Shown here: positions 1 through 64,000 of the stretch, piece after piece
How positions within the stretch are numbered: the first letter of the stretch is position 1
How the letters are laid out: each line of letters begins with the position of its first letter
The notes under the pieces: model-generated
What the model saw: only the letters and a program-made list of their open reading frames with translations
What the model was told of the DNA's origin: nothing
Database searches by the model: none
Program-made: the position numbers and the translations under genes
NCBI GenBank assembly: GCA_947369085.1
Contig: CANBJR010000007.1
Location: 1-64,000, forward strand
Source of the DNA: an uncultured Clostridia bacterium
GTDB lineage: Bacteria > Bacillota > Clostridia > Oscillospirales > Acutalibacteraceae
Direction: 5' to 3'
DNA: 64,000 nucleotides

Positions 1-84
1 TTGGCTTTGTTGTAGGAACAGTAGGATTAGTTGTGGGAGTTGTTGGCTTTGTTGTAGGAACAGTAGGATTAGTTGTGGGAGTTG
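1..84. repeat. 42-bp tandem repeat in a Thr/Pro linker
   Basis: Two identical 42-bp units (1-42 and 43-84), then a diverged partial copy to about 120. They encode 14-residue Thr/Pro-rich units on the minus strand, so this is coding linker repetition. A related coding repeat lies at about 1200-1300. Confidence 0.85.
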
Positions 85-2332
85 TTGGCTTTGTTGTTAC
101 AGGAACAGTAGTTGGAGTTGTTTGAGGATCAAACACTGTTTTTACTGTATATTTTTCATTTTCGAAGCCTGGTTTTGAAGTAACATCCTGAATCTCACCA
201 AAATCTACTATATATGCAACAACAGGTAAATTGTCAGCACCGTCATATGCAACACCGAGAATATTTACAAATAAGTCAACATCTGTAGTACCTGTACCGA
301 TAACATCAAATGTAACTGTAACAAAATCAGATTCATTTGAGAAATCTACATATGATAAAGTAGTAAAGTTACCTTTAATCTTTCCTTTAGTGTTTTCATT
401 GATAACTGCAGAAGAAACATTAGGCATTAGTTTTCTAAGATTTGTTGAGCTTAAGGAAAGCTTTGTAGGATCATATTTTAATTCCCAATCAGCATTAACG
501 AGATCCATAGAAGAACTGAGCTTGTAAGACACAGTTATCTGCTTTTGATCTTTAGAATATGTTTTTGAAACTGACGGGAAGAAGTTTGAAGTAGCATTTA
601 CTTTAAGCGTAGAAGCTGTTGTAGGTGCTTGAGTAGGCTTTGTTGTAGGCTGAGTGGGTTTAGCTGTAGTGGGCTGAGTAGGTTTAGCTGTGGTCGGCTG
701 AGCATCAGTGACAACTGATGCTGAACCGGTAATTGATGAAGAACTAAAGCCCGGTTCATCTGAAAGGTTCTGCTTAACACTGTTAACAACTGCATTTTTA
801 TAAACTAAAGAATTGTTTATTTTGTAGCCCACAGAAAGTTCCTGTACATCAAGCGTAACGTCTGTATAACCATTGCCTGTAATTTCAAAAGTTGCCTGGA
901 CAAATGGTTTTGATGAAGTGAAATCATAGAGTTCACTTACATTAGTAAAATTACCCTTAACCAATCCATTCTTACAATTAACCAAGCCGTCTGAAATATT
1001 CGGCATAATACTGCTTGAAGCAGTAACGAGCTTTAATTTTGAGCTATCATAAGCAAGTGACCACTGACCGTTTACAAGTTTCATTGAAGATTTCAAATCA
1101 TATGTAACAGTAACGGTATTAGCATTGCTTTCAGCATTTACAGAGTTAGTTGCAAAAAGATTTGATTTTGCATTAACCGTCAGCGTATCTGTTATCGGTG
1201 AAGTTGTAGTCTGAGTGGTTGGTTTAGCCGTTGTGGGCTGAGTGGTTGGTTTAGCCGTTGTGGGCTGAGTAGTTGGTTTCGCTGTTGTCGGCTGAATAAG
1301 AGAACCGCCAAGGTTACCTATTTTTGCAAAAGAAGATGTAATAACATCCTCATCGTCTTTTTCGTGAGATGTACTTGCATCACTACCATAAGATTCTGTA
1401 GCATTATCAAGCATAGTATCGTCAAAAGGAATACAGTCAAGAGCTGATTCACCTCTTGTGGCTACTAACATTGCACCGATACCGTTGTTTTCAATATAAC
1501 TTGCGTCGATTCCGAGTGTTGAAAGCGGAATTTTAATTTCATAAAACGAGTCGTACTTTGTATTATGTGTGCCGCTTGAGCCTTTAAAAGTTTTGTAGTC
1601 TACCCAGTCAGCGTCATTTGAATAAACGTCAGAAGTATCTTCAGAAAAATTCAAACCGTAAATTGAATCACAAATGTTGCCTTCTGCCATTTTATATTCA
1701 ATTCCGTTTTCCTTAAAGCCTTTTAAGCCCTCAGCATAGTTTGTATTACCGGCAGCGTCAACAGCAGTAAACATACCTGGAGTACCGTTTCCGGGTTTAC
1801 CGCTCATATACAGAAGATGGTCAACGTGCTGATTAAATGTAAGTCCCATTTTCTGTCCCCAGATAGGACCGCCACTTGTATTCTTGTTAGACATTGATGT
1901 GCTTGACGGATCAACGCTTAATGCAAGAATAAGGGGTACATCAAGAACACGACCGCCGTCAGAAAGAGGACCATCACCTTCTCTTGCCCATGTATCGGTA
2001 GTGTTTACCATCTGCCAAGCAACATAAAGATTATCATTATCCCATGCGCCATAGAGTGCATATGTATCAAGAACACAGTTTTCGTGTCCACCTTTATAGT
2101 GGTTAGCTACATCCCAGGCTGCACCCTGAGCAATGAGCATATCAGAGGACCAATCGCTGAAACTACCATCGATAGTAATTGTCTTTTGGGCTCCGACTTT
2201 TCCCTGTGGATTCGTTGCATACTTGTCACACAACGTACCCGTAGAAGCGTTTACCGTTAAAGATACGGAAACGCATGATATAAGCATTAATACTGTAAGA
2301 AGAATGCTTATAACTTTTCTTGTGCTTTTCAT
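1..2332 (-). CDS. Secreted modular protein with CBM9/DOMON-like module and two cohesin-like repeats (3' end cut by window)
   Basis: Reads leftward from ATG 2330-2332 behind an AGGAGG ribosome site and runs off the window after 777 codons. A signal peptide (about residues 1-28) is followed by a roughly 300-residue module (about 44-335) that begins with an IDG..SDW motif and contains DNDNLY and STSHEK motifs. The same module occurs in the dockerin protein at 31486-33678. Thr/Pro-rich linkers (about 344-380, 537-575 and 734 to the edge) separate two mutually similar domains (about 381-530 and 576-733). Their W.L.YD..KL strands and length resemble cohesins. Inference: a cell-surface or scaffold component that binds polysaccharide, probably starch, and perhaps dockerins. 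No dockerin, sortase or membrane anchor is visible before the edge. The cohesin reading is tentative; they could be another beta-sandwich adhesion module. Confidence 0.7.
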   Translation of the reverse strand, partial: MKSTRKVISILLTVLMLISCVSVSLTVNASTGTLCDKYATNPQGKVGAQKTITIDGSFSDWSSDMLIAQGAAWDVANHYKGGHENCVLDTYALYGAWDNDNLYVAWQMVNTTDTWAREGDGPLSDGGRVLDVPLILALSVDPSSTSMSNKNTSGGPIWGQKMGLTFNQHVDHLLYMSGKPGNGTPGMFTAVDAAGNTNYAEGLKGFKENGIEYKMAEGNICDSIYGLNFSEDTSDVYSNDADWVDYKTFKGSSGTHNTKYDSFYEIKIPLSTLGIDASYIENNGIGAMLVATRGESALDCIPFDDTMLDNATESYGSDASTSHEKDDEDVITSSFAKIGNLGGSLIQPTTAKPTTQPTTAKPTTQPTTAKPTTQTTTSPITDTLTVNAKSNLFATNSVNAESNANTVTVTYDLKSSMKLVNGQWSLAYDSSKLKLVTASSSIMPNISDGLVNCKNGLVKGNFTNVSELYDFTSSKPFVQATFEITGNGYTDVTLDVQELSVGYKINNSLVYKNAVVNSVKQNLSDEPGFSSSSITGSASVVTDAQPTTAKPTQPTTAKPTQPTTKPTQAPTTASTLKVNATSNFFPSVSKTYSKDQKQITVSYKLSSSMDLVNADWELKYDPTKLSLSSTNLRKLMPNVSSAVINENTKGKIKGNFTTLSYVDFSNESDFVTVTFDVIGTGTTDVDLFVNILGVAYDGADNLPVVAYIVDFGEIQDVTSKPGFENEKYTVKTVFDPQTTPTTVPVTTKPTTPTTNPTVPTTKPTTPTTNPTVPTTKP

Positions 2333-2390
2333 TGTTAATTTACCTCCTAAAATTTTTACAATTATTTAACAATAATTGTATATCAGTTTA

Positions 2391-2419
2391 ATTATATAAT
2401 TTTTTGAGTAAAAAGACAA
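2391..2419 (-). promoter_or_regulatory. SigA-type promoter of the modular secreted protein
   Basis: On the minus strand, -35 TTGTCT (2414-2419), a 17-bp spacer and -10 TATAAT (2391-2396) lie about 60 bp ahead of the ATG at 2332. Confidence 0.7.
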
Positions 2420-2428
2420 CATGAAAAT

Positions 2429-2464
2429 AAGACGTGCATAGCTTTTTGTCACTATGCACATCTT
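2429..2464 (-). terminator. Hairpin terminator after spoVM
   Basis: Arms 2429-2441 and 2452-2464 pair over 13 positions with one mismatch around a 10-nt loop. On the minus strand a T-rich stretch follows. It ends the small spoVM transcript before the next promoter. Confidence 0.65.
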
Positions 2465-2509
2465 ATACTCTTAAACTTTATCAATATTCATACATTAATT
2501 CTATCAAAA

Positions 2510-2599
2510 TCAAATTGACTGCTGCTCTTTCTTAATTTTAAAAAATTTCCTGAGTAATGCAGATATAAATTTCGGTCTTTCAATAAGTACAACTTTCAT
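2510..2599 (-). CDS. spoVM: Stage V sporulation protein SpoVM (29 aa)
   Basis: A 29-codon ORF with a near-perfect ribosome site: GGAGG at 2607-2611, 7 nt before the ATG. The first 11 residues align without gaps to Bacillus SpoVM, with Met1-Lys2, Ile6 and Pro9-Lys10-Phe11 in the same places. An amphipathic, Lys/Arg-rich helix follows. Known for the family: SpoVM is a tiny amphipathic peptide that recognises the convex forespore membrane and anchors SpoIVA to start spore-coat assembly. It is a few residues longer than the 26-residue Bacillus protein. It sits 4 nt downstream of a 47-codon membrane-protein ORF, so the two are probably cotranscribed. Confidence 0.8.
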   Translation of the reverse strand: MKVVLIERPKFISALLRKFFKIKKEQQSI

Positions 2600-2603
2600 A
2601 AAC

Positions 2604-2747
2604 TTACCTCCGTATACAAGATATGCTTACTATAACAAGTGCAGCGGCTGCTACAATCAGCACCCATTCGCACGGCAACAATGTTGCAACAAGCAAGCCT
2701 AAGCCGAAAAAAACTGCCGATTTAACTCTTTGTGTGTAGCAATTCAC
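2604..2747 (-). CDS. Small hydrophobic membrane protein upstream of spoVM
   Basis: A 47-residue ORF starting at GTG (2745-2747) behind an AAAGGGTGAT ribosome site. About ten polar residues (NCYTQRVKS) precede two closely spaced hydrophobic segments (about 11-24 and 29-43), and it ends in Arg-Arg. The stop codon at 2604 is embedded in the spoVM ribosome site, so translation of the two is probably coupled. I do not recognise the family. Its position suggests a sporulation or membrane role, but this is inference. A GTG start is required because no in-frame ATG is available. Confidence 0.6.
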   Translation of the reverse strand: MNCYTQRVKSAVFFGLGLLVATLLPCEWVLIVAAAALVIVSISCIRR

Positions 2748-2850
2748 TGTATCACCCTTTAACAGTCTATACAAAAAATATATTTATGTGATATAAGTCT
2801 TGAAATTTTATTTGCTTTATTCTAAAATTATAAATAATGCGGAGGTAGCT

Positions 2851-3810
2851 ATGAGAACTCTTGAAATTAACAAAAACGATGGAAATCAGCGTCTTGATAA
2901 ATTTTTGCAAAAACACTTTAAAACTATGCCAAAAACACTTATGTATAAATATATCAGAAAAAAGTGCATTAAGCTAAACGGGAAAAAGTGCGATATTTCT
3001 GCTATGCTCAGCGAGGGCGACATACTGACGTTTTACATAAAGGACGAGTTTTTTGAAGCGGCTGAAGAAAAAAACTACGATTTTTTAAAAGCCCCTGCAA
3101 AATTTGAAATTGTATATGAGGACGATAACTTAATTTTGATTGATAAAAAGCCTGGCGTTATTGTTCATCCCGATAAAAGTTATCATTTTGATTCGCTTGT
3201 TGCAAGGGTTCAGCACTATCTTTACGACAAAGGTGAATACAATCCTGATGAAGAAAACGCCTTCTCCCCTGCGCTTGTAAACAGAATCGACAGAAACACA
3301 GGCGGAATCGTAATTGCGGCAAAAAATGCAGAAAGTCTGCGTATTCTTAATCAAAAGATGAAAACAAGAGAACTTGAAAAATATTATCTCTGCCTTGTAT
3401 ACGGTAAGCCTGATAAGAAAAACGACACACTGCACGGATATATCACGAAAAATGAAAGCAAAAATAAGGTTGCCGTTCATAAAAAAGAGGTTGAAAATTC
3501 TAAGGAAATAAAAACAAAATATACTGTTCTTGATTTTAACGGAAAGTACAGCCTTGTTGAGGTTGAACTGCTGACAGGAAGAACACATCAGATAAGAGCT
3601 CATATGGCTTCAATAGGACATCCGCTTGCAGGTGATACAAAATATGGCTTTTCAGATAAATCAAAAATCCTTTTTAAGTATCAGGCACTTTACAGTTATA
3701 AAATCAGATTCACTTTCAGCACCGAAGCAGGAAGTCTGGAATACTTAAACGGAAAAGAATTTGGTGTAAAAAATGTTTGGTTTGCAAAAAACAATAAAAT
3801 TACTATATAA
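2851..3810 (+). CDS. RluA-family (RluD/RluC-like) 23S rRNA pseudouridine synthase
   Basis: Converts uridines in large-subunit rRNA to pseudouridine. The 319-residue protein has an N-terminal S4-like RNA-binding region (about 10-60). The catalytic domain carries the family motif as NRIDRNTGG, with the nucleophilic Asp at about 147, and a later TGRTHQIRAH motif. I chose the ATG at 2851 because GGAGGTAGCT directly precedes it; an in-frame ATG at 2800 has no ribosome site. The next gene starts 9 bp after the stop, so the two are probably cotranscribed. A second RluA-family paralogue lies at 52294-53163. The exact target uridine cannot be assigned. Confidence 0.9.
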   Translation: MRTLEINKNDGNQRLDKFLQKHFKTMPKTLMYKYIRKKCIKLNGKKCDISAMLSEGDILTFYIKDEFFEAAEEKNYDFLKAPAKFEIVYEDDNLILIDKKPGVIVHPDKSYHFDSLVARVQHYLYDKGEYNPDEENAFSPALVNRIDRNTGGIVIAAKNAESLRILNQKMKTRELEKYYLCLVYGKPDKKNDTLHGYITKNESKNKVAVHKKEVENSKEIKTKYTVLDFNGKYSLVEVELLTGRTHQIRAHMASIGHPLAGDTKYGFSDKSKILFKYQALYSYKIRFTFSTEAGSLEYLNGKEFGVKNVWFAKNNKITI

Positions 3811-3819
3811 GGATTAACT

Positions 3820-4584
3820 ATGCGTAAATTCAGAATGAAATTATTTGGATTTTTAACTTTGATTTTCACTTGTCTATTTTTTACTTGCTTTTTTAATATG
3901 ACCGCATTCTCTGCAACTAAGGTAGATTTTACACTAAGCGACTGTAATACGGACAATAACAGGCTTTTTACGATTTCAATGTCTGCCTGCTATGACAGTA
4001 AGCTTAGTGCGGCAAGCTTTGAATTTACTTACGATAAAAATATGTTTGAATTTCGCAGTGCAAAGGCAAGTGACAAGTCGTCAAAAATCACATATAACGA
4101 GCTTGATGATAAGGTAATGCTTGTTTTCCTCAACACCGACGGTATAAATCTTAATAATAATGAAATTATATTTTCTTTAACTTTTAAAGCTGTTAAGTCA
4201 GGTACGGGATATATTGATTTCTTTGTAAGCGACTGTGTAAACTCTGAAATTAAGTCTGTTGATGTTGGTAAATGCACTTCGGCTAAAATCACGGTCAATT
4301 CAAAATTGAGTAACAGCAATTTCGATAAAAACAACAGTTCAGATCAATCAGATAAAAAAGATTTAAGCGGTGTAAAAAGCAAGCACGAAAAGACGGAAGA
4401 AACAACTTCGGCTTCAACTTATGATGAAATTGGTCAGCTTAATTCTTTTGATAATCCGAATACAAGATTGCTGATTATCGGAGCAGTGCTCGGTGCGTCG
4501 CTTATTGCTGCAATAGTACTTGCATATAATATTTTTAAGCGTATAAAATCAAACATACATAAACGCAAAAACAGCCCCGAATAG
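3820..4584 (+). CDS. Membrane-anchored cohesin-like domain protein
   Basis: 254 residues. There is a signal peptide (1-32) and one extracytoplasmic beta-rich domain (about 33-160). The domain's strand pattern follows cohesins: an opening V.F.L strand, an ASFEFTYDKNMFEF strand, an IIFSLTFKA strand, and a closing K.TV. A Ser/Asn/Lys-rich linker leads to one transmembrane helix (about 216-238) and a basic cytoplasmic tail. Known: cohesins bind dockerins of secreted glycoside hydrolases. Inference: a single-cohesin surface anchor that could hold dockerin proteins such as the one at 31486-33678. It follows the pseudouridine synthase by 9 bp, an odd partnership. The ribosome site is AAGGATTAACT. 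The fold call is by eye and needs confirmation. Confidence 0.6.
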   Translation: MRKFRMKLFGFLTLIFTCLFFTCFFNMTAFSATKVDFTLSDCNTDNNRLFTISMSACYDSKLSAASFEFTYDKNMFEFRSAKASDKSSKITYNELDDKVMLVFLNTDGINLNNNEIIFSLTFKAVKSGTGYIDFFVSDCVNSEIKSVDVGKCTSAKITVNSKLSNSNFDKNNSSDQSDKKDLSGVKSKHEKTEETTSASTYDEIGQLNSFDNPNTRLLIIGAVLGASLIAAIVLAYNIFKRIKSNIHKRKNSPE

Positions 4585-4595
4585 GAGCTGTTTTT
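4566..4595. terminator. Bidirectional hairpin between converging genes
   Basis: AAAACAGC and GCTGTTTT arms overlap the stop of the cohesin-like gene and end before the converging radical SAM gene. A and T runs on both sides fit termination in both directions. Confidence 0.65.
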
Positions 4596-4601
4596 AGTTA
4601 T

Positions 4602-5504
4602 TTATATAATTTTACTTCCTTGTTCAATATTTCGCTCTTTGAAAGCCTTATTAATAGAATTGAGCACTCGCTTTTTATCTGCACTCCATAAAGGTGAAAC
4701 AAGCAATTTTTTATCGCCGTCGCCGGTTAAACGGTGAATAACAACATCTTTCGGCAAAATTTCTATGCAATCACAGAGAATATCAATGTATTCTTCCAGT
4801 GACAAGGTTTTGAACAATCCTTTTTCGTAGTCAGTGAGTAAATCGGTATCTTTTAACACGTGAAGAAGCTGGAGTTTAATTCCGTTGCTTCTCTCTCCTG
4901 CGTATTTTACGCTTTCAAGCATCATTTCTCTTGTTTCAAACGGCAAACCGAGAATTATGTGTGTGATAACAGTAACGTCGATTTCTTTAAGCGCGCTTAC
5001 AGCGTCGTTATACACTTCAAGTTCGTAACAACGACGAATATAGTCAGCGGTTTGTTTGTGAATTGTTTGTAAACCCAGCTCAATCCACATTGGTTTAATT
5101 TTGTTCAGCTCATCAATCAGCTGTAAAACATCTTTGCCGAGGCAGTCAGGACGAGTTGCAATTGAAAGAACAGCAATATCTGGATTTTCTATTGCTTCAT
5201 AGAAAATTTTATGCAGATAAGAAACATCTGCGTAGGTATTTGTAAAAGGCTGAAAGTAAGCTATAAAACGCTTGCAGTCGGTTTTAGTTTTTATTTTTTT
5301 CTTTGCCTGCTCAATTTGCTCTGTTACAGAAAGTAATTTATCGGCAGAAAATTCTCCTGAACCGCCCTTACTGCAAAATATACAGCCCTTTGAGCTTAAT
5401 GTGCCGTCTCTGTTAGGGCAGGTCATTCCGCCGTTTAAAGAGATTTTATAAACCTTTTCGCCAAATGTGTTTTTTAAATATTCGTTTAAAGAATAATAAT
5501 ACAT
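4602..5504 (-). CDS. TIGR01212-family radical SAM protein (YhcC-like)
   Basis: 300 residues. The cluster-binding cysteines lie in CPNRDG...GCIFC near the N-terminus (about C29, C41, C44), the signature of the YhcC/TIGR01212 family of radical S-adenosylmethionine enzymes. The reaction is not firmly established; the family is suspected to act on RNA or cofactors. I chose the ATG at 5504 because GGAG stands 6 nt upstream. A longer frame to 5558 would run through the hairpin at 5527-5544 and has no ribosome site. It converges on the cohesin-like gene across a shared terminator. Confidence 0.88.
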   Translation of the reverse strand: MYYYSLNEYLKNTFGEKVYKISLNGGMTCPNRDGTLSSKGCIFCSKGGSGEFSADKLLSVTEQIEQAKKKIKTKTDCKRFIAYFQPFTNTYADVSYLHKIFYEAIENPDIAVLSIATRPDCLGKDVLQLIDELNKIKPMWIELGLQTIHKQTADYIRRCYELEVYNDAVSALKEIDVTVITHIILGLPFETREMMLESVKYAGERSNGIKLQLLHVLKDTDLLTDYEKGLFKTLSLEEYIDILCDCIEILPKDVVIHRLTGDGDKKLLVSPLWSADKKRVLNSINKAFKERNIEQGSKII

Positions 5505-5526
5505 TATATACTCCAAATCAAATAAA

Positions 5527-5544
5527 GACCGACAAATGTCGGCC
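5527..5544 (-). terminator. Hairpin terminator of the upstream minus-strand cluster
   Basis: GACCGACA and TGTCGGCC arms around 2 nt. On the minus strand a T-rich stretch follows. It lies between the hypothetical gene at 5704-6384 and the radical SAM gene. Confidence 0.55.
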
Positions 5545-5703
5545 TTCTTTGATGTCATTATGACAGTTTTGAGAGGAAAATCTATGAAAAACTAAATCAG
5601 TTCTTGTTATCTGTTATTTATCTTCATCGTGGTTATATGATAAAAAATAAATGTGACAAGAATATGATGTTTAAAATAAAAGAAAGTGAATATTATAAAA
5701 TTT

Positions 5704-6384
5704 TTAAGAAAACTTCTTTATATATTCAAGAAACTTTGCATAGATATTGTCCTCTGTTTCTTCAAGCTCATTATCAATGCCGCCGTTAAAGAACATTTTA
5801 ATATGCTTTTGTAATGAAAGATAAGCCCCTACAAGATTTTTTCTTACTTCATTTTGCAGGTCATCGCTTAATATTTTTCCGCAGGAAAGTCCAAGATAAA
5901 CTCTGTTATCTACGAGTTGAGTTGAAATTGAAGAATTTTTAAATTCAAAGGAGTTCATCTTACGCAATCCTTTTGAAAATTCTCTCTGTGAAAATTCCTC
6001 TTCATATTCATACTTGTCCTGTTTTTCAAGAAGTTCAAGCTCACACTTATCAAGCGAAAAATCAGCATTTGTTATGTAGTCATGCATATAATCCGGGTTT
6101 AATGAAAGCACCTGGTAAAGTCTCATTGAATTCACTGCACATTCAAGGCATGAAAAAGCCGCAAACTGCATATTGCTTTCATTGAGCTTTATAAAGCTGT
6201 ACAAATTCTGAAATACCGATTTGTTTATTACAATGAGTATCAGCCTTTCATTTTCCCTATAATCTGCAAGCATAGGATTTGAAATATAGCTCATTGTAAA
6301 TTTATACGCCTTATTGACATAGTCGGCAAACATATCTTTAAATTCATTTAAAAGAGCATTTTCTCTGATTGTAAATTCAAACAT
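5704..6384 (-). CDS. Hypothetical protein, last gene of a radical SAM cluster
   Basis: A 226-residue soluble, mostly helical, acidic protein with no signal peptide or membrane span. I do not recognise a domain. It starts 8 bp after the stop of the DUF2344 gene, so it is probably translated from the same mRNA as the two preceding radical SAM-related genes. In many Clostridia the gene after this pair is an RNase E/G-like protein; this protein shows no such motifs. There are Cys residues near 99 and 168 but no paired metal-binding motif. Function unknown. Confidence 0.75.
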   Translation of the reverse strand: MFEFTIRENALLNEFKDMFADYVNKAYKFTMSYISNPMLADYRENERLILIVINKSVFQNLYSFIKLNESNMQFAAFSCLECAVNSMRLYQVLSLNPDYMHDYITNADFSLDKCELELLEKQDKYEYEEEFSQREFSKGLRKMNSFEFKNSSISTQLVDNRVYLGLSCGKILSDDLQNEVRKNLVGAYLSLQKHIKMFFNGGIDNELEETEDNIYAKFLEYIKKFS

Positions 6385-6392
6385 AATATCAC

Positions 6393-7052
6393 CTACCTGA
6401 ATAATTCCATATTAGAATTATATAAATCAATTCTTGTAATATCCGCATCAACGGAAAGTTCTGAATATTTTTCAAATGCTGAAACTAACAAATTCGGATT
6501 CACATTATCGCTGCTGCCTGCCGATAAAATTACATTGAGCAGGACAAAATCAAATTTCTCTTCAATTTTAAAACTCTTTATTCCCTGCTTTATATCTACT
6601 GTTTTAAATCCTTTTTTGGACTTTTTTTCAAATTCAATTTTTTCAAGTGAATAAAAGTCAGCAAGCTTATTTGCAACAACAGTTGTGTTTACATTATCAC
6701 AATTAAGCTTAACGGAAAATTCGGCAAAGGCAATTTTTCCTGCTTTCATAACAGGTTCGGTCACACTAAAGATCTGAATACCTCTTGGCAGACATTCATT
6801 AAGTTTTGATATTATTTCTTCAAAAGAATAATTATCATCTTCAAGTTTTACATCCATACACTCGTTTACTCCTCTGAATCCGAGTGACAGCGGCAACGGA
6901 AACGTTGCAAATGGATGAGGATTAAAACCTTCGGTGTGCCATACGGGCAGTTTACTTTTATGAAGTGCACGAAGCATACAGCGGTTTAAATCAAGGTGAG
7001 AAATATATCTGCACTCAAAATCTTTTTTAAACCATATTCTTACGCTTTTCAA
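6393..7052 (-). CDS. TIGR03936-family radical SAM-associated protein (DUF2344)
   Basis: 219 residues. The N-terminus matches DUF2344: a YISHLDLNR motif followed by a GFNPHP motif. In Clostridia the gene nearly always follows, or is fused to, a TIGR03960 B12-binding radical SAM enzyme, as here. Function is unproven; a tRNA- or rRNA-related role is usually suggested. I prefer TTG 7050-7052 as the start because GGGGAGG stands 8 nt upstream, inside the end of the preceding gene. This gives a 26-bp overlap and implies translational coupling. The longer frame to 7130 would overlap by 104 bp without a ribosome site. Confidence 0.85.
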   Translation of the reverse strand: MKSVRIWFKKDFECRYISHLDLNRCMLRALHKSKLPVWHTEGFNPHPFATFPLPLSLGFRGVNECMDVKLEDDNYSFEEIISKLNECLPRGIQIFSVTEPVMKAGKIAFAEFSVKLNCDNVNTTVVANKLADFYSLEKIEFEKKSKKGFKTVDIKQGIKSFKIEEKFDFVLLNVILSAGSSDNVNPNLLVSAFEKYSELSVDADITRIDLYNSNMELFR

Positions 7053-8883
7053 AGCATACACCCTCCCCATACTTTGCTGCACCGCAGTTGTTGCATTTAA
7101 GTCTGCAATGCGGCGTTGTTGTATTTTCATATGCTTTCTTACATTCTTTAATAAGATAATCCTTTGTTACACCGTAGTCAATATGATCCCAAGGAAGAAT
7201 TTCATCAAAAGAACGTTTGCGGTTTGCATAAAACGCAGGGTCAATTCCGCACTCCTCAAAAAGTTCAAGCCATTTTTCAAGGTTGAAACAGTCATTCCAG
7301 CCATCAAAGTGAAACCCTCTTTCACAGGCAAGCTCCATAACCTTGCAGAGTTTTCTGTCGCCTCTTGCAAAAACTGCTTCCAGATAGCTTGTGTCTGCAT
7401 CGTGGTAATTAAACTGAATTTTCTTTGTAGTTATGCTTTCCTTAATGTGAACTTGCTTTTCATGTAAAACAGGTATTGTATCCTGCGGTTCCCACTGAAA
7501 CGGCGTGAACGGCTTTGGAACAAATGAAGATGCAGAAACAGTTACCTTGACAGACTTGCCCTTAGGCTTATTAGGACATTTATAATAAGTGTCAACAACA
7601 GCTTGTCCGAGCTTTGAAATTGCTTCGACGTCCTCCATCGTTTCAGTTGGAAGTCCTATCATAAAGTACAGCTTAACGGTAGTCCAGCCGCCCTCAAAAG
7701 CAGTTGCGCAGGTGGCAAGCAGTTCTTCTTCCCTGACGTTTTTATTGATTACATCTCGCATACGCTGACTTCCCGCCTCAGGTGCAAAGGTAAGTCCGCT
7801 TTTTCTGACAGTTTTAATTTTATTCATTATATCATCGGTGAATCCGTCAACACGCAATGAAGGAAGTGAAATACTGACTTTTTCGTCCTTGCTCCATTCA
7901 TTCAGCTTTTCAAGCAATGGAACAATCTGACTGTAGTCGCTTGAGCTTAACGAGGACAAGGACACCTCATCATATCCGGTATTATCACAAAGAGTCTTGC
8001 ACTGTGCATTTATAGTTTCGGGAGATTTCTCACGAACAGGGCGGTAGATAAAGCCTGCCTGACAGAAACGGCAACCTCTTATACATCCTCTGAAAATTTC
8101 CTGCACGGCTCTGTCGTGCACAATTTCAACGAGAGGAACGACAAAATTGTCGGGATAAAAACAAGTGTTCATATCCTTGATAAGCCTTTTATGAATTACT
8201 TTAGGTGCATTGCCCTTAGGCATAAAGCTCTTGATTGTTCCGTCAGCGTTATATGAAACGTCATAAAGCGACGGGACATACACACCTTCAATTTGAGAGC
8301 AAAGCTGCAAAAATTCAGCCTTGCTTTTCCCCTGCTTGCGGCACTCTCTAAAAATATTTATAACGTCAAGGTCAACCTCTTCGCCCTCACCTATGAAGAA
8401 AAGATCAACAAAGTCAGCTATCGGCTCAGGATTACAAGCGCATGGACCGCCTGCAACAACAATTTGCTTTAATTCATTTCGTTCACTGCTTTTAATCGGG
8501 ACATTTGAAAGCTTAAGCATATTAAGCATATTTGTAAAACTCAGCTCGTACTGTAAAGTAAATCCAATAAAATCAAAATCAGACACAGGGTCACCGCTTT
8601 CAAGCGCATAAAGAGGAATATTATGTTTAATCATTTCCTCTTCCATATCAACCCAAGGAGCAAACACACGTTCACACCATATGTAATCTTCTTTGTTAAA
8701 CTGGCTGTAGAGAATTTTCATTCCAAGGTGTGACATTCCCACCTCATAGGTATCGGGAAAACAAAACGCAAAACGAACATCTACGCTGTTTTTATCTTTA
8801 ATAACCTCGTTAAGCTCACCGCCGACGTAGCGTCCCGGTTTTTGAACCTTTAAAAGGAGTTTTTCAACTTCCTTACTTACCAT
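7027..8883 (-). CDS. TIGR03960-family B12-binding-domain radical SAM protein
   Basis: 618 residues. The N-terminal part (about 1-230) resembles the B12-binding-like domain of this family, with an EVGMSHLG motif. The radical SAM core carries a GCIRGCRFC cluster (Cys spacing CX3CX2C, about residues 267-275) followed by YRPVREKSPE. The C-terminal region has a CNNCG pair that could bind metal. Length fits the family. It starts the cluster whose next members are DUF2344 and a hypothetical protein. The ribosome site is CGGAGGTATAAT before the ATG. Reaction unknown. Confidence 0.9.
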   Translation of the reverse strand: MVSKEVEKLLLKVQKPGRYVGGELNEVIKDKNSVDVRFAFCFPDTYEVGMSHLGMKILYSQFNKEDYIWCERVFAPWVDMEEEMIKHNIPLYALESGDPVSDFDFIGFTLQYELSFTNMLNMLKLSNVPIKSSERNELKQIVVAGGPCACNPEPIADFVDLFFIGEGEEVDLDVINIFRECRKQGKSKAEFLQLCSQIEGVYVPSLYDVSYNADGTIKSFMPKGNAPKVIHKRLIKDMNTCFYPDNFVVPLVEIVHDRAVQEIFRGCIRGCRFCQAGFIYRPVREKSPETINAQCKTLCDNTGYDEVSLSSLSSSDYSQIVPLLEKLNEWSKDEKVSISLPSLRVDGFTDDIMNKIKTVRKSGLTFAPEAGSQRMRDVINKNVREEELLATCATAFEGGWTTVKLYFMIGLPTETMEDVEAISKLGQAVVDTYYKCPNKPKGKSVKVTVSASSFVPKPFTPFQWEPQDTIPVLHEKQVHIKESITTKKIQFNYHDADTSYLEAVFARGDRKLCKVMELACERGFHFDGWNDCFNLEKWLELFEECGIDPAFYANRKRSFDEILPWDHIDYGVTKDYLIKECKKAYENTTTPHCRLKCNNCGAAKYGEGVCFEKRKNMV

Positions 8884-8934
8884 ATTATACCTCCGGTTGT
8901 TTCCATTCCTAAATCATTTACAACTGAATTTGTA

Positions 8935-9543
8935 CTAAAAATACTTGTTGTTCCTGCAAAGCAGTGAAAAAACAAGATATATACATACAATCAAAAGCGA
9001 AAAATTGTGTTTTGAATTAAATAGTAAAATAAATCCGAAAAATGCAAGCGGAAAAATAATTATAAAAGTAGTTATGTTTACAATTCTTTGTGAAACCGTA
9101 TCGCTGATAAACCTGCTTAGAATCAAATACAGCAGTTGTCCGCCGTCAAGAGATAAAACAGGCAAAAGATTAAACAGCCCCACAGAAAGATTTGCCGCCG
9201 CAGGATAAAGAAAAAAATCATTGCACAATAAGTATAACAGATAAAAGAGAATAAAACAAATAAAATTAGAAAAAGGTCCAAAAAAAATTATAAGAATATT
9301 ATGTATATACTTTCTTTCTTGTCTTTTTCTGTCGCTTATTGAGATTTCAAACAGAGATAATCTGATTTTTTCGGGAGCATATCCAAAAATACACATAAGT
9401 ATTATGTGTCCTGCTTCGTGAATTATTATTGCTAAAAGACAATATAAAAAACTGTCAAAAATTCCTGCAATAATACAAATAGAAGCTAAACAAATTATAA
9501 GATATGAAACTGTTATTTCGGTTTTTAGGATTTTAAATTTCAT
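8935..9543 (-). CDS. spoIVFB: SpoIVFB-like intramembrane M50 metalloprotease
   Basis: 202 residues, several membrane helices. It carries the zinc motif HEAGH (H42, E43, H46) and the second motif NLLPVLSLDGG (N125 to G135), the hallmarks of site-2 proteases. SpoIVFB cleaves pro-sigma-K in the mother cell during sporulation. Support for that role is the preceding gene, a SpoIVFA-like membrane protein whose end overlaps this start by 11 bp. The CBS domain of Bacillus SpoIVFB is absent: the protein ends soon after the core, as in several short clostridial members. Other site-2 proteases are possible, but the gene pair favours SpoIVFB. Confidence 0.75.
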   Translation of the reverse strand: MKFKILKTEITVSYLIICLASICIIAGIFDSFLYCLLAIIIHEAGHIILMCIFGYAPEKIRLSLFEISISDRKRQERKYIHNILIIFFGPFSNFICFILFYLLYLLCNDFFLYPAAANLSVGLFNLLPVLSLDGGQLLYLILSRFISDTVSQRIVNITTFIIIFPLAFFGFILLFNSKHNFSLLIVCIYLVFSLLCRNNKYF

Positions 9544-9889
9544 CTTTAGTTGCAGATGAAAAAAGTTTGTTTAAATTGAAATTGTCAGAATTATCGAAAA
9601 TTGCCGAGTTATTAAGGTTTGAGTAGTAAAGCTCACGTGCAGACGCATAAAAATCTCCGCCGAAACTTTTAATCAAAAGAGCCGCAAGAGCAATAAGAAT
9701 ACATATAATAAGCTGTATTGTAATAAGCAACTGTTTTGGCGAGCTTTCTTTCTTTTTCTGTTCCTTTAGTTTAATACTTTCGTCATCATTTATCTCTGTG
9801 TTTGCTGTACCTACAACGGGATATTCACAATTTGTTACCGACTCCCAACCCTCGTCATATGTTATAGAGTTTTTATTTTCTTCATTCAA
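9533..9889 (-). CDS. SpoIVFA-like single-pass membrane protein lacking the M23 domain
   Basis: 118 residues. An acidic N-terminal segment is followed by SSPKQLL, one membrane helix (about 53-70), then GGDFYASARELYY and about 40 extracytoplasmic residues. The segment around the helix resembles clostridial M23/SpoIVFA-type proteins encoded next to SpoIVFB. The C-terminal LytM/M23 peptidase-like domain is missing. Inference: a stripped-down SpoIVFA that localises or restrains SpoIVFB. I chose TTG 9887-9889 because GAGGTGATTTTT precedes it. That GAGG lies in the 3' arm of the hairpin at 9898-9922. Its stop overlaps the spoIVFB start. Confidence 0.55.
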   Translation of the reverse strand: MNEENKNSITYDEGWESVTNCEYPVVGTANTEINDDESIKLKEQKKKESSPKQLLITIQLIICILIALAALLIKSFGGDFYASARELYYSNLNNSAIFDNSDNFNLNKLFSSATKDEI

Positions 9890-9897
9890 AAAAATCA

Positions 9898-9922
9898 CCT
9901 CAACACAATATATGCGTTGAGG
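9898..9922 (-). terminator. Hairpin with T-run overlapping a ribosome binding site
   Basis: CCTCAAC (9898-9904) and GTTGAGG (9916-9922) pair around 11 nt. On the minus strand the 3' arm is GTTGAGG, followed by TGATTTTTTT and a TTG start. It can terminate the MATE transcript and, if read through, hide the GAGG ribosome site of the SpoIVFA-like gene. Confidence 0.55.
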
Positions 9923-9931
9923 CGGACAAAT

Positions 9932-11311
9932 TTAACCAAGTTTTTTAAAATCCACTTTAACAAGATTTATGAAAAATCCTATAGCAAGCATAAGAGAGAA
10001 AATCTCTGCAATAGGGAAAGCATACCATACAACAGACAAGTCAAAAACTATTGAAATAATATACGCTATAGGTAAAATCAATACAAGCTGACGACAAAAT
10101 GACATTAACAAACTTCGTACTCCTTTGCCCACTGCCTGAAACAGTGTTGTAAACAAAATACCTGCCGCAGCAGGGATAAAGCACAAGCTTATTATCCTGA
10201 ATGCAAACTCACCTATTTTCATAATTTCATCTGTTCCTCCGAACATAGAAATAAGAACGTCCGGAATTGTCCACATAAGAACTGTTCCGATTGACATTAT
10301 AATGACAGCAATAATTATTCCGTGCTTTAGTGCAGAATACAAGCGCTTCTTATTACGAGCGCCGTAATTGTATCCGATTATAGGCATTACACCCTGATTC
10401 AACCCAAAGCAAGGCATAAACACGAAGCTTTGAAGCTTATAGTAAATTCCGAGGACGGTAACAGAAGCCTCAGAAGCTGCTAAAATTGCATTAAGACCTA
10501 TTATCATAACTGAACCGATTGACTGCATAATAATTGACGGCAGTCCGACAGCATATATATTTTTGAGCGTCGAAAAATTTATTTTGAAGTTTTTAAATGA
10601 AATTTTAACCTCGTGTTTCTTACAAAACATAATGATTACAGCAAACAACATTCCGCAGAATTGTCCGAACACCGTTGCTATAGCCGCCCCCGTTACGCCC
10701 AATTCAGGGAAAAATCCGATTCCAAAAATCAAAAGCGGGTCACAAATTATATTTACTATCGCTCCGACAAGCTGGAAAAGCATTGGGAATATCATATTGC
10801 CCGTTGCCTGCAAGGTTTTTTCAATCATAATCTGAACAATTGCAAAAAAAGAAAAACATAGAACGATTGTCAGATACTGCGTACCGTATTCGGCAATTTT
10901 AGGATTGCTGCTGTAAGCGTTCATAAACGGTTCTGAAATAAATAAACCAAGAATAAGGAAAAGCAGATAACTTGCAAAACAAGTCAGCAATCCGTGAGTA
11001 GCGGCAGAATCTGCCTCATTAAAATTTTTCTCACCAAGTTTTCTTGAAACAAGTGAGTTTACACCAACCGATGTTCCGACAGCTACTGCAATAAGCAGCA
11101 TTTGCAAAGGAAATGCAAACGACATTGCAGTGAGTCCGTTTAAATCGTATTGACCGATAAAGATACTGTCTACAACATTATACATAGCCTGTATTGTCAT
11201 TGAAAAAATTGCAGGCAGCGACATTGTTAAAATCAACTTTGTCATGGGCATAGTGCCCATTTTATTTTCCGATTTTACTTCATTATTTTTTACATTCATT
11301 GCTTTTTCCAT
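9932..11311 (-). CDS. MATE-family multidrug/metabolite exporter
   Basis: 459 residues with about 12 hydrophobic segments in two similar halves. It has typical MATE sequences such as MYNVVDSIFIGQ near residue 50 and GLNQGVMPIIGYNYGARN near 300. Members export cationic drugs or metabolites using Na+ or H+ gradients; the substrate here is unknown. A short charged N-terminal tail precedes the first helix. It lies 56 bp after the VanZ-like gene on the same strand and may share its promoter at 11856-11884. It ends before the hairpin at 9898-9922. Confidence 0.92.
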   Translation of the reverse strand: MEKAMNVKNNEVKSENKMGTMPMTKLILTMSLPAIFSMTIQAMYNVVDSIFIGQYDLNGLTAMSFAFPLQMLLIAVAVGTSVGVNSLVSRKLGEKNFNEADSAATHGLLTCFASYLLFLILGLFISEPFMNAYSSNPKIAEYGTQYLTIVLCFSFFAIVQIMIEKTLQATGNMIFPMLFQLVGAIVNIICDPLLIFGIGFFPELGVTGAAIATVFGQFCGMLFAVIIMFCKKHEVKISFKNFKINFSTLKNIYAVGLPSIIMQSIGSVMIIGLNAILAASEASVTVLGIYYKLQSFVFMPCFGLNQGVMPIIGYNYGARNKKRLYSALKHGIIIAVIIMSIGTVLMWTIPDVLISMFGGTDEIMKIGEFAFRIISLCFIPAAAGILFTTLFQAVGKGVRSLLMSFCRQLVLILPIAYIISIVFDLSVVWYAFPIAEIFSLMLAIGFFINLVKVDFKKLG

Positions 11312-11366
11312 TCCTGTCTTACCTTTCTGCTAAAAAGGCAGAACTACATTTCTGTAATCTGCCAAA

Positions 11367-11837
11367 TCAGCTTATTTTTCTTATCTTTCGATATATCATA
11401 AATATCAGCAACATAATAACTGTTCCCATCAGCACGCCGGAAAAATCCAGTAATACATCGGTTATTTGTCCTGATCTTCCTTCAACATTAAGCTGGATTG
11501 CTTCATCACATACCGCAGTCGCTAGCCCTGCAAAAAGAATCTGCGAATAATATCTGTACGGTTTTGTTCGTGAAAATGAATAGGCACAACTCATAAGGAG
11601 CAAACCGATTACAGTATATTCGGCAAAATGTGCTGCTTTTCTGACAATATGGTCGGTAAGTTCAGCGCTGAAACCGAATAAATTCAACATATATTGTAAA
11701 AAGTCCATTACGCTTTCGCTTTCCTCACCTGACAAACTTGCAGGCATTGAAGAATGAATAAACGCAAATGCAATCATTCCCGCAGTGAGGATAAAAATAA
11801 TTATCCGAAAACGAAAAGAAGTCTGACTCTTTTTCAT
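11367..11837 (-). CDS. VanZ-like membrane protein
   Basis: 156 residues with four predicted membrane helices. It matches the VanZ family pattern: RKAAHFAEY in the second helix region, then DEAIQ...RSGQITDVLLDFSG. VanZ gives low-level teicoplanin resistance, but most homologues are uncharacterised and probably act on cell-envelope lipids or glycopeptide sensitivity. It starts at ATG 11837 behind a GAGGAG site and a good SigA promoter, and is followed by the MATE gene. A resistance role here is not demonstrated. Confidence 0.88.
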   Translation of the reverse strand: MKKSQTSFRFRIIIFILTAGMIAFAFIHSSMPASLSGEESESVMDFLQYMLNLFGFSAELTDHIVRKAAHFAEYTVIGLLLMSCAYSFSRTKPYRYYSQILFAGLATAVCDEAIQLNVEGRSGQITDVLLDFSGVLMGTVIMLLIFMIYRKIRKIS

Positions 11838-11855
11838 ATCATCACTCCTCGATAT

Positions 11856-11884
11856 ATTTTACAGAAAATAAAAAATAATGTCAA
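11856..11884 (-). promoter_or_regulatory. SigA-type promoter of vanZ-like/MATE genes
   Basis: Minus strand -35 TTGACA (11879-11884), 17-bp spacer, -10 TAAAAT (11856-11861), about 20 bp ahead of the start codon. Confidence 0.65.
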
Positions 11885-11968
11885 TGCAACAGAGATTAAT
11901 TTATCAATATGTATAAATTAGTCGAATATGATTGAGATTAAAATATAGAGTTTTATATTCTTTTTGTA

Positions 11969-11997
11969 TTGAAAAATCCATATTTATCTGTTATACT
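11969..11997 (+). promoter_or_regulatory. SigA-type promoter of the small exporter gene
   Basis: -35 TTGAAA (11969-11974), 17-bp spacer, -10 TATACT (11992-11997), 59 bp before the ATG at 12056. Confidence 0.65.
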
Positions 11998-12055
11998 TAA
12001 CTTTGTTTTGTGATATACATATTTATTATTAAATCAAGTATATAAAGGAGTTATT

Positions 12056-12535
12056 ATGTTTCTAAATTACTTAATTGTGTTTTTAATTTCAATGGTTCCG
12101 ATTGTTGAATTAAGAGGTGCTATTCCGATAGCCATTGGCATGGGACTTGACCCTGTAGTATCATATATAATCTGTATAATCGGCAATATGCTCCCTGTAC
12201 CGATTATATACTTTTTTGCAAGAAAAGTTCTTATCTGGGGTAAAGACAAAAAATATATCGGTAAATTCTTTACATTTTGCATTGAAAAAGGTGAAAAAGG
12301 CGGCAAAAAACTTCAGGCAAAAGCAGGCAAAGGTCTATTTATTGCGCTTATGCTGTTTGTAGGAATACCTATTCCGGGAACAGGTGCTTGGACAGGAACA
12401 CTTGCCGCAAGTTTTCTTGATATGGGATTTAAGAAAAGCGTTATTGCCGTTATGCTCGGCGTTCTGATGGCAGGAATCATTATGGGATTGGCAAGTATGG
12501 GATTGTTCGGCGGACTCAGCTTCCTTTTCAAATAA
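12056..12535 (+). CDS. COG2426/PF06695 small multidrug export family membrane protein
   Basis: 159 residues. The opening helix with MVPIVELRGAIPIAIGMG and the later GIPIPGTGAWTGTLAA re-entrant-type motif are diagnostic of the putative small multi-drug export protein family, whose duplicated Gly/Pro motifs recall DedA proteins. Function is by homology only; lipid or small-molecule transport is equally likely. ATG 12056 has an AAGGAG ribosome site. A GC-rich hairpin terminator follows the stop, so it is probably monocistronic. Confidence 0.85.
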   Translation: MFLNYLIVFLISMVPIVELRGAIPIAIGMGLDPVVSYIICIIGNMLPVPIIYFFARKVLIWGKDKKYIGKFFTFCIEKGEKGGKKLQAKAGKGLFIALMLFVGIPIPGTGAWTGTLAASFLDMGFKKSVIAVMLGVLMAGIIMGLASMGLFGGLSFLFK

Positions 12536-12542
12536 ATACTTC

Positions 12543-12560
12543 GGGCGGCTTTTGCTGCCC
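12543..12560 (+). terminator. Rho-independent terminator of the small exporter gene
   Basis: GGGCGGC (12543-12549), TTTT loop, GCTGCCC (12554-12560), then TTATTTTTTA. It lies 8 bp after the stop. Confidence 0.85.
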
Positions 12561-12625
12561 TTATTTTTTACTTAAATAATCCAATTGAATCAACAGCGGT
12601 ATTCAGCTGTTTTAAGGTGAAAGTT

Positions 12626-13849
12626 ATGCAAAATTCTTTAAAATTTGACGCTGTTATTATCGGAGGCGGCGCATCGGGTTTGATGTGTGCCATAGCAGCA
12701 AAACAGAAAAACAATAATATTTCCGTGGCAATAATTGAAAAAAATGAGAGGGTCGGCAAAAAGCTTTTAGCTACAGGCAACGGCAGATGCAACCTTACAC
12801 ATAAAAATATTTCTGCTGAAAAATACTGCGGTTCGTTTAAAAATCAAAGCAACGCAGTTTTTGAAAAATTTGATACTGACAAACTGCTTGATATTTTTAA
12901 AAAATTCGGTCTGCTGACTTTTTGCGACAGCGAAGGAAGGTATTATCCGCTTTGCAAACAGGCAAGCGCAGTGCTTGATGTATTGAGATTTACGTGTGAA
13001 AGACTTAATGTTGAAATTTTTTGCGGTGAAAATATAAAAAGTATAAGAAAAAACGGCGGCAATTTTTCTGTAAAAACCAACGAAAATATGTTTATTTCCA
13101 AAAAACTTGTAATTGCCAACGGCTCAAAGGCAGCGCCGAAGCTCGGCGGAAATTCAAGCTGCGTCGATTATTTAAAAAATTTCAGTCACAACCTTATTCC
13201 ATTTTCCCCCGCACTTTGCCCGGTAAATGTTAAATCAGAGGTAATTAAGTCGCTTAAAGGTATCAGAGCAAACGCTAAAGCCGTTCTTTTTGATAAAAAA
13301 GGTAACACTGTTAAGGAAGAAATCGGAGAGATACAATTTACTGATAACTCGCTTTCAGGAATTTGTATTTTTAATCTGTCGCTCTATACGAAAAAAGATT
13401 TTTGTATTTCTCTCGATTTGCTGCACGATATTTCTGATACAGAATTAAAAGATTTAATTTGCAACAATATAAATATATTTTCTGATCTTACAATTGATAA
13501 TCTTTTTACCGGTATTTTTCAAAAAAGACTCGGACAGGCTGTGCTTAAAGAGAGCAAAGTGACTGATTTTTCAAGAAAATGCTGCACTCTTTCAAAAAGC
13601 GAAATTGAAAACATAGTACGAACAGTTAAAAATATGCGTTTTCCCGTTGTCGAAAACTGCGGATTTGAACAGGCGCAGTGTGCTCTCGGCGGTGTAAACG
13701 GATGTGAAATTGAAGAAAAAAGTATGCAAAGTAAAATTGTGAAAAATCTTTATGTTTGCGGAGAAGCAATTGATATTTGCGGAGAATGCGGAGGATACAA
13801 CTTGCACTTTGCATTTGCAAGCGGATTTACGGCAGGTGAAAACTTATGA
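12626..13849 (+). CDS. HI0933-like (YhiN/BaiN-type) FAD flavoprotein
   Basis: 407 residues. An N-terminal FAD-binding Rossmann motif GGGASGLM is followed by ERVGKKLLATGNGRCN, the signature of the HI0933 family, and a C-terminal GGYNLHFAFASG. Family members are NAD(P)H-dependent oxidoreductases; some reduce unsaturated bile-acid intermediates, most are unassigned. ATG 12626 is preceded by AAGGTG at 6 nt; an in-frame GTG at 12617 lies within that site. Its stop overlaps the next flavoprotein gene by 4 bp, so the two are translationally coupled. Confidence 0.88.
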   Translation: MQNSLKFDAVIIGGGASGLMCAIAAKQKNNNISVAIIEKNERVGKKLLATGNGRCNLTHKNISAEKYCGSFKNQSNAVFEKFDTDKLLDIFKKFGLLTFCDSEGRYYPLCKQASAVLDVLRFTCERLNVEIFCGENIKSIRKNGGNFSVKTNENMFISKKLVIANGSKAAPKLGGNSSCVDYLKNFSHNLIPFSPALCPVNVKSEVIKSLKGIRANAKAVLFDKKGNTVKEEIGEIQFTDNSLSGICIFNLSLYTKKDFCISLDLLHDISDTELKDLICNNINIFSDLTIDNLFTGIFQKRLGQAVLKESKVTDFSRKCCTLSKSEIENIVRTVKNMRFPVVENCGFEQAQCALGGVNGCEIEEKSMQSKIVKNLYVCGEAIDICGECGGYNLHFAFASGFTAGENL

Positions 13850-15438
13850 TAAGAATTAACAATGTTCATATTCCTCTTGACTACAGCGATGAAACAATCC
13901 GAAAAAAGGCGGCAAAGGAGCTTAGAATTGATATTAATGCAATAAAGTCGATATCAATTTTCAGACGTTCTGTAGACGCAAGAAAAAAGGATAACATTTT
14001 CTTTTTATGCTCAATTGATATTGAACTGAATATTATTGAAGATTCAGTGCTTAAAAAATGCAAAAATGCTATAAAAGTAACGCCGTATCATTACGAAGTT
14101 AATAAATGGAAAGGCGGCACTTCACCTGTGGTTGTCGGAATGGGTCCTGCCGGACTTTTTGCCGCACTTATTCTTGCTCAAAGCGGAGCAAAACCGATTT
14201 TGATTGAGCGTGGCCGTGACGTTGACAGACGACACGATGACGTGCATAAATTTTGGCTGACAGGCAAACTTGACGCTTCATCAAATGTCCAATTCGGCGA
14301 GGGCGGTGCAGGAACTTTTTCTGACGGTAAGCTTAACACAGGAACTAAAGATTTTCGGCAGAGAAAAGTGCTTGAAGAATTTGTAAATCACGGCGCCCCT
14401 GATGAAATTCTTTACAACGCAAAGCCTCATATCGGCACGGATAAACTTAAAATCACCGTAAAGAATATCCGCGAAGAAATAATTGCGCTCGGCGGTACGG
14501 TTCTTTTTGAAACAAAGCTTGTCGGATTTAGCACTAAAAACGAAATAATAACAGGAGCAGTTGTTGAAAAGCAAGGTAAAACTGAGATAATTGAAACAGA
14601 TAATATCATTCTTGCTATAGGACACAGTGCAAGAGATACGTTTGAAATGTTATTTGAAAAAGGAATTCCCATTGAGTCAAAGTCTTTTTCAGTCGGAGCG
14701 AGAATTGAGCATCTGCGTGAGAAAATTGATTGCTCACAATACGGAGAATTTGCCGGAAGCAAAAATCTTGGTGCGGCAAGCTACAAGCTGAACACTCACC
14801 TTGAAAACGGAAGAGGTGTATACACCTTTTGTATGTGCCCAGGCGGAAAGGTGATTAATGCGTCAAGCGAAGAAAATATGCTTGTAACAAACGGTATGAG
14901 CGAATTTGCAAGAAATGAAGTAAACTCAAACTCTGCTCTGCTTGTGGGTGTGTCACCTGATGATTTTAAATCAGAAAGTCCGCTTGGAGGAATGTATTTT
15001 CAGCGTGAGCTTGAAAAAAAAGCATTTATACTTGGCGGAAGCACCTACAACGCTCCTGTTCAAAGGGTTGACGATTTTATTAACAACACCAAAAGTACCT
15101 GTCTTGGTGAAGTGAAACCGAGTATATGTCCTGATTACGAATTAAGCAATTTAAGTACAATTCTGCCCGAATTTGTTTATAATTCAATGAAACAAGGCAT
15201 TAAAGATATGGGCAGAAAGTTAAAAGGGTTTGATGACGGTGACGCAATATTAACCGCAGTAGAAACACGAAGCTCCTCCCCTATACGCATTTTAAGAAAT
15301 AATGAAACTCTTGAAAGCATAAAAATTAAAGGACTTTATCCCTGCGGTGAAGGCGCAGGATATGCAGGAGGAATTATTTCAGCCGCAGTTGACGGTATAA
15401 AATGTGCGGAAGAAATAATAAATAAAAATAATAAGTAA
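13846..15438 (+). CDS. COG2509-family FAD-dependent dehydrogenase
   Basis: 530 residues. A small N-terminal domain (about 1-90) precedes an FAD-binding motif VVGMGPAGLFAA near residue 98. The later VQFGEGGAGTFSDGKLNTG signature and a C-terminal GEGAGYAGGIISAAVDG FAD contact identify the family. The reaction is unknown. It overlaps the preceding HI0933-like gene by 4 bp, so the two flavoproteins may work on related substrates. A strong hairpin terminator follows immediately and is shared with the converging RNase P RNA gene. Confidence 0.88.
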   Translation: MIRINNVHIPLDYSDETIRKKAAKELRIDINAIKSISIFRRSVDARKKDNIFFLCSIDIELNIIEDSVLKKCKNAIKVTPYHYEVNKWKGGTSPVVVGMGPAGLFAALILAQSGAKPILIERGRDVDRRHDDVHKFWLTGKLDASSNVQFGEGGAGTFSDGKLNTGTKDFRQRKVLEEFVNHGAPDEILYNAKPHIGTDKLKITVKNIREEIIALGGTVLFETKLVGFSTKNEIITGAVVEKQGKTEIIETDNIILAIGHSARDTFEMLFEKGIPIESKSFSVGARIEHLREKIDCSQYGEFAGSKNLGAASYKLNTHLENGRGVYTFCMCPGGKVINASSEENMLVTNGMSEFARNEVNSNSALLVGVSPDDFKSESPLGGMYFQRELEKKAFILGGSTYNAPVQRVDDFINNTKSTCLGEVKPSICPDYELSNLSTILPEFVYNSMKQGIKDMGRKLKGFDDGDAILTAVETRSSSPIRILRNNETLESIKIKGLYPCGEGAGYAGGIISAAVDGIKCAEEIINKNNK

Positions 15439-15440
15439 AC

Positions 15441-15480
15441 AAAAGCACCCTGTAACCAAATCAAGTTACAAGGTGCTTTT
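15441..15480. terminator. Bidirectional terminator between the flavoprotein gene and rnpB
   Basis: AAAAGCACC...TGTAAC pairs with GTTACA..GGTGCTTTT (15441-15480). Flanking A and T runs suit both the plus-strand gene and the minus-strand RNase P RNA. Confidence 0.85.
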
Positions 15481-15482
15481 GT

Positions 15483-15826
15483 GCGACTGCGTCTGTAAGC
15501 CGGGTTCTGTCGTGAACAGCCATCTATCTTGGCAGCTCGTTACCGAAACTGCTCGATGCCACCTCCTAAGGACACGCCGAGCAAGCGTATATGTCCTACC
15601 ACGGTGTTGCTTCAAATAGGGTTTACACGGCAGGCAGATTTCCCTGCCTCCGGTGAGCTCTTACCTCACCTTTCCATCCTTACCGAAAAAACGGCGGTAA
15701 TTTTCTGTTGCACTATCCCTGGAGTCGCCTCCGGCGGCCGTTAGCCGTTATTTTTGCTCTGTGAAGCCCGGACTTTCCTCGCACAAAGCCTTTCGGACTT
15801 TGCTCGCAGCTGTTCAACGCACTCGC
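15483..15826 (-). ncRNA. rnpB: RNase P RNA, bacterial class A-like
   Basis: The catalytic RNA that trims tRNA 5' leaders. On the minus strand it contains the conserved GAGGAAAGTCCGGGCTTC block, the GGTAAGAGCTCACCGG region, GAAGCAACACCGTGG, AGATAGATGGCTG and the 3' ACAGAACCCGGCTTA. The terminal P1 helix can form between 15818-15826 and 15483-15491 with one mismatch. Length of about 344 nt is normal. A TATAAT (minus strand, 15831-15836) sits just upstream of the inferred 5' end. The ends are set by P1 pairing and are approximate. Confidence 0.95.
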
Positions 15827-15881
15827 ATTAATTATAATAAAATAAATAAAGCTAAAAGTCAATAATTTTCAGCAAATAGCT

Positions 15882-15909
15882 TGATATATAGCGAATTTAA
15901 GTATATAAT
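15882..15909 (+). promoter_or_regulatory. SigA-type promoter of malic enzyme
   Basis: -35 TTGATA (15882-15887), 16-bp spacer, -10 TATAAT (15904-15909), about 40 bp before the start codon. It diverges from the rnpB promoter. Confidence 0.65.
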
Positions 15910-15950
15910 TTATTTGTTTGTTATGTAAAAAATATGAGAAGGAGTATTTT

Positions 15951-17123
15951 ATGGATATTAGAAAAGAATCTCTTAAAAAGCACTATGAATGGAACGGAAA
16001 AATTGAAGTTGTATCAAGAGTTTCAATTTCAAACTCTGAGGACCTTTCACTTGCCTACACTCCCGGTGTTGCAGAACCTTGTCTTGAAATTCAAAAGGAT
16101 TATGAAAAGTCTTTTGAACTTACAAGAAGAAACAATCTTGTTGCCGTAATTACAGACGGTACAGCAGTGCTCGGTCTCGGCGATATCGGACCTGAAGCAG
16201 GAATGCCTGTTATGGAGGGAAAGTGTGCGCTGTTCAAGGAATTTGCTGATGTTGACGCATTTCCCATCTGCGTTAGAAGCAAAGATGTTGACGAGATTGT
16301 AAACACAATATACCTTATCAGCGGTTCTTTCGGTGGAATTAATCTTGAGGATATTGCAGCTCCTAGATGTTTTGAAATTGAGAAAAAGCTCAAAGAGAAG
16401 TGTGATATTCCCGTCTTTCACGATGACCAGCACGGAACAGCCGTTATAGTTGCGGCAGGTCTGTTAAACGCTCTAAAAATTGTCGATAAAAATATTGAAA
16501 CAGCTAATATTGTTGTAAACGGCGCAGGTTCAGCGGGAATTGCAATTACAAAGCACCTTTTCAACATGGGTGCAAAAAATATTACACTCTGCGATATTAA
16601 CGGTATTATCTGTGAGGGTGACGATAGTTTAAGTGATGTACACAAATATATGGCTACAATTACAAACCGTGAAAAGAAAACAGGCACGCTTGCTGATGCA
16701 ATGAAAGGTGCCGACGTATTTATCGGAGTTTCTGCACCGAATATTGTAAGTAAGGAAATGGTAAAGTCTATGGCTGAAAAGCCTGTTATCTTCTCTATGG
16801 CTAATCCTACTCCCGAAATTATGCCGGACGTTGCAAAGGAAGCAGGAGCAGCTGTTGTTGGTACAGGCAGAAGCGATTTTCCGAATCAGATTAACAACGT
16901 GCTTGCTTTCCCCGGAATTTTCAGAGGTGCGCTTGATTGCAGGGCAAGTGAAATTAACGAGGAAATGAAAGTTGCAGCTTCTTATGCAATAGCTTCTCTC
17001 GTTGGTGATGATGAATTAACACCCGAATACATTCTTCCGCAGGCATTTGACAAAAGAATTGGCAAAGCCGTAGCAAAGGCTGTTAAGGAAGCGGCTGAAA
17101 AAACGGGCGTTGCAAGAATTTAA
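15951..17123 (+). CDS. NAD(P)-dependent malic enzyme
   Basis: 390 residues, cytoplasmic. It decarboxylates malate to pyruvate with reduction of NAD(P). Family motifs are present: SLAYTPGVAEPC, GDIGPEAGMPVMEGK, FHDDQHGTA, and the nucleotide-binding VVNGAGSAGIA. Length matches the short bacterial form without a phosphotransacetylase tail. ATG 15951 has GGAG at 8 nt; an upstream in-frame start at 15918 has no site. It has its own promoter and terminator, so it is probably monocistronic. Cofactor preference (NAD or NADP) cannot be read. Confidence 0.92.
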   Translation: MDIRKESLKKHYEWNGKIEVVSRVSISNSEDLSLAYTPGVAEPCLEIQKDYEKSFELTRRNNLVAVITDGTAVLGLGDIGPEAGMPVMEGKCALFKEFADVDAFPICVRSKDVDEIVNTIYLISGSFGGINLEDIAAPRCFEIEKKLKEKCDIPVFHDDQHGTAVIVAAGLLNALKIVDKNIETANIVVNGAGSAGIAITKHLFNMGAKNITLCDINGIICEGDDSLSDVHKYMATITNREKKTGTLADAMKGADVFIGVSAPNIVSKEMVKSMAEKPVIFSMANPTPEIMPDVAKEAGAAVVGTGRSDFPNQINNVLAFPGIFRGALDCRASEINEEMKVAASYAIASLVGDDELTPEYILPQAFDKRIGKAVAKAVKEAAEKTGVARI

Positions 17124-17145
17124 AATTTCATAGATATAAAAATTC

Positions 17146-17174
17146 AGCGTCAAGGAACACAAATCCTTGACGCT
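17146..17174. terminator. Terminator after malic enzyme
   Basis: AGCGTCAAGGA (17146-17156) and TCCTTGACGCT (17164-17174), perfect 11-bp stem, 7-nt loop, then TTATT. Confidence 0.85.
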
Positions 17175-17242
17175 TTATTAAAGACAAAATCAAATTATAT
17201 GCTGGAATTTATTGAGCAATTTACTTTGAAACAATATCAGTC

Positions 17243-17680
17243 TTATTTCCAATGATTTAGTTTTGGAACAACCGCTTCCATATGTGCACGAACCTGTTCA
17301 GCAGGCAAATTTTCATTTGCCATATGTTCTACACAAAAATCAATAAGCTGTTCCTTACTGCTATATTTGAAGTCGCCGTCACTATAACACCACTTGCAAT
17401 ATTCCTCATTAAATTCACCGTTCGGCTCTTTGCTTATTGTAGCATCCTCAAGCGGCATACCACAGCATTGACATATAAGTTGTCTCGGAGCACCTAATAA
17501 TGTATTGATTGAAACATCAAAAAAAGTTGAAAGCAGTTTTAGTGTTTCCGTATTCGGGATTGTTTCGCCATTTTCCCATCGAGATACTGCCTGTCGGGTT
17601 ACATATATTTTTTCTGCAAGTTCCTCTTGAGAAATACCTTTTTTAGTTCGGAGTTCAAGTATAATATCCTTTGTTTCCAT
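17243..17680 (-). CDS. XRE-family regulator fused to a zinc-ribbon domain
   Basis: 145 residues. A Cro/C1-type helix-turn-helix (about 5-60) has ISQEELAEKI and VTRQAVSRWENGE in the recognition region. A C-terminal domain resembles the putative zinc ribbon PF12674, with CQCCGMPL and YCKWCYSDG as the Cys pairs. Such proteins are common in Firmicutes and of unknown regulon. A SigA promoter at 17704-17732 and a GGTGG ribosome site precede it. A short hairpin upstream separates it from the GNAT gene. Confidence 0.88.
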   Translation of the reverse strand: METKDIILELRTKKGISQEELAEKIYVTRQAVSRWENGETIPNTETLKLLSTFFDVSINTLLGAPRQLICQCCGMPLEDATISKEPNGEFNEEYCKWCYSDGDFKYSSKEQLIDFCVEHMANENLPAEQVRAHMEAVVPKLNHWK

Positions 17681-17703
17681 TTAATAATCACCACCTTGTA
17701 AAA

Positions 17704-17732
17704 ATTATAATACTGCTATGCTATAAATTCAA
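17704..17732 (-). promoter_or_regulatory. SigA-type promoter of the XRE/zinc-ribbon gene
   Basis: Minus strand -35 TTGAAT (17727-17732), 17-bp spacer, -10 TATAAT (17704-17709). Confidence 0.65.
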
Positions 17733-17760
17733 GCAACTGGCTGTTGCTGTAAATTCAGAT

Positions 17761-18174
17761 TTATATGTCTTTTTTCATTGCGATATGCTCGCAATATTCG
17801 TCAAAGTAGATTTCGCCGTATTTTTTATAGCCAAGCTTTTCATAAAAACCTGACGCTCTCACCTGTGCGGAAAGCTTTATATGTTCTGCACCCGATTCTT
17901 TTGCAACCTTTTCGGCTTGAAGCAGGATTTTTTCACCGAAACCCTTTCCCCTGTACGGCTTCAAAACGGCAATTCTTCCGATGTGATATTCATTTTCCTG
18001 CTTATACAGACGGCAACAACCGACAGGTTTATTATCAAGATACATCACAATATGAGTTGCAATGTTGTCTATATCATCAAATTCAATTTCAAATTTCTGC
18101 TCTTTGATAAATACCGTTTCACGAATCATCTTTTCATCTTCAGAAAGCGTATTCGTCACTTTAAAATTCATCAT
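17761..18174 (-). CDS. GNAT-family N-acetyltransferase
   Basis: 137 residues. It has the acetyl-CoA-binding motif A as GRIAVLKPYRGKGFGEKIL (R..G.G-type pyrophosphate loop) and a C-terminal FYEKLGYKKYGE motif. Substrate unknown; it resembles the ElaA/YjdJ-like small acetyltransferases. It starts inside the last codons of the CCA-adding enzyme gene (4-bp overlap), so the two are cotranscribed and probably coupled. There are two tandem ATG codons; the first is used here. Confidence 0.87.
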   Translation of the reverse strand: MMNFKVTNTLSEDEKMIRETVFIKEQKFEIEFDDIDNIATHIVMYLDNKPVGCCRLYKQENEYHIGRIAVLKPYRGKGFGEKILLQAEKVAKESGAEHIKLSAQVRASGFYEKLGYKKYGEIYFDEYCEHIAMKKDI

Positions 18175-19511
18175 ACTTCATCTCTTATTTCCTCCGCCTT
18201 TTTGATAAGGGCGGATTTTTCATTCTCAATCTTATCCTCAATTACAAGACCCAAAAGTATTTTCAAAATTTTGCCTATTTTAATACCCTCGCTTACACCG
18301 ATATTTTTAATATCATTTCCGTTTATTTTCAGCTGCTTTAAGGTAAAGCAATCTTTATCAGCTAAAATTTCTTTGTAAGTTTTACAGGCAAGGTTAAGCT
18401 TTTCAAGTTTTTCCTTGTGCTTATAATCCGACTGCGCCATAATATCTGCTCGCTGAATTTTTAATAAAAGCTCGACATTCTTATCCCCAATTGCACTCAT
18501 AACGCGCCTTAACTGGCGTTTTGAGCCGCTGAAACGAACATCGTGGTATTTTATAATTGTTATGCAGGTTTCTATGAAATCATTAGAGTATTTGAGTCTG
18601 CGAAGTATATTTTCAGCCATTTCAGCGCTGTATTTCGGATGACCTTTAAAGTGACACGTTCCATCCCCGTCACGCTTGCAGGCTTTTGGTTTGCCTATAT
18701 CATGGAGCAACATTGACATTCTAAGCAAAGGTGTGTTGTCAATTGACTTAACTGCATATGTTGTATGATGCCACAAATCACGATTATGGTGCTTTGTATG
18801 CTGATTATAATCAAACATAGGCATAATTTCAGGAATGAAAACAGCAATAACATCACGATAATTGTTCAAAATTTGTTCTGCACCATATCCTGACAACAGC
18901 TTATTTAACTCGACTGAAATCCGTTCAACTGCTATATTATTAAGCAAATCAGCGTTTTTATGGATTGATTTTGCAGTTTTATCATCAATGTCAAAATTAT
19001 AAACAGAAGCAAAACGAAGCGCACGAATTATTCGTAAAGCATCTTCATTAAAGCGAAAATCTGGATTTCCAACGCATTTGATTATCTTATCGGACAAATC
19101 GTTTCTTCCGCCGTACGGATCAATTAAACCGCTTTGCTCGTTATATGCCATTGCATTTATCGTAAAATCACGTCGGGCAAGGTCTTGAGTTATGTCAGAT
19201 GTAAATGATACACTGTCAGGACGTCGGTTATCGGAATATGTTCCATCAATTCGGTACGTTGTAACTTCAAAAACTTCACCGTCAAGTACAACTGAAATTG
19301 TACCATGTTTTATTCCTGAATCAAAGGTGTTAAAATTTTCAAAGCATTTCTTTATTTCTTCGGGCTTTGCGTTAGTGCAAATATCCCAGTCGTGCGGTGT
19401 AAGTCCTATTGCTGAATCACGAACACATCCGCCGACTATAAATGCTTCATAATTATGTGTATTTAAAATTTTTATTATTGTTTTTACGTTCTTCGGCAAT
19501 ACTATGTTCAA
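18171..19511 (-). CDS. cca: CCA tRNA nucleotidyltransferase with HD domain
   Basis: 446 residues. It adds or repairs the 3' CCA end of tRNA. The nucleotidyltransferase head carries FIVGGCVRDSAIG and the catalytic HDWDI carboxylates (D41, D43). The neck contains the RRDFTINAMAY motif, and an HD-type hydrolase domain begins at MLLHDIGKP near residue 267. The start is a TTG (19509-19511) behind AAGGTGAT. The GNAT gene overlaps its 3' end. Poly(A) polymerases share the head domain, but the HD domain and NDYR/EDxxR-like region (NEDALRIIRALRF) favour CCA addition. Confidence 0.9.
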   Translation of the reverse strand: MNIVLPKNVKTIIKILNTHNYEAFIVGGCVRDSAIGLTPHDWDICTNAKPEEIKKCFENFNTFDSGIKHGTISVVLDGEVFEVTTYRIDGTYSDNRRPDSVSFTSDITQDLARRDFTINAMAYNEQSGLIDPYGGRNDLSDKIIKCVGNPDFRFNEDALRIIRALRFASVYNFDIDDKTAKSIHKNADLLNNIAVERISVELNKLLSGYGAEQILNNYRDVIAVFIPEIMPMFDYNQHTKHHNRDLWHHTTYAVKSIDNTPLLRMSMLLHDIGKPKACKRDGDGTCHFKGHPKYSAEMAENILRRLKYSNDFIETCITIIKYHDVRFSGSKRQLRRVMSAIGDKNVELLLKIQRADIMAQSDYKHKEKLEKLNLACKTYKEILADKDCFTLKQLKINGNDIKNIGVSEGIKIGKILKILLGLVIEDKIENEKSALIKKAEEIRDEV

Positions 19512-19540
19512 AATATATCACCTTATCTTCTAACTTAGAA

Positions 19541-20473
19541 TTATTCGTTTTCAAATAGCGGGGTTGAAAAGTACCTTTCGGCAGTATCGGGAAGTACTGT
19601 TACAACAGTCTTTCCTCTACCCAGCTTTTTGGCAAGCTTTATTGCGGCGGCTACATTTGTTCCGCTTGAAATACCGCACATAAGCCCCTCTTTTCTTGCT
19701 AAATCCTTTGAAGTACGGATTGCCTCACCATCTGTAACTATACAAATATCTTCATATATTTTAGTATTCAACACTTGTGGAATTACACCGTCACCTATTC
19801 CCATTTGCAGATGTGTGCCGATAGTGCCTCCTGACAGAATAGCAGCATTTTCAGGCTCAACTGCCCAGATAGTAATGTTTGGATACTGTGCTTTTAATAC
19901 TTCACCTATTCCGGTAATTGTACCGCCTGTACCGACTCCTGAACAAAAACCGTCTATTGGTCCTCCCACCTGCTCCATAATTTCAAGGGCTGTATGGTGG
20001 CGGTGTGCAAGAGGATTATTTTCATTTTCAAACTGCTGAGGAACAAAAACATTCGGATTCTCTTCTGACATTTTTATTGCTGTCTGCAAACACTCGTCAA
20101 TGCATTTGCCGATATTTCCGTTGTCGTGAATCAAAATAACATCTGCGCCGTAATGACGGACAAGCTTTCTGCGCTCCTCACTTACGGAATCGGGCATAAT
20201 AATGATTGTTTTATATCCTCTTACTGCTCCGACAAGTGCAAGACCTATGCCCTGATTGCCGCTTGTGGGTTCGACAATTATTGTGTCTTTATGTATTCTG
20301 CCCTCTTTTTCTGCCTGTAATATCATATTATATGCAGTTCTTGTCTTGATTGAACCGCCAACATTCAGTCCCTCGAATTTTACAAGAATTTCCGCACTGT
20401 CGTCATCGACCATATTATTTAGTCTTACTATAGGAGTGTGTCCGACCGCATCTAAAATATTATCATATATCAT
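19541..20473 (-). CDS. cysK: Cysteine synthase (O-acetylserine sulfhydrylase)
   Basis: 310 residues, PLP-dependent. It makes cysteine from O-acetylserine and sulfide. The PLP-binding lysine lies in GGSIKTR near residue 43; the substrate loop is TSGNQGIG, and the phosphate-binding GTGGTITGIG is present. The usual NPGGSxKDR reads NVGGSIKTR, a variant seen in some Firmicutes, so a related beta-replacing activity is possible. It lies 5 bp after the P-type ATPase gene and 29 bp before cca, all on one strand. Confidence 0.9.
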   Translation of the reverse strand: MIYDNILDAVGHTPIVRLNNMVDDDSAEILVKFEGLNVGGSIKTRTAYNMILQAEKEGRIHKDTIIVEPTSGNQGIGLALVGAVRGYKTIIIMPDSVSEERRKLVRHYGADVILIHDNGNIGKCIDECLQTAIKMSEENPNVFVPQQFENENNPLAHRHHTALEIMEQVGGPIDGFCSGVGTGGTITGIGEVLKAQYPNITIWAVEPENAAILSGGTIGTHLQMGIGDGVIPQVLNTKIYEDICIVTDGEAIRTSKDLARKEGLMCGISSGTNVAAAIKLAKKLGRGKTVVTVLPDTAERYFSTPLFENE

Positions 20474-20478
20474 TTAAT

Positions 20479-22821
20479 TTAACCTCTGCTTTTATATTTT
20501 TTAATAAAGTTCTGCGAAATATTATAAAGAATATTGAAAATAACTATTGTAGCTGATATTAAAATCGTAAGCAATATAATTCCCTCAAAGCTTAATGAAA
20601 CCAACGAAAAGAATTGACCGAATATAACACTTCCCAATACTATGCCCGATGTACACACAACGAGCATAACTGCACGCAAAGCATTTATTGGTAAGGACAA
20701 TCTTATTACAAGCAGCATACAGGAAATTGCTGTTGTATAAACGCAGATTGTTGAAAATTCCGGAGTTGGCAAAGCAATAATCTTGCAGACAATTGCCGCT
20801 GAAATTATGTTTGTAATTATACAAATCGTTGCAGGAAATGCCCTTGCTATTATATTAAACGTAAAATTACCCTTGATTATGTTCTTATTAGGCTGTAAAG
20901 CAAGTATAAAAGATGGTATACCGACTGTAAAAGCACCGATTAAGGTAAGCTGAATTGGTTCAAACGGATACTCCATATGGAAAAATATAAAGAAAATGGA
21001 AAGAATTATCGAATAGATAGTTTTTACCATATACAACGATGAACTGCGTTCAAGATTGTTGATTGTTCTTCGTCCCTCGGCTACAACATCAGGCATTGAG
21101 GCAAAGTCATTGTTTACAAGCACAAGCTGAGATACATTTCTTGCAGCATCACTTCCCGATGCCATTGCAACGGAACAATCGGCTTCTTTAAGTGCGAGAA
21201 CATCGTTTACGCCGTCGCCTGTCATTGCTACCGAATGTCCATGATTTTTTAATGCAATAACAAGTTTTTTCTTCTGCATTGGCGTAACTCTGCCGAATAC
21301 GTTGTATTTTTCAGCCGCTTCAAAAAGCTCATCTTCGGTCGTAATCGTTGTCATATCAACAGCATTTTCAGCACCCTCTATTCCCGTATCAAGGGCGATA
21401 TTTTTTACGGTCTTAACGCTGTCGCCTGAAATAACCTTTAGCGTTACTCCCTGCTCTTTAAAATAATTTACCGTTTCATTTACATTATCACGCAAAATAT
21501 CTTTAATTAAAATTATTGCCATTGGAGTCAGATTTTGTGGAATTTCATATTCTGAGATGGCACAATCAGAAGATGCAAGCACAAGTACCCGAACGGTCTG
21601 ACTGATTTTTTCAATTTCGCCAAAAACTGCTTTATATCTTTCTTTGTCTTGAAAAACAAATTCTGCCGCACCGATAACATAGGATTTTCCATTGCAAAAT
21701 GTACCGCCCGACCACTTTGTTTCGGAAGAAAACGAAACAAACTTGCTGCAATTTATACATTTTGTGTCACCAACGAAATCTTTGATTGCATAAAGCGTTG
21801 CGTTAATTTCATCAGACGCCGATACAATTGACGAAAGAGCGATTTTAGTTTCGTTTTCATCGGAATCAAAGTAAATTACATCAGTTACGCTCATTTTATC
21901 AGTTGTTAAGGTTCCTGTTTTATCAAGGCAAAGAACATCTACCCTTGCAAGAGATTCTATGCTGTACATTTCCTGCACAAGAACTTTTTTAGATGACATT
22001 CTTATAACTGATACAGCAAGAACCGTACTTGTGAGCAATATCATTCCTTTGGGAATCATTCCGTCAATTGCTGCAACGGCACTTACGACTGTTCCCTGTA
22101 TGTCTCCGCCCTGAATTCCGAATTGACGAAAAAAGAATAATATACCGATTGGAAAAATTATAAAAGTACACAACTTAATTATAAAATTAAATGACTTGAG
22201 AATTTGTGAATTTACTTTTTTAATATACTTCGCTTCATTATTAATTTTTGCAACATAGCAATCAGCACCTACTTTGTTAACCTTTGCAAAGCACTTACCT
22301 GACGCAATAAAGCTGCCCGAAAGAAGTTCATCGTTTTCTTTCTTAGAAATCAAATTGGATTCGCCCGTAAGAAGACTTTCGTTAGCCTTACATTCACCTT
22401 TGCATACTATGCAATCGGCAGGAATCTGACTGCCTCTTGAAAGCACAAGAATATCATCAAGAACAATTTCTTCCTTACTTATTTTAATAATTTTTCCGTT
22501 GCGTAGAATGCTTACCTTTTTTTCGGAAAGTATGGTCAACCTATCGACACAAATTTTTGAACGTATTTCCTGCACAATACCAATAGCAATGTTTGCAAGT
22601 ACAATCCCCATAAAAAGCATATTTTTATAAGAACCTACTACCAACAGCGCTATAAAAAGTACAACATTTATTGCATTAAACAATGTGCAAATGTTATCGT
22701 AAAAAATACGTTTAATTGACTTTGTTTTTAAATTAGAGGAAATATTTACCTTGCCTTCATTTACTCGCTGTCTAACCTCTTCTTCACTTAAACCTTTAAG
22801 TCCATTTAAAGTTTCCGACAT
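20479..22821 (-). CDS. Cation-transporting P-type ATPase (CtpE-like)
   Basis: 780 residues. Domains in order: N-terminal helices, actuator with TGES (about 152-155), an M4 helix with IPKG (about 256-259), the phosphorylation motif DKTGTLT (D300), and the hinge TGDGVNDVLALKEAD. C-terminal helices follow. There are no N-terminal metal-binding CxxC domains and no CPC motif, so a heavy-metal pump is unlikely. The EGxARVDVLCLDKTGT context resembles the Ca2+-transporting CtpE group. The ion is inferred, not shown. I chose ATG 22821 with GAGG at 5 nt over a GTG two codons upstream. Confidence 0.87.
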   Translation of the reverse strand: MSETLNGLKGLSEEEVRQRVNEGKVNISSNLKTKSIKRIFYDNICTLFNAINVVLFIALLVVGSYKNMLFMGIVLANIAIGIVQEIRSKICVDRLTILSEKKVSILRNGKIIKISKEEIVLDDILVLSRGSQIPADCIVCKGECKANESLLTGESNLISKKENDELLSGSFIASGKCFAKVNKVGADCYVAKINNEAKYIKKVNSQILKSFNFIIKLCTFIIFPIGILFFFRQFGIQGGDIQGTVVSAVAAIDGMIPKGMILLTSTVLAVSVIRMSSKKVLVQEMYSIESLARVDVLCLDKTGTLTTDKMSVTDVIYFDSDENETKIALSSIVSASDEINATLYAIKDFVGDTKCINCSKFVSFSSETKWSGGTFCNGKSYVIGAAEFVFQDKERYKAVFGEIEKISQTVRVLVLASSDCAISEYEIPQNLTPMAIILIKDILRDNVNETVNYFKEQGVTLKVISGDSVKTVKNIALDTGIEGAENAVDMTTITTEDELFEAAEKYNVFGRVTPMQKKKLVIALKNHGHSVAMTGDGVNDVLALKEADCSVAMASGSDAARNVSQLVLVNNDFASMPDVVAEGRRTINNLERSSSLYMVKTIYSIILSIFFIFFHMEYPFEPIQLTLIGAFTVGIPSFILALQPNKNIIKGNFTFNIIARAFPATICIITNIISAAIVCKIIALPTPEFSTICVYTTAISCMLLVIRLSLPINALRAVMLVVCTSGIVLGSVIFGQFFSLVSLSFEGIILLTILISATIVIFNILYNISQNFIKKYKSRG

Positions 22822-22993
22822 ATACACCTCAAAATGAAAATTATTTATTTTATGAAAATTATTTGAAAATATTACGGTTTTATCAAAAAGATAAAAAGAT
22901 TAATACCAAATATAATTTTAATATTTTAAAACACGTTTTATCTTATATTATAAATGCAAACGATAATAAAGGCAACGGAAAGAAGGTGATTTT

Positions 22994-24010
22994 TTGAAAA
23001 AATTTAAAAAAATATTATCAGTTGCCTTGTCAGGAGCAATTTTAATTGGATTTTCGCAAATTACAGCAGTTTCAAAAAGTGAAAATGAGAGTGTATATCT
23101 GGGAGGACAACCGTTTGGCGTTAAATTCTATAACAACGGAGTAGTAGTTATAAATCTTGAAAGTTATTATGACGGAAGCAAATATATCTGCCCAGCAAAA
23201 GAGGGCGGATTAAAAGTAAACGATATTATTAAAAAGATTGACGGAAAAGACGTATGCACAAATGAAGCTTTGCAAGAAGCAGCAATAAATTCAAACGGTG
23301 AAACCCTCACCCTTACAATTGAGAGAGAAGGAAAAGAGGAAAATAAAATCATTACTCCTAAGAAAAACACCGCCGGAATGTATCTTATCGGCGCATGGGT
23401 TAGAGATAGCTGTGCGGGAATAGGTACAATCACTTATTATGACACTGATAAAAATTATTTTGCGGCACTCGGTCACGGAATTTGTGACAATGACACTTCC
23501 CTACTTTTGCCGCTCGGCACAGGAGAAGCTGTTCACGCAAATATTAACGGTATATCAAAGAGCATCTGCGGTAAAGCAGGAAGCTTAAACGGTTATTTTA
23601 CCGACAGCACAATCGGTTATCTGATAAAAAACACTGAAATAGGAGTTTACGGAACAATTTCTGACAATTTTTCCAATGACAACAGAAAAATTGAAATTGC
23701 AGACAACCACGATATTAAAACAGGAAATGCAAAACTGTATACAACTATTGAAGGAGAAGAACCTGAGTATTATTCGATAGAAATTAAGAAAATAGTCAGT
23801 CTTAACAACGAATCAAATGAAAATTTTGTAATTAAAATTACAGATGAGAAATTGATTGACAACTGCGGAGGTATAGTGCAAGGTATGAGCGGAAGTCCGA
23901 TTATCCAGAACAATAAACTTGTTGGCGCCGTAACACACGTCTTTCTGAATAATCCCTCAGAGGGGTATGGAGTCACAGCACAAAATATGGTGGCGAATTA
24001 TGGCGAATAA
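22994..24010 (+). CDS. spoIVB: SpoIVB sporulation signalling serine peptidase
   Basis: 338 residues. A signal-anchor helix (about 8-25), a PDZ domain (about 33-115), then the S55 peptidase domain with GAWVRDSCAGIGT, the His in ALGHGI (about H161) and the serine motif GMSGSPI (299-303). In sporulation the forespore secretes SpoIVB, which cleaves SpoIVFA and releases SpoIVFB to process pro-sigma-K. It starts at TTG behind AGAAGGTGAT. spo0A follows 146 bp downstream, the classical clostridial and Bacillus order. SpoIVF-like partners are at 8935-9889. Confidence 0.93.
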   Translation: MKKFKKILSVALSGAILIGFSQITAVSKSENESVYLGGQPFGVKFYNNGVVVINLESYYDGSKYICPAKEGGLKVNDIIKKIDGKDVCTNEALQEAAINSNGETLTLTIEREGKEENKIITPKKNTAGMYLIGAWVRDSCAGIGTITYYDTDKNYFAALGHGICDNDTSLLLPLGTGEAVHANINGISKSICGKAGSLNGYFTDSTIGYLIKNTEIGVYGTISDNFSNDNRKIEIADNHDIKTGNAKLYTTIEGEEPEYYSIEIKKIVSLNNESNENFVIKITDEKLIDNCGGIVQGMSGSPIIQNNKLVGAVTHVFLNNPSEGYGVTAQNMVANYGE

Positions 24011-24094
24011 CCCAATATATTGAAGATTTTTTACTGTCGAAAAATCTTAGTAATAATATTTTTTCAATTTTTTAAAAAAATTATTTGGAAAGTA

Positions 24095-24123
24095 TTGCCA
24101 AGTTTACCATTTTGTGGTAATAT
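24095..24123 (+). promoter_or_regulatory. Putative SigA promoter of spo0A
   Basis: -35 TTGCCA (24095-24100), 17-bp spacer, -10 TAATAT (24118-24123). In Bacillus spo0A also has a SigH promoter; none was recognised here. Confidence 0.45.
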
Positions 24124-24156
24124 AATTTCACAACAATATTTTGGGGGAATTTTACA

Positions 24157-24927
24157 ATGGACAACAACATTAAAGTAATCATCACAGATGACGCAACAGA
24201 ATTTTCACAGGAAAGCTTAAAATTATTGCAAAGTTTTAATATTTCTGCATCCTTCTGCGCCAAAGACGGAGACGAGCTTTTAAATCGCATTAAACAGGAT
24301 CAGCCTGACGCTGTTTTAATGGACTCTTTTATGACAAGGCTCGATGCAATCGGAGTAATGAGAAACATTAAACGACAAAATCAGCACCCACCGATATTTA
24401 TAGTTTTTTCTTCCTTTCACAGCCCTGTGCTTGAAAGAGAAATTATGTGCTCCGGTGCAACCTATTTTGTTTTGAAACCTTATAATATTGAAGAAATGTG
24501 TGAGAACATTGTATCTCTTGTAAAGAAAAATCGTGACAACGTGCTTAACAAGGCAATGAGCCTTGATATTTTCGGAATTGAGCTCAAGGTTACTGAAATT
24601 CTGCACGAAATAGGAGTTCCTGCTCATATTAAGGGTTACCATTATTTAAGAGATTCTATTATTATGTCCGTTGAAAAACCGGAAATAATCAATGCTGTTA
24701 CTAAACAATTATATCCTTCTGTCGCTAAAAAGTACGAAACGACTTCTTCAAGAGTTGAGCGTGCTATCAGACACGCAATTGAAGTGGCCTGGGACAGAGG
24801 CGATATTGACGTGCTTAACTCATATTTCGGATATACTATTCACAATGACAGAGGTAAGCCTACGAACAGTGAATTTATCGCTATGATTTCCGATAAATTA
24901 AGACTTCAGCTTAGAAATGCAGGTTAA
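24157..24927 (+). CDS. spo0A: Master sporulation response regulator Spo0A
   Basis: 256 residues. The receiver domain (1-120) has the acidic pair D11-D12, the phospho-acceptor D56 in VLMDSFM, and the conserved Lys in VLKPYN. The C-terminal effector domain carries the near-invariant recognition helix [15 protein letters not shown] near residue 205-225. Phosphorylated Spo0A binds 0A boxes to start sporulation. Bacillus Spo0A has a Pro-containing loop after the phospho-Asp; here the loop reads [11 protein letters not shown] without Pro. ATG 24157 has GGGGGAATTTTACA upstream. Confidence 0.95.
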
Positions 24928-24963
24928 TAAACCTGATTAAGTTGTATTTGCTCCTACAAAGAA

Positions 24964-24993
24964 AAGCGGTGATTGTTGTTGCAATCACCGCTT
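24964..24993 (+). terminator. Terminator of spo0A
   Basis: AAGCGGTGATTG (24964-24975) and CAATCACCGCTT (24982-24993), a perfect 12-bp stem with 6-nt loop, then ATTATT. Confidence 0.9.
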
Positions 24994-25576
24994 ATTATTA
25001 ATGAAATTTTACTATTTATTTACTTGCAAAATATTTTTTAATTTACTTTTAAGAATATCTTAATAAGTTAAATTTATTATGTTGAATTTTAAGTCTAAAC
25101 AGACTTAGTTAAACTTAATTGTACTTTGGAATCAATCCTTTGTAAGTTATTTATATGTAAATAAAATTACCTGTACATTGGAATTTCTCCTATTCATAAT
25201 TTGTTATGAAAACTAAGTTAACTTTCTCATTGGTCTAACCACCATTTAAAAATTTCTGATATATATTAAATTATTAGAATAAACCGATTTTACCGAGCAC
25301 AATTTGTAAATCATTGAAAATTCACTTATTGGGACGATACAGTCTGCAAATGAAATTTACGGTTTCATTAATAACATCCTGCTATATCTTTAATTAAGAT
25401 TTTAATATTATATAAGATATTATTACAATTATAAGTTAAATCAGACTGTTAATTTAAATTCGGAACACTATTACTTGATCTTCTCAATTAATTTATTTTA
25501 TGTTTTATAACATCTAAATGATCAGTTGCTCCGACACAAACAAGTTAGCTTTAATTATTACTTACTGTGCCCGGAT

Positions 25577-25645
25577 TTATATGTTGGGGGGTAAGCTCCG
25601 TAAAAAATCTTTAATATGTCTAATTGAAAGTTTTCTTTTCATCAT
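25577..25645 (-). CDS. Tiny basic peptide ORF behind a consensus promoter
   Basis: A 22-codon ORF (starting Met-Met-Lys-Arg-Lys, ending Pro-Pro-Asn-Ile) preceded by AAGGAGGTCT at the ideal distance and by the consensus promoter at 25683-25711. About seven of 22 residues are basic. The codons for Leu-Pro-Pro cross a run of six C bases (25587-25592), so a frameshifted longer product is conceivable but would gain only a few residues. No family recognised. It may be a leader peptide, a small bioactive peptide, or the remnant of a lost gene. Confidence 0.4.
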   Translation of the reverse strand: MMKRKLSIRHIKDFLRSLPPNI

Positions 25646-25682
25646 ATTTAAGACCTCCTTGCATTTCCTTTTCTTTGTCTAT

Positions 25683-25711
25683 ATTATACACAACATTTTT
25701 AACATTGTCAA
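25683..25711 (-). promoter_or_regulatory. Perfect-consensus SigA promoter, leftward
   Basis: Minus strand -35 TTGACA (25706-25711), 17-bp spacer ending TGTG, -10 TATAAT (25683-25688). It diverges from the promoter at 25756-25784. Confidence 0.8.
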
Positions 25712-25755
25712 CACTTTTATTTAAAATATTTAAATTTTTATTTTAATCAAATCTA

Positions 25756-25784
25756 TTGAACTAAATTATTAAGTATGATATAAT
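25756..25784 (+). promoter_or_regulatory. SigA promoter with extended -10, rightward
   Basis: -35 TTGAAC (25756-25761), 17-bp spacer ending TGA, -10 TATAAT (25779-25784). Confidence 0.7.
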
Positions 25785-25803
25785 ATAAACGTTGGAGTTT
25801 AAA

Positions 25804-25851
25804 AATGAGCACTCCCCTAATTACTACTAAAATTGATAATCTTCGTAATTA
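25804..25851 (+). CDS. Very short ORF in a promoter-to-terminator mini-transcript
   Basis: A 15-codon ORF with GGAG at 6 nt and a SigA promoter whose expected start site is only about 13 nt upstream. A hairpin terminator at 25900-25924 would give a transcript of about 140 nt. The peptide (Met-Ser-Thr-Pro-Leu...Leu-Arg-Asn) resembles nothing known to me. The transcript could equally be a small RNA with an incidental ORF. Confidence 0.3.
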
Positions 25852-25899
25852 AAATCAGTAAATCTGTTTTTATACAAATTTGAAATACCTTAAAGTTTT

Positions 25900-25924
25900 A
25901 ACAGTCGTTTAAAATGCGGCTGTT
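25900..25924 (+). terminator. Hairpin ending the rightward mini-transcript
   Basis: AACAGTCG (25900-25907) pairs with CGGCTGTT (25917-25924), one G-T wobble, 9-nt loop, then TATTTTGTA. Confidence 0.55.
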
Positions 25925-25987
25925 TATTTTGTATTTAACCATTTCTACTACAATCTGCAATGAACAATATTTATTGCACCAAGTAAA

Positions 25988-26010
25988 AGAGAGCCGACAA
26001 TCGGCTCTCT
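25988..26010. terminator. Strong bidirectional terminator
   Basis: AGAGAGCCGA (25988-25997), CAA loop, TCGGCTCTCT (26001-26010), with T and A runs on either side. It serves the XRE gene on the minus strand. Confidence 0.88.
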
Positions 26011-26053
26011 TTTTGTAATAAAAGCATTATGAAGGTTTATAAAAAACTAATAA

Positions 26054-26308
26054 TCAATTTTTTACTTCTCTGCCAAGAAGATAGTCAACAGAAACCTCAA
26101 GAATATCTGCTAAAGCTACAAGCTCTACATCGGTTACAAATCTTATCTGTCCCTCAAGTTTTGAAAGACCTGATGCGTTCATATCAACACCGTTTACCTG
26201 CAATTGTGCAAGAAGTTCTTTTTGTTTCATACCCTTTTGTTTTCTGACAAGTTCTACGCGATTACCTACCAAATTTCTATCTCCAAGTTCTTGCTTACGA
26301 AGTCTCAT
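26054..26308 (-). CDS. Small XRE-family HTH regulator
   Basis: 84 residues, essentially one Cro/C1-type helix-turn-helix domain: NRVELVRKQKGMKQKELLAQLQ, a recognition segment around ASGLSKLEGQ, and a closing LADILEVSVDYLLG. I chose ATG 26308 with GGAG 9 nt upstream; a longer frame to 26323 would start at TTG inside the site. It has its own promoter (26371-26399) and terminator, so it is monocistronic. The target is unknown; it is the nearest regulator to the divergent mini-transcripts at 25.6-25.9 kb. Confidence 0.85.
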   Translation of the reverse strand: MRLRKQELGDRNLVGNRVELVRKQKGMKQKELLAQLQVNGVDMNASGLSKLEGQIRFVTDVELVALADILEVSVDYLLGREVKN

Positions 26309-26370
26309 TTTTTCTCTCTCCAAATCAATTATAATTCTTTTTTAAAATTCTTTAAAAACATTGTGATGTT

Positions 26371-26399
26371 ATTATAATACTTTATTAGAAAAAAAACAA
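26371..26399 (-). promoter_or_regulatory. SigA-type promoter of the XRE gene
   Basis: Minus strand -35 TTGTTT (26394-26399), 17-bp spacer, -10 TATAAT (26371-26376). Confidence 0.65.
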
Positions 26400-26540
26400 G
26401 TCTTTTTTGTAAATAAATTTAAAAAAAAGAAATTTTTTATCGCATTTGGTTACAAATTGGTGATAACTTATTAACATTGCATATATTATCACTTTATATT
26501 AGCTATTTTCTCGTTATATTGTATATTTATTTTTCTTGTG

Positions 26541-26607
26541 TGGAAAGTTGTTAGTTATGTTAAAAGCTTATTAATCAAATATGGAAAAATGTTAGTTATG
26601 TTAAAAG
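26541..26607. repeat. Imperfect 26-bp direct repeat pair
   Basis: Copies at 26541-26566 and 26582-26607 differ at 2 positions and share GTTAGTTATGTTAAAAG. The start-to-start distance is 41 bp, about four helical turns. Confidence 0.75.
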
Positions 26608-26668
26608 TCGCATTAACATAAAATTAATTACAAATATTACATAAATATTACAACTCATGGAAGAAAAA

Positions 26669-26692
26669 TAAAAAACGCTCATAAGAACGTCT
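26669..26692 (-). terminator. Terminator of the fhs-tsaE-tsaB-rpiB cluster
   Basis: On the minus strand a short stem ACGTTC/GAGCGT with a 4-nt loop is followed by TTTTTATTTTT. Confidence 0.6.
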
Positions 26693-26717
26693 TTTACTAA
26701 ATATCACTATTAAAACA

Positions 26718-27170
26718 TTATTCAACTTCAAACGTACCGTTTTCGATTTCATCAACCATTGCAAGTCTGCAATCGTGTCTACCGCCCTCTTCGGGTGTAT
26801 TAAGGAAAATATCGGTAAACTTTACGGCATCTTCTTCACTTGTAACTCTGCCGCCCATGCAAAGGATATTTGAATGGTTGTGACGGCGAGTCATCTCTGC
26901 ACCAAACTCATTATTTACAACTGCAGCACGGATTCCATTAACCTTATTGGCTGCTATAGAAATTCCTATTCCTGTTCCGCAACAAAGAATACCAAATTCA
27001 AATTCCCTGTTAGCAACTGCTGTTGCCACTTTATAGGCGTAAACAGGATAATCAACACTTTCAGTACTGTATGTACCAAAGTCTTTGTACTCTATTCCTT
27101 TTTCGTCAAGATACTTTTTCACGGCACAAATTAAGTTATATCCGCCGTGATCACATCCAAGTGCTATCAT
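26718..27170 (-). CDS. rpiB: Ribose-5-phosphate isomerase B
   Basis: 150 residues. It interconverts ribose-5-phosphate and ribulose-5-phosphate in the pentose phosphate pathway. RpiB/LacAB motifs: IALGCDHGGY at the N-terminus, the catalytic Cys in GILCCGTGIG (about 63-64), and RRHNHSNILCMGGR. It starts 1 nt after the tsaB stop behind GGGGG, so it is cotranscribed with tsaB, tsaE and fhs. A galactose-6-phosphate or allose isomerase role is possible but there are no such neighbours. Confidence 0.93.
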   Translation of the reverse strand: MIALGCDHGGYNLICAVKKYLDEKGIEYKDFGTYSTESVDYPVYAYKVATAVANREFEFGILCCGTGIGISIAANKVNGIRAAVVNNEFGAEMTRRHNHSNILCMGGRVTSEEDAVKFTDIFLNTPEEGGRHDCRLAMVDEIENGTFEVE

Positions 27171-27171
27171 A

Positions 27172-27876
27172 TTATTTAACCCCCAACTTTTTATTAAGCT
27201 CTCGTTGAGCCTGCGGTAATCTTAAATAAACAGGCATAATCTCATCTGCTGTTAATGTTTCGCCTTTATTTATTTTTTCAAAAGCAGCATACGCAACTGA
27301 GGACGCTGTTTGAATTCTGTTGTTAAACGGTGAAAGAGTAACGTTTTCGAGCTCTGAGTCCAAGAAATCACTGCACAAAACAGCTCCGTCTCCTACAAGA
27401 ACAACCTTTTCGTTGATATTCATAAGCTTAAGCTTTAAGTCTGTAAGCGAAAGTGCTCTGTCATCTGTCATTCTGACAACAGTACAACCGTTTACTCTAA
27501 ATAAAGCATTATAAACCTGTGAACAACGTGCGTCCATTACAGAACATACAATACAGTCATTTCCGAGCATATTATACGCCATACTCTCAAGCGTAGATAT
27601 TGAAACACAAGGCAGATTATTAGGAAAGGCAATTCCTTTTACAGCTGCAACACCTATTCTTACTCCGGTAAAAGAACCGGGACCTGCATTGACTGCCACA
27701 GCGTCAATATCATTCACTGACAAGCCTATATTTTTGAGCAGCTCGTTCATCATAGGTATTAAAGTCTGACTGTGTGTAAGAGCAGTATTTATTGAAAATT
27801 CACCTATAAGCTTATTTTCTTCCGCAACGGCAACCGAAGCTGCTGTTGCAGAAGTATCAACTGCAAGTATTTTCAC
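27172..27876 (-). CDS. tsaB: tRNA t6A biosynthesis protein TsaB
   Basis: 234 residues. A non-catalytic ASKHA-fold partner that binds TsaD in the complex making N6-threonylcarbamoyladenosine at A37 of ANN-decoding tRNAs. Motifs: ILAVDTSATAASVAV at the start and AVNAGPGSFTGVRIGVAAVKG at about 64-84. The start overlaps the tsaE stop by 4 bp. The rimI gene that often follows is absent; rpiB takes its place. tsaD is not in this window. Confidence 0.92.
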   Translation of the reverse strand: MKILAVDTSATAASVAVAEENKLIGEFSINTALTHSQTLIPMMNELLKNIGLSVNDIDAVAVNAGPGSFTGVRIGVAAVKGIAFPNNLPCVSISTLESMAYNMLGNDCIVCSVMDARCSQVYNALFRVNGCTVVRMTDDRALSLTDLKLKLMNINEKVVLVGDGAVLCSDFLDSELENVTLSPFNNRIQTASSVAYAAFEKINKGETLTADEIMPVYLRLPQAQRELNKKLGVK

Positions 27877-28298
27877 TGAATATCAACACCTTCAATCTCA
27901 AAGATTCTTTCGTCATCATTATTTCCCTTTGAGATATTAATTCTTATTGCATTTTCAGGCAACGCACCCTCAATGTTTTCACTCCACTCAATAACGAGTA
28001 TACCATTATCAATATAGTCAAAAAATCCCGTTGAATATAAATCGTCCCAAGTTGTTACTCTGTACATATCAAAGTGATAGATATTATATTTTCCGTGATA
28101 TTCATTTACAAGTGCGAAAGTAGGACTGGAAACACCGTCATTTACGTCAAGACCTCTGCAAAGACCTCTTGTAAACGCTGTTTTCCCCATTCCAAGTCCG
28201 CCAAACAGAGCGATTACTTCATTACCGCAAAGCTTGTTTGCGATTTGCTCACCTATTTTTTCCGTGTCATCTGTTGACTTTGAAATCATTCTATACAT
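27873..28298 (-). CDS. tsaE: tRNA t6A biosynthesis ATPase TsaE
   Basis: 141 residues. The P-loop GGLGMGKTAFTRGLCRGL and the SPTFALVNEY motif identify TsaE, the ATPase that resets the TsaB-TsaD complex. I chose ATG 28298, which starts 1 nt after the fhs stop; a frame extending to 28340 would overlap fhs without a ribosome site. The site before 28298 is weak, so translation is probably coupled to fhs termination. An alternative start is ATG 28289. Confidence 0.9.
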   Translation of the reverse strand: MYRMISKSTDDTEKIGEQIANKLCGNEVIALFGGLGMGKTAFTRGLCRGLDVNDGVSSPTFALVNEYHGKYNIYHFDMYRVTTWDDLYSTGFFDYIDNGILVIEWSENIEGALPENAIRINISKGNNDDERIFEIEGVDIQ

Positions 28299-28299
28299 A

Positions 28300-29967
28300 T
28301 CAGAAAAGACCGACAATTTTTCCGTTGTTGTCAACATCAATACTGTGAGCGGCAGGAACCTTAGGAAGTCCCGGCATAGTCATTATATCGCCAGTATAGA
28401 CAACAATGAATCCTGCTCCATTTGAAAGAGTAACATTTCTGACAGTGATTTCAAAATTCTTCGGTGCGCCAAGTAATGCAGGATTATCAGAGAGTGAATA
28501 CTGCGTTTTTGCAATACAAACAGGAAGTTTATCTGCCCCCAGAGCTTCAACCTCTTTAATTGCCTTTTCAGCGGCAGTTGTATAATTAACCTTGCTTGCT
28601 CCGTAAATTTTGGCAGCAACTTTTTCAATCTTTTCCTTAATTGTAAGTTCAAGCGGATATATAGGAGCAAAATCTGACGGTTTTTCACACGCTTCTACTA
28701 CCTTCTTTGCAAGCTCTATACCGCCTTCTCCGCCTTTTCCAAACACATCGGAAAGTGCAAATTCAGCTCCGCATTCACGGCAGTAACTTTCAATAAATTC
28801 AAGCTCTGCTTCGCTGTCTGTACCGAAACGATTGATTGCAACGATTACAGGCACATTATATTTGCGCATATTTTCGATATGAACGCCGAGATTTACAATA
28901 CCTTTTTTTAGTGCATCGAGATTTTCATTTGAAACCCCAGTCTTAGGAACTCCGCCGTTATACTTTAGAGCACGGCAAGTAGCAACAATAACAATTGCTG
29001 AAGGTGAAAGACCTGCATAACGGCATTTAATATCAAGGAACTTTTCAGCACCGAGGTCGGATCCGAATCCTGCTTCAGTAATACAGTAATCAGCAAGCTT
29101 TAGAGCAAGCTTTGTAGCTCTTACGCTGTTACAGCCGTGTGCAATATTTGCAAAAGGTCCGCCGTGCATTATTGCAGGTGTACCCTCAAGAGTTTGAACA
29201 AGGTTAGGCTTAATTGCGTCTTTTAAGAGAGCTGTCATAGCACCGTCAGCCTTTAAATCCTTAGCATATACCGGCTCACCTGAATATGTATAAGCAACAA
29301 GAATTTTTCCAAGGCGCTGTTTCAAATCTTCAATATCGTTTGCAAGGCAGAGAATTGCCATTACCTCTGACGCAACAGTTATGATAAAATGATCCTCTCT
29401 TGGGATTCCGTTTACCTTTCCGCCAAGACCAACTACAATATTTCTTAAAGCTCGGTCGTTCATATCAAGGCAACGCTTAATAAGAATTCTTCTTGGGTCT
29501 ATATTCAGAGAATTGCCCTGCTGAATATGATTGTCAAGCATAGCGCAACAAAGGTTATTTGCCGCAGTAATTGCGTGCATATCACCCGTAAAATGGAGAT
29601 TGATATCCTCCATAGGCAGAACCTGCGCGTATCCGCCACCTGCTGCACCGCCCTTGATTCCGAAAACAGGACCAAGCGAGGGTTCACGAAGTGCAATTAC
29701 AGCGTTCCTTCCGATTTTTGCCATTGCCTGTCCGAGTCCTGCTGTTGTAGTTGTTTTACCCTCACCGGCAGGAGTCGGATTAATTGCAGTAACCAAAATA
29801 AGCTTGCCATCCGCATTATTTTTAACCCTGTCTGCAAGCTCATCGGAAAGTTTTGCTTTGTATTTTCCGTAAAATTCAAGTTCATCTTCCGAGATTCCGA
29901 GTTTAGCAGCCACATCCTTTATTGGCAGTAATTTAGCCTGCTGAGCTATTTCAATATCCGATAACAT
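28300..29967 (-). CDS. fhs: Formate-tetrahydrofolate ligase
   Basis: 555 residues. It uses ATP to form 10-formyl-tetrahydrofolate from formate, feeding purine synthesis and one-carbon metabolism. Signatures: the P-loop [14 protein letters not shown] at about 65, [14 protein letters not shown] near 105, and VAINRF near 357. Length is typical. ATG 29967 is preceded by GGAGG at 9 nt; an upstream in-frame ATG at 29985 includes that site in its own codons. It heads a cluster with tsaE, tsaB and rpiB. Confidence 0.95.
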
Positions 29968-30043
29968 TTTAGTGCACCTCCACACATTAATAATTATATT
30001 ATAGCAAACAGCGCTGATTTATTATTCTAATTTGAAAATATAC

Positions 30044-30072
30044 TTGATATTGACATTATAATTTAATATAAT
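30044..30072 (+). promoter_or_regulatory. SigA-type promoter of the SEDS gene
   Basis: -35 TTGATA (30044-30049), 17-bp spacer, -10 TATAAT (30067-30072), 44 bp before the TTG start. Confidence 0.6.
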
Positions 30073-30116
30073 ATTTATATATAACATTAAATCTAATTTT
30101 CATTGAGGCGTTTAAT

Positions 30117-31286
30117 TTGAATAAAATTGCTAATTCGGTTAGTGATTATCTAAAAAGGACTGATTTTGTTCTTTGGTTACTCACTTTTGCCGCAGTAATC
30201 TACAGTCTTTTATTAATTTCAAGTATGCAGCGTTCGGTTGATTACAACTATCTTAAAACACAACTGGCAGCTGTAATTGCAGGAATTATATCTGCCGTAA
30301 TAATTTCAATTACGGATTACAGATATTTGGTTCGAAAATGGTATTTTTCCGCATTAATCGCCGCAGTTCTTGCCGCACTGGTGTTTTTGTTCGGAATACA
30401 AGTTGCGGGAACTGATGATACGGCTTGGATTGAACTTCCCGGAGGATTTACGATTCAGCCCTCGGAGTTCATTAAAATATGCTTTATTATTACGTTTACA
30501 AAGCACCTTTCCTATCTAAAAGAAAAGGAATTAATTGAGAATCCATTTGGTGTACTTTCACTTGTTTTACACGCTGCACTACCAATGGCTGTAATTCATA
30601 TTCAGGGCGACGACGGTACAGTACTGATTTTCGGTTTTATTTTTCTTATAATGTGCTTCACGGCAGGTGTTCAGCTTAGATATTTTGCAATTCTCGGTAT
30701 TTCGATTCTTGTTGCAATTCCTTTAATATGGAATTTCTTTATGAATGACGAGCACCGCAACAGGGTACTTGCTTTGTTTGACATTGACGGAAATGCAATG
30801 ACAAATTATGGCTGGCAGCAATATCAAGGAAAAGTTTCAATAGCGAGCGGTGAACTAACGGGCAGTGGACTTTATAACGGCTCTAGGGTCGAATACGGAA
30901 TTGTTCCCGAACAGGAAAACGACTTCATTTTTACCGTAGCAGGAGAAGAACTTGGTTTTATAGGCTGCATGCTTTTACTTTTAATACTTTTAGGGATAAT
31001 AATTAAAGTAATTTTAAATGCCAAAAATTCTAATGAAATACAAGGCAGATATATTTGCACAGGTGTATTTGCAATGATTTGTTCACAGAGTATAATTAAC
31101 ATAGGAATGACGTTAGGGTTCTTTCCTGTTGTTGGTATTACACTGCCGCTATTCAGCTCAGGAGGCTCGTCGGCATTAAGTACGCTTATATGTCTTGGCC
31201 TTGTACAAAGTGTTAAAAATCACAATTTTGACGATATGGATACTGCAAGCGTTCGCAGAGGAAGTCAAAGCAGAATAAAAATATAA
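30117..31286 (+). CDS. SEDS-family peptidoglycan polymerase (RodA/FtsW-like)
   Basis: 389 residues with about ten membrane helices. It has the SEDS hallmarks: FTIQPSEFIKI at about 115-125, a large extracellular loop with NYGWQQYQ..VSIASGELTGSG, a PEQENDFIFTVAGEELGFIG segment, and the C-terminal GITLPLFSSGGSS. SEDS proteins polymerise lipid II together with a class B penicillin-binding protein. The start is a TTG behind GAGGCG. No partner PBP or mre genes are adjacent, so elongation, division or sporulation use cannot be decided; RodA is the nearest match. Confidence 0.9.
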   Translation: MNKIANSVSDYLKRTDFVLWLLTFAAVIYSLLLISSMQRSVDYNYLKTQLAAVIAGIISAVIISITDYRYLVRKWYFSALIAAVLAALVFLFGIQVAGTDDTAWIELPGGFTIQPSEFIKICFIITFTKHLSYLKEKELIENPFGVLSLVLHAALPMAVIHIQGDDGTVLIFGFIFLIMCFTAGVQLRYFAILGISILVAIPLIWNFFMNDEHRNRVLALFDIDGNAMTNYGWQQYQGKVSIASGELTGSGLYNGSRVEYGIVPEQENDFIFTVAGEELGFIGCMLLLLILLGIIIKVILNAKNSNEIQGRYICTGVFAMICSQSIINIGMTLGFFPVVGITLPLFSSGGSSALSTLICLGLVQSVKNHNFDDMDTASVRRGSQSRIKI

Positions 31287-31404
31287 AGCAATTTCAGGAA
31301 TTTAGCTTATCTGCAATACCCGTACAAAACAAACGTGAAATATTTAATTTATATTTTCCCTGCCGATTTAAATGTATAATCTGTTAAAAAGAATAATATA
31401 AAAA

Positions 31405-31448
31405 AGCTGTCGAGCAACATTTCGATTTTGTTTTGTTGCTCGACAGCT
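31405..31448. terminator. Strong terminator between converging SEDS and dockerin genes
   Basis: AGCTGTCGAGCAAC (31405-31418) and GTTGCTCGACAGCT (31435-31448), perfect 14-bp stem, T-rich 3' side. Confidence 0.85.
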
Positions 31449-31485
31449 AATTATTTAGATTTATATTTTAATTATAATGGTAGAT

Positions 31486-33678
31486 TTATGAAACTACAAA
31501 ACGCTGAATTTCAGTAGCATCATTTACATTAACTACACCGTCATTATTAAAGTCGGCAAGGCTAAACTGTAATTCGCTGAATGACACAAGCTCTACACTA
31601 TACTTCTGAATTTCGGTGGCATCATTGACATTTACAACGCCGTCAAGATTTACGTCACCAAGTTCATAAGTTACCTCTGTTTCACCGATTGCATATGAAA
31701 TACTTTCAGTTACAACATTGCCGTCAGAGTCGGTTGCTTTTAAAGAAATCTGATAAACTCCTGTTTCTGACGGAGTCCATGCATATGAATCAGATGATGA
31801 CTTCTGAACAGAAGTATCGTTAATGAAGAATTCATATTCTACATTGCCCTTTGCATTATAAGCTTCTGCCTTAAGATTGATTGTTGTACCTGCAGACTGA
31901 CCAGAATTGCGGTCAGCTCCGAAGTTTACTTCAAACGGAGCATAGTTGATAACTGTATCGTCAAGGAGTGCGCCTACACGTGCAAGAGGAACTGTAATGT
32001 TATCAACGTCCTCCTTCTCGTGTGAAGTTGACGGATCGTAGCTATACTCAACATTCGCAGCATCAAGCATTGACGGATCGTGAGGAAGTGTATCCATACC
32101 TGATGTACCATATGTAAGAATCTGCATTGCACCAATGCCGTTAGTTTCTATATATGACTTATCAATTCCGAGAGTTGAAAACGGGATTGCCACCTCATAA
32201 ACATAGCCGTAGTTATCTTTATATCCGAGATCAAAGAAATCAACCCAATTTGAATTTAAGTCTGTATTATCTCCGAGAACACGAGATCCCTTAGGACTGT
32301 TAATACCGTAAATAGTATCACTTGCAGTGCCGTTAGCGTATTTGATTTTAAATCCATTCTGATTATCCTGTGCCTGGAATGATCTTACGCCAATCGGAAC
32401 TCGTGTATCATAATTGAACATATATGTTCCGTCAGAATCCAGCGTATCAGCTTTGTATATAGATGCACCGCCGTTTGAGTTATTGGAATCCATTGCGATA
32501 AGTGTATCTACATGAGTTGTAAAGCCTGTTCCGCCGTCCTTAGCTACTCCGCCGTCGCAACCCCATACAAATGGATTTGTATATGTTGCTCCGCTTTTAT
32601 CTGTTCCAACAGCCTTTCCGGTAGCCTGCTTTGATGGATCAATGGAAAGTGCAAGATACATTGGAATACTGTTTCTCCATGGACGTGCCTCATTTGATGC
32701 GGCAAAGTTATCCTCGGGAGAAATGATATATGTTGTATTTGCCATTTCCCACATAAAGTAAAGATTGTCATTATCCCATGCAGCATAGAGAGCATATGCG
32801 TCCCAAGGCTGTTCGTGCATTGCTGACGGCATATAAACTCTCGGGTCATCATTGGCAACACCCTGAGCAATAATCATTGAGCTGTCCCAGTCGCTTACAT
32901 CGCCGTCAATTGTAATAGTCTTGTTTTTGCCAAGCTGTAAATCAGGATTTGTAGAATAGTAACCTGTTTCAGCATCTGTTGTATGTCCGTCGGAAGCTGA
33001 CGAGAAAGTGGTCTTTGTCTGAGTAAAGGTCTTCTTAAAGGTATAATTCTGCTCTGTCTCCACACCGTCTGTGCCCACAGCAAAGAGGGTGAGAGTTACA
33101 GATGAATTACCAATTTTCCCCTGACCTACTCTGATTTCTTCGCTATTTGAAAACTCAGTTTTTACAGAACCGTCAATTGAGTAATAGCCTTTCACGGCAT
33201 TTTTAAGACCGAGTTTTACCGACATACTGTCAGAAGAAAAGCCTGTTCCGGAAGCAGTGTAGCAGAAGCCATAACCATGGTCATCAGGCTTGCCGTAGTC
33301 AACCCAGTTCAAATCAGCAGTAAGAAGCTTGCACTCGCCTGCTTTCAGAGCAAGTCCGGCGCCTGTAGGATACTGTTCTTTGCCCTCCCCCTCTTCAAGT
33401 CCGTTTGTAAAAATAATACTCTCTGACTTGTAATTAGATGGGAAATTCTTAGTATAAAGACCATCATCAGTCTTTTCCATAAGTTCTCCGGGCCATTCTG
33501 CGTTGTTCTTTGTTCCGTAAGCGTATACATAGACATTCTCCCAATTATACTTAGAGTTGTCAAAATATACACTTGAACCGACTGCTGCAGCCGACGCAGT
33601 AAATGCTGTAGCAACAAAAGTTGTCAGCACCATAGCAACAGCGAGCAGAAAACTCGTAATTTTGCGATGTTTTTTCAT
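31486..33678 (-). CDS. Secreted dockerin protein with CBM26-like starch-binding module
   Basis: 730 residues. Signal peptide (1-32); a CBM26-like module (about 36-137) with YNWENVYVYAYG, WPGELMEK and LNWVDYG aromatics; a small beta domain (about 140-235) with YYSIDGSVKTEF. Then comes the roughly 300-residue CBM9/DOMON-like module (about 250-570) shared with the protein at 1-2332, an Ig/PKD-like domain (about 575-668), and a C-terminal dockerin (671-730). The dockerin has two calcium loops, DVNLDGVVNVND and DFNNDGVVNVND. No catalytic domain is seen. Inference: a non-catalytic starch-adherence subunit of a cell-surface amylosome. ATG 33678 follows AAAGGAG; the frame upstream of it is not a signal peptide. 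Confidence 0.85.
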   Translation of the reverse strand: MKKHRKITSFLLAVAMVLTTFVATAFTASAAAVGSSVYFDNSKYNWENVYVYAYGTKNNAEWPGELMEKTDDGLYTKNFPSNYKSESIIFTNGLEEGEGKEQYPTGAGLALKAGECKLLTADLNWVDYGKPDDHGYGFCYTASGTGFSSDSMSVKLGLKNAVKGYYSIDGSVKTEFSNSEEIRVGQGKIGNSSVTLTLFAVGTDGVETEQNYTFKKTFTQTKTTFSSASDGHTTDAETGYYSTNPDLQLGKNKTITIDGDVSDWDSSMIIAQGVANDDPRVYMPSAMHEQPWDAYALYAAWDNDNLYFMWEMANTTYIISPEDNFAASNEARPWRNSIPMYLALSIDPSKQATGKAVGTDKSGATYTNPFVWGCDGGVAKDGGTGFTTHVDTLIAMDSNNSNGGASIYKADTLDSDGTYMFNYDTRVPIGVRSFQAQDNQNGFKIKYANGTASDTIYGINSPKGSRVLGDNTDLNSNWVDFFDLGYKDNYGYVYEVAIPFSTLGIDKSYIETNGIGAMQILTYGTSGMDTLPHDPSMLDAANVEYSYDPSTSHEKEDVDNITVPLARVGALLDDTVINYAPFEVNFGADRNSGQSAGTTINLKAEAYNAKGNVEYEFFINDTSVQKSSSDSYAWTPSETGVYQISLKATDSDGNVVTESISYAIGETEVTYELGDVNLDGVVNVNDATEIQKYSVELVSFSELQFSLADFNNDGVVNVNDATEIQRFVVS

Positions 33679-33715
33679 AGTTATTCTCCTTTTTAATGTA
33701 TTTTTAGACAATAAA

Positions 33716-33744
33716 ATTATAGCATAATTAGCATTTATAAACAA
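33716..33744 (-). promoter_or_regulatory. SigA-type promoter of the dockerin protein gene
   Basis: Minus strand -35 TTGTTT (33739-33744), 17-bp spacer, -10 TATAAT (33716-33721), about 38 bp before the ATG. Confidence 0.7.
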
Positions 33745-33850
33745 TACATCATAAATATTTTGTATATTTAAATAATTATTAATGTATATTTTTGTGCAAT
33801 AACTATAAGCAAATATACTAATACACAAAATATATAAGTATTTATTAGTA

Positions 33851-33880
33851 AAAAGAGCAGACAACAATGTCTGCTCTTTT
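33851..33880 (-). terminator. Terminator of the cdaA-cdaR operon
   Basis: AAAAGAGCAGACA (33851-33863) and TGTCTGCTCTTTT (33868-33880), 13-bp stem, 4-nt loop, just after the YbbR gene stop. Confidence 0.88.
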
Positions 33881-33888
33881 TTGAATAA

Positions 33889-35151
33889 TTATTTTTCTGT
33901 AATTGTGAGATTTGCTTTATAATCGCCATAAGCCCAACAGCTCTTGAATCCATCAAATTTAAATGACACTGGCATTTGTACCGAACCTGTTATTCCCTTT
34001 GAATTTGAAGTATCAATAACCGCTGTAATGTCAGAAGCAGAAAGCTTATTGATTTCATCTTTCGGACCGACAATTGTCACGGAAATACTCTTTTGAGTTA
34101 CTTCAGCCTTGTACTCATCTGAAAGTCCGTCAACAGAGAACTTATCTACAGTAAATGACTTAGTAGAAAACTTGCTTAGATTAAGCGTTACAGAAGCAGA
34201 TGTTGAATTGCTGAGGTTCTTACAGTCAGAAGGAATATCAATTCCAAGTGACGGGAACGTCTTTTTCTCAGCTTTAAGGGTTGAAAAATCAATTGCCTCA
34301 AGATTGACATATGAAGTTTTATCAAGCACTTCAGAAGGACCTGCAAGAAGAATTGATGGAGGATCAATTGAAATCATATCATCGGTAATTTCCAATCCAT
34401 CAGGTTTATTGACAAATGCAGGCTTTACCTCTACGGTCTTTTCAGGCATAACAGTTACAGTAACTTTTACTGTTTTTACATCCATTGTAAAAAGGTCAGT
34501 AGACAACTTTTTATTATTTTTATCGTATAAAACAATATCCGCTTCCGTTTCAACCGACTCGTTAAGAGTTCCGTTTATTTCAGCATCAGCATACACCTTG
34601 TCTATTTTTGAAATTTCTGTTTGCGGACCTGAAATTACAACAGACTTTGATGAAAGAGAAGTAACACCGTAATATCCGTCAGCCACCTTGTAAACAATGT
34701 GATTATCAAGTATCTGATAAGTACTTTCACGGAAGTAATCTACAACAACGTTGATTGTGGATGGAACTACAGCCGAAGTTATCTGAAAATTAGCCGTTGG
34801 ATTCGTTTTTGACGCAGAAACAGGCAAACTATAATTTCCAGAGGAATTTATTGAGTTTGCGGCGGCGGTAACAGTAACATCAGACTCATTTACAGAACCA
34901 AGTACGGCTCTGTTGCCTGTAACAGTAACGGATGCTGTCTGTTCACTGCCGGAAAAAATCTGAAGTCCGTTATCACGTGCTTCATCGGAGAGTTCAATCT
35001 GAATGGGAATATTGCTCAAAGTAACATTAGTGTCGCTACTGGCACCAAGTCCGATATAAATCCAGATTGAAAACGAAATCAAAACTGCAAGAATAAAAAT
35101 AAACTTATTGTTCTTCATTAGCTTATTCAGGGAAAATGTCTCTTTTTTCAA
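33889..35151 (-). CDS. cdaR: YbbR-domain protein (CdaR-like)
   Basis: 420 residues. One N-terminal membrane helix (about 14-32) is followed by three to four extracytoplasmic YbbR repeats, each opening near IPIQIELSDE..., VKPAFVNKPDGLEI and similar strands. In Firmicutes CdaR binds and tunes the diadenylate cyclase CdaA. It starts 4 bp inside the cdaA stop, so the two are translationally coupled. The usual third gene, glmM, is not next: a terminator follows. The repeat count is by eye. Confidence 0.88.
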   Translation of the reverse strand: MKKETFSLNKLMKNNKFIFILAVLISFSIWIYIGLGASSDTNVTLSNIPIQIELSDEARDNGLQIFSGSEQTASVTVTGNRAVLGSVNESDVTVTAAANSINSSGNYSLPVSASKTNPTANFQITSAVVPSTINVVVDYFRESTYQILDNHIVYKVADGYYGVTSLSSKSVVISGPQTEISKIDKVYADAEINGTLNESVETEADIVLYDKNNKKLSTDLFTMDVKTVKVTVTVMPEKTVEVKPAFVNKPDGLEITDDMISIDPPSILLAGPSEVLDKTSYVNLEAIDFSTLKAEKKTFPSLGIDIPSDCKNLSNSTSASVTLNLSKFSTKSFTVDKFSVDGLSDEYKAEVTQKSISVTIVGPKDEINKLSASDITAVIDTSNSKGITGSVQMPVSFKFDGFKSCWAYGDYKANLTITEK

Positions 35152-36011
35152 GTCTTAGACCTCCCCTTTTTCTTGTCATTTTTCTTTTCATCATCTTCAA
35201 GATAATCGTCAAGTAAAAATTCTTCAAGTTTATCAATAAGAGAATCTCTTGTAAAATCTCTGAGTAATACACCATTTATAGCAAGCGAAATAATACCTGT
35301 TTCCTCGCTGACAACAAGCACAACGGCATCGCTTTGCTCACTAATACCAAGTGCTGCTCTGTGCCTTGTACCAAGATTTATATCTACATTTTTATTATCT
35401 GTCAAAGGGAGAATACAGCCGGCAGCATAAAGCTTTCCGTCACGTATTATGCTGGCGCCATCGTGCAAGGGCGCTTTGTTAAAAAATATATTACCGAAAA
35501 GAGCTACAGAAGTTTCAGCGTCAATAATCGTTCCTGTTGAAGCGATGTCAGATAACATAATTTCACGTTCAAACACAAGCAGTGCACCTGTTTTAGAGCG
35601 TGAAAACAGAAGCGAGGTATCTGCCGCGTCAATAATTGATTTTTTTACAGCTTTCTTCCACTCATCGCTCTTTCTGTGTTTTGAAAATACTTTAATATAT
35701 TTTTTATATGTATTATTTCTTCCCATCTGCTCAAAAAGTTTTCGCAACTCAGGCTGAAAAATTATTACAATAATTATAACAGATGCTTCAAAAAAAGTTC
35801 GAAGGAGCGATGAAAGCATTGTAAGTCCAAACAGCGAAGAAATGAAATACACAACAAAAAGCAATAAAACACCCTTTAATAGCTGTACTGCTCTTGTTTC
35901 TCTGATTAACTTAAAAAGTCCGAAAATCAAAACTGCAATTGCCAAAATATCAACAATATCTCTGATTTGAATTGTTCTGAAAATTGAAAAAATGCTGTTG
36001 AAAATATCCAT
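35148..36011 (-). CDS. cdaA: Diadenylate cyclase CdaA
   Basis: 287 residues. Three N-terminal membrane helices (about 15-85) precede a DisA_N cyclase domain with the two active-site motifs DGA (in LHDGASII) and RHR (in GTRHRAALG). It condenses two ATP into cyclic di-AMP, which controls potassium and osmotic balance and cell-wall homeostasis. ATG 36011 is preceded by AAAGGAGG; the frame extending to 36104 runs through the hairpin at 36048-36085 and is rejected. It is cotranscribed with cdaR. Confidence 0.93.
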   Translation of the reverse strand: MDIFNSIFSIFRTIQIRDIVDILAIAVLIFGLFKLIRETRAVQLLKGVLLLFVVYFISSLFGLTMLSSLLRTFFEASVIIIVIIFQPELRKLFEQMGRNNTYKKYIKVFSKHRKSDEWKKAVKKSIIDAADTSLLFSRSKTGALLVFEREIMLSDIASTGTIIDAETSVALFGNIFFNKAPLHDGASIIRDGKLYAAGCILPLTDNKNVDINLGTRHRAALGISEQSDAVVLVVSEETGIISLAINGVLLRDFTRDSLIDKLEEFLLDDYLEDDEKKNDKKKGRSKT

Positions 36012-36047
36012 TGCGTTTCCTCCTTTCAAGACTTTGTCGCACAAAAC

Positions 36048-36085
36048 AGGCGTTTTAAATTTGATTAACAAAAAATAAAACGCCT
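36048..36085 (-). terminator. Hairpin between the cysteine desulfurase gene and cdaA
   Basis: AGGCGTTTTA (36048-36057) and TAAAACGCCT (36076-36085), perfect 10-bp stem with an 18-nt loop. It follows the desulfurase stop on the minus strand; only a modest T tract follows. Confidence 0.55.
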
Positions 36086-36121
36086 TATTCTTTGTACTTT
36101 GCATAATTATTTTAACACATT

Positions 36122-37297
36122 TTAAATATCAATTGCAACCTTTTTTAATTCTTTTTTGAATTTATTTATTGTCATAATTGACGATGCAAAATAATCTACT
36201 TGTTCACGAGTTGAAAATACTGACAAAACCGTCCTTACAGTTCCGCTATCCTGCGTGCCGAAAAACTCGTGAGCCAGGGGGGCGCAATGAAGTCCTGCTC
36301 TTACTGCAATGTTAAAACGCTTGTCGAGTATTGTCGATGTTTCCTCACTATCCAGTCCATCAATATTAAATGAAATTACAGGTACGCTTCTGTGTGGTTT
36401 TGGAGAATCAGTGTAAAGCAATACACCGGGGATCTTTTTTAATTTTTGGTACAAACGAAGTGCGAGGTCTGACTCATATTTTTCGATATTGCGTTCTGTT
36501 TTCTTCATAACAAACTTAATGCCCTCGTTCAAACCTGCAATTCCGGGAAGATTAGGTGTTCCGCTTTCATATCGGTCGGGCAGAATTGACGGCTGTTTTC
36601 TGTCGGACGAGAAACTGCCTGTACCGCCTTGAATAAGACTTTCAGGCAAAATCTCAGAATTAATTGCAAGAATACCTGTTCCCATCGGACCATACAATCC
36701 CTTGTGTCCTGCCGTGCAGAGAAAGTCAATACAGCTGTCTTTTAGTGAAATCGGCACAACACCGGCGGTCTGCGCCGCGTCAACACAAAACAAAACCCCA
36801 TGTATTCTGCACAAAGCCGCTATTCTTTCAACAGGCAGCTTTACTCCGAAAACATTTGAAGCGTGTGTGCATATAACGAGCTTTGTATTTGGTCTTATTG
36901 CATTTCTGAAATTATCTATAGTTTCTTCATCATCGGGCGAATAATCGGCTATTGAATACTCTACCCCATTTTCTTTCATACTTTCAAGAGGACGTAAGAC
37001 AGCGTTGTGTTCAAGAGAAGAAATAACGGCATGGTCACCTTCTTTTAGTATGCCTTTAATCACGAAATTCAGAGCAGTTGTACAGTTATAAGCAAATACT
37101 ATATTTTCGGGAGAATCTGCATTGAAGAACTCTGCGGCATTTTTTCGACAATCATACATAATTTCAGACGCTTTGAGCGACATTTTGTGACCGCTTCTGC
37201 CGGGATTTGCTCCGTAATAACGCATAGTCCTTTCAACAGCATTTACCACCGAACGAGGTTTCGGAAAGGTTGTTGCTCCGTTGTCAAAATAGATCAT
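36122..37297 (-). CDS. Class V aminotransferase, cysteine desulfurase family (TIGR01977-like)
   Basis: 391 residues, PLP-dependent. It takes sulfur from cysteine (or selenium from selenocysteine). The PLP lysine is K199 in TAGHKGLYGPMGTG, and the sulfur-accepting Cys lies in AGLHCAPLAHEFF. The N-terminal YFDNGATTFPKP fits the TIGR01977 subgroup. It starts 4 bp inside the DUF3343 gene, whose product is a proposed Se/S carrier, which supports a sulfur- or selenium-transfer role. No IscU/SufU scaffold is adjacent. Confidence 0.88.
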   Translation of the reverse strand: MIYFDNGATTFPKPRSVVNAVERTMRYYGANPGRSGHKMSLKASEIMYDCRKNAAEFFNADSPENIVFAYNCTTALNFVIKGILKEGDHAVISSLEHNAVLRPLESMKENGVEYSIADYSPDDEETIDNFRNAIRPNTKLVICTHASNVFGVKLPVERIAALCRIHGVLFCVDAAQTAGVVPISLKDSCIDFLCTAGHKGLYGPMGTGILAINSEILPESLIQGGTGSFSSDRKQPSILPDRYESGTPNLPGIAGLNEGIKFVMKKTERNIEKYESDLALRLYQKLKKIPGVLLYTDSPKPHRSVPVISFNIDGLDSEETSTILDKRFNIAVRAGLHCAPLAHEFFGTQDSGTVRTVLSVFSTREQVDYFASSIMTINKFKKELKKVAIDI

Positions 37298-37521
37298 TGT
37301 GCATCAACGGAAGCAATTCCTAAATAGGTTATTCTGTTTTTTGAAAGAATTTCTATTGCTTTTGCAAAATCACTTTTCACAAAAAGACTATATCCGCAGG
37401 ATCTGTTCCTTAGATTCACAGGAGTTCTTATAAGACTGCTGAACACGTTATTCTTTCCTAAAATTTCTCTTGCTCTCATTGCAAGAGTTACTGAATTAAA
37501 CATTATTAAATTATTTTCCAT
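37294..37521 (-). CDS. DUF3343 putative Se/S carrier-like protein
   Basis: 75 residues. It matches the small DUF3343 (PF11823) family: MFNSVTLAMRAREIL at the N-terminus, a conserved RSCGYSLFV segment with the sole likely sulfur-carrying Cys, and a short alpha-beta tail. ATG 37521 has AAAGGTG upstream. It overlaps the cysteine desulfurase gene by 4 bp, the usual clostridial arrangement. The carrier function is proposed for the family, not proven. Confidence 0.8.
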   Translation of the reverse strand: MENNLIMFNSVTLAMRAREILGKNNVFSSLIRTPVNLRNRSCGYSLFVKSDFAKAIEILSKNRITYLGIASVDAQ

Positions 37522-37601
37522 TATTTTCACCTTTGTAATATACATAAGAAATTATGTTTTTTATTACATACTATGAAAAACAACATAAAAACGGTACAAA
37601 A

Positions 37602-37627
37602 TTAGCGGCACGTTTCCGTGCCGCTAA
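37602..37627 (-). terminator. Terminator of the asd-dapA-dapB operon
   Basis: TTAGCGGCACG (37602-37612) and CGTGCCGCTAA (37617-37627), perfect 11-bp stem with a 4-nt loop, followed on the minus strand by TTTTG. It touches the dapB stop. Confidence 0.88.
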
Positions 37628-37629
37628 AA

Positions 37630-38394
37630 TTAATTCATTTTGTCGCATAAAAGATTTCCCATATTGTACATTCCGGGTTTCTGAAAAGCAAGGAATGCGG
37701 CAGCATTTACTGCTCCGACGGCAAAAACTTCTTTTGACTGAGCCTGATGAGATACGGTGATTACCTCGTCATGACCGGCAAAAACAACTTCGTGTTCACC
37801 TACAATTGTACCGCCTCTGACAGAATGAATACCGATTTCATTTTTTGAACGCTTTTTTCTGTAGGAGTGTCTGTCATAAACATACTGCGGTTCATCATTA
37901 AGGACCTCTGAAATTCCGTCAGCAATCATAAGAGCTGTGCCGCTCGGAGCGTCAAGTTTCAGGTTATGATGCTTTTCAACAATTTCAATATCAAAGCTGT
38001 TTCCGAGCACCTTTGCAGCCTCTTTGGTAAGCTCAATAAGAAGATTTATGCCAAGCGACATATTTCCTGAATAGAATATTGCAATTCTTTCAGAAGCACT
38101 CTTAATTTTATCAACCTGATCAGCAGAATATCCTGTAGTGCAGATTACGCAAGGCACAGAATTTTCAAGAGCATATTTAAGCATATCGTCAAGAACAGAA
38201 GGATTTGAAAAATCAATAATAGCATCGGGCTTTTCATTTATCTCGTCAAAGTTCTTAAAAACAGGAAATTCGTAATTTCCTTCACCAAAAGCATCAACAC
38301 CAAAAAGCGCATTAGTTTCAGGATTCTGCGCTACTGCGTCTGCAACAAAATGTCCCATTTTGCCGTTACATCCGACAATTCCTATATTTACCAT
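37630..38394 (-). CDS. dapB: 4-hydroxy-tetrahydrodipicolinate reductase
   Basis: 254 residues. Third step of the lysine/diaminopimelate branch: NAD(P)H reduces hydroxy-tetrahydrodipicolinate. N-terminal nucleotide motif GIVGCNGKMG; the catalytic region EKHHNLKLDAPSGTA contains the conserved His pair and Lys. ATG 38394 has GGGGA upstream; the frame extending to 38451 spans the hairpin at 38421-38445. It follows dapA by 70 bp. In a spore former the pathway also supplies dipicolinate and peptidoglycan. Confidence 0.94.
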   Translation of the reverse strand: MVNIGIVGCNGKMGHFVADAVAQNPETNALFGVDAFGEGNYEFPVFKNFDEINEKPDAIIDFSNPSVLDDMLKYALENSVPCVICTTGYSADQVDKIKSASERIAIFYSGNMSLGINLLIELTKEAAKVLGNSFDIEIVEKHHNLKLDAPSGTALMIADGISEVLNDEPQYVYDRHSYRKKRSKNEIGIHSVRGGTIVGEHEVVFAGHDEVITVSHQAQSKEVFAVGAVNAAAFLAFQKPGMYNMGNLLCDKMN

Positions 38395-38420
38395 TTTATA
38401 CTTCCCCTTTAAGTAAAGCA

Positions 38421-38445
38421 ATACCGCACAGAGTGTGTGCGGTAT
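38421..38445 (-). other. Intergenic hairpin between dapA and dapB
   Basis: ATACCGCACA (38421-38430) and TGTGCGGTAT (38436-38445), perfect 10-bp stem with a 5-nt loop. On the minus strand only TTGCTTTACTT follows, so it is a weak terminator, an attenuator, or an mRNA processing or stability element. Confidence 0.6.
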
Positions 38446-38464
38446 CACCAAATAAATTCAAAAA

Positions 38465-39367
38465 TTATTTAGCATGCTTGCCAAGCAAATCATACTTTGC
38501 AAGACAATCCTTAAGATCGTGGTAACCCGACACGCTCATTGGAACGAGCGGCAGTCTGCATTCGCCTGCTTCATATCCGAAAAGATTCATAGCTGTCTTA
38601 ATCGGAATAGGGTTAACATCGCTGAACAAAATGTTCATAAGCTCAAGATAATGGAAATGAAGTTTCTGAGCTTCTGCAAAGTTATTTTCAAGGCAGAGCT
38701 GACAAATTTTATGCATCTCGGAAGGACAAATATTCGCAAAAACAGAAATTACACCAAGTGCGCCGAGTGACATAAACGGAACAGTCTGATCGTCATTTCC
38801 TGAATATATGTCAAGCTTATCTCCGCAAAGTGAGCGAATTAATGCAACCTGTGAAATATTACCGCTTGCTTCCTTTGCTGCAACAATTCTATCATGCTTG
38901 CAAAGTTCCTGATAAGTCTTAGGCTGAATGTTACATCCTGTTCTTGACGGAACATTGTACACAATAATCGGCAAATCAACAGAATCAGCAATAACATTAA
39001 AGTGCTTTACAAGACCTGCCTGTGATGTCTTATTATAATAGGGTGTTACACACAAAAGTGCGTCTGCTCCGGTTTTTTGCGCCGACTTTGAAAGCATAAC
39101 GGCAGTTGAAGTGTCGTTGCTGCCTGTACCTGCAATAACAGGAATTCGTCCGTTAATCTTTTCAGCTACAAACGAAAGCACCTCGCAATGTTCCTTTTCG
39201 GAAAGAGTAGCTGCTTCACCTGTAGTACCGCAAGCGATGATAGCGTCAGTACCGTTTTCAACATGAAACTCAAGAAGCTGTCCGAGAACATCATAGTTTA
39301 CGCTTCCGTCAGACTTCATAGGTGTTATAATAGCAACGCCTGAACCGGTGAAAATGTGGTTAGCCAT
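38465..39367 (-). CDS. dapA: 4-hydroxy-tetrahydrodipicolinate synthase
   Basis: 300 residues. It condenses aspartate semialdehyde with pyruvate. The Schiff-base lysine is in IVAAKEASGN, and the TGEAATLS and YNVPSRTG motifs supply the catalytic Thr, Tyr and Arg. A TIM-barrel of normal length. It follows asd by 15 bp and precedes dapB, giving the order asd-dapA-dapB. Other aldolases of the NanA/DapA family are excluded by this context. The ribosome site is CGGAGG. Confidence 0.95.
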   Translation of the reverse strand: MANHIFTGSGVAIITPMKSDGSVNYDVLGQLLEFHVENGTDAIIACGTTGEAATLSEKEHCEVLSFVAEKINGRIPVIAGTGSNDTSTAVMLSKSAQKTGADALLCVTPYYNKTSQAGLVKHFNVIADSVDLPIIVYNVPSRTGCNIQPKTYQELCKHDRIVAAKEASGNISQVALIRSLCGDKLDIYSGNDDQTVPFMSLGALGVISVFANICPSEMHKICQLCLENNFAEAQKLHFHYLELMNILFSDVNPIPIKTAMNLFGYEAGECRLPLVPMSVSGYHDLKDCLAKYDLLGKHAK

Positions 39368-39382
39368 AGTTTACCTCCGTAA

Positions 39383-40468
39383 TTAATCCATGTAGCCTTC
39401 AGCACAGAGAAGCTCAGCAAGAAGAACCGCACCGCCGGCTGCTCCTCTTAATGTGTTGTGTGACATACATACAAATTTATAATCGTACTGTGTATCTTCT
39501 CTGAGTCTGCCTACAGAAACAGCCATACCGTTTTCAAGATTTCTCTCTGACTTAATCTGAGGACGGTCAGGTTCAGTGAAGTAATGCAAGAACTGCTTGG
39601 GAGCACTGGGAAGCTCCAGTTTCTGTGCTCTGCCCTTATAATTTTCCCAAATATTGATAATTTCTTCAACCGACGGTTTCTTTACGCCGTCCTTGAATGA
39701 CATAAATACAGCAGCTGTGTGTCCGTCAGAAACAGGAACACGGATACACTGTGATGTGATTGCAATATCATCTGTGTTGACAATTTTGTCGCCCTCTATA
39801 TGACCCCAAATTTTGAGAGGCTCTTTTTCGGACTTTTCTTCTTCACCGCCGATGTAAGGGATTACGTTATCTATCATTTCAGGCCATGTATTAAATGTTT
39901 TGCCAGCACCTGAAATTGCCTGATATGTGCATGCAAGCACCTTGTCAACGCCAAGCTCTTTTAAGGGGTGGATTGCAGGAACATAGCTTTGAAGCGAGCA
40001 GTTTGACTTAACTGCAACAAATCCTCTTTTTGTTCCAAGGCGTTTTCTCTGTGCTTCAATAACCTTAATATGATCCGCATTGATTTCAGGGATTACCATA
40101 GGTACGTCCTCTGTAAAACGGTGAGCAGAGTTATTCGACACAATCGGACACTCAGCTTTTGCATATTTTTCCTCAAGAGCCCTGATTTCATCTTTTTTCA
40201 TATTTACAGCGCAGAAACAAAAGTCAACCTTTGAAGCAACTTCTTCAACATTTTCTGCATTGAGAATAACCATATCTTTATATTTTTCGGGGAGTTCTGC
40301 TGTCATATGCCATCTGCCCTTAACAGTTTCGCCATATGTTTTGCCTGCGCTTCTTGCGCTTGCTGCAAGTGCAGTAACCTCAAACCAAGGGTGATTTTCA
40401 AGCAACAGTGCAAAACGCTGTCCAACCATACCCGTAGCTCCGATAATACCAACTTTGTACTTTTTCAC
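39383..40468 (-). CDS. asd: Aspartate-semialdehyde dehydrogenase
   Basis: 361 residues. It reduces aspartyl phosphate to aspartate semialdehyde for lysine, threonine and methionine. N-terminal NADP motif GIIGATGMVGQRF; catalytic Cys in VKSNCSLQSYV; the overall sequence follows the TIGR00978 type, common in archaea, fungi and Clostridia. First gene of the asd-dapA-dapB operon, with a SigA promoter at 40597-40625 and a leader of about 120 nt. I looked for a lysine riboswitch in that leader and saw none. Confidence 0.94.
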   Translation of the reverse strand: MKKYKVGIIGATGMVGQRFALLLENHPWFEVTALAASARSAGKTYGETVKGRWHMTAELPEKYKDMVILNAENVEEVASKVDFCFCAVNMKKDEIRALEEKYAKAECPIVSNNSAHRFTEDVPMVIPEINADHIKVIEAQRKRLGTKRGFVAVKSNCSLQSYVPAIHPLKELGVDKVLACTYQAISGAGKTFNTWPEMIDNVIPYIGGEEEKSEKEPLKIWGHIEGDKIVNTDDIAITSQCIRVPVSDGHTAAVFMSFKDGVKKPSVEEIINIWENYKGRAQKLELPSAPKQFLHYFTEPDRPQIKSERNLENGMAVSVGRLREDTQYDYKFVCMSHNTLRGAAGGAVLLAELLCAEGYMD

Positions 40469-40596
40469 AATAATTCCTCCGAATTAAACAAATTTTAAAA
40501 AAGCAGTTGCCTTATTCGATTAAATATTATATTATAGAAACAGCGTGTTAAAAACACCGTAACCTACGAACAGCACACTACTTATTATTAACTTAT

Positions 40597-40625
40597 AATA
40601 TACCATTTTAAGCTTTCATTGTCAA
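40597..40625 (-). promoter_or_regulatory. SigA-type promoter of asd-dapA-dapB
   Basis: Minus strand -35 TTGACA (40620-40625), 17-bp spacer, -10 TATATT (40597-40602). Confidence 0.7.
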
Positions 40626-40676
40626 TTATTTTACAGATATGATTTAATAAATTTTATTATATGAAGTGAGGATATA

Positions 40677-41702
40677 ATGAAAACAAGTGACTTTTACTAT
40701 GATTTACCAAAAGAGCTTATTGCGCAAACCCCGCTTGAGCCGAGAGATACTTCAAGGCTTCTTGTTCTCGGAAGAGAAAGCGGAAATATTGAGCACAAGC
40801 ATTTTTACGACATAATTGATTATCTTAATCCGGGCGACTTGCTTGTATGTAACGATTCAAGAGTTCTGCCTGCACGAATTTTCGGAATAAAGGACGAAAC
40901 AGGCGCAAGAGTAGAATTTTTACTGTTAAAGCAAATAAGCGGAAACAAATGGGAAACACTTTGCAAGCCTGGCAAAAAAGCCCGTGAGGGCGCTAAATTC
41001 AGCTTTGTCGGCGGAATTATGCGTGCAACTGTTGAAGAGGTTAAAGATGACGGAAACAGAATTGTAAACTTTGAATGTGACGATAATTTTTTTACTGTTC
41101 TTGACAAAATCGGTCAGATGCCTCTCCCCCCGTACATTACAGAGAATCTAAAGGACAGAGAAAGATACCAAACGGTTTACAGTCACGAATTAGGTTCTGC
41201 TGCTGCCCCGACAGCGGGCTTGCACTTTACAAACGAGCTCCTTGAAAAAATAAAAGCAAAAGGGGTTAATATAGCTTACGTAACGCTCCATGTGGGACTG
41301 GGAACATTCAGACCCGTTAAGGTTGATGATGTTACAAAGCACAAAATGCACAGCGAACATTATGAAATTCCCGAAGCTACTGCAAAGCTTATTAACGAAA
41401 CAAAGAAAAACGGAAAAAGAGTAATTGCTGTCGGCACAACATCATGCCGAACGCTTGAAAGCGTGGCAAGCTTTTTCGGCGAAATTAAGCCATGCGACGG
41501 ATTTACCGACATTTTTATATATCCGGGATATGAATTCAAGGTTCTTGACGGTCTAATCACAAACTTTCATTTGCCTGAAAGTACGCTTATTATGCTTGTT
41601 TCTGCATTTGCAGGCTATGATAATATTATGAATGCATATAATACTGCTGTTAAAGAAAAATACAGATTTTTCTCGTTCGGCGACGCAATGTTCATTTCGT
41701 AG
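40677..41702 (+). CDS. queA: S-adenosylmethionine:tRNA ribosyltransferase-isomerase
   Basis: 341 residues. It transfers the ribosyl part of SAM to preQ1 in tRNA, forming epoxyqueuosine. It begins with the family pattern [19 protein letters not shown] and contains [25 protein letters not shown] and THVGLGTF-like ([12 protein letters not shown]) motifs. Normal length. The next gene, tgt, starts 8 bp later: the standard queuosine pair. No preQ1 riboswitch was recognised upstream. It diverges from asd. Confidence 0.95.
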
Positions 41703-41710
41703 GAGGAAAT

Positions 41711-42841
41711 ATGTTTAAGCTAATAAGAAAAGAAGGCAATGCTCGAAGAGGTGAATTTGTTACGCCTCACGGCACAATTCAAACTCCTGCTTTTATGAAT
41801 GTTGCCACCTGCGGTGCAATTAAAGGTGCGGTTTCTGCGCTTGACCTAAAAAACATAAAATGTCAGGTTCAGCTTTGCAATACCTATCATTTGCATTTAA
41901 GACCAGGCGATGATAAAGTTAAACAGCTCAGAGGACTTCACAAATTCACATGTTGGGACGGCCCTATACTTACTGACAGCGGTGGTTTTCAGGTGTTCTC
42001 ACTTGCAAAGCTCCGCAACATCAAAGAAGAAGGCGTTTATTTCAACTCTCACATTGACGGACGAAAGATATTTATGGGACCCGAAGAAAGTATGAGAATA
42101 CAATCAAATCTCGGCTCAACTATCGCTATGGCGTTTGATGAATGTGTTGAAAATCCATCTCCATACGACTACACAAAAGACAGCGTTAAGCGTACAACGA
42201 GGTGGCTGAAAAGATGTATTTGTGAAATGGACAGGCTAAACAGCCTTGACAGCACCATTAACAAACAACAAATGCTTTTTGCAATTAATCAGGGCGGAAT
42301 TTTCAAGGATTTGCGAGCAGAGCATATGAAAGAAATTGCCGAACTTAATCTTGACGGCTATGCAATCGGAGGACTTGCTGTAGGAGAGCCTGCCGAAACA
42401 ATGTATGAAATCATTGAAACGGTTGAACCTTTTGCCCCATCAGAAAAAATACGTTACCTTATGGGCGTAGGTACTCCTGTAAATATTCTTGAAAGCGTTG
42501 CAAGAGGCATTGACCTTTTTGACTGTGTTATGCCCAGCCGAAACGCAAGGCACGGTCAGCTTTTTACCTGGCAAGGCGTGAGAAATTTAAACAACGCAAA
42601 GTACGAAACCGATGAAAGTCCAATTGATGAAAACTGCAATTGCCCTGTTTGTCAAAACTTTTCAAGAGCATATATAAGACATCTTCTTAAAAGCGGAGAA
42701 ATGCTCGGTATGCGACTTGCGGTGCTTCATAATTTGTATTTTTACAACAATTTGATGGAAATTATCAGAGAACAGCTTGACAACGGTACATATACTCAGT
42801 TTTATGAAAAATATAAAAATATACTCGGAGTTAGAATTTAA
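41711..42841 (+). CDS. tgt: Queuine (preQ1) tRNA-ribosyltransferase
   Basis: 376 residues. It swaps guanine 34 for preQ1 in tRNAs with GUN anticodons. Motifs: DSGGFQVFSL with the catalytic Asp, GGLAVGEP, the nucleophile region FDCVMPSRNARHG, and the zinc site CNCPVCQ...H. Ribosome site AGGAGG. It follows queA by 8 bp, and yajC is next, as in many bacteria where queA-tgt-yajC precede secD/secF; the sec genes are missing here. Confidence 0.95.
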   Translation: MFKLIRKEGNARRGEFVTPHGTIQTPAFMNVATCGAIKGAVSALDLKNIKCQVQLCNTYHLHLRPGDDKVKQLRGLHKFTCWDGPILTDSGGFQVFSLAKLRNIKEEGVYFNSHIDGRKIFMGPEESMRIQSNLGSTIAMAFDECVENPSPYDYTKDSVKRTTRWLKRCICEMDRLNSLDSTINKQQMLFAINQGGIFKDLRAEHMKEIAELNLDGYAIGGLAVGEPAETMYEIIETVEPFAPSEKIRYLMGVGTPVNILESVARGIDLFDCVMPSRNARHGQLFTWQGVRNLNNAKYETDESPIDENCNCPVCQNFSRAYIRHLLKSGEMLGMRLAVLHNLYFYNNLMEIIREQLDNGTYTQFYEKYKNILGVRI

Positions 42842-42932
42842 TTGAATTTTAGTACGAAAAATTCTTGAAAAAACTTGCAACCGATATTTAAAACTGATAT
42901 AATCAATATATTGTATGAAAGGAATGAAATAT

Positions 42933-43346
42933 ATGACAAACTTTTTACCTAATCTTGCAGAGCAACAAGCTGCCGGAAACAACAGTATGAGCATGATTTT
43001 AATGATTGTGATTTATGCCGCAATATTTGCAGCCCTCTACTTCTTCTTAATCAGACCTAATTCAAAGAGAAAAAAAGAAGAAGCTCAGATGAGAAACTCT
43101 CTTGAAATCGGTGATGAAATCACAACAATCGGCGGTATCATGGGCAGAGTCGTTGCAATCAAAGACGATGAGGACGCTATTATTATTGAAACAGGCTCTG
43201 ATAGAGTAAAAATGAAGTTTAAAAAATGGTGTATTTCCACTGTTGACACCGTTAAGGAAACTGCCGCAGATCAGAAACCTGAAAAGAAAAGCTTTTTCGG
43301 CAAGAAAAAGTCCGATGACGTTGAACCTAAAACTGATACAAAATAA
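42933..43346 (+). CDS. yajC: Preprotein translocase subunit YajC
   Basis: 137 residues. One membrane helix (about 20-40, IVIYAAIFAALYFFLI) followed by RPNSKRKKEEAQMRNSLEIGDEITTIGGIMGRVV, the YajC signature, and an acidic, Lys-rich cytoplasmic tail. Accessory to the SecDF-YajC complex. I chose ATG 42933 with AAAGGA at 7 nt; two earlier in-frame ATGs (42915, 42924) lack spacing. secD and secF do not follow; a TIGR04086 membrane protein does. Confidence 0.9.
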   Translation: MTNFLPNLAEQQAAGNNSMSMILMIVIYAAIFAALYFFLIRPNSKRKKEEAQMRNSLEIGDEITTIGGIMGRVVAIKDDEDAIIIETGSDRVKMKFKKWCISTVDTVKETAADQKPEKKSFFGKKKSDDVEPKTDTK

Positions 43347-43370
43347 TAATTTTTGAATTTATATCGATTT

Positions 43371-43404
43371 CCCCGAATATAATTTAACAGATTATTTTCG
43401 GGGG
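43371..43404 (+). terminator. Hairpin whose 3' arm carries the next gene's ribosome site
   Basis: CCCCGAA (43371-43377) pairs with TTCGGGG (43397-43403), 19-nt loop, followed by TGTTTTTTT and a TTG start at 43412. It acts as a terminator for yajC and overlaps the GGGGTG ribosome site of the following gene. Confidence 0.55.
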
Positions 43405-43411
43405 TGTTTTT

Positions 43412-43804
43412 TTGTCCGACAAAAAACTACTTATTAAGGCTGTGCTTTTCGGCTCCGTCTGCGGACTGCTTGTAACAGTAATACTCATTTGTATTTTTTC
43501 CGTAATTGTAATGACCTGCGGGTTATTTCCTGAGGAGATTACTAACTATATTACGCTTGCACTGCTGTCGCTCGGCGCTTTTTCAGGAGGCCTTATTACA
43601 AGCAAAATCACAAAATCAGCAGCACTGATAGTCGGCTTATTAACAGGTTTTGCTATTTTTATTTTAGTCACGGTAACAGGACTTACAAAAAGCAACGACC
43701 CTGTCACACTGCTTACGCTGATAAGATTAGCCGCACTTCTTGTCGCAGGAGGAATCGGTGGAATAGCAGGACTTAAAAGAAAAGAAAGAATACATATAAA
43801 ATAA
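43412..43804 (+). CDS. TIGR04086-family membrane protein
   Basis: 130 residues with four membrane helices, matching the small YrzE-like TIGR04086 family that sits downstream of yajC in many Firmicutes. Gly-rich helices (LGAFSGGLITSK, VAGGIGGIAGLKRK) are characteristic. Function unknown. The start is a TTG with GGGGTG upstream, which lies in the 3' arm of a terminator-like hairpin. A strong terminator follows the gene. Confidence 0.82.
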   Translation: MSDKKLLIKAVLFGSVCGLLVTVILICIFSVIVMTCGLFPEEITNYITLALLSLGAFSGGLITSKITKSAALIVGLLTGFAIFILVTVTGLTKSNDPVTLLTLIRLAALLVAGGIGGIAGLKRKERIHIK

Positions 43805-43819
43805 AACTAAAGTTATTAT

Positions 43820-43837
43820 GGGCGGAGAAATCCGCCC
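43820..43837 (+). terminator. Terminator of the queA-tgt-yajC cluster
   Basis: GGGCGGA, GAAA tetraloop, TCCGCCC (43820-43837), then GTTTTTATAT. Confidence 0.92.
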
Positions 43838-44008
43838 GTTTTTATATAATTCACCTAATAGCAATTTCCAAAAATATACTATTAAATATTTGAACAAAAT
43901 TTTTAAAAATATGGAAATATCATCAATATTATGTTATAATAAATCAGATAGTATGTTTTTTAAAAGAAAGAATACGTAAATATAGATAATATAGAGGAGA
44001 TGTTTATT

Positions 44009-46243
44009 ATGTCTGCACACATAAAATTACCGGACAATCTTAAATCATGGAAAATCATCTCTCGTCTGCCTGATGATAACGGCAACGAGATTTATAAAGT
44101 CAGCAAAAAAGATTTTGACGGAACAGTAATTTCTGCCATACTCAGATATGTAGTAATAAAAAATGATGACTATAACATTGAAAGCACTGATTTTATCAAT
44201 GACGAGGCTTCATTTTTGAAAACCATTTCTCAGTTGGGCGATTGTTTTAACTATCTTGATATTTTTGTAAATAATAACCCAGCTAAAAAGAAAATTGAGT
44301 TTTTCATTATTTCTGAGGATCTGCAAACCTTATCAGAGGTTATGAAATCAAAGAATTTCAGCGAGAATGAAGTTATTGATTTTGGCATACAGATGAGCGC
44401 CATTCTAGAAAAACTTGAATCAAAAAATATTTTTCACGGCAATATTAATCCCAGTAATATTTACGTTTCATTTGACGGAAAATATAAGCTCAGCGGATTT
44501 TCTGACTACGAGAGCAAAATTGATGATATGTCATTTATTGCCCCGGAAATATATAAAAAAGAAAATGCCGACTTTACAACTGACATATACTCACTCGGCT
44601 TGATAATGTACGCAATGAGCAACGACGGCACTATCCCATTTGAAAGCGCAGAAATAAGCCGTGATGACGCTATAAAAATGCGTTTTGATGGCAAAGCTGT
44701 TACTGCTCCGAAAAACGGCAACGAAAAGCTCAAAAGCGTTATTGTTATCGCCTGCCAGCCGAATAATGAAAACAGATGGAAAAATGCAGGAAATATTAAG
44801 AATGCACTCACTTCTATTAAAAGCGAAACAGCTAACAGTGCGTTGAATGAAAATTTGATTATCCCGGAAACGACCGATTTTGACGGTAATGTATTTGAAG
44901 AATACGATTATAACGAGTTTGACGCTTCAGCTAAATCAGCAGCAGAGGTTTTCCCTGTTGACGGTACTGTTTCCAATCAAGTCGACAATTTGGAAAATAG
45001 TGACGAAGATATTCAAAATCAAGATTCTGAAACTGAAAGCACTGAACCTGTTAAAGATTCACAGACAGAAAGTGAGAATGAATTTGTTCAAATTGAAGAA
45101 ATCTCTAAAGTAACAGACAACACTAATACGGCTGAAGAACCAAAGGTTTTGAATCTTAAAAGTGATGAAAACACGGAAATGCCTGACAAACAAGACGAGC
45201 CAATTAAGTCTGATTCAACGAATGACAAAACAGAAAATAACAATAATTTTGAAATTGACAACAGAGTTTTTGAATCCTTTGAGGTTCAAAGAAAAGCAAA
45301 GAGCTTTCAGGAACAGGCAAAAGAAAAGGACTACGGAGATTTCTTTGAGGACTCTGCGCCTATTGTAAAAAGTGAACCTAAAAAAGATTCTTCCGAATAC
45401 GATGTTGAAAATGACAAAGAGCTTAACATTTTTGAAACAGATGAATTTGATGACGAAGAACCGGCTAATTCATCAAAAAGCAAGAAAAATGCTGTAATAA
45501 TTACAATATGTGTTATAGTCACTCTTGCAGCTATCGGATTTATCGCCTATTGCCTATTTGGCGGACTTGGTGGAAATAACAAAAACGATTCTACAACCGC
45601 ACCTACTGAAATTGCAACTACCGTTCAAAATACAACTCAAAAATCAACTACCGTACCGCCTACAACTGTTGCTCCGACTACCGTTGCAGTTGACAAAACT
45701 GTTACACCCGTTGTCGGTTACGGCTACAGTTATGCAAAGAAACTGCTTGAACAGGAAGGCTTTACAGTTGAAATCGGTGAGTATGAGTATAGCGAGGAAT
45801 GGCCTGAGGGATATGTAATTGCCCAGTCGCCGTCAGGAGATACCGCAGCCAAAAACGGAACTGTTGTAACGCTTGATATTTCCCTTGGTTTAATTGAGGA
45901 GGAAACTACTGTCGCTCCGACTGACGCACCTGTTCAGGCTACAAAAGCTCAGCAAGGTACTGACAACAGTTACATTTTTGCTAACAGCTCTTCTGCATAT
46001 TTAAGTAAGTCAGACGTATCTTCCCTAAGTGACAATAATCTTAATCTGGCTTTAAATGAAATTTATGCAAGGAGAGGCAGAATTTTCAAAGATTCCTCGC
46101 TTTCAAGCTATTTCGGTTCTAAGTCTTGGTACACACCAAAGTATACTGCCGAAGAATTTTCTAAAGAAGTAACCTTCAACAATTATGAACAGGCGAACCT
46201 TCAGCTTATGATTGATGAGCAGAAAAACAGAGGCTTGAGATAA
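44009..46243 (+). CDS. Pseudokinase-PASTA-YARHG single-pass membrane protein
   Basis: 744 residues. An N-terminal protein-kinase-like domain (about 8-275) keeps an APE motif and DIYSLG but lacks catalysis: the HRDxKPxN loop reads HGNINPSN (143-150), and the DFG region reads SGFS (about 162-165). A long acidic linker, one membrane helix (about 493-515) and a Thr-rich spacer follow. Then come one PASTA domain (about 564-629) and a C-terminal YARHG domain (about 660-741, with NEIYARRGRIF). Known: PASTA kinases sense muropeptides or lipid II; YARHG is an extracytoplasmic module of unknown ligand. Inference: an envelope sensor or scaffold without phosphotransfer. ATG 44009 has GGAG upstream. Confidence 0.85.
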   Translation: MSAHIKLPDNLKSWKIISRLPDDNGNEIYKVSKKDFDGTVISAILRYVVIKNDDYNIESTDFINDEASFLKTISQLGDCFNYLDIFVNNNPAKKKIEFFIISEDLQTLSEVMKSKNFSENEVIDFGIQMSAILEKLESKNIFHGNINPSNIYVSFDGKYKLSGFSDYESKIDDMSFIAPEIYKKENADFTTDIYSLGLIMYAMSNDGTIPFESAEISRDDAIKMRFDGKAVTAPKNGNEKLKSVIVIACQPNNENRWKNAGNIKNALTSIKSETANSALNENLIIPETTDFDGNVFEEYDYNEFDASAKSAAEVFPVDGTVSNQVDNLENSDEDIQNQDSETESTEPVKDSQTESENEFVQIEEISKVTDNTNTAEEPKVLNLKSDENTEMPDKQDEPIKSDSTNDKTENNNNFEIDNRVFESFEVQRKAKSFQEQAKEKDYGDFFEDSAPIVKSEPKKDSSEYDVENDKELNIFETDEFDDEEPANSSKSKKNAVIITICVIVTLAAIGFIAYCLFGGLGGNNKNDSTTAPTEIATTVQNTTQKSTTVPPTTVAPTTVAVDKTVTPVVGYGYSYAKKLLEQEGFTVEIGEYEYSEEWPEGYVIAQSPSGDTAAKNGTVVTLDISLGLIEEETTVAPTDAPVQATKAQQGTDNSYIFANSSSAYLSKSDVSSLSDNNLNLALNEIYARRGRIFKDSSLSSYFGSKSWYTPKYTAEEFSKEVTFNNYEQANLQLMIDEQKNRGLR

Positions 46244-46288
46244 CATTAATTATTCATAAGCCAATTTACGTACGGGAGTAAGTAATTT

Positions 46289-48007
46289 ATGAAAGAAAAA
46301 ATACTTAATATACTGAAAAGTAATTTGTTTTTTGCTGTTGTAATTAATATTGTTATAATGCTATTCTGCATTGAAGTAACTACATTTTCTTATGACAGCA
46401 GCAAAGACTTTTACCATTCGCTGTATATTTGTAATAATCATTTTTACTACAGCAGTTCAATAAATTACATACTGTCTACTATAATAGGTTCGGTTCAGTA
46501 TGTATTTGACGGTTTTAACTGCTTTGTTTTGGCACAAATTCTTCTGTCATTTGGTGCTTTTACTTCAATCACTTTCGTTTTTGCCGACAAATACAGCAAA
46601 AGAAAATCAGCTGTTATTACATTTCTTATTAATATTCTTTTTGCATTAAATCACTATGCCGATATACACAGCAGTAAAACAGCGGCTTTACTGGTTACTG
46701 CCGGATTTCTGCTCTTGCTCAATTCAATCAACAACAAACGTTATAATCTTCCCTGTTGGGTTGGTACTGCAGAGGTTGCATTTGGTTCATTCTTTGATTA
46801 TAAATACTTTTTCATTGGTCTTGCCTTTGCAGTTGCGTTTTTTATTGGTGATTTAATTTCAAAAAGAAAGTACAAAATTGCATTTCGTAAGTTTTTTTGG
46901 TATTTCAGACCGTTTTTGATTGTTTTTGCACTTGTTACTCTTCTTGTGACAGGGCTAAATCAATACTCATATTCTGTTAACCATGCTACGGAAGAAGCAA
47001 CCAATTACTATGAATATGAATACACCACAGACTTAATATCTTCCCTGCCCTATCCGAATTACGCTGAACACAAAGCAGAACTGAGCAGTGTGGGAATTAC
47101 TACGGAAAATGAGTACGAGCTTTTGAAAAACGGCTACATTGACCAAAGTAATTCGCTTGGTATCACTGCTCTGAAACTTGTTTCGGATATTCAGCAGAAA
47201 GAAAACAGCAAAACTGTACTTTTTGTTACCGGCAATATTTTTTCTGATATTGCATATCACCTTGTTTCTTTTGACTGCTACGCAATAATTTATATTGTAT
47301 TTATTGCTTTATCAGTCTTTTTTATTGTTTTTCAAAAACGACGTTTTGCATTTTTCCCTTTCCTTTATATTGCAACGGGACTTGCATCAAGCATATTACT
47401 TCGTTATTTTTTCTCGGGAGAAACTTTCCTTGTTTACGGGATATGGCTTATGATGTACATATTTTTACTGTACTCGTTTAATTTTGAACAAGTGCGACCG
47501 CATAAGAATCCTCCTGTACTTAGAATGAAAAACAGTTATATCTTCATTTCGGCAATCTGCGTTATTTGCCTTTTCCTTTGCTACAGCATAGTATTCCAGA
47601 ACACAGCAAATCCAATTAAAGAAAGTGAACGACCTCAAAGTCTTTTTGCAGAAATTGACAGGCATCCCGACAGATATTATGTTCTTGACCCAAACACCGG
47701 TAACGAGTATATGAAATATACCGAAAACTATATTCATCCGCTTTGGGGTTTCCGATATGGATTTCTTGATAATGTAGACGGTTTCGGATATTTTCATAAT
47801 TCAGAGGAACTGCGCAAACGTAATTTGTCAGATAACATTTACAAGGCTGTTCTGACATATAATAAAATATACGTTGTTGATAAAAATATAACCTTTAGAA
47901 AAGAGCGTTATTTTACATCTAAATATGCTGAAAACGGTAAAACAGTAAGCTATAATCAAATTTCCGAATTTGACGGATATAAAATTTATACTGTTACGCA
48001 AAAATAA
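46289..48007 (+). CDS. Polytopic membrane protein, possibly GT-C-like
   Basis: 572 residues with about ten membrane helices, then an extracytoplasmic C-terminal domain (about 445-572) ending in a beta-rich tail. Between helices 1 and 2 lies an acidic, aromatic loop (SYDSSKDFYHS). The topology resembles GT-C glycosyltransferases or O-antigen-ligase-type proteins, but I see no firm catalytic motif, so this is only an analogy. It starts 45 bp after the pseudokinase gene and shares the strand, so cotranscription is likely. A hairpin terminator follows. Confidence 0.7.
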   Translation: MKEKILNILKSNLFFAVVINIVIMLFCIEVTTFSYDSSKDFYHSLYICNNHFYYSSSINYILSTIIGSVQYVFDGFNCFVLAQILLSFGAFTSITFVFADKYSKRKSAVITFLINILFALNHYADIHSSKTAALLVTAGFLLLLNSINNKRYNLPCWVGTAEVAFGSFFDYKYFFIGLAFAVAFFIGDLISKRKYKIAFRKFFWYFRPFLIVFALVTLLVTGLNQYSYSVNHATEEATNYYEYEYTTDLISSLPYPNYAEHKAELSSVGITTENEYELLKNGYIDQSNSLGITALKLVSDIQQKENSKTVLFVTGNIFSDIAYHLVSFDCYAIIYIVFIALSVFFIVFQKRRFAFFPFLYIATGLASSILLRYFFSGETFLVYGIWLMMYIFLLYSFNFEQVRPHKNPPVLRMKNSYIFISAICVICLFLCYSIVFQNTANPIKESERPQSLFAEIDRHPDRYYVLDPNTGNEYMKYTENYIHPLWGFRYGFLDNVDGFGYFHNSEELRKRNLSDNIYKAVLTYNKIYVVDKNITFRKERYFTSKYAENGKTVSYNQISEFDGYKIYTVTQK

Positions 48008-48092
48008 TATTCACAGATACTGAATCTGAATACATAAACATTATAATTTCCTTGAATTATTACCTGTTTTTAGTAAATGATTTCTAACAAAC

Positions 48093-48128
48093 AATGCCGA
48101 CGGAATGAAAATTCATTTCGTCGGCATT
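48093..48128. terminator. Bidirectional terminator between converging genes
   Basis: AATGCCGACG...AATGAA pairs with TTCATTT..CGTCGGCATT, with one bulge, followed by TTTT. It separates the polytopic membrane protein gene from the LRR/Ig-like gene. Confidence 0.85.
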
Positions 48129-48146
48129 TTATTATTCTAAAATATT

Positions 48147-50372
48147 TTATTCTTTAGCTTCAGGCTGAACTGTTGCTTGTGTTGACTCCGTATGATCTTC
48201 AACAATTAACTGAACTGATTCTTGTGCTAATTTGGTATCATCAATGATTACAGGTGATGAACCGACTTGTACCTGGTCTTCCGGAATATCATCTTCTGTT
48301 TTGTTTACATAAACTGTGCAGAGTGCCGTTTTTCCGTTATAAGTTGTAATCTTTATTACTGCAACACCTGTTCCCTTTGCCGTAATTTGAGCCTTATTTC
48401 CGCTGTCCTTAGTCACCGTTGCAACATTTGAATCTGAGCTTTCCCATTTTAAATTAGCTGAATTTGCGTATGAGCCGCTGTTTGTGGACTCGGAAATAAC
48501 AATTTTCTCACCTGATTTTAACATAAGTTCGGTAATATTTAGCTTAACGCTTGTCGGTGCAGGCCTTACTGTTACCTTACACTGTGCAGTTTTGCCATTG
48601 TAGAGCGTAATCTTTACATATGCTGTGCCTACTCTCTTTGCAATTATCTGAGCCTTATTTCCACTGCCCTTTGTTACTGTTGCTACAGAAGTGTTTGTGC
48701 TGCTCCACTTAAGGTTATCTGCGTTAGCGTAAGTTCCGCTGTTGGTGCTTTCGGAAACTGTATAAGTTTCACCTACTCCGAGTATAACACTTGCAGGGTT
48801 AGTCTTTACGCTTGAAGGCGCATTTCTGACATTTACCTTGCACGTAGCGGTTTTACCGTTGTAAGTTTTGAATGTAATTGTTGCTGTTCCGTTTGATTTT
48901 GCTGTGATTTTCGCTTTATTTCCGCTTGTTTTTTCAATTGTAGCAACCTTTGAATTACTACTTGACCACGTAAAGTTTCTTGCATAGGAACCGCTGTTTG
49001 AACACTGCGAGATTATGTAATTTTCTCCCTTGCCAAGAATTATACTTGAATTGCTTAGAGTAACGCTTGTTGGCGCTGATTTTACAGTCACTCTGCAAGT
49101 TGCACTCTTACCGTTATAGGTTTTTACGGTAATATCCGCTGTGCCGTTTCCTTTAGCAACAATTTTTGCCTTGTTACCGCTTGTTTTTACCACCGTTGCA
49201 ACCTTTGTATTTGAGCTGCTCCAATTAAATCTCCAAGCATATGAACCTGAATTAGTGCTTTCGGAAATTATAAATTCTTCACCCACACCTAAAGTCAATT
49301 TGCTTGTACTAACCTTAATGCTTGACGGTGCGGCTTTTACAGTAACTTTGCAGGATTTTGACATACCGCTTACTGTCTTAACAGTGATAGTAGTTGTTCC
49401 TGACTTTTTAGCGGTTACTGTTCCGTTTTGATCAACAACAGCTACGCCGTTATTACTGCTGATCCATTTACAATTTGAAGCACTCGACGGAGATACACTT
49501 TTAATTAACGTATATTTTTCTCCTACACCTAGAGTAAGGCTTGTTCTGTTAATAGACATTGATTTTGCAGTGCTTCCATCAACAAATTTAAAACCATATC
49601 CCTTTGCATAATCCTCAGCAAGAGTACCTCTGGCACCACAAATTTTAAAATTATTCATTTTTTTCGGAGCACCCTCATTCCCGTCAGGTGCACAAAATCC
49701 AAATGCACAATAATCAATATGTTCTATTCCATACGGAAGTGTTATACTTGGCATATTAGGGCACTCAAACGCTGCACCTATACCAATATACTTTACAGAA
49801 TCAGGAATCGTGAATGCTTTCAAATTGTGATTATAATACGCGAGTTCACTAGCTATACCAACCGTTCCCTGTTTAAGAGAGATTTTTGATATTCCGTCCT
49901 TTGAATCACAGGCATAATTGCCAACGTAAAGTACATCGTCATTCCAGTTCTTCGAATTATTAGCATATGCAGTACCGTAAAATGCATCCATACCAATAAG
50001 AGCCACATTATTTTTAATAGATATTTTTTCAAGATTACGACATCCTGCAAAAGCATTATCTCCGATAGCTATAATACTTTCAGGAATCGTAACACTCTTC
50101 AAAAAATCATTATGTACGAATACATTAGCAGCTATTACACATACCTCATATCCGTCAATTGTTGACGGAATTGTCAGATTACTCTCATTGCCTGAATAAG
50201 AAGTAATTGCCGCAAGATTCTGACCGTCAGATGCAAAATATTCATAAGTAAAATCACCATATACTTCTTCTGCACTCACGGTAAACGGTGCACAGGCTAA
50301 GATTGAAAACATCATTATTACTGTTAAGAATAAAGATGATATTTTTATAATTTTATGTTTTTTAGTTTTCAT
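48147..50372 (-). CDS. Secreted leucine-rich-repeat (BspA-like) protein with five Big_2 Ig-like domains
   Basis: 741 residues. Signal peptide (1-34); BspA-type leucine-rich repeats (about 55-250) with TIPESIIAIGDNAFAGC and TIPDSVKYIG units. Five bacterial Ig-like (Big_2) domains follow (about 273-350, 352-440, 441-528, 529-616, 617-705), each opening V..S...L..GE and ending TITVKT/CKVTV. A short acidic tail has no sortase signal or membrane helix. Such proteins are surface adhesins or carbohydrate-binding proteins. It starts 18 bp after the M56 peptidase gene, suggesting that the BlaI/M56 pair controls it. How it is retained at the surface is unclear. Confidence 0.85.
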   Translation of the reverse strand: MKTKKHKIIKISSLFLTVIMMFSILACAPFTVSAEEVYGDFTYEYFASDGQNLAAITSYSGNESNLTIPSTIDGYEVCVIAANVFVHNDFLKSVTIPESIIAIGDNAFAGCRNLEKISIKNNVALIGMDAFYGTAYANNSKNWNDDVLYVGNYACDSKDGISKISLKQGTVGIASELAYYNHNLKAFTIPDSVKYIGIGAAFECPNMPSITLPYGIEHIDYCAFGFCAPDGNEGAPKKMNNFKICGARGTLAEDYAKGYGFKFVDGSTAKSMSINRTSLTLGVGEKYTLIKSVSPSSASNCKWISSNNGVAVVDQNGTVTAKKSGTTTITVKTVSGMSKSCKVTVKAAPSSIKVSTSKLTLGVGEEFIISESTNSGSYAWRFNWSSSNTKVATVVKTSGNKAKIVAKGNGTADITVKTYNGKSATCRVTVKSAPTSVTLSNSSIILGKGENYIISQCSNSGSYARNFTWSSSNSKVATIEKTSGNKAKITAKSNGTATITFKTYNGKTATCKVNVRNAPSSVKTNPASVILGVGETYTVSESTNSGTYANADNLKWSSTNTSVATVTKGSGNKAQIIAKRVGTAYVKITLYNGKTAQCKVTVRPAPTSVKLNITELMLKSGEKIVISESTNSGSYANSANLKWESSDSNVATVTKDSGNKAQITAKGTGVAVIKITTYNGKTALCTVYVNKTEDDIPEDQVQVGSSPVIIDDTKLAQESVQLIVEDHTESTQATVQPEAKE

Positions 50373-50390
50373 AATATTCTCCTTTTAATT

Positions 50391-51761
50391 TTATCCACCA
50401 TAATCCCACTGTGAATCAGGCATTGATTTATATGCTTTTTCTTCAGCAGACGGCTCCGGCTGATAATTGATTCTTTCATATTGTTCTACCTGTTCATTAA
50501 TTTCTTCGTAAGCATCACTTACCTGTTCATTATATTCCTGTGTTGACTCATAATCAAACGGCGTAATAGGAACTAAATGATCAGCTACAGGGTCATAAGA
50601 ATTGCTGTCATTCTGGTAGCTTTCATCTGAATTAGAATAATCGTAATCATCTGCTGTTTCACTGTCGTCAACAAATTCCTCTGACGATTCGTTTTCAGTA
50701 ACCGCTTCTGACTTAGCGCTGTCTTTTTCCTTTTTATCAGAAATTTGTGGTTCTGTTGACTTTACTGTCGGTTCTGCAACAGGGACTGTAGTCGGAATTT
50801 CCTCAAAGTCAAAAGATACATTGCGAAGATTATTAATTGCAGATGACTGACTAACAGATGGAATTTGCAAAGCTGATGTAATCGGATTAGTCATAAATGA
50901 CAGTGCAGTTAATATACAAACGGCAAATGAAAGAATTATTATTCTAACCGTAGGCTTTTTGTAGCTGAGAACGCTTTTTATTCTCTGTTTTAAGCCGCTT
51001 TCACCGTACGAAAACGGACAAGCTGAAAGAAAATTATGCTCAATACTACAGGAAAGAAGCGCATTTGAATAGCCTTTTTTGCTTTTCGTATCAAAATTCT
51101 TGATTACCCTTTCATCACAAGCAAGCTCAATGTCATTTGTAAAAAGTTTAAAGGCAATCCAACATAGAGGATTAAAAAAATGAATACTCAAAATAAGATA
51201 TCCGAGTGGTTTCCATAAGTTATCGTGATGATTTATATGTTCCTGTTCATGCGCAATTACATATGTAAGATCTTCTTCGCTCAAGTTTGACGGAATATAA
51301 ATCCGAGGTTTGATAATTCCGAAAACAAACGGACTTGAAATGCGATCGCAAATTCTTATATTATCATTAATTACAATACTTTCCCTTATTTTTAAACGCA
51401 AACGCCAATAGCTGTAAAACATATAAATGAGCATTAAAGCAAATCCAACTGCCCATATATAGCTTAAAATTTTAATTATATCAGCGTCGTGTATTGTATT
51501 AAATCTATCGGCACTTACTGACGATGATACATATGAAACTGATGAATTAGACGTTGAATTTATGGATTGTGCATTCAAAACAAGGCTAAACGGCGATTCA
51601 AACGAAATCGGTATAACCAGTCTTAATGCGACAAATAACCATAAAATCCAGCTTGTCCACTTAGGTGCTTTCCTAAAAATAAGTCGCAGAAGTATTACTG
51701 CGATTATAAGCATTGTTGCTGCAATGCTCATATTAAACATCCTTGTAAAAATAATATCCAT
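50391..51761 (-). CDS. BlaR1/MecR1-type M56 membrane metallopeptidase
   Basis: 456 residues. About four membrane helices; the cytoplasmic zinc peptidase domain has AHEQEHINHHDN (H171, E172, H175) and a downstream ELACDE glutamate. After the last helix (about 300-318) comes a 140-residue extracytoplasmic, acidic, Ser/Asp/Tyr-rich tail instead of the penicillin-binding sensor domain of BlaR1. Known: M56 proteins cleave a BlaI/MecI repressor after sensing a signal. It lies 15 bp after the BlaI-like gene. The signal is therefore not a beta-lactam bound to a classical sensor domain. Confidence 0.9.
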   Translation of the reverse strand: MDIIFTRMFNMSIAATMLIIAVILLRLIFRKAPKWTSWILWLFVALRLVIPISFESPFSLVLNAQSINSTSNSSVSYVSSSVSADRFNTIHDADIIKILSYIWAVGFALMLIYMFYSYWRLRLKIRESIVINDNIRICDRISSPFVFGIIKPRIYIPSNLSEEDLTYVIAHEQEHINHHDNLWKPLGYLILSIHFFNPLCWIAFKLFTNDIELACDERVIKNFDTKSKKGYSNALLSCSIEHNFLSACPFSYGESGLKQRIKSVLSYKKPTVRIIILSFAVCILTALSFMTNPITSALQIPSVSQSSAINNLRNVSFDFEEIPTTVPVAEPTVKSTEPQISDKKEKDSAKSEAVTENESSEEFVDDSETADDYDYSNSDESYQNDSNSYDPVADHLVPITPFDYESTQEYNEQVSDAYEEINEQVEQYERINYQPEPSAEEKAYKSMPDSQWDYGG

Positions 51762-51776
51762 TGCTATTTTCCTTAG

Positions 51777-52130
51777 TTAGTATGAATCAATAAGATTCTT
51801 AATTTCCGATATTTCTTCTTTTGATAATTTTTTCTTTGAAGTAAAGGCTGTTATAAATGCCGGTAATGAACCATTAAATACTTCGTCAACAAAATTTTTA
51901 CTCTGTATAGAATAAAATTCATCACGCGTCATTTTTGCAGAAACCACACCGTCGATATACTGAAAAATCCCTCTATCTGACAGTCTTTTTAAAACTGTAT
52001 AAGTAGTAGTTCGTTTCCAGTTTAATTCTTTTTCGCAAATTTTAATTAGCTCGGAGGTCGTAAGAGGTTCATTTTCCCAAACAATATCTGCAAAATGTGA
52101 TTCTACAGCACCAAGCTTGTTATTGTTCAT
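51777..52130 (-). CDS. BlaI/MecI/CopY-family repressor
   Basis: 117 residues, a winged-helix DNA-binding domain (LGAVESHFADIVWENEPLT..., then WKRTTTYTVLKRLSDRG for the recognition helix) and a C-terminal dimerisation part with the usual cleavage region near residue 95-105. It heads an apparent operon with the M56 peptidase and the LRR/Ig-like protein. A 6-7-6 palindrome (52167-52185) overlapping the promoter is the likely autoregulatory operator. The ribosome site is AGGTGGTG. Confidence 0.92.
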   Translation of the reverse strand: MNNNKLGAVESHFADIVWENEPLTTSELIKICEKELNWKRTTTYTVLKRLSDRGIFQYIDGVVSAKMTRDEFYSIQSKNFVDEVFNGSLPAFITAFTSKKKLSKEEISEIKNLIDSY

Positions 52131-52166
52131 TTTACACCACCTAATTTCACAATATTTTACAATTTT

Positions 52167-52195
52167 AGTCTATCATTTGTAGACTGAAATGTCAA
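52167..52195 (-). promoter_or_regulatory. Promoter with BlaI-type palindromic operator
   Basis: Minus strand -35 TTGACA (52190-52195), 17-bp spacer, -10 TAGACT (52167-52172). The palindrome AGTCTA-N7-TAGACT (52167-52185) covers the -10 and part of the spacer, so a bound repressor would block polymerase. Confidence 0.7.
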
Positions 52196-52293
52196 GCATT
52201 TTAATTATATTATTTATTTTATCGATAATATTTTTATAATATATTAACAAAAGAGGATTGGCAAAACTATAACTGTCAATCCTCTTATATTAT

Positions 52294-53163
52294 TTAAATT
52301 GTATCAAGTATTTTTTGCATATCATCGGGAAGCTTGCAGTTTACAGAAATTTTATTGCCGTATACAGGATGAACAAAATTCATTTCTCCGCAATGAAGTG
52401 TTTGGCGTTTTATAATTTCAAGACTCCCGCCGTACAGATCGTCGCCAAGTAAAGGATGTCCGAATGATGACATATGACAACGTATTTGATGGGTTTTTCC
52501 GGTTTCAAGCCACAGCTTAATAAAAGATATTTCTTCGTTTGCAGCTAACACTTCATAATGCGTTATTGCAGGAGTTCCGCTGTTAAGTACACAGCGCACA
52601 ATTTTAGAATCATTTTTTAAGCCTATAGGTTTGCTTATTGTACCGCCGTGTTCTAACTTTCCATGGCAAAGCGCAAAATAGTGCTTACTGACTTTATTTT
52701 TAAGAGCATTTGCGCAGAATTTGTTTTTTGCAATAAGAACAAGCCCTGAGGTATCTTTGTCAAGTCGATTGACTGCCCTAAAAACATAATTTTCTCCCCT
52801 GCTTATCATATAATAAGTAATTATATTTCCAAGGGTGTTAGTTTGGTGCTGCTTTACGGGATGAACCGGCATTGAGTGAGGCTTGTTTACAATTATTATA
52901 TGTTCATCTTCAAAGACAATATCAAGATTTCCTGCAACGGGAGCAATTCCAGATTCTTCGTCGGGCAAATTTATCTCCACTATACTTCCAGCCTGCGTAA
53001 AATCAACGGTTCTTAAAATTTTTCCATTCATCAAAATACCGTCTTTTTTTCGTTTTAGTTGTGTTATCATTCTTGCAGATAAATTACAATGTTTTCTTAA
53101 AAAAGCAATCGCCTTTTTTCCATCATATTCATCCGTAACTATAAATTCAAGTTTTTCAGACAT
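52294..53163 (-). CDS. RluA-family pseudouridine synthase (second paralogue)
   Basis: 289 residues. An S4-like N-terminal region (about 8-65) precedes the catalytic domain with NRLDKDTSG (Asp at about 135) and TGKTHQIRCHM. It modifies uridines in rRNA or tRNA; the target cannot be told. ATG 53163 has GGAG at 7 nt; the frame extending to 53181 starts with no site. It follows the DUF1294 gene on the same strand by 14 bp. It is distinct from the paralogue at 2851-3810. Confidence 0.9.
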   Translation of the reverse strand: MSEKLEFIVTDEYDGKKAIAFLRKHCNLSARMITQLKRKKDGILMNGKILRTVDFTQAGSIVEINLPDEESGIAPVAGNLDIVFEDEHIIIVNKPHSMPVHPVKQHQTNTLGNIITYYMISRGENYVFRAVNRLDKDTSGLVLIAKNKFCANALKNKVSKHYFALCHGKLEHGGTISKPIGLKNDSKIVRCVLNSGTPAITHYEVLAANEEISFIKLWLETGKTHQIRCHMSSFGHPLLGDDLYGGSLEIIKRQTLHCGEMNFVHPVYGNKISVNCKLPDDMQKILDTI

Positions 53164-53177
53164 AAAATATCTCCAAA

Positions 53178-53462
53178 TCAAAAATTGAGTGACTTATACA
53201 AATAGATTACAGCCGCAAGGTGAACTATTAATATTATCGGTATTCCAAGCATAAACTTTAAATGCTTGGTTTTATGCTTTATTAAAAGCATTGTGATATA
53301 CATACCTACGCTTCCGCCCAAGGCTGATAATAGCATAAGGGTACTTTCCTTAACACGCCAGCGTTTTTTGACTGCACAATGCTTATCATAAGCAGTAACA
53401 ATTACGGATATTAAATTTATCGAAATCAGATATATTGTAAGAATAATAAAAAAAGTGTTCAT
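53178..53462 (-). CDS. DUF1294 small membrane protein
   Basis: 94 residues with three to four membrane helices. The family pattern is visible: YDKHCAVKKRWRVKE between the first helices, then LSALGGSVGMYITMLLIKHKTKH. Function unknown. ATG 53462 has GGAG at 5 nt, inside the palindrome CTCCGGAG (53468-53475) that also serves the divergent GHL10 gene. A longer upstream frame to 53561 would overlap that gene and has no site. Confidence 0.82.
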   Translation of the reverse strand: MNTFFIILTIYLISINLISVIVTAYDKHCAVKKRWRVKESTLMLLSALGGSVGMYITMLLIKHKTKHLKFMLGIPIILIVHLAAVIYLYKSLNF

Positions 53463-53484
53463 AAAAGCTCCGGAGGATGATATT

Positions 53485-54717
53485 TTGAAAATTAAAACGC
53501 TGATACCGCTGGCAATTTCAGTTGCAATACTAATAGGAGTAACCGCTGTAAGCTCCGTCAACCGTAAACAACCGCCCCCTGTTTCAAAAACAATAAGTAC
53601 AATTGACGAAACAAATAATTCAACAAAAGATGAAATAACTAAAATAGACTTTGATGAAATGAGAGGTGTATGGATTTCATATATTGAGCTGAGTATGGAA
53701 AATGAAAGCGATAAAAGCGAACAAGCATTCAGAGATAAATTTGAAAAAATAGCCGAAAACAGCAGGGGTTACGGACTAAATACGCTAATTGTTCAGGTAA
53801 GGCCCTACGGTGATGCATTGTATAAGTCAGAATATTACCCATGGTCACATATTATGACCGGAACACAAGGCAAAAACCCCGGATATGATCCATTGAAAAT
53901 TATGTGCCAAATAAGCAAAAAATACGGTCTGCACATTCATGCTTGGATTAATCCCTATAGAGTAACGCTCAATGAAACGCCGAGTAAGCTTTCTGACGAT
54001 AATCCTTATATCAAAAATAAGGACTTAGGATTAACAGCAAAAAGCGGAATAATTCTTGATCCGTCTAACAAAGAAGCAAGAGAGCTTATAATTAACGGCG
54101 TAATAGAAATTGTGAAAAATTACGACATAGACGGTATTCAATTTGACGATTATTTTTATCCCGAGGACATAGGTGACTGCGACAGTAAAAGCTATGAAAG
54201 TTATGTTTCGGAAGTCGGCGAAAAAAACAGTATGAACATTGATAACTGGAGGCTTGCAAATGTTAATATGCTGATTTGTGAAACCTACCGAGCAATTCAT
54301 TCTGAAAGTGATGAGGTTGTATTTGGTATTTCACCGCAGGGAAATATTGACAATAACCAAAAACTATATGCTGATGTAAAATCTTGGTGTAATTGCAGGG
54401 GATTTGTTGATTACATATGTCCGCAGATTTATTTCAGCACAGAAAATCCTGCTCTTGAATTTGAGGATGCTCTTGAAAGCTGGAGCACGCTTAACTATGA
54501 CAAAAACGTTCAGCTTTACATCGGTCTTGCGGGCTACAAGGCAGGCACTGACGATGACGAAGGCACATGGGCAGAATCAAGCAGCATTCTTGCTGATGAG
54601 TATGAAATTATAAAAAACTGCGAAAAAGCAAAGGGATTTATGATTTACAGCTACAACAGCCTTGTTTCTGATAACAGCCGTGAAGAAATGCAGAATTTAA
54701 GAAATCTGTTACACTAA
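53485..54717 (+). CDS. GHL10-family putative glycoside hydrolase (PF02638), membrane-anchored
   Basis: 410 residues. An N-terminal signal-anchor helix (about 4-22) and a Thr/Asn-rich linker precede a TIM-barrel GHL10 domain (about 55-370): MRGVWISYIELS, VRPYGDALY.SEYYPWS, HAWINPYRV, GIQFDDYFYP and FGISPQG. GHL10 proteins are predicted glycosidases, possibly acting on envelope polysaccharides; activity is unproven for most. The start is TTG 53485 with GGAGG at 9 nt. It diverges from DUF1294 with only 22 bp between start codons, and its 3' end overlaps mtaB by 9 bp tail to tail. Confidence 0.87.
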   Translation: MKIKTLIPLAISVAILIGVTAVSSVNRKQPPPVSKTISTIDETNNSTKDEITKIDFDEMRGVWISYIELSMENESDKSEQAFRDKFEKIAENSRGYGLNTLIVQVRPYGDALYKSEYYPWSHIMTGTQGKNPGYDPLKIMCQISKKYGLHIHAWINPYRVTLNETPSKLSDDNPYIKNKDLGLTAKSGIILDPSNKEARELIINGVIEIVKNYDIDGIQFDDYFYPEDIGDCDSKSYESYVSEVGEKNSMNIDNWRLANVNMLICETYRAIHSESDEVVFGISPQGNIDNNQKLYADVKSWCNCRGFVDYICPQIYFSTENPALEFEDALESWSTLNYDKNVQLYIGLAGYKAGTDDDEGTWAESSSILADEYEIIKNCEKAKGFMIYSYNSLVSDNSREEMQNLRNLLH

Positions 54718-56001
54718 TTCTCCTACACAGAAGTCATTTTCAGCCGAAGTAAGTTTTACATCGGCAATCATTCCGCAAAAAGAACTATCACTTGAAAATA
54801 CATGAACCGGAGTATAATTCTTTGTGTAGCCTTCAAGATAACCGTGACGTATACGCTCAATAAGTACGCTTTCAACTCTGCCCACCTGTGAATTTAGAAA
54901 CTCAAATCGAGAGTTTTCAACAAGCTCGCCCATAATTTCAGCTCGCCTGTCTTTTTCAGCAGGACTAACCTGATTAGGTGAATCAGCCGCTTTTGTACCC
55001 TTACGAATTGAATACGGAAAAACGTGAACCTTTGCAAAACCTATGCTTTTAACAAACTCCATTGATGAAACAAAATCTTCCTCACTTTCACCGGCAAAAC
55101 CAACCATTACATCGGTAGTCATTGAGGAATTTTCAAAGGATTTACGAAGATTTTCAACTATTTGCGCATACTGGGCACTGTCATAGTGACGATTCATATC
55201 TTTTAAAGTTTTATCACAACCGCTTTGAAGTGATAAATGAAACTGAGGACAAAATTTTTCCTGAGCGGAAAGGCGTGAAATAAGCCTGTCGTCCATCTGT
55301 TCAGGCTCTATTGAACCAAGTCTTACTCTCTCGATTCCCTCAACCGCACAGGCAGTTTCAACTGCATCTGCAAGGTCAAAATTCTCTCCGAGCCCATAGG
55401 CGGAAAGGTTAATTCCTACAAGAACTACTTCTTTGTAACCGTTTTGAGCAATATTTTCGACCTCTGTCCTAAGATCCTCAATTGACTTTGAGCGAACTCG
55501 TCCCCTTGCATACGGAATTATGCAGTATGAGCAAAAGCGGTTACAGCCGTCTTCAATCTTAATAAATGCTCTTGTATGCTCACCAAGCGAGGAAACTGAA
55601 AGATTTTCAAAATTTTCATTTTTCACGGGGTGTTGAGAAATATTTACAAAACAATGTTTGTCAGCAAAATACCTTTCAAGTGCAGGTATCAGTTCTGCAC
55701 GCTTTGCGTTTCCGAGCACAATATCGCAATCTTTAAAATTCTTTGTTTCTTCAGGAAATGCCTGCGGCATACATCCTGTCAGCACTATTATTCCGTCAGG
55801 ATTTGTTCGACGAACTCTGCTGATAATCTTACGATTTTTAGCATCGCTTACAGAAGTTACGGTACAACTGTTTATAATAGTGATATCTGCCTTTTCTTTG
55901 TCTTGTGACAAAATATAACCGTGCTTAAGCATTGCTTCACGCATTGCCTGTGATTCGTACTGATTGACTTTACAGCCGAGTGTAACTATATTAAAATTCA
56001 T
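54709..56001 (-). CDS. mtaB: tRNA t6A37 methylthiotransferase MtaB
   Basis: 430 residues. It adds a methylthio group to t6A37 in tRNA. The N-terminal UPF0004 domain (TLGCKVNQYES, then NSCTVT and TGCMPQA cysteines) binds one iron-sulfur cluster. The radical SAM core has CNRFCSYCIIPYARG for the second, and a TRAM domain closes the protein. MtaB rather than MiaB is indicated by the CKVNQYE start. It overlaps the converging GHL10 gene by 9 bp and shares the pathway with tsaB and tsaE in this window. Confidence 0.93.
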   Translation of the reverse strand: MNFNIVTLGCKVNQYESQAMREAMLKHGYILSQDKEKADITIINSCTVTSVSDAKNRKIISRVRRTNPDGIIVLTGCMPQAFPEETKNFKDCDIVLGNAKRAELIPALERYFADKHCFVNISQHPVKNENFENLSVSSLGEHTRAFIKIEDGCNRFCSYCIIPYARGRVRSKSIEDLRTEVENIAQNGYKEVVLVGINLSAYGLGENFDLADAVETACAVEGIERVRLGSIEPEQMDDRLISRLSAQEKFCPQFHLSLQSGCDKTLKDMNRHYDSAQYAQIVENLRKSFENSSMTTDVMVGFAGESEEDFVSSMEFVKSIGFAKVHVFPYSIRKGTKAADSPNQVSPAEKDRRAEIMGELVENSRFEFLNSQVGRVESVLIERIRHGYLEGYTKNYTPVHVFSSDSSFCGMIADVKLTSAENDFCVGELV

Positions 56002-56121
56002 CTATATTTCATCCTTTTTTATTCAAATAGTTGAAATTAATTAAAATCATAAATAACCGTTGATTATCGCAAGATTTAATGATAATATATATTAAAAGAT
56101 AATAATTTTGAGGTGATTTCT

Positions 56122-56361
56122 ATGTTCTCTATGCCAATTTGTGCAAAAAACAAAAACGGATTAATTGAAATCTTTGAAACCCTTGCTCACTTTCCCAATC
56201 AGCTTATGATGATAAAAAGCGGTGAATATACAGTAGATGCTCATTCACTTATCGGAGTTTTTTCTATTGATGTTTCGCAGCCTCTTGAGTTACTCCTTGA
56301 AAATGAACCTGATGACAGCTTTAAGGAAGCCGTTTCAAAATTTATTCCTGCTCACGCATAA
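56122..56361 (+). CDS. HPr-like protein without the phosphorylatable histidine
   Basis: 79 residues with the size and fold pattern of HPr, including the later YTVDAHSLIGVFSIDVSQPLEL segment, which matches the HPr VNAKSIMGV region. The position of the active His15-Arg17 motif (GLHARP) reads NGLIEIFE, so the phosphocarrier role is improbable. Inference: a regulatory or unknown HPr paralogue, a type seen in many Clostridia. I chose ATG 56122 with GAGGTG at 6 nt; the frame from 56113 starts within that site. Confidence 0.75.
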   Translation: MFSMPICAKNKNGLIEIFETLAHFPNQLMMIKSGEYTVDAHSLIGVFSIDVSQPLELLLENEPDDSFKEAVSKFIPAHA

Positions 56362-56379
56362 AATACATAGTTTATTTAA

Positions 56380-56405
56380 AGCCCTATGACCAAATGTCAT
56401 AGGGC
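56380..56405. terminator. Bidirectional terminator between the HPr-like gene and hisE
   Basis: AGCCCTATGAC (56380-56390) and GTCATAGGGCT (56395-56405), perfect 11-bp stem, 4-nt loop, then GTTTT. Confidence 0.9.
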
Positions 56406-56412
56406 TGTTTTA

Positions 56413-56745
56413 TTAGGAATTTTTATCTACAACATGGAAATTCTTTAAATTCCCCGTTTTTTCGCTTCTTTTGTCAAGTTCTTTTAAAACATCGTCAAGC
56501 GGTATTCCCTGCGAAACCATCATAACCATTAGATGATAGATTAAATCAGAAATTTCATATACTGTTTCGCTGTTATCGCCGTTTTTAGCGGCAATTATTG
56601 TTTCACTGCACTCCTCGCCAACCTTTTTGAGTATTTTGTCAATACCTTTGTCAAGAAGATAGCAGGTGTAAGAACCCTCTTTTGGATTATCACGTCTGTT
56701 TTCTACTGTTGCGTACAATGCTGAAAGAATTTCCTTATCATTCAT
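56413..56745 (-). CDS. hisE: Phosphoribosyl-ATP diphosphatase
   Basis: 110 residues. It removes pyrophosphate from PR-ATP, the second step of histidine synthesis. MazG-like all-helical fold with the metal-binding KKVGEECSETIIAAKN motif and DLIYHLMVMM. It is the last gene of the his operon. In many bacteria HisE is fused to HisI; here they are separate genes, hisI ending 12 bp upstream. Confidence 0.94.
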   Translation of the reverse strand: MNDKEILSALYATVENRRDNPKEGSYTCYLLDKGIDKILKKVGEECSETIIAAKNGDNSETVYEISDLIYHLMVMMVSQGIPLDDVLKELDKRSEKTGNLKNFHVVDKNS

Positions 56746-56757
56746 AATATATCCCTC

Positions 56758-57072
56758 TTATTTTAATTTTTTGAAAAAGCAAGAATGATTGCCTGTATGA
56801 CAAGCGGGTCCTGTCTGTTCGACAGTAACAAGCAGAGTGTCGTTATCGCAATCTGCAAAAATATCAACAACCTTTTGCAAATGACCTGAAGTTGCACCTT
56901 TGTTCCAAAGCTCCTGTCTGCTTCTTGACCAGAACCATGTGTAGCCTGTTTCAAAGGTTTTCTGCATACTTTCTTTATTCATATATGCAAGCATCAAAAC
57001 TTCTCCCGTTGACTTTTCTTGAATAACAGCCGGAATAAGCTCTGATTTTTCAAAATATTTATCAAAATCCAT
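56758..57072 (-). CDS. hisI: Phosphoribosyl-AMP cyclohydrolase
   Basis: 104 residues. It opens the adenine ring of PR-AMP, the third histidine step. Signature [16 protein letters not shown] and the zinc/magnesium site DCDNDTLLV...[11 protein letters not shown]. Stand-alone short form, cytoplasmic. Lies between hisA and hisE on the same strand. Confidence 0.95.
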
Positions 57073-57113
57073 AATTCACCTTATAAAAAGTTATTACTGT
57101 AATATGTAATAAA

Positions 57114-57833
57114 TTATATTTTTCTTGTCATTTCAAGCGCAAGTTTTAAGTCAAGGTTACCGGAATAGATAGCCTTGCCGCAGATTGCACCGTAAACATC
57201 AAGCTCAGCAAGATTTATAATATCTTTTAAAACCGCAACCCCGCCGCTTGCAATAATGTTGCAGCTAACCTGATGAACCAAATCATCGAGTTGTTTCAGA
57301 TTAGGTCCTGCAAGAGTACCATCCTGATCTATATCGGTAAACACGATTGTCTTAACGCCGACATCTTCCATACGTTTTGCAAGCTCTATATAATTTATAT
57401 CTGAGTTGTCAATCCAGCCCTCTGCCCTAACCATTCCGTCTTTAGCGTCAATTCCGACTACAATTTTATCACCGTAATTTTTAACAGCATCAACTACAAA
57501 TTGCGGATTCTTAACAGCAGCCGATCCGAGAATTACTCTGTCGATACCTCTTGAAAGATAATATTCAACTGCTTTTATATCTCTTATTCCACCGCCAACT
57601 TCAACAAAAAGACCTGAAGATTTTGCAACATCTGCAATTAAATCAGCGTTTACAAGCTTAGCATCTTTTGCACCGTCAAGGTCAACCATATGCATCCAGC
57701 TTGCGCCTGAATCTGCAAAACGCTGAGCCGCAATGTACGGTGACTCGGCAACCTTCTGTACAGTTGAGTAATCTCCTTTGAAAAGACGGACGCAATTGCC
57801 GTCTTTAATATCTATAGCAGGTAAAATAATCAT
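57114..57833 (-). CDS. hisA: ProFAR isomerase
   Basis: 239 residues, TIM barrel. It isomerises the aminoaldose ProFAR to the ketose PRFAR. Catalytic Asp in AIDIKDGNCVRLFKGDY (D8) and the second Asp region FTDIDQDGTL near residue 130, plus phosphate-binding VEVGGGIRD and ASGGV. It starts 1 nt after the hisB stop. The enzymes that use PRFAR (HisH, HisF) are not encoded in the operon. Confidence 0.95.
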   Translation of the reverse strand: MIILPAIDIKDGNCVRLFKGDYSTVQKVAESPYIAAQRFADSGASWMHMVDLDGAKDAKLVNADLIADVAKSSGLFVEVGGGIRDIKAVEYYLSRGIDRVILGSAAVKNPQFVVDAVKNYGDKIVVGIDAKDGMVRAEGWIDNSDINYIELAKRMEDVGVKTIVFTDIDQDGTLAGPNLKQLDDLVHQVSCNIIASGGVAVLKDIINLAELDVYGAICGKAIYSGNLDLKLALEMTRKI

Positions 57834-58412
57834 TTATAACACTCCTTTAGTGGAAAGAGGTTTGTTTGAAGTGTTCTGCTTTACAGCAATTCTTAATGAA
57901 TGAGCAAGCGCTTTGAAAAGTGCTTCTGTAATATGATGAGAATTATCTCCGTAAAAAGATTTAAGGTGAAGCGTAATTCCTGCGTTGATAGCAAATGCCC
58001 TCATAAATTCTACAGTCATTGCACAATCGTAGTCACCGCATTTGCTCTGAGGAAAATCAGCGTCAAACACAAGAAACGGTCTGCCGCTTATATCAACGGA
58101 AGAAAAGGCAAGAGCCTCATCCATGGGAACATAAAAGCTGCCGAATCTGTCGATGGAGCCTTTGTCACCGAGAGTTTTTGAAAATGCCTTACCCAGTACT
58201 ATTCCCGTATCTTCGACGGTGTGATGCTCGTCTACATTAAGATCTCCTATTACTGAAATCTCAAGTCCGAAACCGCCGTGAGTAGCAAATGAATTTAACA
58301 TATGGTCAAAAAAGCCGACACCGGTATCAATGGAAATATTGCCGCCGTCAAGATTTAAAATAAGCTTAATCTGAGTTTCTTTAGTGTTTCTTTCCTCAAT
58401 AGCACAGCGCAT
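57834..58412 (-). CDS. hisB: Imidazoleglycerol-phosphate dehydratase
   Basis: 192 residues, mono-functional form without the phosphatase domain. It dehydrates imidazole glycerol phosphate. Metal-binding motifs GVGFFDHMLNSFATHGG and HHTVEDTGIVLG near the N-terminus, and DNSHHITEALFKALA near the C-terminus, all with His/Glu ligands. The histidinol-phosphatase is not here. It follows hisC by 4 bp and precedes hisA by 0 bp. Confidence 0.95.
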   Translation of the reverse strand: MRCAIEERNTKETQIKLILNLDGGNISIDTGVGFFDHMLNSFATHGGFGLEISVIGDLNVDEHHTVEDTGIVLGKAFSKTLGDKGSIDRFGSFYVPMDEALAFSSVDISGRPFLVFDADFPQSKCGDYDCAMTVEFMRAFAINAGITLHLKSFYGDNSHHITEALFKALAHSLRIAVKQNTSNKPLSTKGVL

Positions 58413-58416
58413 CGGC

Positions 58417-59469
58417 TCACCTCAAAAAATACTTTTCAATACAGCAGAGAGTTTCATCAACCTCTTGTTCTGTTCCTGCCGAAATCCTTATATAATCCCC
58501 CATATATCTTATGACTATGGAATTATCCTTTAAAAACTCCCATATAGCCTTGCCCTCGGGAGTTTTTACGAATACAAAGTTTGCACAGCTGTTATAAACC
58601 GTCAAATCTTTATATTTTACGGCAATCTTTACCAAACCATTATACAACTTTTCTCTGCTTCTGACAATCGCTTTTTGTCGATTTAATAAATATTCTTTAT
58701 TTTTGTATATTACAGTGCCGATTGCCTGCGAAATACTGTTTACATTATACGGAGATTTTACAGCCTTAAGTGCCTTTGAAACAGCTTGATTTGACACAGC
58801 AAAGCCAAGACGAAGTGCGGCTGAACCTACTGACTTTGACGCGGTTCGGAAAACAATAAGATTAGAATAATCCTCAGTTTCTGATATAAGACTTTGATTC
58901 CAGAAGTCCATATATGCCTCATCAAGAATAACAAGGGCATTTACAGATGTCACCAGTCTGCGAGCCTGATCTGCCGTTATTCCTTGTCCTGTAGGATTAC
59001 AAGGATTTGATAAGATAACAAGCTTTATATTATCATTGTTGATTTTTTGAATCAAGGCATCTATATCAATATTAAGCTTTTCATCCTTGATAAATGAATC
59101 GCACTTCACCTCGCAGATTGACGAGTAAAACTTATACATTGAAAAGTCGGGTGAAACAACAAGCATTTTATCACCCTTTTCGAGAAAAGCCGATTGTGTA
59201 AGAAAGATAAGCTCGTCAGAACCATTTCCTGCCGTTACACATTCGGAATTTATTCCGTAGTACTCTGAAAACGCATTAACAACTTCTGTTGCAAGCGGAT
59301 CGGGATAACGGTTAAATTCTATTTTTTCAACTGCTTCTCTAACCTGCTTCATAATCTCTTCTGGATAGCTTAGAGGAGATTCGTTAGCATCAAGGCGGAT
59401 TTTATATGTACCGCTTATTGGCTCGTAGGGCTCAAGCTCACGGATTTTTTTGTTAAGTTCATAACTCAT
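58417..59469 (-). CDS. hisC: Histidinol-phosphate aminotransferase
   Basis: 350 residues, PLP-dependent, class I/II aminotransferase. Substrate entry LDANESPLSYPEEI, the GNGSDELI phosphate loop, SNPCNPTGQ, and the PLP lysine region FRTASKSVGSAALRLG. The start at ATG 59469 is chosen over a TTG five codons upstream; the ribosome site is weak (GGAA), so coupling to the preceding hisD is possible. Confidence 0.94.
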   Translation of the reverse strand: MSYELNKKIRELEPYEPISGTYKIRLDANESPLSYPEEIMKQVREAVEKIEFNRYPDPLATEVVNAFSEYYGINSECVTAGNGSDELIFLTQSAFLEKGDKMLVVSPDFSMYKFYSSICEVKCDSFIKDEKLNIDIDALIQKINNDNIKLVILSNPCNPTGQGITADQARRLVTSVNALVILDEAYMDFWNQSLISETEDYSNLIVFRTASKSVGSAALRLGFAVSNQAVSKALKAVKSPYNVNSISQAIGTVIYKNKEYLLNRQKAIVRSREKLYNGLVKIAVKYKDLTVYNSCANFVFVKTPEGKAIWEFLKDNSIVIRYMGDYIRISAGTEQEVDETLCCIEKYFLR

Positions 59470-59502
59470 AAAAACACATTCCAATCATTTGGGAATTATT
59501 CA

Positions 59503-60795
59503 TTACTCAATATCAAAGCGTACCTTAATTGAATTTGCATGCGCTGTCAAACCTTCGGTGTCAGCAAAACGTATTACATCCTGAGCATCGTTCTTTAATG
59601 CGCTTTCTGTGTAATAAATAAAACTTGATTTCTTGATAAAGCTGTCAACAGAAAGCGGAGAGAAAAAACGAGCCGTTCCGCTTGTGGGAAGGACATGGTT
59701 AGGACCTGCAAAATAATCGCCGAGAGGTTCGGGACTATAGTTACCGAGGAATACCGAACCTGCATTATCAAGCTTGCCGATGTACTCCATAGGGTTGCTA
59801 CAGCATACCTCAAGATGTTCGGGAGCAAGCTCATTTGCAAACTGGATTGCCTGTAACATATCACTGCAAACAATTATTGCACCAAAATTATCAAGTGATG
59901 ACTCGATAATTTCTTTTCGTGAAAGCTTTTTCATCTGTACAAAAAGCTCATGCTTTGTTTTTTCAGCAATATCCAAAGAGTCGGTAAGCAAAATTGAAGA
60001 AGCAAGTCTGTCGTGCTCTGCTTGACTCATAAGGTCGGCGGCAAGGAACTTTGGATCTGCACTGTCATCAGCGATAATAAGAATCTCACTCGGTCCGGCA
60101 ATCATATCAATATCAACTGTTCCGTAGAGGAGTTTTTTTGCCGTTGCTACAAAGATGTTGCCAGGACCTACGATTTTGTCAACCTTAGGTACAGTTTCCG
60201 TTCCGTATGCAAGCGCCGCAATTGCCTGCGCTCCGCCCATAAGAAAAATTCTGTCAACACCTGCAATTTTTGCAGCTGCTATGATGTTGGGGTTGGGCGT
60301 ACCGTCCTTCTGCGGAGGAGTACACATTATAATTTCCTCAACACCTGCAATTTTTGCCGGAATAGCGTTCATCAGGACTGATGAAGGATAGGCTGCCGTA
60401 CCGCCCGGAACGTAAATTCCGACACGTTTTAGTCCTCTTATTCTTTGCCCCATTATTACGCCGTTATTTTTTGTCGTCATCCAACTCTGCTGAATTTGTC
60501 TTTTGTGAAAATCAGAAATATTTGCAGCCGCTTTTTTTACGGTTGAAATATAATTTTTGTCACATTTTTCAATTAAAGCGTCAATTTCATCAGAAGTAAT
60601 CTCGGTTTTATCGGGAGCTTTTCCGTCAAATTTTATTGTATATTCATTTACAGCCTTGTCGCCGTTTTTACGAACGTTTTCAATAATTTCCGATACTGTG
60701 GGAATTACGTCTTTATCGGAATTCTGCGCTCTTTTTTTAAGCGTTTCAATAAATTCATATTCTCTTTTTCCATCTGCTGTTACTGTTGTTATCAT
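59503..60795 (-). CDS. hisD: Histidinol dehydrogenase
   Basis: 430 residues. It oxidises histidinol to histidine through the aldehyde with NAD and zinc. Signatures: GIYVPGGTAAYPSSVLMNAIPAK, the nucleotide-site KIVGPGNIFVATAK, DMIAGPSEIL, SQAEHD, and GPNHVLPTSGTARF. Normal length. It overlaps the hisG stop by 4 bp, so it is coupled to hisG translation. Confidence 0.96.
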   Translation of the reverse strand: MITTVTADGKREYEFIETLKKRAQNSDKDVIPTVSEIIENVRKNGDKAVNEYTIKFDGKAPDKTEITSDEIDALIEKCDKNYISTVKKAAANISDFHKRQIQQSWMTTKNNGVIMGQRIRGLKRVGIYVPGGTAAYPSSVLMNAIPAKIAGVEEIIMCTPPQKDGTPNPNIIAAAKIAGVDRIFLMGGAQAIAALAYGTETVPKVDKIVGPGNIFVATAKKLLYGTVDIDMIAGPSEILIIADDSADPKFLAADLMSQAEHDRLASSILLTDSLDIAEKTKHELFVQMKKLSRKEIIESSLDNFGAIIVCSDMLQAIQFANELAPEHLEVCCSNPMEYIGKLDNAGSVFLGNYSPEPLGDYFAGPNHVLPTSGTARFFSPLSVDSFIKKSSFIYYTESALKNDAQDVIRFADTEGLTAHANSIKVRFDIE

Positions 60796-61421
60796 TGTGT
60801 TACAGCCTCCAATTTTTTCTGAAGTTGCTCAATCTCATTTTTTCTTAATTTCAGGCTTGCGGTATTTGCAATCAGTCTTGCTGAAATATCAGTCACCCAC
60901 TCAATTACTTCAAGACCGTTTGCTTTAAGAGTTGAGCCGGTTTCTACAATATCAACAATTCCATCGGCAAGTCCTACTAAAGGTGCAAGCTCGACAGATC
61001 CTTCAATTTTGATTATTCTTACGTCCATATTTTTATCATCAAAAAATGAACGGGTTACTTTAGGGTATTTAGTAGCGATTGTTTTTGTGTTGTAGCCACT
61101 GTAAAAATCAAAGCCTTTTTGGGTTGCAAGGGCAAATCTGCATTTGCCGAATCCCAAATCAAGAAGTTCATAAAACGAAGTGCCGTTTTCAAGAATTGTG
61201 TCTTTTCCGACAACGCCCAAATCACAAACGCCGTGTTCAACATATGTAATAACGTCAGCCGCCTTGGCAAGAACCACTTCAAATTCATTGTTTCCTACAG
61301 GAAGTATAAGACGTCTGCCTTTGTTTTTTACTTCGTCACAATTATATCCGATTTTTTCAAAAAGTTCTATTGTAGTTTTTTCAAGTCTGCCCTTTGTAAG
61401 AGCAATTCTGATTGGTTTCAT
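60792..61421 (-). CDS. hisG: ATP phosphoribosyltransferase, short form
   Basis: 209 residues, short catalytic form that requires HisZ. First, committed step: ATP plus PRPP. Motifs IALTKGRLE at the start, DLGVVGKDTI, and DGIVDIVETGSTLKANGLEVIE, the PRPP-binding loop. It lacks the C-terminal regulatory domain, consistent with the adjacent hisZ. ATG 61421 is chosen; the frame extending to 61439 begins at TTG. Confidence 0.95.
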   Translation of the reverse strand: MKPIRIALTKGRLEKTTIELFEKIGYNCDEVKNKGRRLILPVGNNEFEVVLAKAADVITYVEHGVCDLGVVGKDTILENGTSFYELLDLGFGKCRFALATQKGFDFYSGYNTKTIATKYPKVTRSFFDDKNMDVRIIKIEGSVELAPLVGLADGIVDIVETGSTLKANGLEVIEWVTDISARLIANTASLKLRKNEIEQLQKKLEAVTQ

Positions 61422-61445
61422 ATGTGAAAGTCCTTTCAAGCTGTT

Positions 61446-62615
61446 TTATCCGATAACCTTAACTTCTGAAATGCCTCTGCTTTTTGCAAACGCTTCTGTT
61501 TCTTCAAAAGTAGGCAGCACGCTGAACTGAGCTTTTTTACCCTCTGCGTTAAGCTGTGCTACTAAATTTATGCCTTCAATCTCGTGCCCGTCACTTGCAA
61601 ACACAAGCACATCAGGATTGTCTGAATAGCTTACATCGTTATCGGTAAGACGTTTGATTGTTATTGCATCTGTATCAACTGCAAATCCTGCCGCGCCCAT
61701 AGGAGCGTCAAATTCCGAAAGCAAATCGTCATATCTGCCGCCTGAAATCACAGCGTCACCTATTCCGTTTATGAAACCTGTAAAAACAATATCCGTGTAA
61801 TAATCGTTTCGCTGAACAAAACCAAGGTCAATTATCAACTTACTGCCAAGGTTAAGCGGAATTAAATTACTGTAGATTTTATGCAGATATTCAAGAGATG
61901 ACTCTGCATTTGTTCCCTTGCAGATTTCATAAGCCCTTTCAAAAACCTCTTCTCCGCCGAAAAGTGACGGCAGACTGCGGATTGCACTTACAGCCTTGCA
62001 AGGCTCAAGCTTATCAAGGAGGTTGTTAAGCACGGAATAATTTTTGCCTTCAATTGAAATTCTGATTTTTTCTTTGTATTCCTCATCAATGTTAAGTTCG
62101 TTTGAAAGAGCGTCAAATACACCGGCGTGACCGATTTCAATTCTGAAATCATCTGCAACCGAAGAAATACAATTTACGGCTGTAGTAAGCACTTCAAGGT
62201 CAGCCCTTATTCCCTTTACACCGATAAGCTCTATACCCATCTGCATAAATTCATTTCTTCTTCCGGTAAGTGTGGGATTATTACGATAAACAGCCTGTTT
62301 ATAATAAAGACGCACGGGAAGAAGGCTGTTTTTAAGACGGGAAGAAACCATTCGCGCTATAGGCAAAGTTGAGTCGGGACGAACTACAAGAAGTCTGCCC
62401 TTGTTGTCGACTGTCTTAAACATAGATTCCTGAGTAATGCCGCTGCAAGGAAGCGAGAACAAGTCATAAAATTCAATACCCGGTGTAATTACTCTTTTAA
62501 AGCCTCTTGTAACAAATACATTCTCAATTTTGCCGCAAATATCATCCATAGCCGAACATTCCGCAAACAAAAAATCCTTTGTACCCTCAGGCGTAATTTT
62601 TAAATATTTTTTCAT
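61446..62615 (-). CDS. hisZ: ATP phosphoribosyltransferase regulatory subunit
   Basis: 389 residues, class II aminoacyl-tRNA-synthetase-like fold resembling HisRS without tRNA binding. It forms the octameric complex with short HisG and confers histidine feedback. Motif 2-like segment FKTVDNKGRLLVVRPDSTLPIARM, then VYRNNPTLTGRRNEFMQMGIELIG, and a C-terminal YDDLLSEFDAPMGAAGFAVD. ATG 62615 has GAGAGG upstream. It is the first gene of the his operon, with a SigA promoter at 62689-62717. Confidence 0.93.
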   Translation of the reverse strand: MKKYLKITPEGTKDFLFAECSAMDDICGKIENVFVTRGFKRVITPGIEFYDLFSLPCSGITQESMFKTVDNKGRLLVVRPDSTLPIARMVSSRLKNSLLPVRLYYKQAVYRNNPTLTGRRNEFMQMGIELIGVKGIRADLEVLTTAVNCISSVADDFRIEIGHAGVFDALSNELNIDEEYKEKIRISIEGKNYSVLNNLLDKLEPCKAVSAIRSLPSLFGGEEVFERAYEICKGTNAESSLEYLHKIYSNLIPLNLGSKLIIDLGFVQRNDYYTDIVFTGFINGIGDAVISGGRYDDLLSEFDAPMGAAGFAVDTDAITIKRLTDNDVSYSDNPDVLVFASDGHEIEGINLVAQLNAEGKKAQFSVLPTFEETEAFAKSRGISEVKVIG

Positions 62616-62688
62616 AATAACCTCTCTGTTATTGTTGTGTTGATTAAAACTAAATCGCAAAAACGCTTTACTGTGCTAATGTGTTAAT

Positions 62689-62717
62689 ATACTACCATAT
62701 TAAATTAGCTTTGTCAA
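62689..62717 (-). promoter_or_regulatory. SigA-type promoter of the his operon
   Basis: Minus strand -35 TTGACA (62712-62717), 17-bp spacer, -10 TAGTAT (62689-62694). The leader is about 65 nt and shows no T-box or attenuator hairpin I can recognise. Confidence 0.7.
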
Positions 62718-62728
62718 TTACTTTTCAC

Positions 62729-64000
62729 TTAATTATTGTTATTATCAAAGTTTTCATCATCCAAATTATCATTTTCATCAGATTCTGACCTATTTAAACC
62801 AATAATCTTTCTGAGCTTTTCTTTTTGCTGAATTTCCTTTTCTTCCCTTATACGCTTCTGTTCTTCTGCAATTTTTTGGTAGTTGAGCACTTCAAAGTCA
62901 AGTGCCTCCTGTGCAATTTTGCCCTTATCATTGATAGCATTTTTGGCTTTCTTTCCAACAAGTGAATATATAACCGCAAATATCGGGGTTCCGAGAATAA
63001 AACCCGGTAAACCAAACAATGCACCGCCTACAATTACACTTAAAAGAACCCAAAAACTTGAAAGTCCAACCTGATTACCAATAATCTTCGGCTTGAAAAG
63101 GTTGCCGTCAAGCTGTTGAATAACTACAACAATTATAATAAACTTAATCATATCCCAAGGATTAATTATGAATAGCAAAATTGCGCTCGGAACTGCGCCA
63201 ATAAACGGGCCGAAAAACGGAATTATATTTGTAACACCGATAAGCACTGCAATTAACGGAGCATACGGAACATTTAAAATTACCATCGCTACAAAAGTAA
63301 GCAAGCCTACAAAACCTGCGTCAATTATATCACCAACAAGGAAACGACCGCATTTGGTATCTGTAATGTCAACAATTTCATAAATCTTTGGCAAGTACTT
63401 AATCGGGATAAATGCTACAGCAAGACGTTTAATAATTCGGAAAAGTTGTTCTTTAGCTGCAAGAAAATACACTGAAATAACAACACCCATAATAAAGTTA
63501 TAAACGCCTGATGATGTGCTTAATACCATACCAAAAATTGCTTCGCCTGTTTTACCTGCAAGCTGGGTTATATTTCCCATAGAGAAGAATTTCGAAGCCT
63601 CTGTCAAAAGATTGCTGAGAATATTATCCTTCTCAATTCCTGCATTAAATGTAGAGTTAATCCAATCAATAAATTCATTTATATGCTGCATAAATGCATC
63701 ATAATAAGTAGGCATAATTTTAACTAAGCTTGAAAGGTTTTCTATAATCTGAGGAACTACTATCCATATTATTGCAACAAATATTGCTGAAACTAAAACA
63801 TAAGTGCATACAAGTGCAAGCGGTTTTCTCATATTTGCAAAAATTTTGCGTTTAGTTCCCATTTTTCCAAAAGCCTTTGTGTAAAAGAATCTGTATGGAA
63901 AGTTTAGCAGATATGCAAACAAAAATCCTATTACAAACGGAGTAAGGGCTTCGGCAATTTTACTTAAAACACTCCATACCACGTCAATGTTGTCCTTTAC
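62729..64000 (-). CDS. AI-2E family transporter (5' end beyond window)
   Basis: About 420 residues are visible, and the frame stays open upstream past the window edge without an assured start. Six to eight membrane helices; the family pattern is seen in the GVTNIIPFFGPFIGAVPSAILL segment and the final LPGFILGTPIFAVIY. A charged Lys/Glu-rich cytoplasmic tail ends in a run of Asn. Members export AI-2 or, in other cases, Na+ and small solutes; the substrate here is unknown. Its end lies 11 bp before the his promoter -35 box. Confidence 0.88.
   Translation of the reverse strand, partial: VKDNIDVVWSVLSKIAEALTPFVIGFLFAYLLNFPYRFFYTKAFGKMGTKRKIFANMRKPLALVCTYVLVSAIFVAIIWIVVPQIIENLSSLVKIMPTYYDAFMQHINEFIDWINSTFNAGIEKDNILSNLLTEASKFFSMGNITQLAGKTGEAIFGMVLSTSSGVYNFIMGVVISVYFLAAKEQLFRIIKRLAVAFIPIKYLPKIYEIVDITDTKCGRFLVGDIIDAGFVGLLTFVAMVILNVPYAPLIAVLIGVTNIIPFFGPFIGAVPSAILLFIINPWDMIKFIIIVVVIQQLDGNLFKPKIIGNQVGLSSFWVLLSVIVGGALFGLPGFILGTPIFAVIYSLVGKKAKNAINDKGKIAQEALDFEVLNYQKIAEEQKRIREEKEIQQKEKLRKIIGLNRSESDENDNLDDENFDNNNN

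Follow-up and report, generated by a model that had tools for sequence, protein, structure and literature searches.

In kinases of the PrkC/Stk1/PknB type (NF033483), a kinase fold inside the cell is joined through a transmembrane (TM) helix to several PASTA domains outside. A related arrangement was published together with the YARHG domain, in the Firmicute protein D4L881, which consists of kinase, TM, PASTA and YARHG parts and is treated as a kinase in the available text of that paper (Coggill and Bateman, 2012; PMC3355149). The kinase-PASTA-YARHG architecture is therefore known since 2012. The same text proposes that YARHG binds peptidoglycan or another outer ligand, and ligand sensing by YARHG is likewise proposed in the accessible portion of the lpg2210 structure paper (PMC3848476). 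Two other systems involve degenerate kinase folds, as described in the available parts of the sources. In MviN of M. tuberculosis the ActPs3 pseudokinase is linked to an envelope-assembly membrane protein, and its phosphorylated tail recruits an FHA protein (PMC12599244). CD2148 of Clostridioides difficile, a kinase-like protein anchored in the membrane, has degraded catalytic residues and is connected with PrkC and with cell separation; the authors of that study allow that it may be a pseudokinase (PMC9674922).

The locus compared here with these systems lies in a window of 64,000 nucleotides (positions 1 to 64,000 of contig CANBJR010000007.1, assembly GCA_947369085.1) from an uncultured Clostridia bacterium of the Acutalibacteraceae, a gut bacterium of the Ruminococcus type. 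It contains a gene for a receptor-like protein for which an earlier note, made from the sequence alone, had given coordinates that proved correct (Table 1). An AGGAG directly abuts an alternative in-frame ATG at 44000, whereas 9 bases separate it from the ATG at 44009; a start at the latter fits the 744 residues of P0001, the closest homologue among the best 120 of 1288. All three Pfam matches exceed their cut-offs (Pkinase 47.3 bits, PASTA 46.3 bits, and YARHG 69.3 bits against a cut-off of 27), and the outer part carries one PASTA and one YARHG domain, as had been claimed. Because lysines flank the single predicted TM helix N-terminally, the kinase part is predicted to lie inside and PASTA-YARHG outside, so that YARHG, C-terminal to the helix, would stand beyond the membrane with a signalling-type domain within, as in other YARHG receptors. 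YARHG is missing from 5 of 32 family members and is therefore not essential to this type of receptor. No MurJ-type transporter domain was found in the receptor by Pfam or hydropathy, which give one TM helix only. The conserved linker motifs listed in Table 1 were not covered by the earlier note. Shorter proteins from genomes of the genus and family (for example G323:C3:150-932, L024, L030, L033 and L041) match the TM-PASTA-YARHG part, several of them with zinc-ribbon-like N-termini; the outer module is therefore common to non-kinase proteins.

Table 1. Features of the receptor locus, in window coordinates.
Feature	Position	Strand	Basis or conservation
Terminator-like hairpin, between DUF3792 gene and receptor gene	43818..43839	+	consensus scan, weak
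Promoter-like site, extended -10, upstream of receptor gene	43912..43940	+	consensus scan, weak
Pseudokinase-TM-PASTA-YARHG receptor gene	44009..46243	+	ORF, 744 aa plus stop; Pfam, homologue, start-site analysis
Pseudokinase domain, aa 1-277	44009..44839	+	
Arg at VAIK Lys position, aa 46	44144..44146	+	Lys in 1/32 aligned
HGN for HRD, aa 143-145	44435..44443	+	HRD Asp position: N 28, D 3, S 1 of 32
GFS for DFG, aa 163-165	44495..44503	+	Gly at Asp position in 32/32
Linker motif PETTDFDGNVFE, aa 286-297	44864..44899	+	pattern in 28/32, some sequences cut
Linker motif EIDNRVF, aa 415-421	45251..45271	+	pattern in 19/32
Linker motif KDYGDFF, aa 440-446	45326..45346	+	pattern in 27/32
TM helix, aa 495-513	45491..45547	+	hydropathy 2.85 over 19 residues; lysines on N-terminal side
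PASTA domain	45698..45883	+	Pfam
YARHG domain	45968..46213	+	Pfam
Partner gene, 572-aa polytopic membrane protein, GT-C glycosyltransferase fold	46289..48007	+	predicted structure
Terminator-like hairpin, 16 pairs, after partner gene	48093..48128	+	consensus scan

The kinase-like domain has a bilobal Hanks-type protein kinase fold, with PknB and Stk1 as its nearest solved folds, but compared with an active PASTA kinase it has lost the Gly-rich loop, the VAIK Lys, the HRD Asp and the DFG Asp. The two Asp losses had been recognized previously, along with the retention of APE (aa 178-180) and DIYSLG (aa 192-197), and alignment bears out each of these; the Gly-rich loop and the Lys are additional losses. 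Conservation was assessed in an alignment (A2) of the receptor domain with 31 orthologues from the genus. The DFG Asp is gone from 32/32 sequences, the HRD Asp from 29/32 and the VAIK Lys from 31/32, its position being occupied by Thr (14), Arg (11), Leu (3), Ala (3) or Lys (1). Against a uniform loss, three orthologues keep HGD (L069, L075, L076) and one has Lys at the VAIK position (L053), yet all four lack the DFG Asp. Residues invariant throughout the alignment are alphaC Glu66, His143, Gly144, Pro179 and Glu180 of APE, Asp192 and Gly197 of alphaF, and Arg256 of alphaI. Among the best 120 of 1288 database homologues HGN is universal (120/120), GGF replaces DFG in all but one sequence (119/120), which has SGF, and the catalytic-loop Asn is replaced by Asp in 87. 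The spacing from DFG to APE is 12 residues in the receptor vs 21 in the active relative L023.

Homologues with intact residues might have exposed a sequencing artefact, as the earlier note pointed out, but all 31 aligned orthologues of the genus lack the DFG Asp. Sequencing error or a decaying gene can be ruled out, since the losses are common to many contigs and genomes and dN/dS is low; the domain is under strong purifying selection, as judged after leaving out the many more distant pairs in which dS was saturated. Membership in the PrkC/Stk1 family is ruled out as well, by the missing catalytic residues and by an NF033483 score of 80.7 bits vs a curated cut-off of 450. The catalytic death of the domain is thus well supported by its sequence and by conservation among homologues. 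Judged from these residues, phosphotransfer by this fold is not to be expected, and signal binding without phosphotransfer, suggested from the outset, is the natural inference for how the receptor would work.

Directly downstream, 45 bases away on the same strand, lies a second gene that the earlier note did not mention. Its product is assigned a GT-C membrane fold on the basis of its predicted structure; a PDB profile search with the sequence gave no match up to E 1, and in GT-C-type rows its identity to the GT-C glycosyltransferases ArnT, PMT, STT3/PglB and AftD is 5-12%. DUF7649 matches 19 of 47 partner members at E 0.01, with scores below the cut-off in the three cases for which a score is given. 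Asp40, in the first outer loop, is invariant in 47/47 members and is presumably the catalytic acid of GT-C glycosyltransferases. The active site would face outward, with a lipid-linked sugar as the expected donor, and the partner is presumably an active enzyme.

The genome also encodes a second PASTA pseudokinase, PSK2 (553 aa), which lies outside the window (C3:41834-43492, minus strand; the PSK2 locus is also L005:724-2385 (-) and L162:3832-5493 (-)) and was missed by the earlier note. It consists of a zinc-ribbon-like start, a kinase-like domain and two PASTA domains, with HYA for HRD and the DFG Asp missing in 15/15 aligned sequences. PSK2 is more widespread than the receptor, since 93 of the 100 genomes of the genus have a match with E below 1e-80, and may be the more important find. 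The gene directly follows a prpC-prkC-rsgA(-thiN) cluster in the window's genome and in six of seven others, the exception being G364, where about 5 kb separate it from thiN; thiN was not detected at the PSK2 loci L163 and L167. We take the non-kinase genes beside PSK2 to be prpC, rsgA and thiN. A third type of degenerate receptor occurs in another genus of the family (L045; G100:C1:98878-100530), with HSH for HRD, a lost Gly loop and a DFC that keeps the Asp; its kinase part is followed by a TM stretch and a different C-terminal part without the YARHG motif. Also in the window's genome, an FHA domain is fused to an FtsW/RodA-type protein (C26, about 32026; L099:193-1617, minus strand), possibly a phosphothreonine reader on the wall machinery. 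Two more FHA proteins, one of 1540 aa, stand with a kinase-like gene with YRD and DFG at C36:786-11955, which we assume to be a type VII secretion locus from its appearance.

Across 300 family genomes, two match the receptor over its full length (1-744), the window's genome and G259, which belongs to that genus as well; the remaining matches span the kinase part or the outer part, except in G100 (25% identity over 84-631). Within the genus it is present in 37 of 100 genomes (E below 1e-60), the next match (G308, 4e-36) being of the active type. A domain profile run on 295 genomes of the order reached 499 bits in the window but no more than 153 bits in any other genus, and all nine non-window loci inspected, one per genome, have HRD and DFG. 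A full-length nucleotide-pattern scan of genome contigs returned three loci in two assemblies, and the named relatives are Ruminococcus sp. and one Clostridia bacterium. In a tree of 49 rows, of which 24 come from the set of 32 pseudokinases and 25 are other kinase-like sequences (L045 was left out because it has no HRD-like pattern), the pseudokinases form one clade (100/100) nested among kinases that mostly have HRD and DFG; meeting of long branches was flagged, so any exact sister of the clade is tentative. PSK2 of the receptor carriers is mostly at least 71% identical to that of the window's genome, vs 49-66% in most other genomes, and by this sequence measure most of the 37 carriers appear to belong to a single sub-clade.

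The partner follows the receptor closely. Its orthologues (E below 1e-90) occur in exactly the receptor's 37 genus genomes, the remaining 63 having none; the next-best match in the genus is in G308 (2e-31, 26% identical). Close matches in the 300 family genomes are confined to G000 and G259, and four further genomes have proteins of 20-25% identity. The two genes are adjacent in the same order at 18 of 19 receptor loci (L017, L079-L096); at L093 the contig ends within the receptor gene, and at L086 and L092 the partner is cut. Because the carriers look mostly like one sub-clade, this co-occurrence does not amount to 37 independent events. A mirror-tree comparison gave a partial r of 0.77 for the kinase part and the partner, unrelated neighbours reaching 0.53-0.56, but it rests on the 10 of 20 genomes that have all eight genes and is not relied on. 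Both the catalytic loss and the gene pairing are well supported, and the computation likewise supports the kinase fold with its lost residues, their conservation, the layout of the receptor and the GT-C fold of the partner. The transcription signals in Table 1 are weak, terminator-like sites numbering 5 vs 3.6 expected by chance and promoter-like sites 34 vs 20.6. Convergent with the receptor unit, at 48147-51761 (-), is a gene whose secreted-type product combines leucine-rich stretches of the BspA-like kind with five bacterial Ig-like (Big_2) ones, adjoining a BlaR1-type M56 peptidase gene; both genes recur in L017 and are unmatched in 18 other receptor loci.

Set against the known systems, the receptor differs from PrkC/Stk1/PknB in lacking the catalytic residues, in having one PASTA domain (the canonical kinase of its own genome has three) and in the addition of YARHG. 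Domain order in D4L881 is identical, but by its published description that protein phosphorylates targets, and the available text describes neither catalytic loss nor a partner gene (PMC3355149). Two proteins of the same genus, L097 (G308) and L098 (G302), share the architecture at about 35% identity and look intact, with Gly loop, Lys and DFG present and HGD for HRD; they lie at a different locus, in genomes that have neither the pseudokinase nor its close GT-C partner. MviN, from a different bacterial phylum, resembles the receptor, as far as the available text goes, in tying a pseudokinase with a short activation loop and an outer binding domain to an envelope-type membrane protein, but its transporter part is in the same protein, whereas here the membrane protein is a separate GT-C-fold gene; the shortened loop is a trait not specific to ActPs3. 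In its logic, MviN is the closest precedent for the receptor-GT-C unit. For CD2148, neither a PASTA domain nor a GT-C partner is reported in the available text (PMC9674922). YARHG appears nowhere, and PASTA once, in the reference list, in the accessible text of a 2025 pseudokinase review (PMC12599244), and searches of the open-licence literature on pseudokinases, PASTA, YARHG and GT-C found no report of this catalytic loss or pairing. As far as that literature goes, the GT-C-fold partner and the conserved loss of catalytic residues both appear to be new.

The pairing suggests a sensor that controls cell-surface sugar transfer without phosphorylating, and we consider it somewhat probable that the protein acts as a wall receptor without catalysis of its own and serves to regulate or scaffold its GT-C protein. 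In such a two-gene unit of single-pass receptor and GT-C-fold membrane protein, the outer PASTA-YARHG part would read the state of the cell wall, the dead cytoplasmic kinase fold would be kept as a protein-binding scaffold, and the GT-C protein would presumably take its sugar from a lipid-linked donor on the outer face. Where the GT-C protein is placed, or how active it is, would depend on wall state by way of the receptor, acting either through its membrane or outer part or through partners bound by the pseudokinase and linker motifs; the linker may in turn be a substrate of a real kinase such as PrkC. The ligand, the physical contact, the direction of control, and the sugar and acceptor are those we infer. 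A more specific version, in which the dead PASTA-YARHG kinase senses peptidoglycan state and directly gates its GT-C partner without phosphotransfer, in a host that also has PSK2 as a near-core gene closing the PrkC gene cluster, is put forward tentatively, with less than even confidence.

Action through PrkC is the main rival to receptor-GT-C coupling. The receptor's main role might be towards PrkC or some other active kinase, as its decoy, its substrate or its allosteric partner, by dimerizing with that kinase or through linker phosphorylation, with the GT-C neighbour secondary; if it worked like MviN, an FHA protein would be recruited by a phosphothreonine in PExTDF. The window's genome does have a canonical kinase with three PASTA domains and three FHA proteins, one fused to FtsW/RodA, and the available texts report that C. 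difficile CD2148 is phosphorylated in vitro only with PrkC present (PMC9674922) and that PknB phosphorylates the tail of the MviN pseudokinase, which recruits FhaA (PMC12599244). PrkC and PSK2 occur also without the receptor, however, while the GT-C gene tracks it, and the candidate Thr motif is missing in 4/32 sequences; we regard this explanation as unlikely.

The view of the receptor as a remnant, dead or idle, that is found with the GT-C gene only because one sub-clade inherited both in a syntenic block, gains from the appearance of the carriers as mostly one clade and from the synteny of much of the wider neighbourhood, which counts against receptor-GT-C coupling. It is nonetheless quite improbable given the strong purifying selection on the domain, and the pair stays together at four loci where queA, tgt and yajC were not found upstream (L079, L084, L090, L092). 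Both genes are also missing together from G377 and G386, despite PSK2 identities of 76% and 86% to that of the window's genome, in assemblies that are 86% and 76% complete, respectively. Less probable still is a repurposed nucleotide-dependent activity, as in SelO or SidJ, or residual kinase activity. Other enzymatic activities are known for some pseudokinases, according to the available text of the review (PMC12599244), and here alphaC Glu66 is kept, as are the catalytic-loop Asn in 31/32 and HGD in three orthologues; but the Gly loop has gone along with both the VAIK Lys and the DFG Asp, five different residues occupy the Lys position in the 32 sequences, and the replacement of the catalytic-loop Asn in most of the best homologues speaks against it as well.

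Bacterial pseudokinases are common, and few have a known job, as stated in the accessible text of the review (PMC12599244). For this one the neighbouring gene, with a recognizable enzyme fold and a distribution that tracks the receptor across genomes, offers a functional lead. If non-catalytic coupling of receptor and GT-C protein is true, wall sensing would be tied to surface glycosylation without phosphotransfer.
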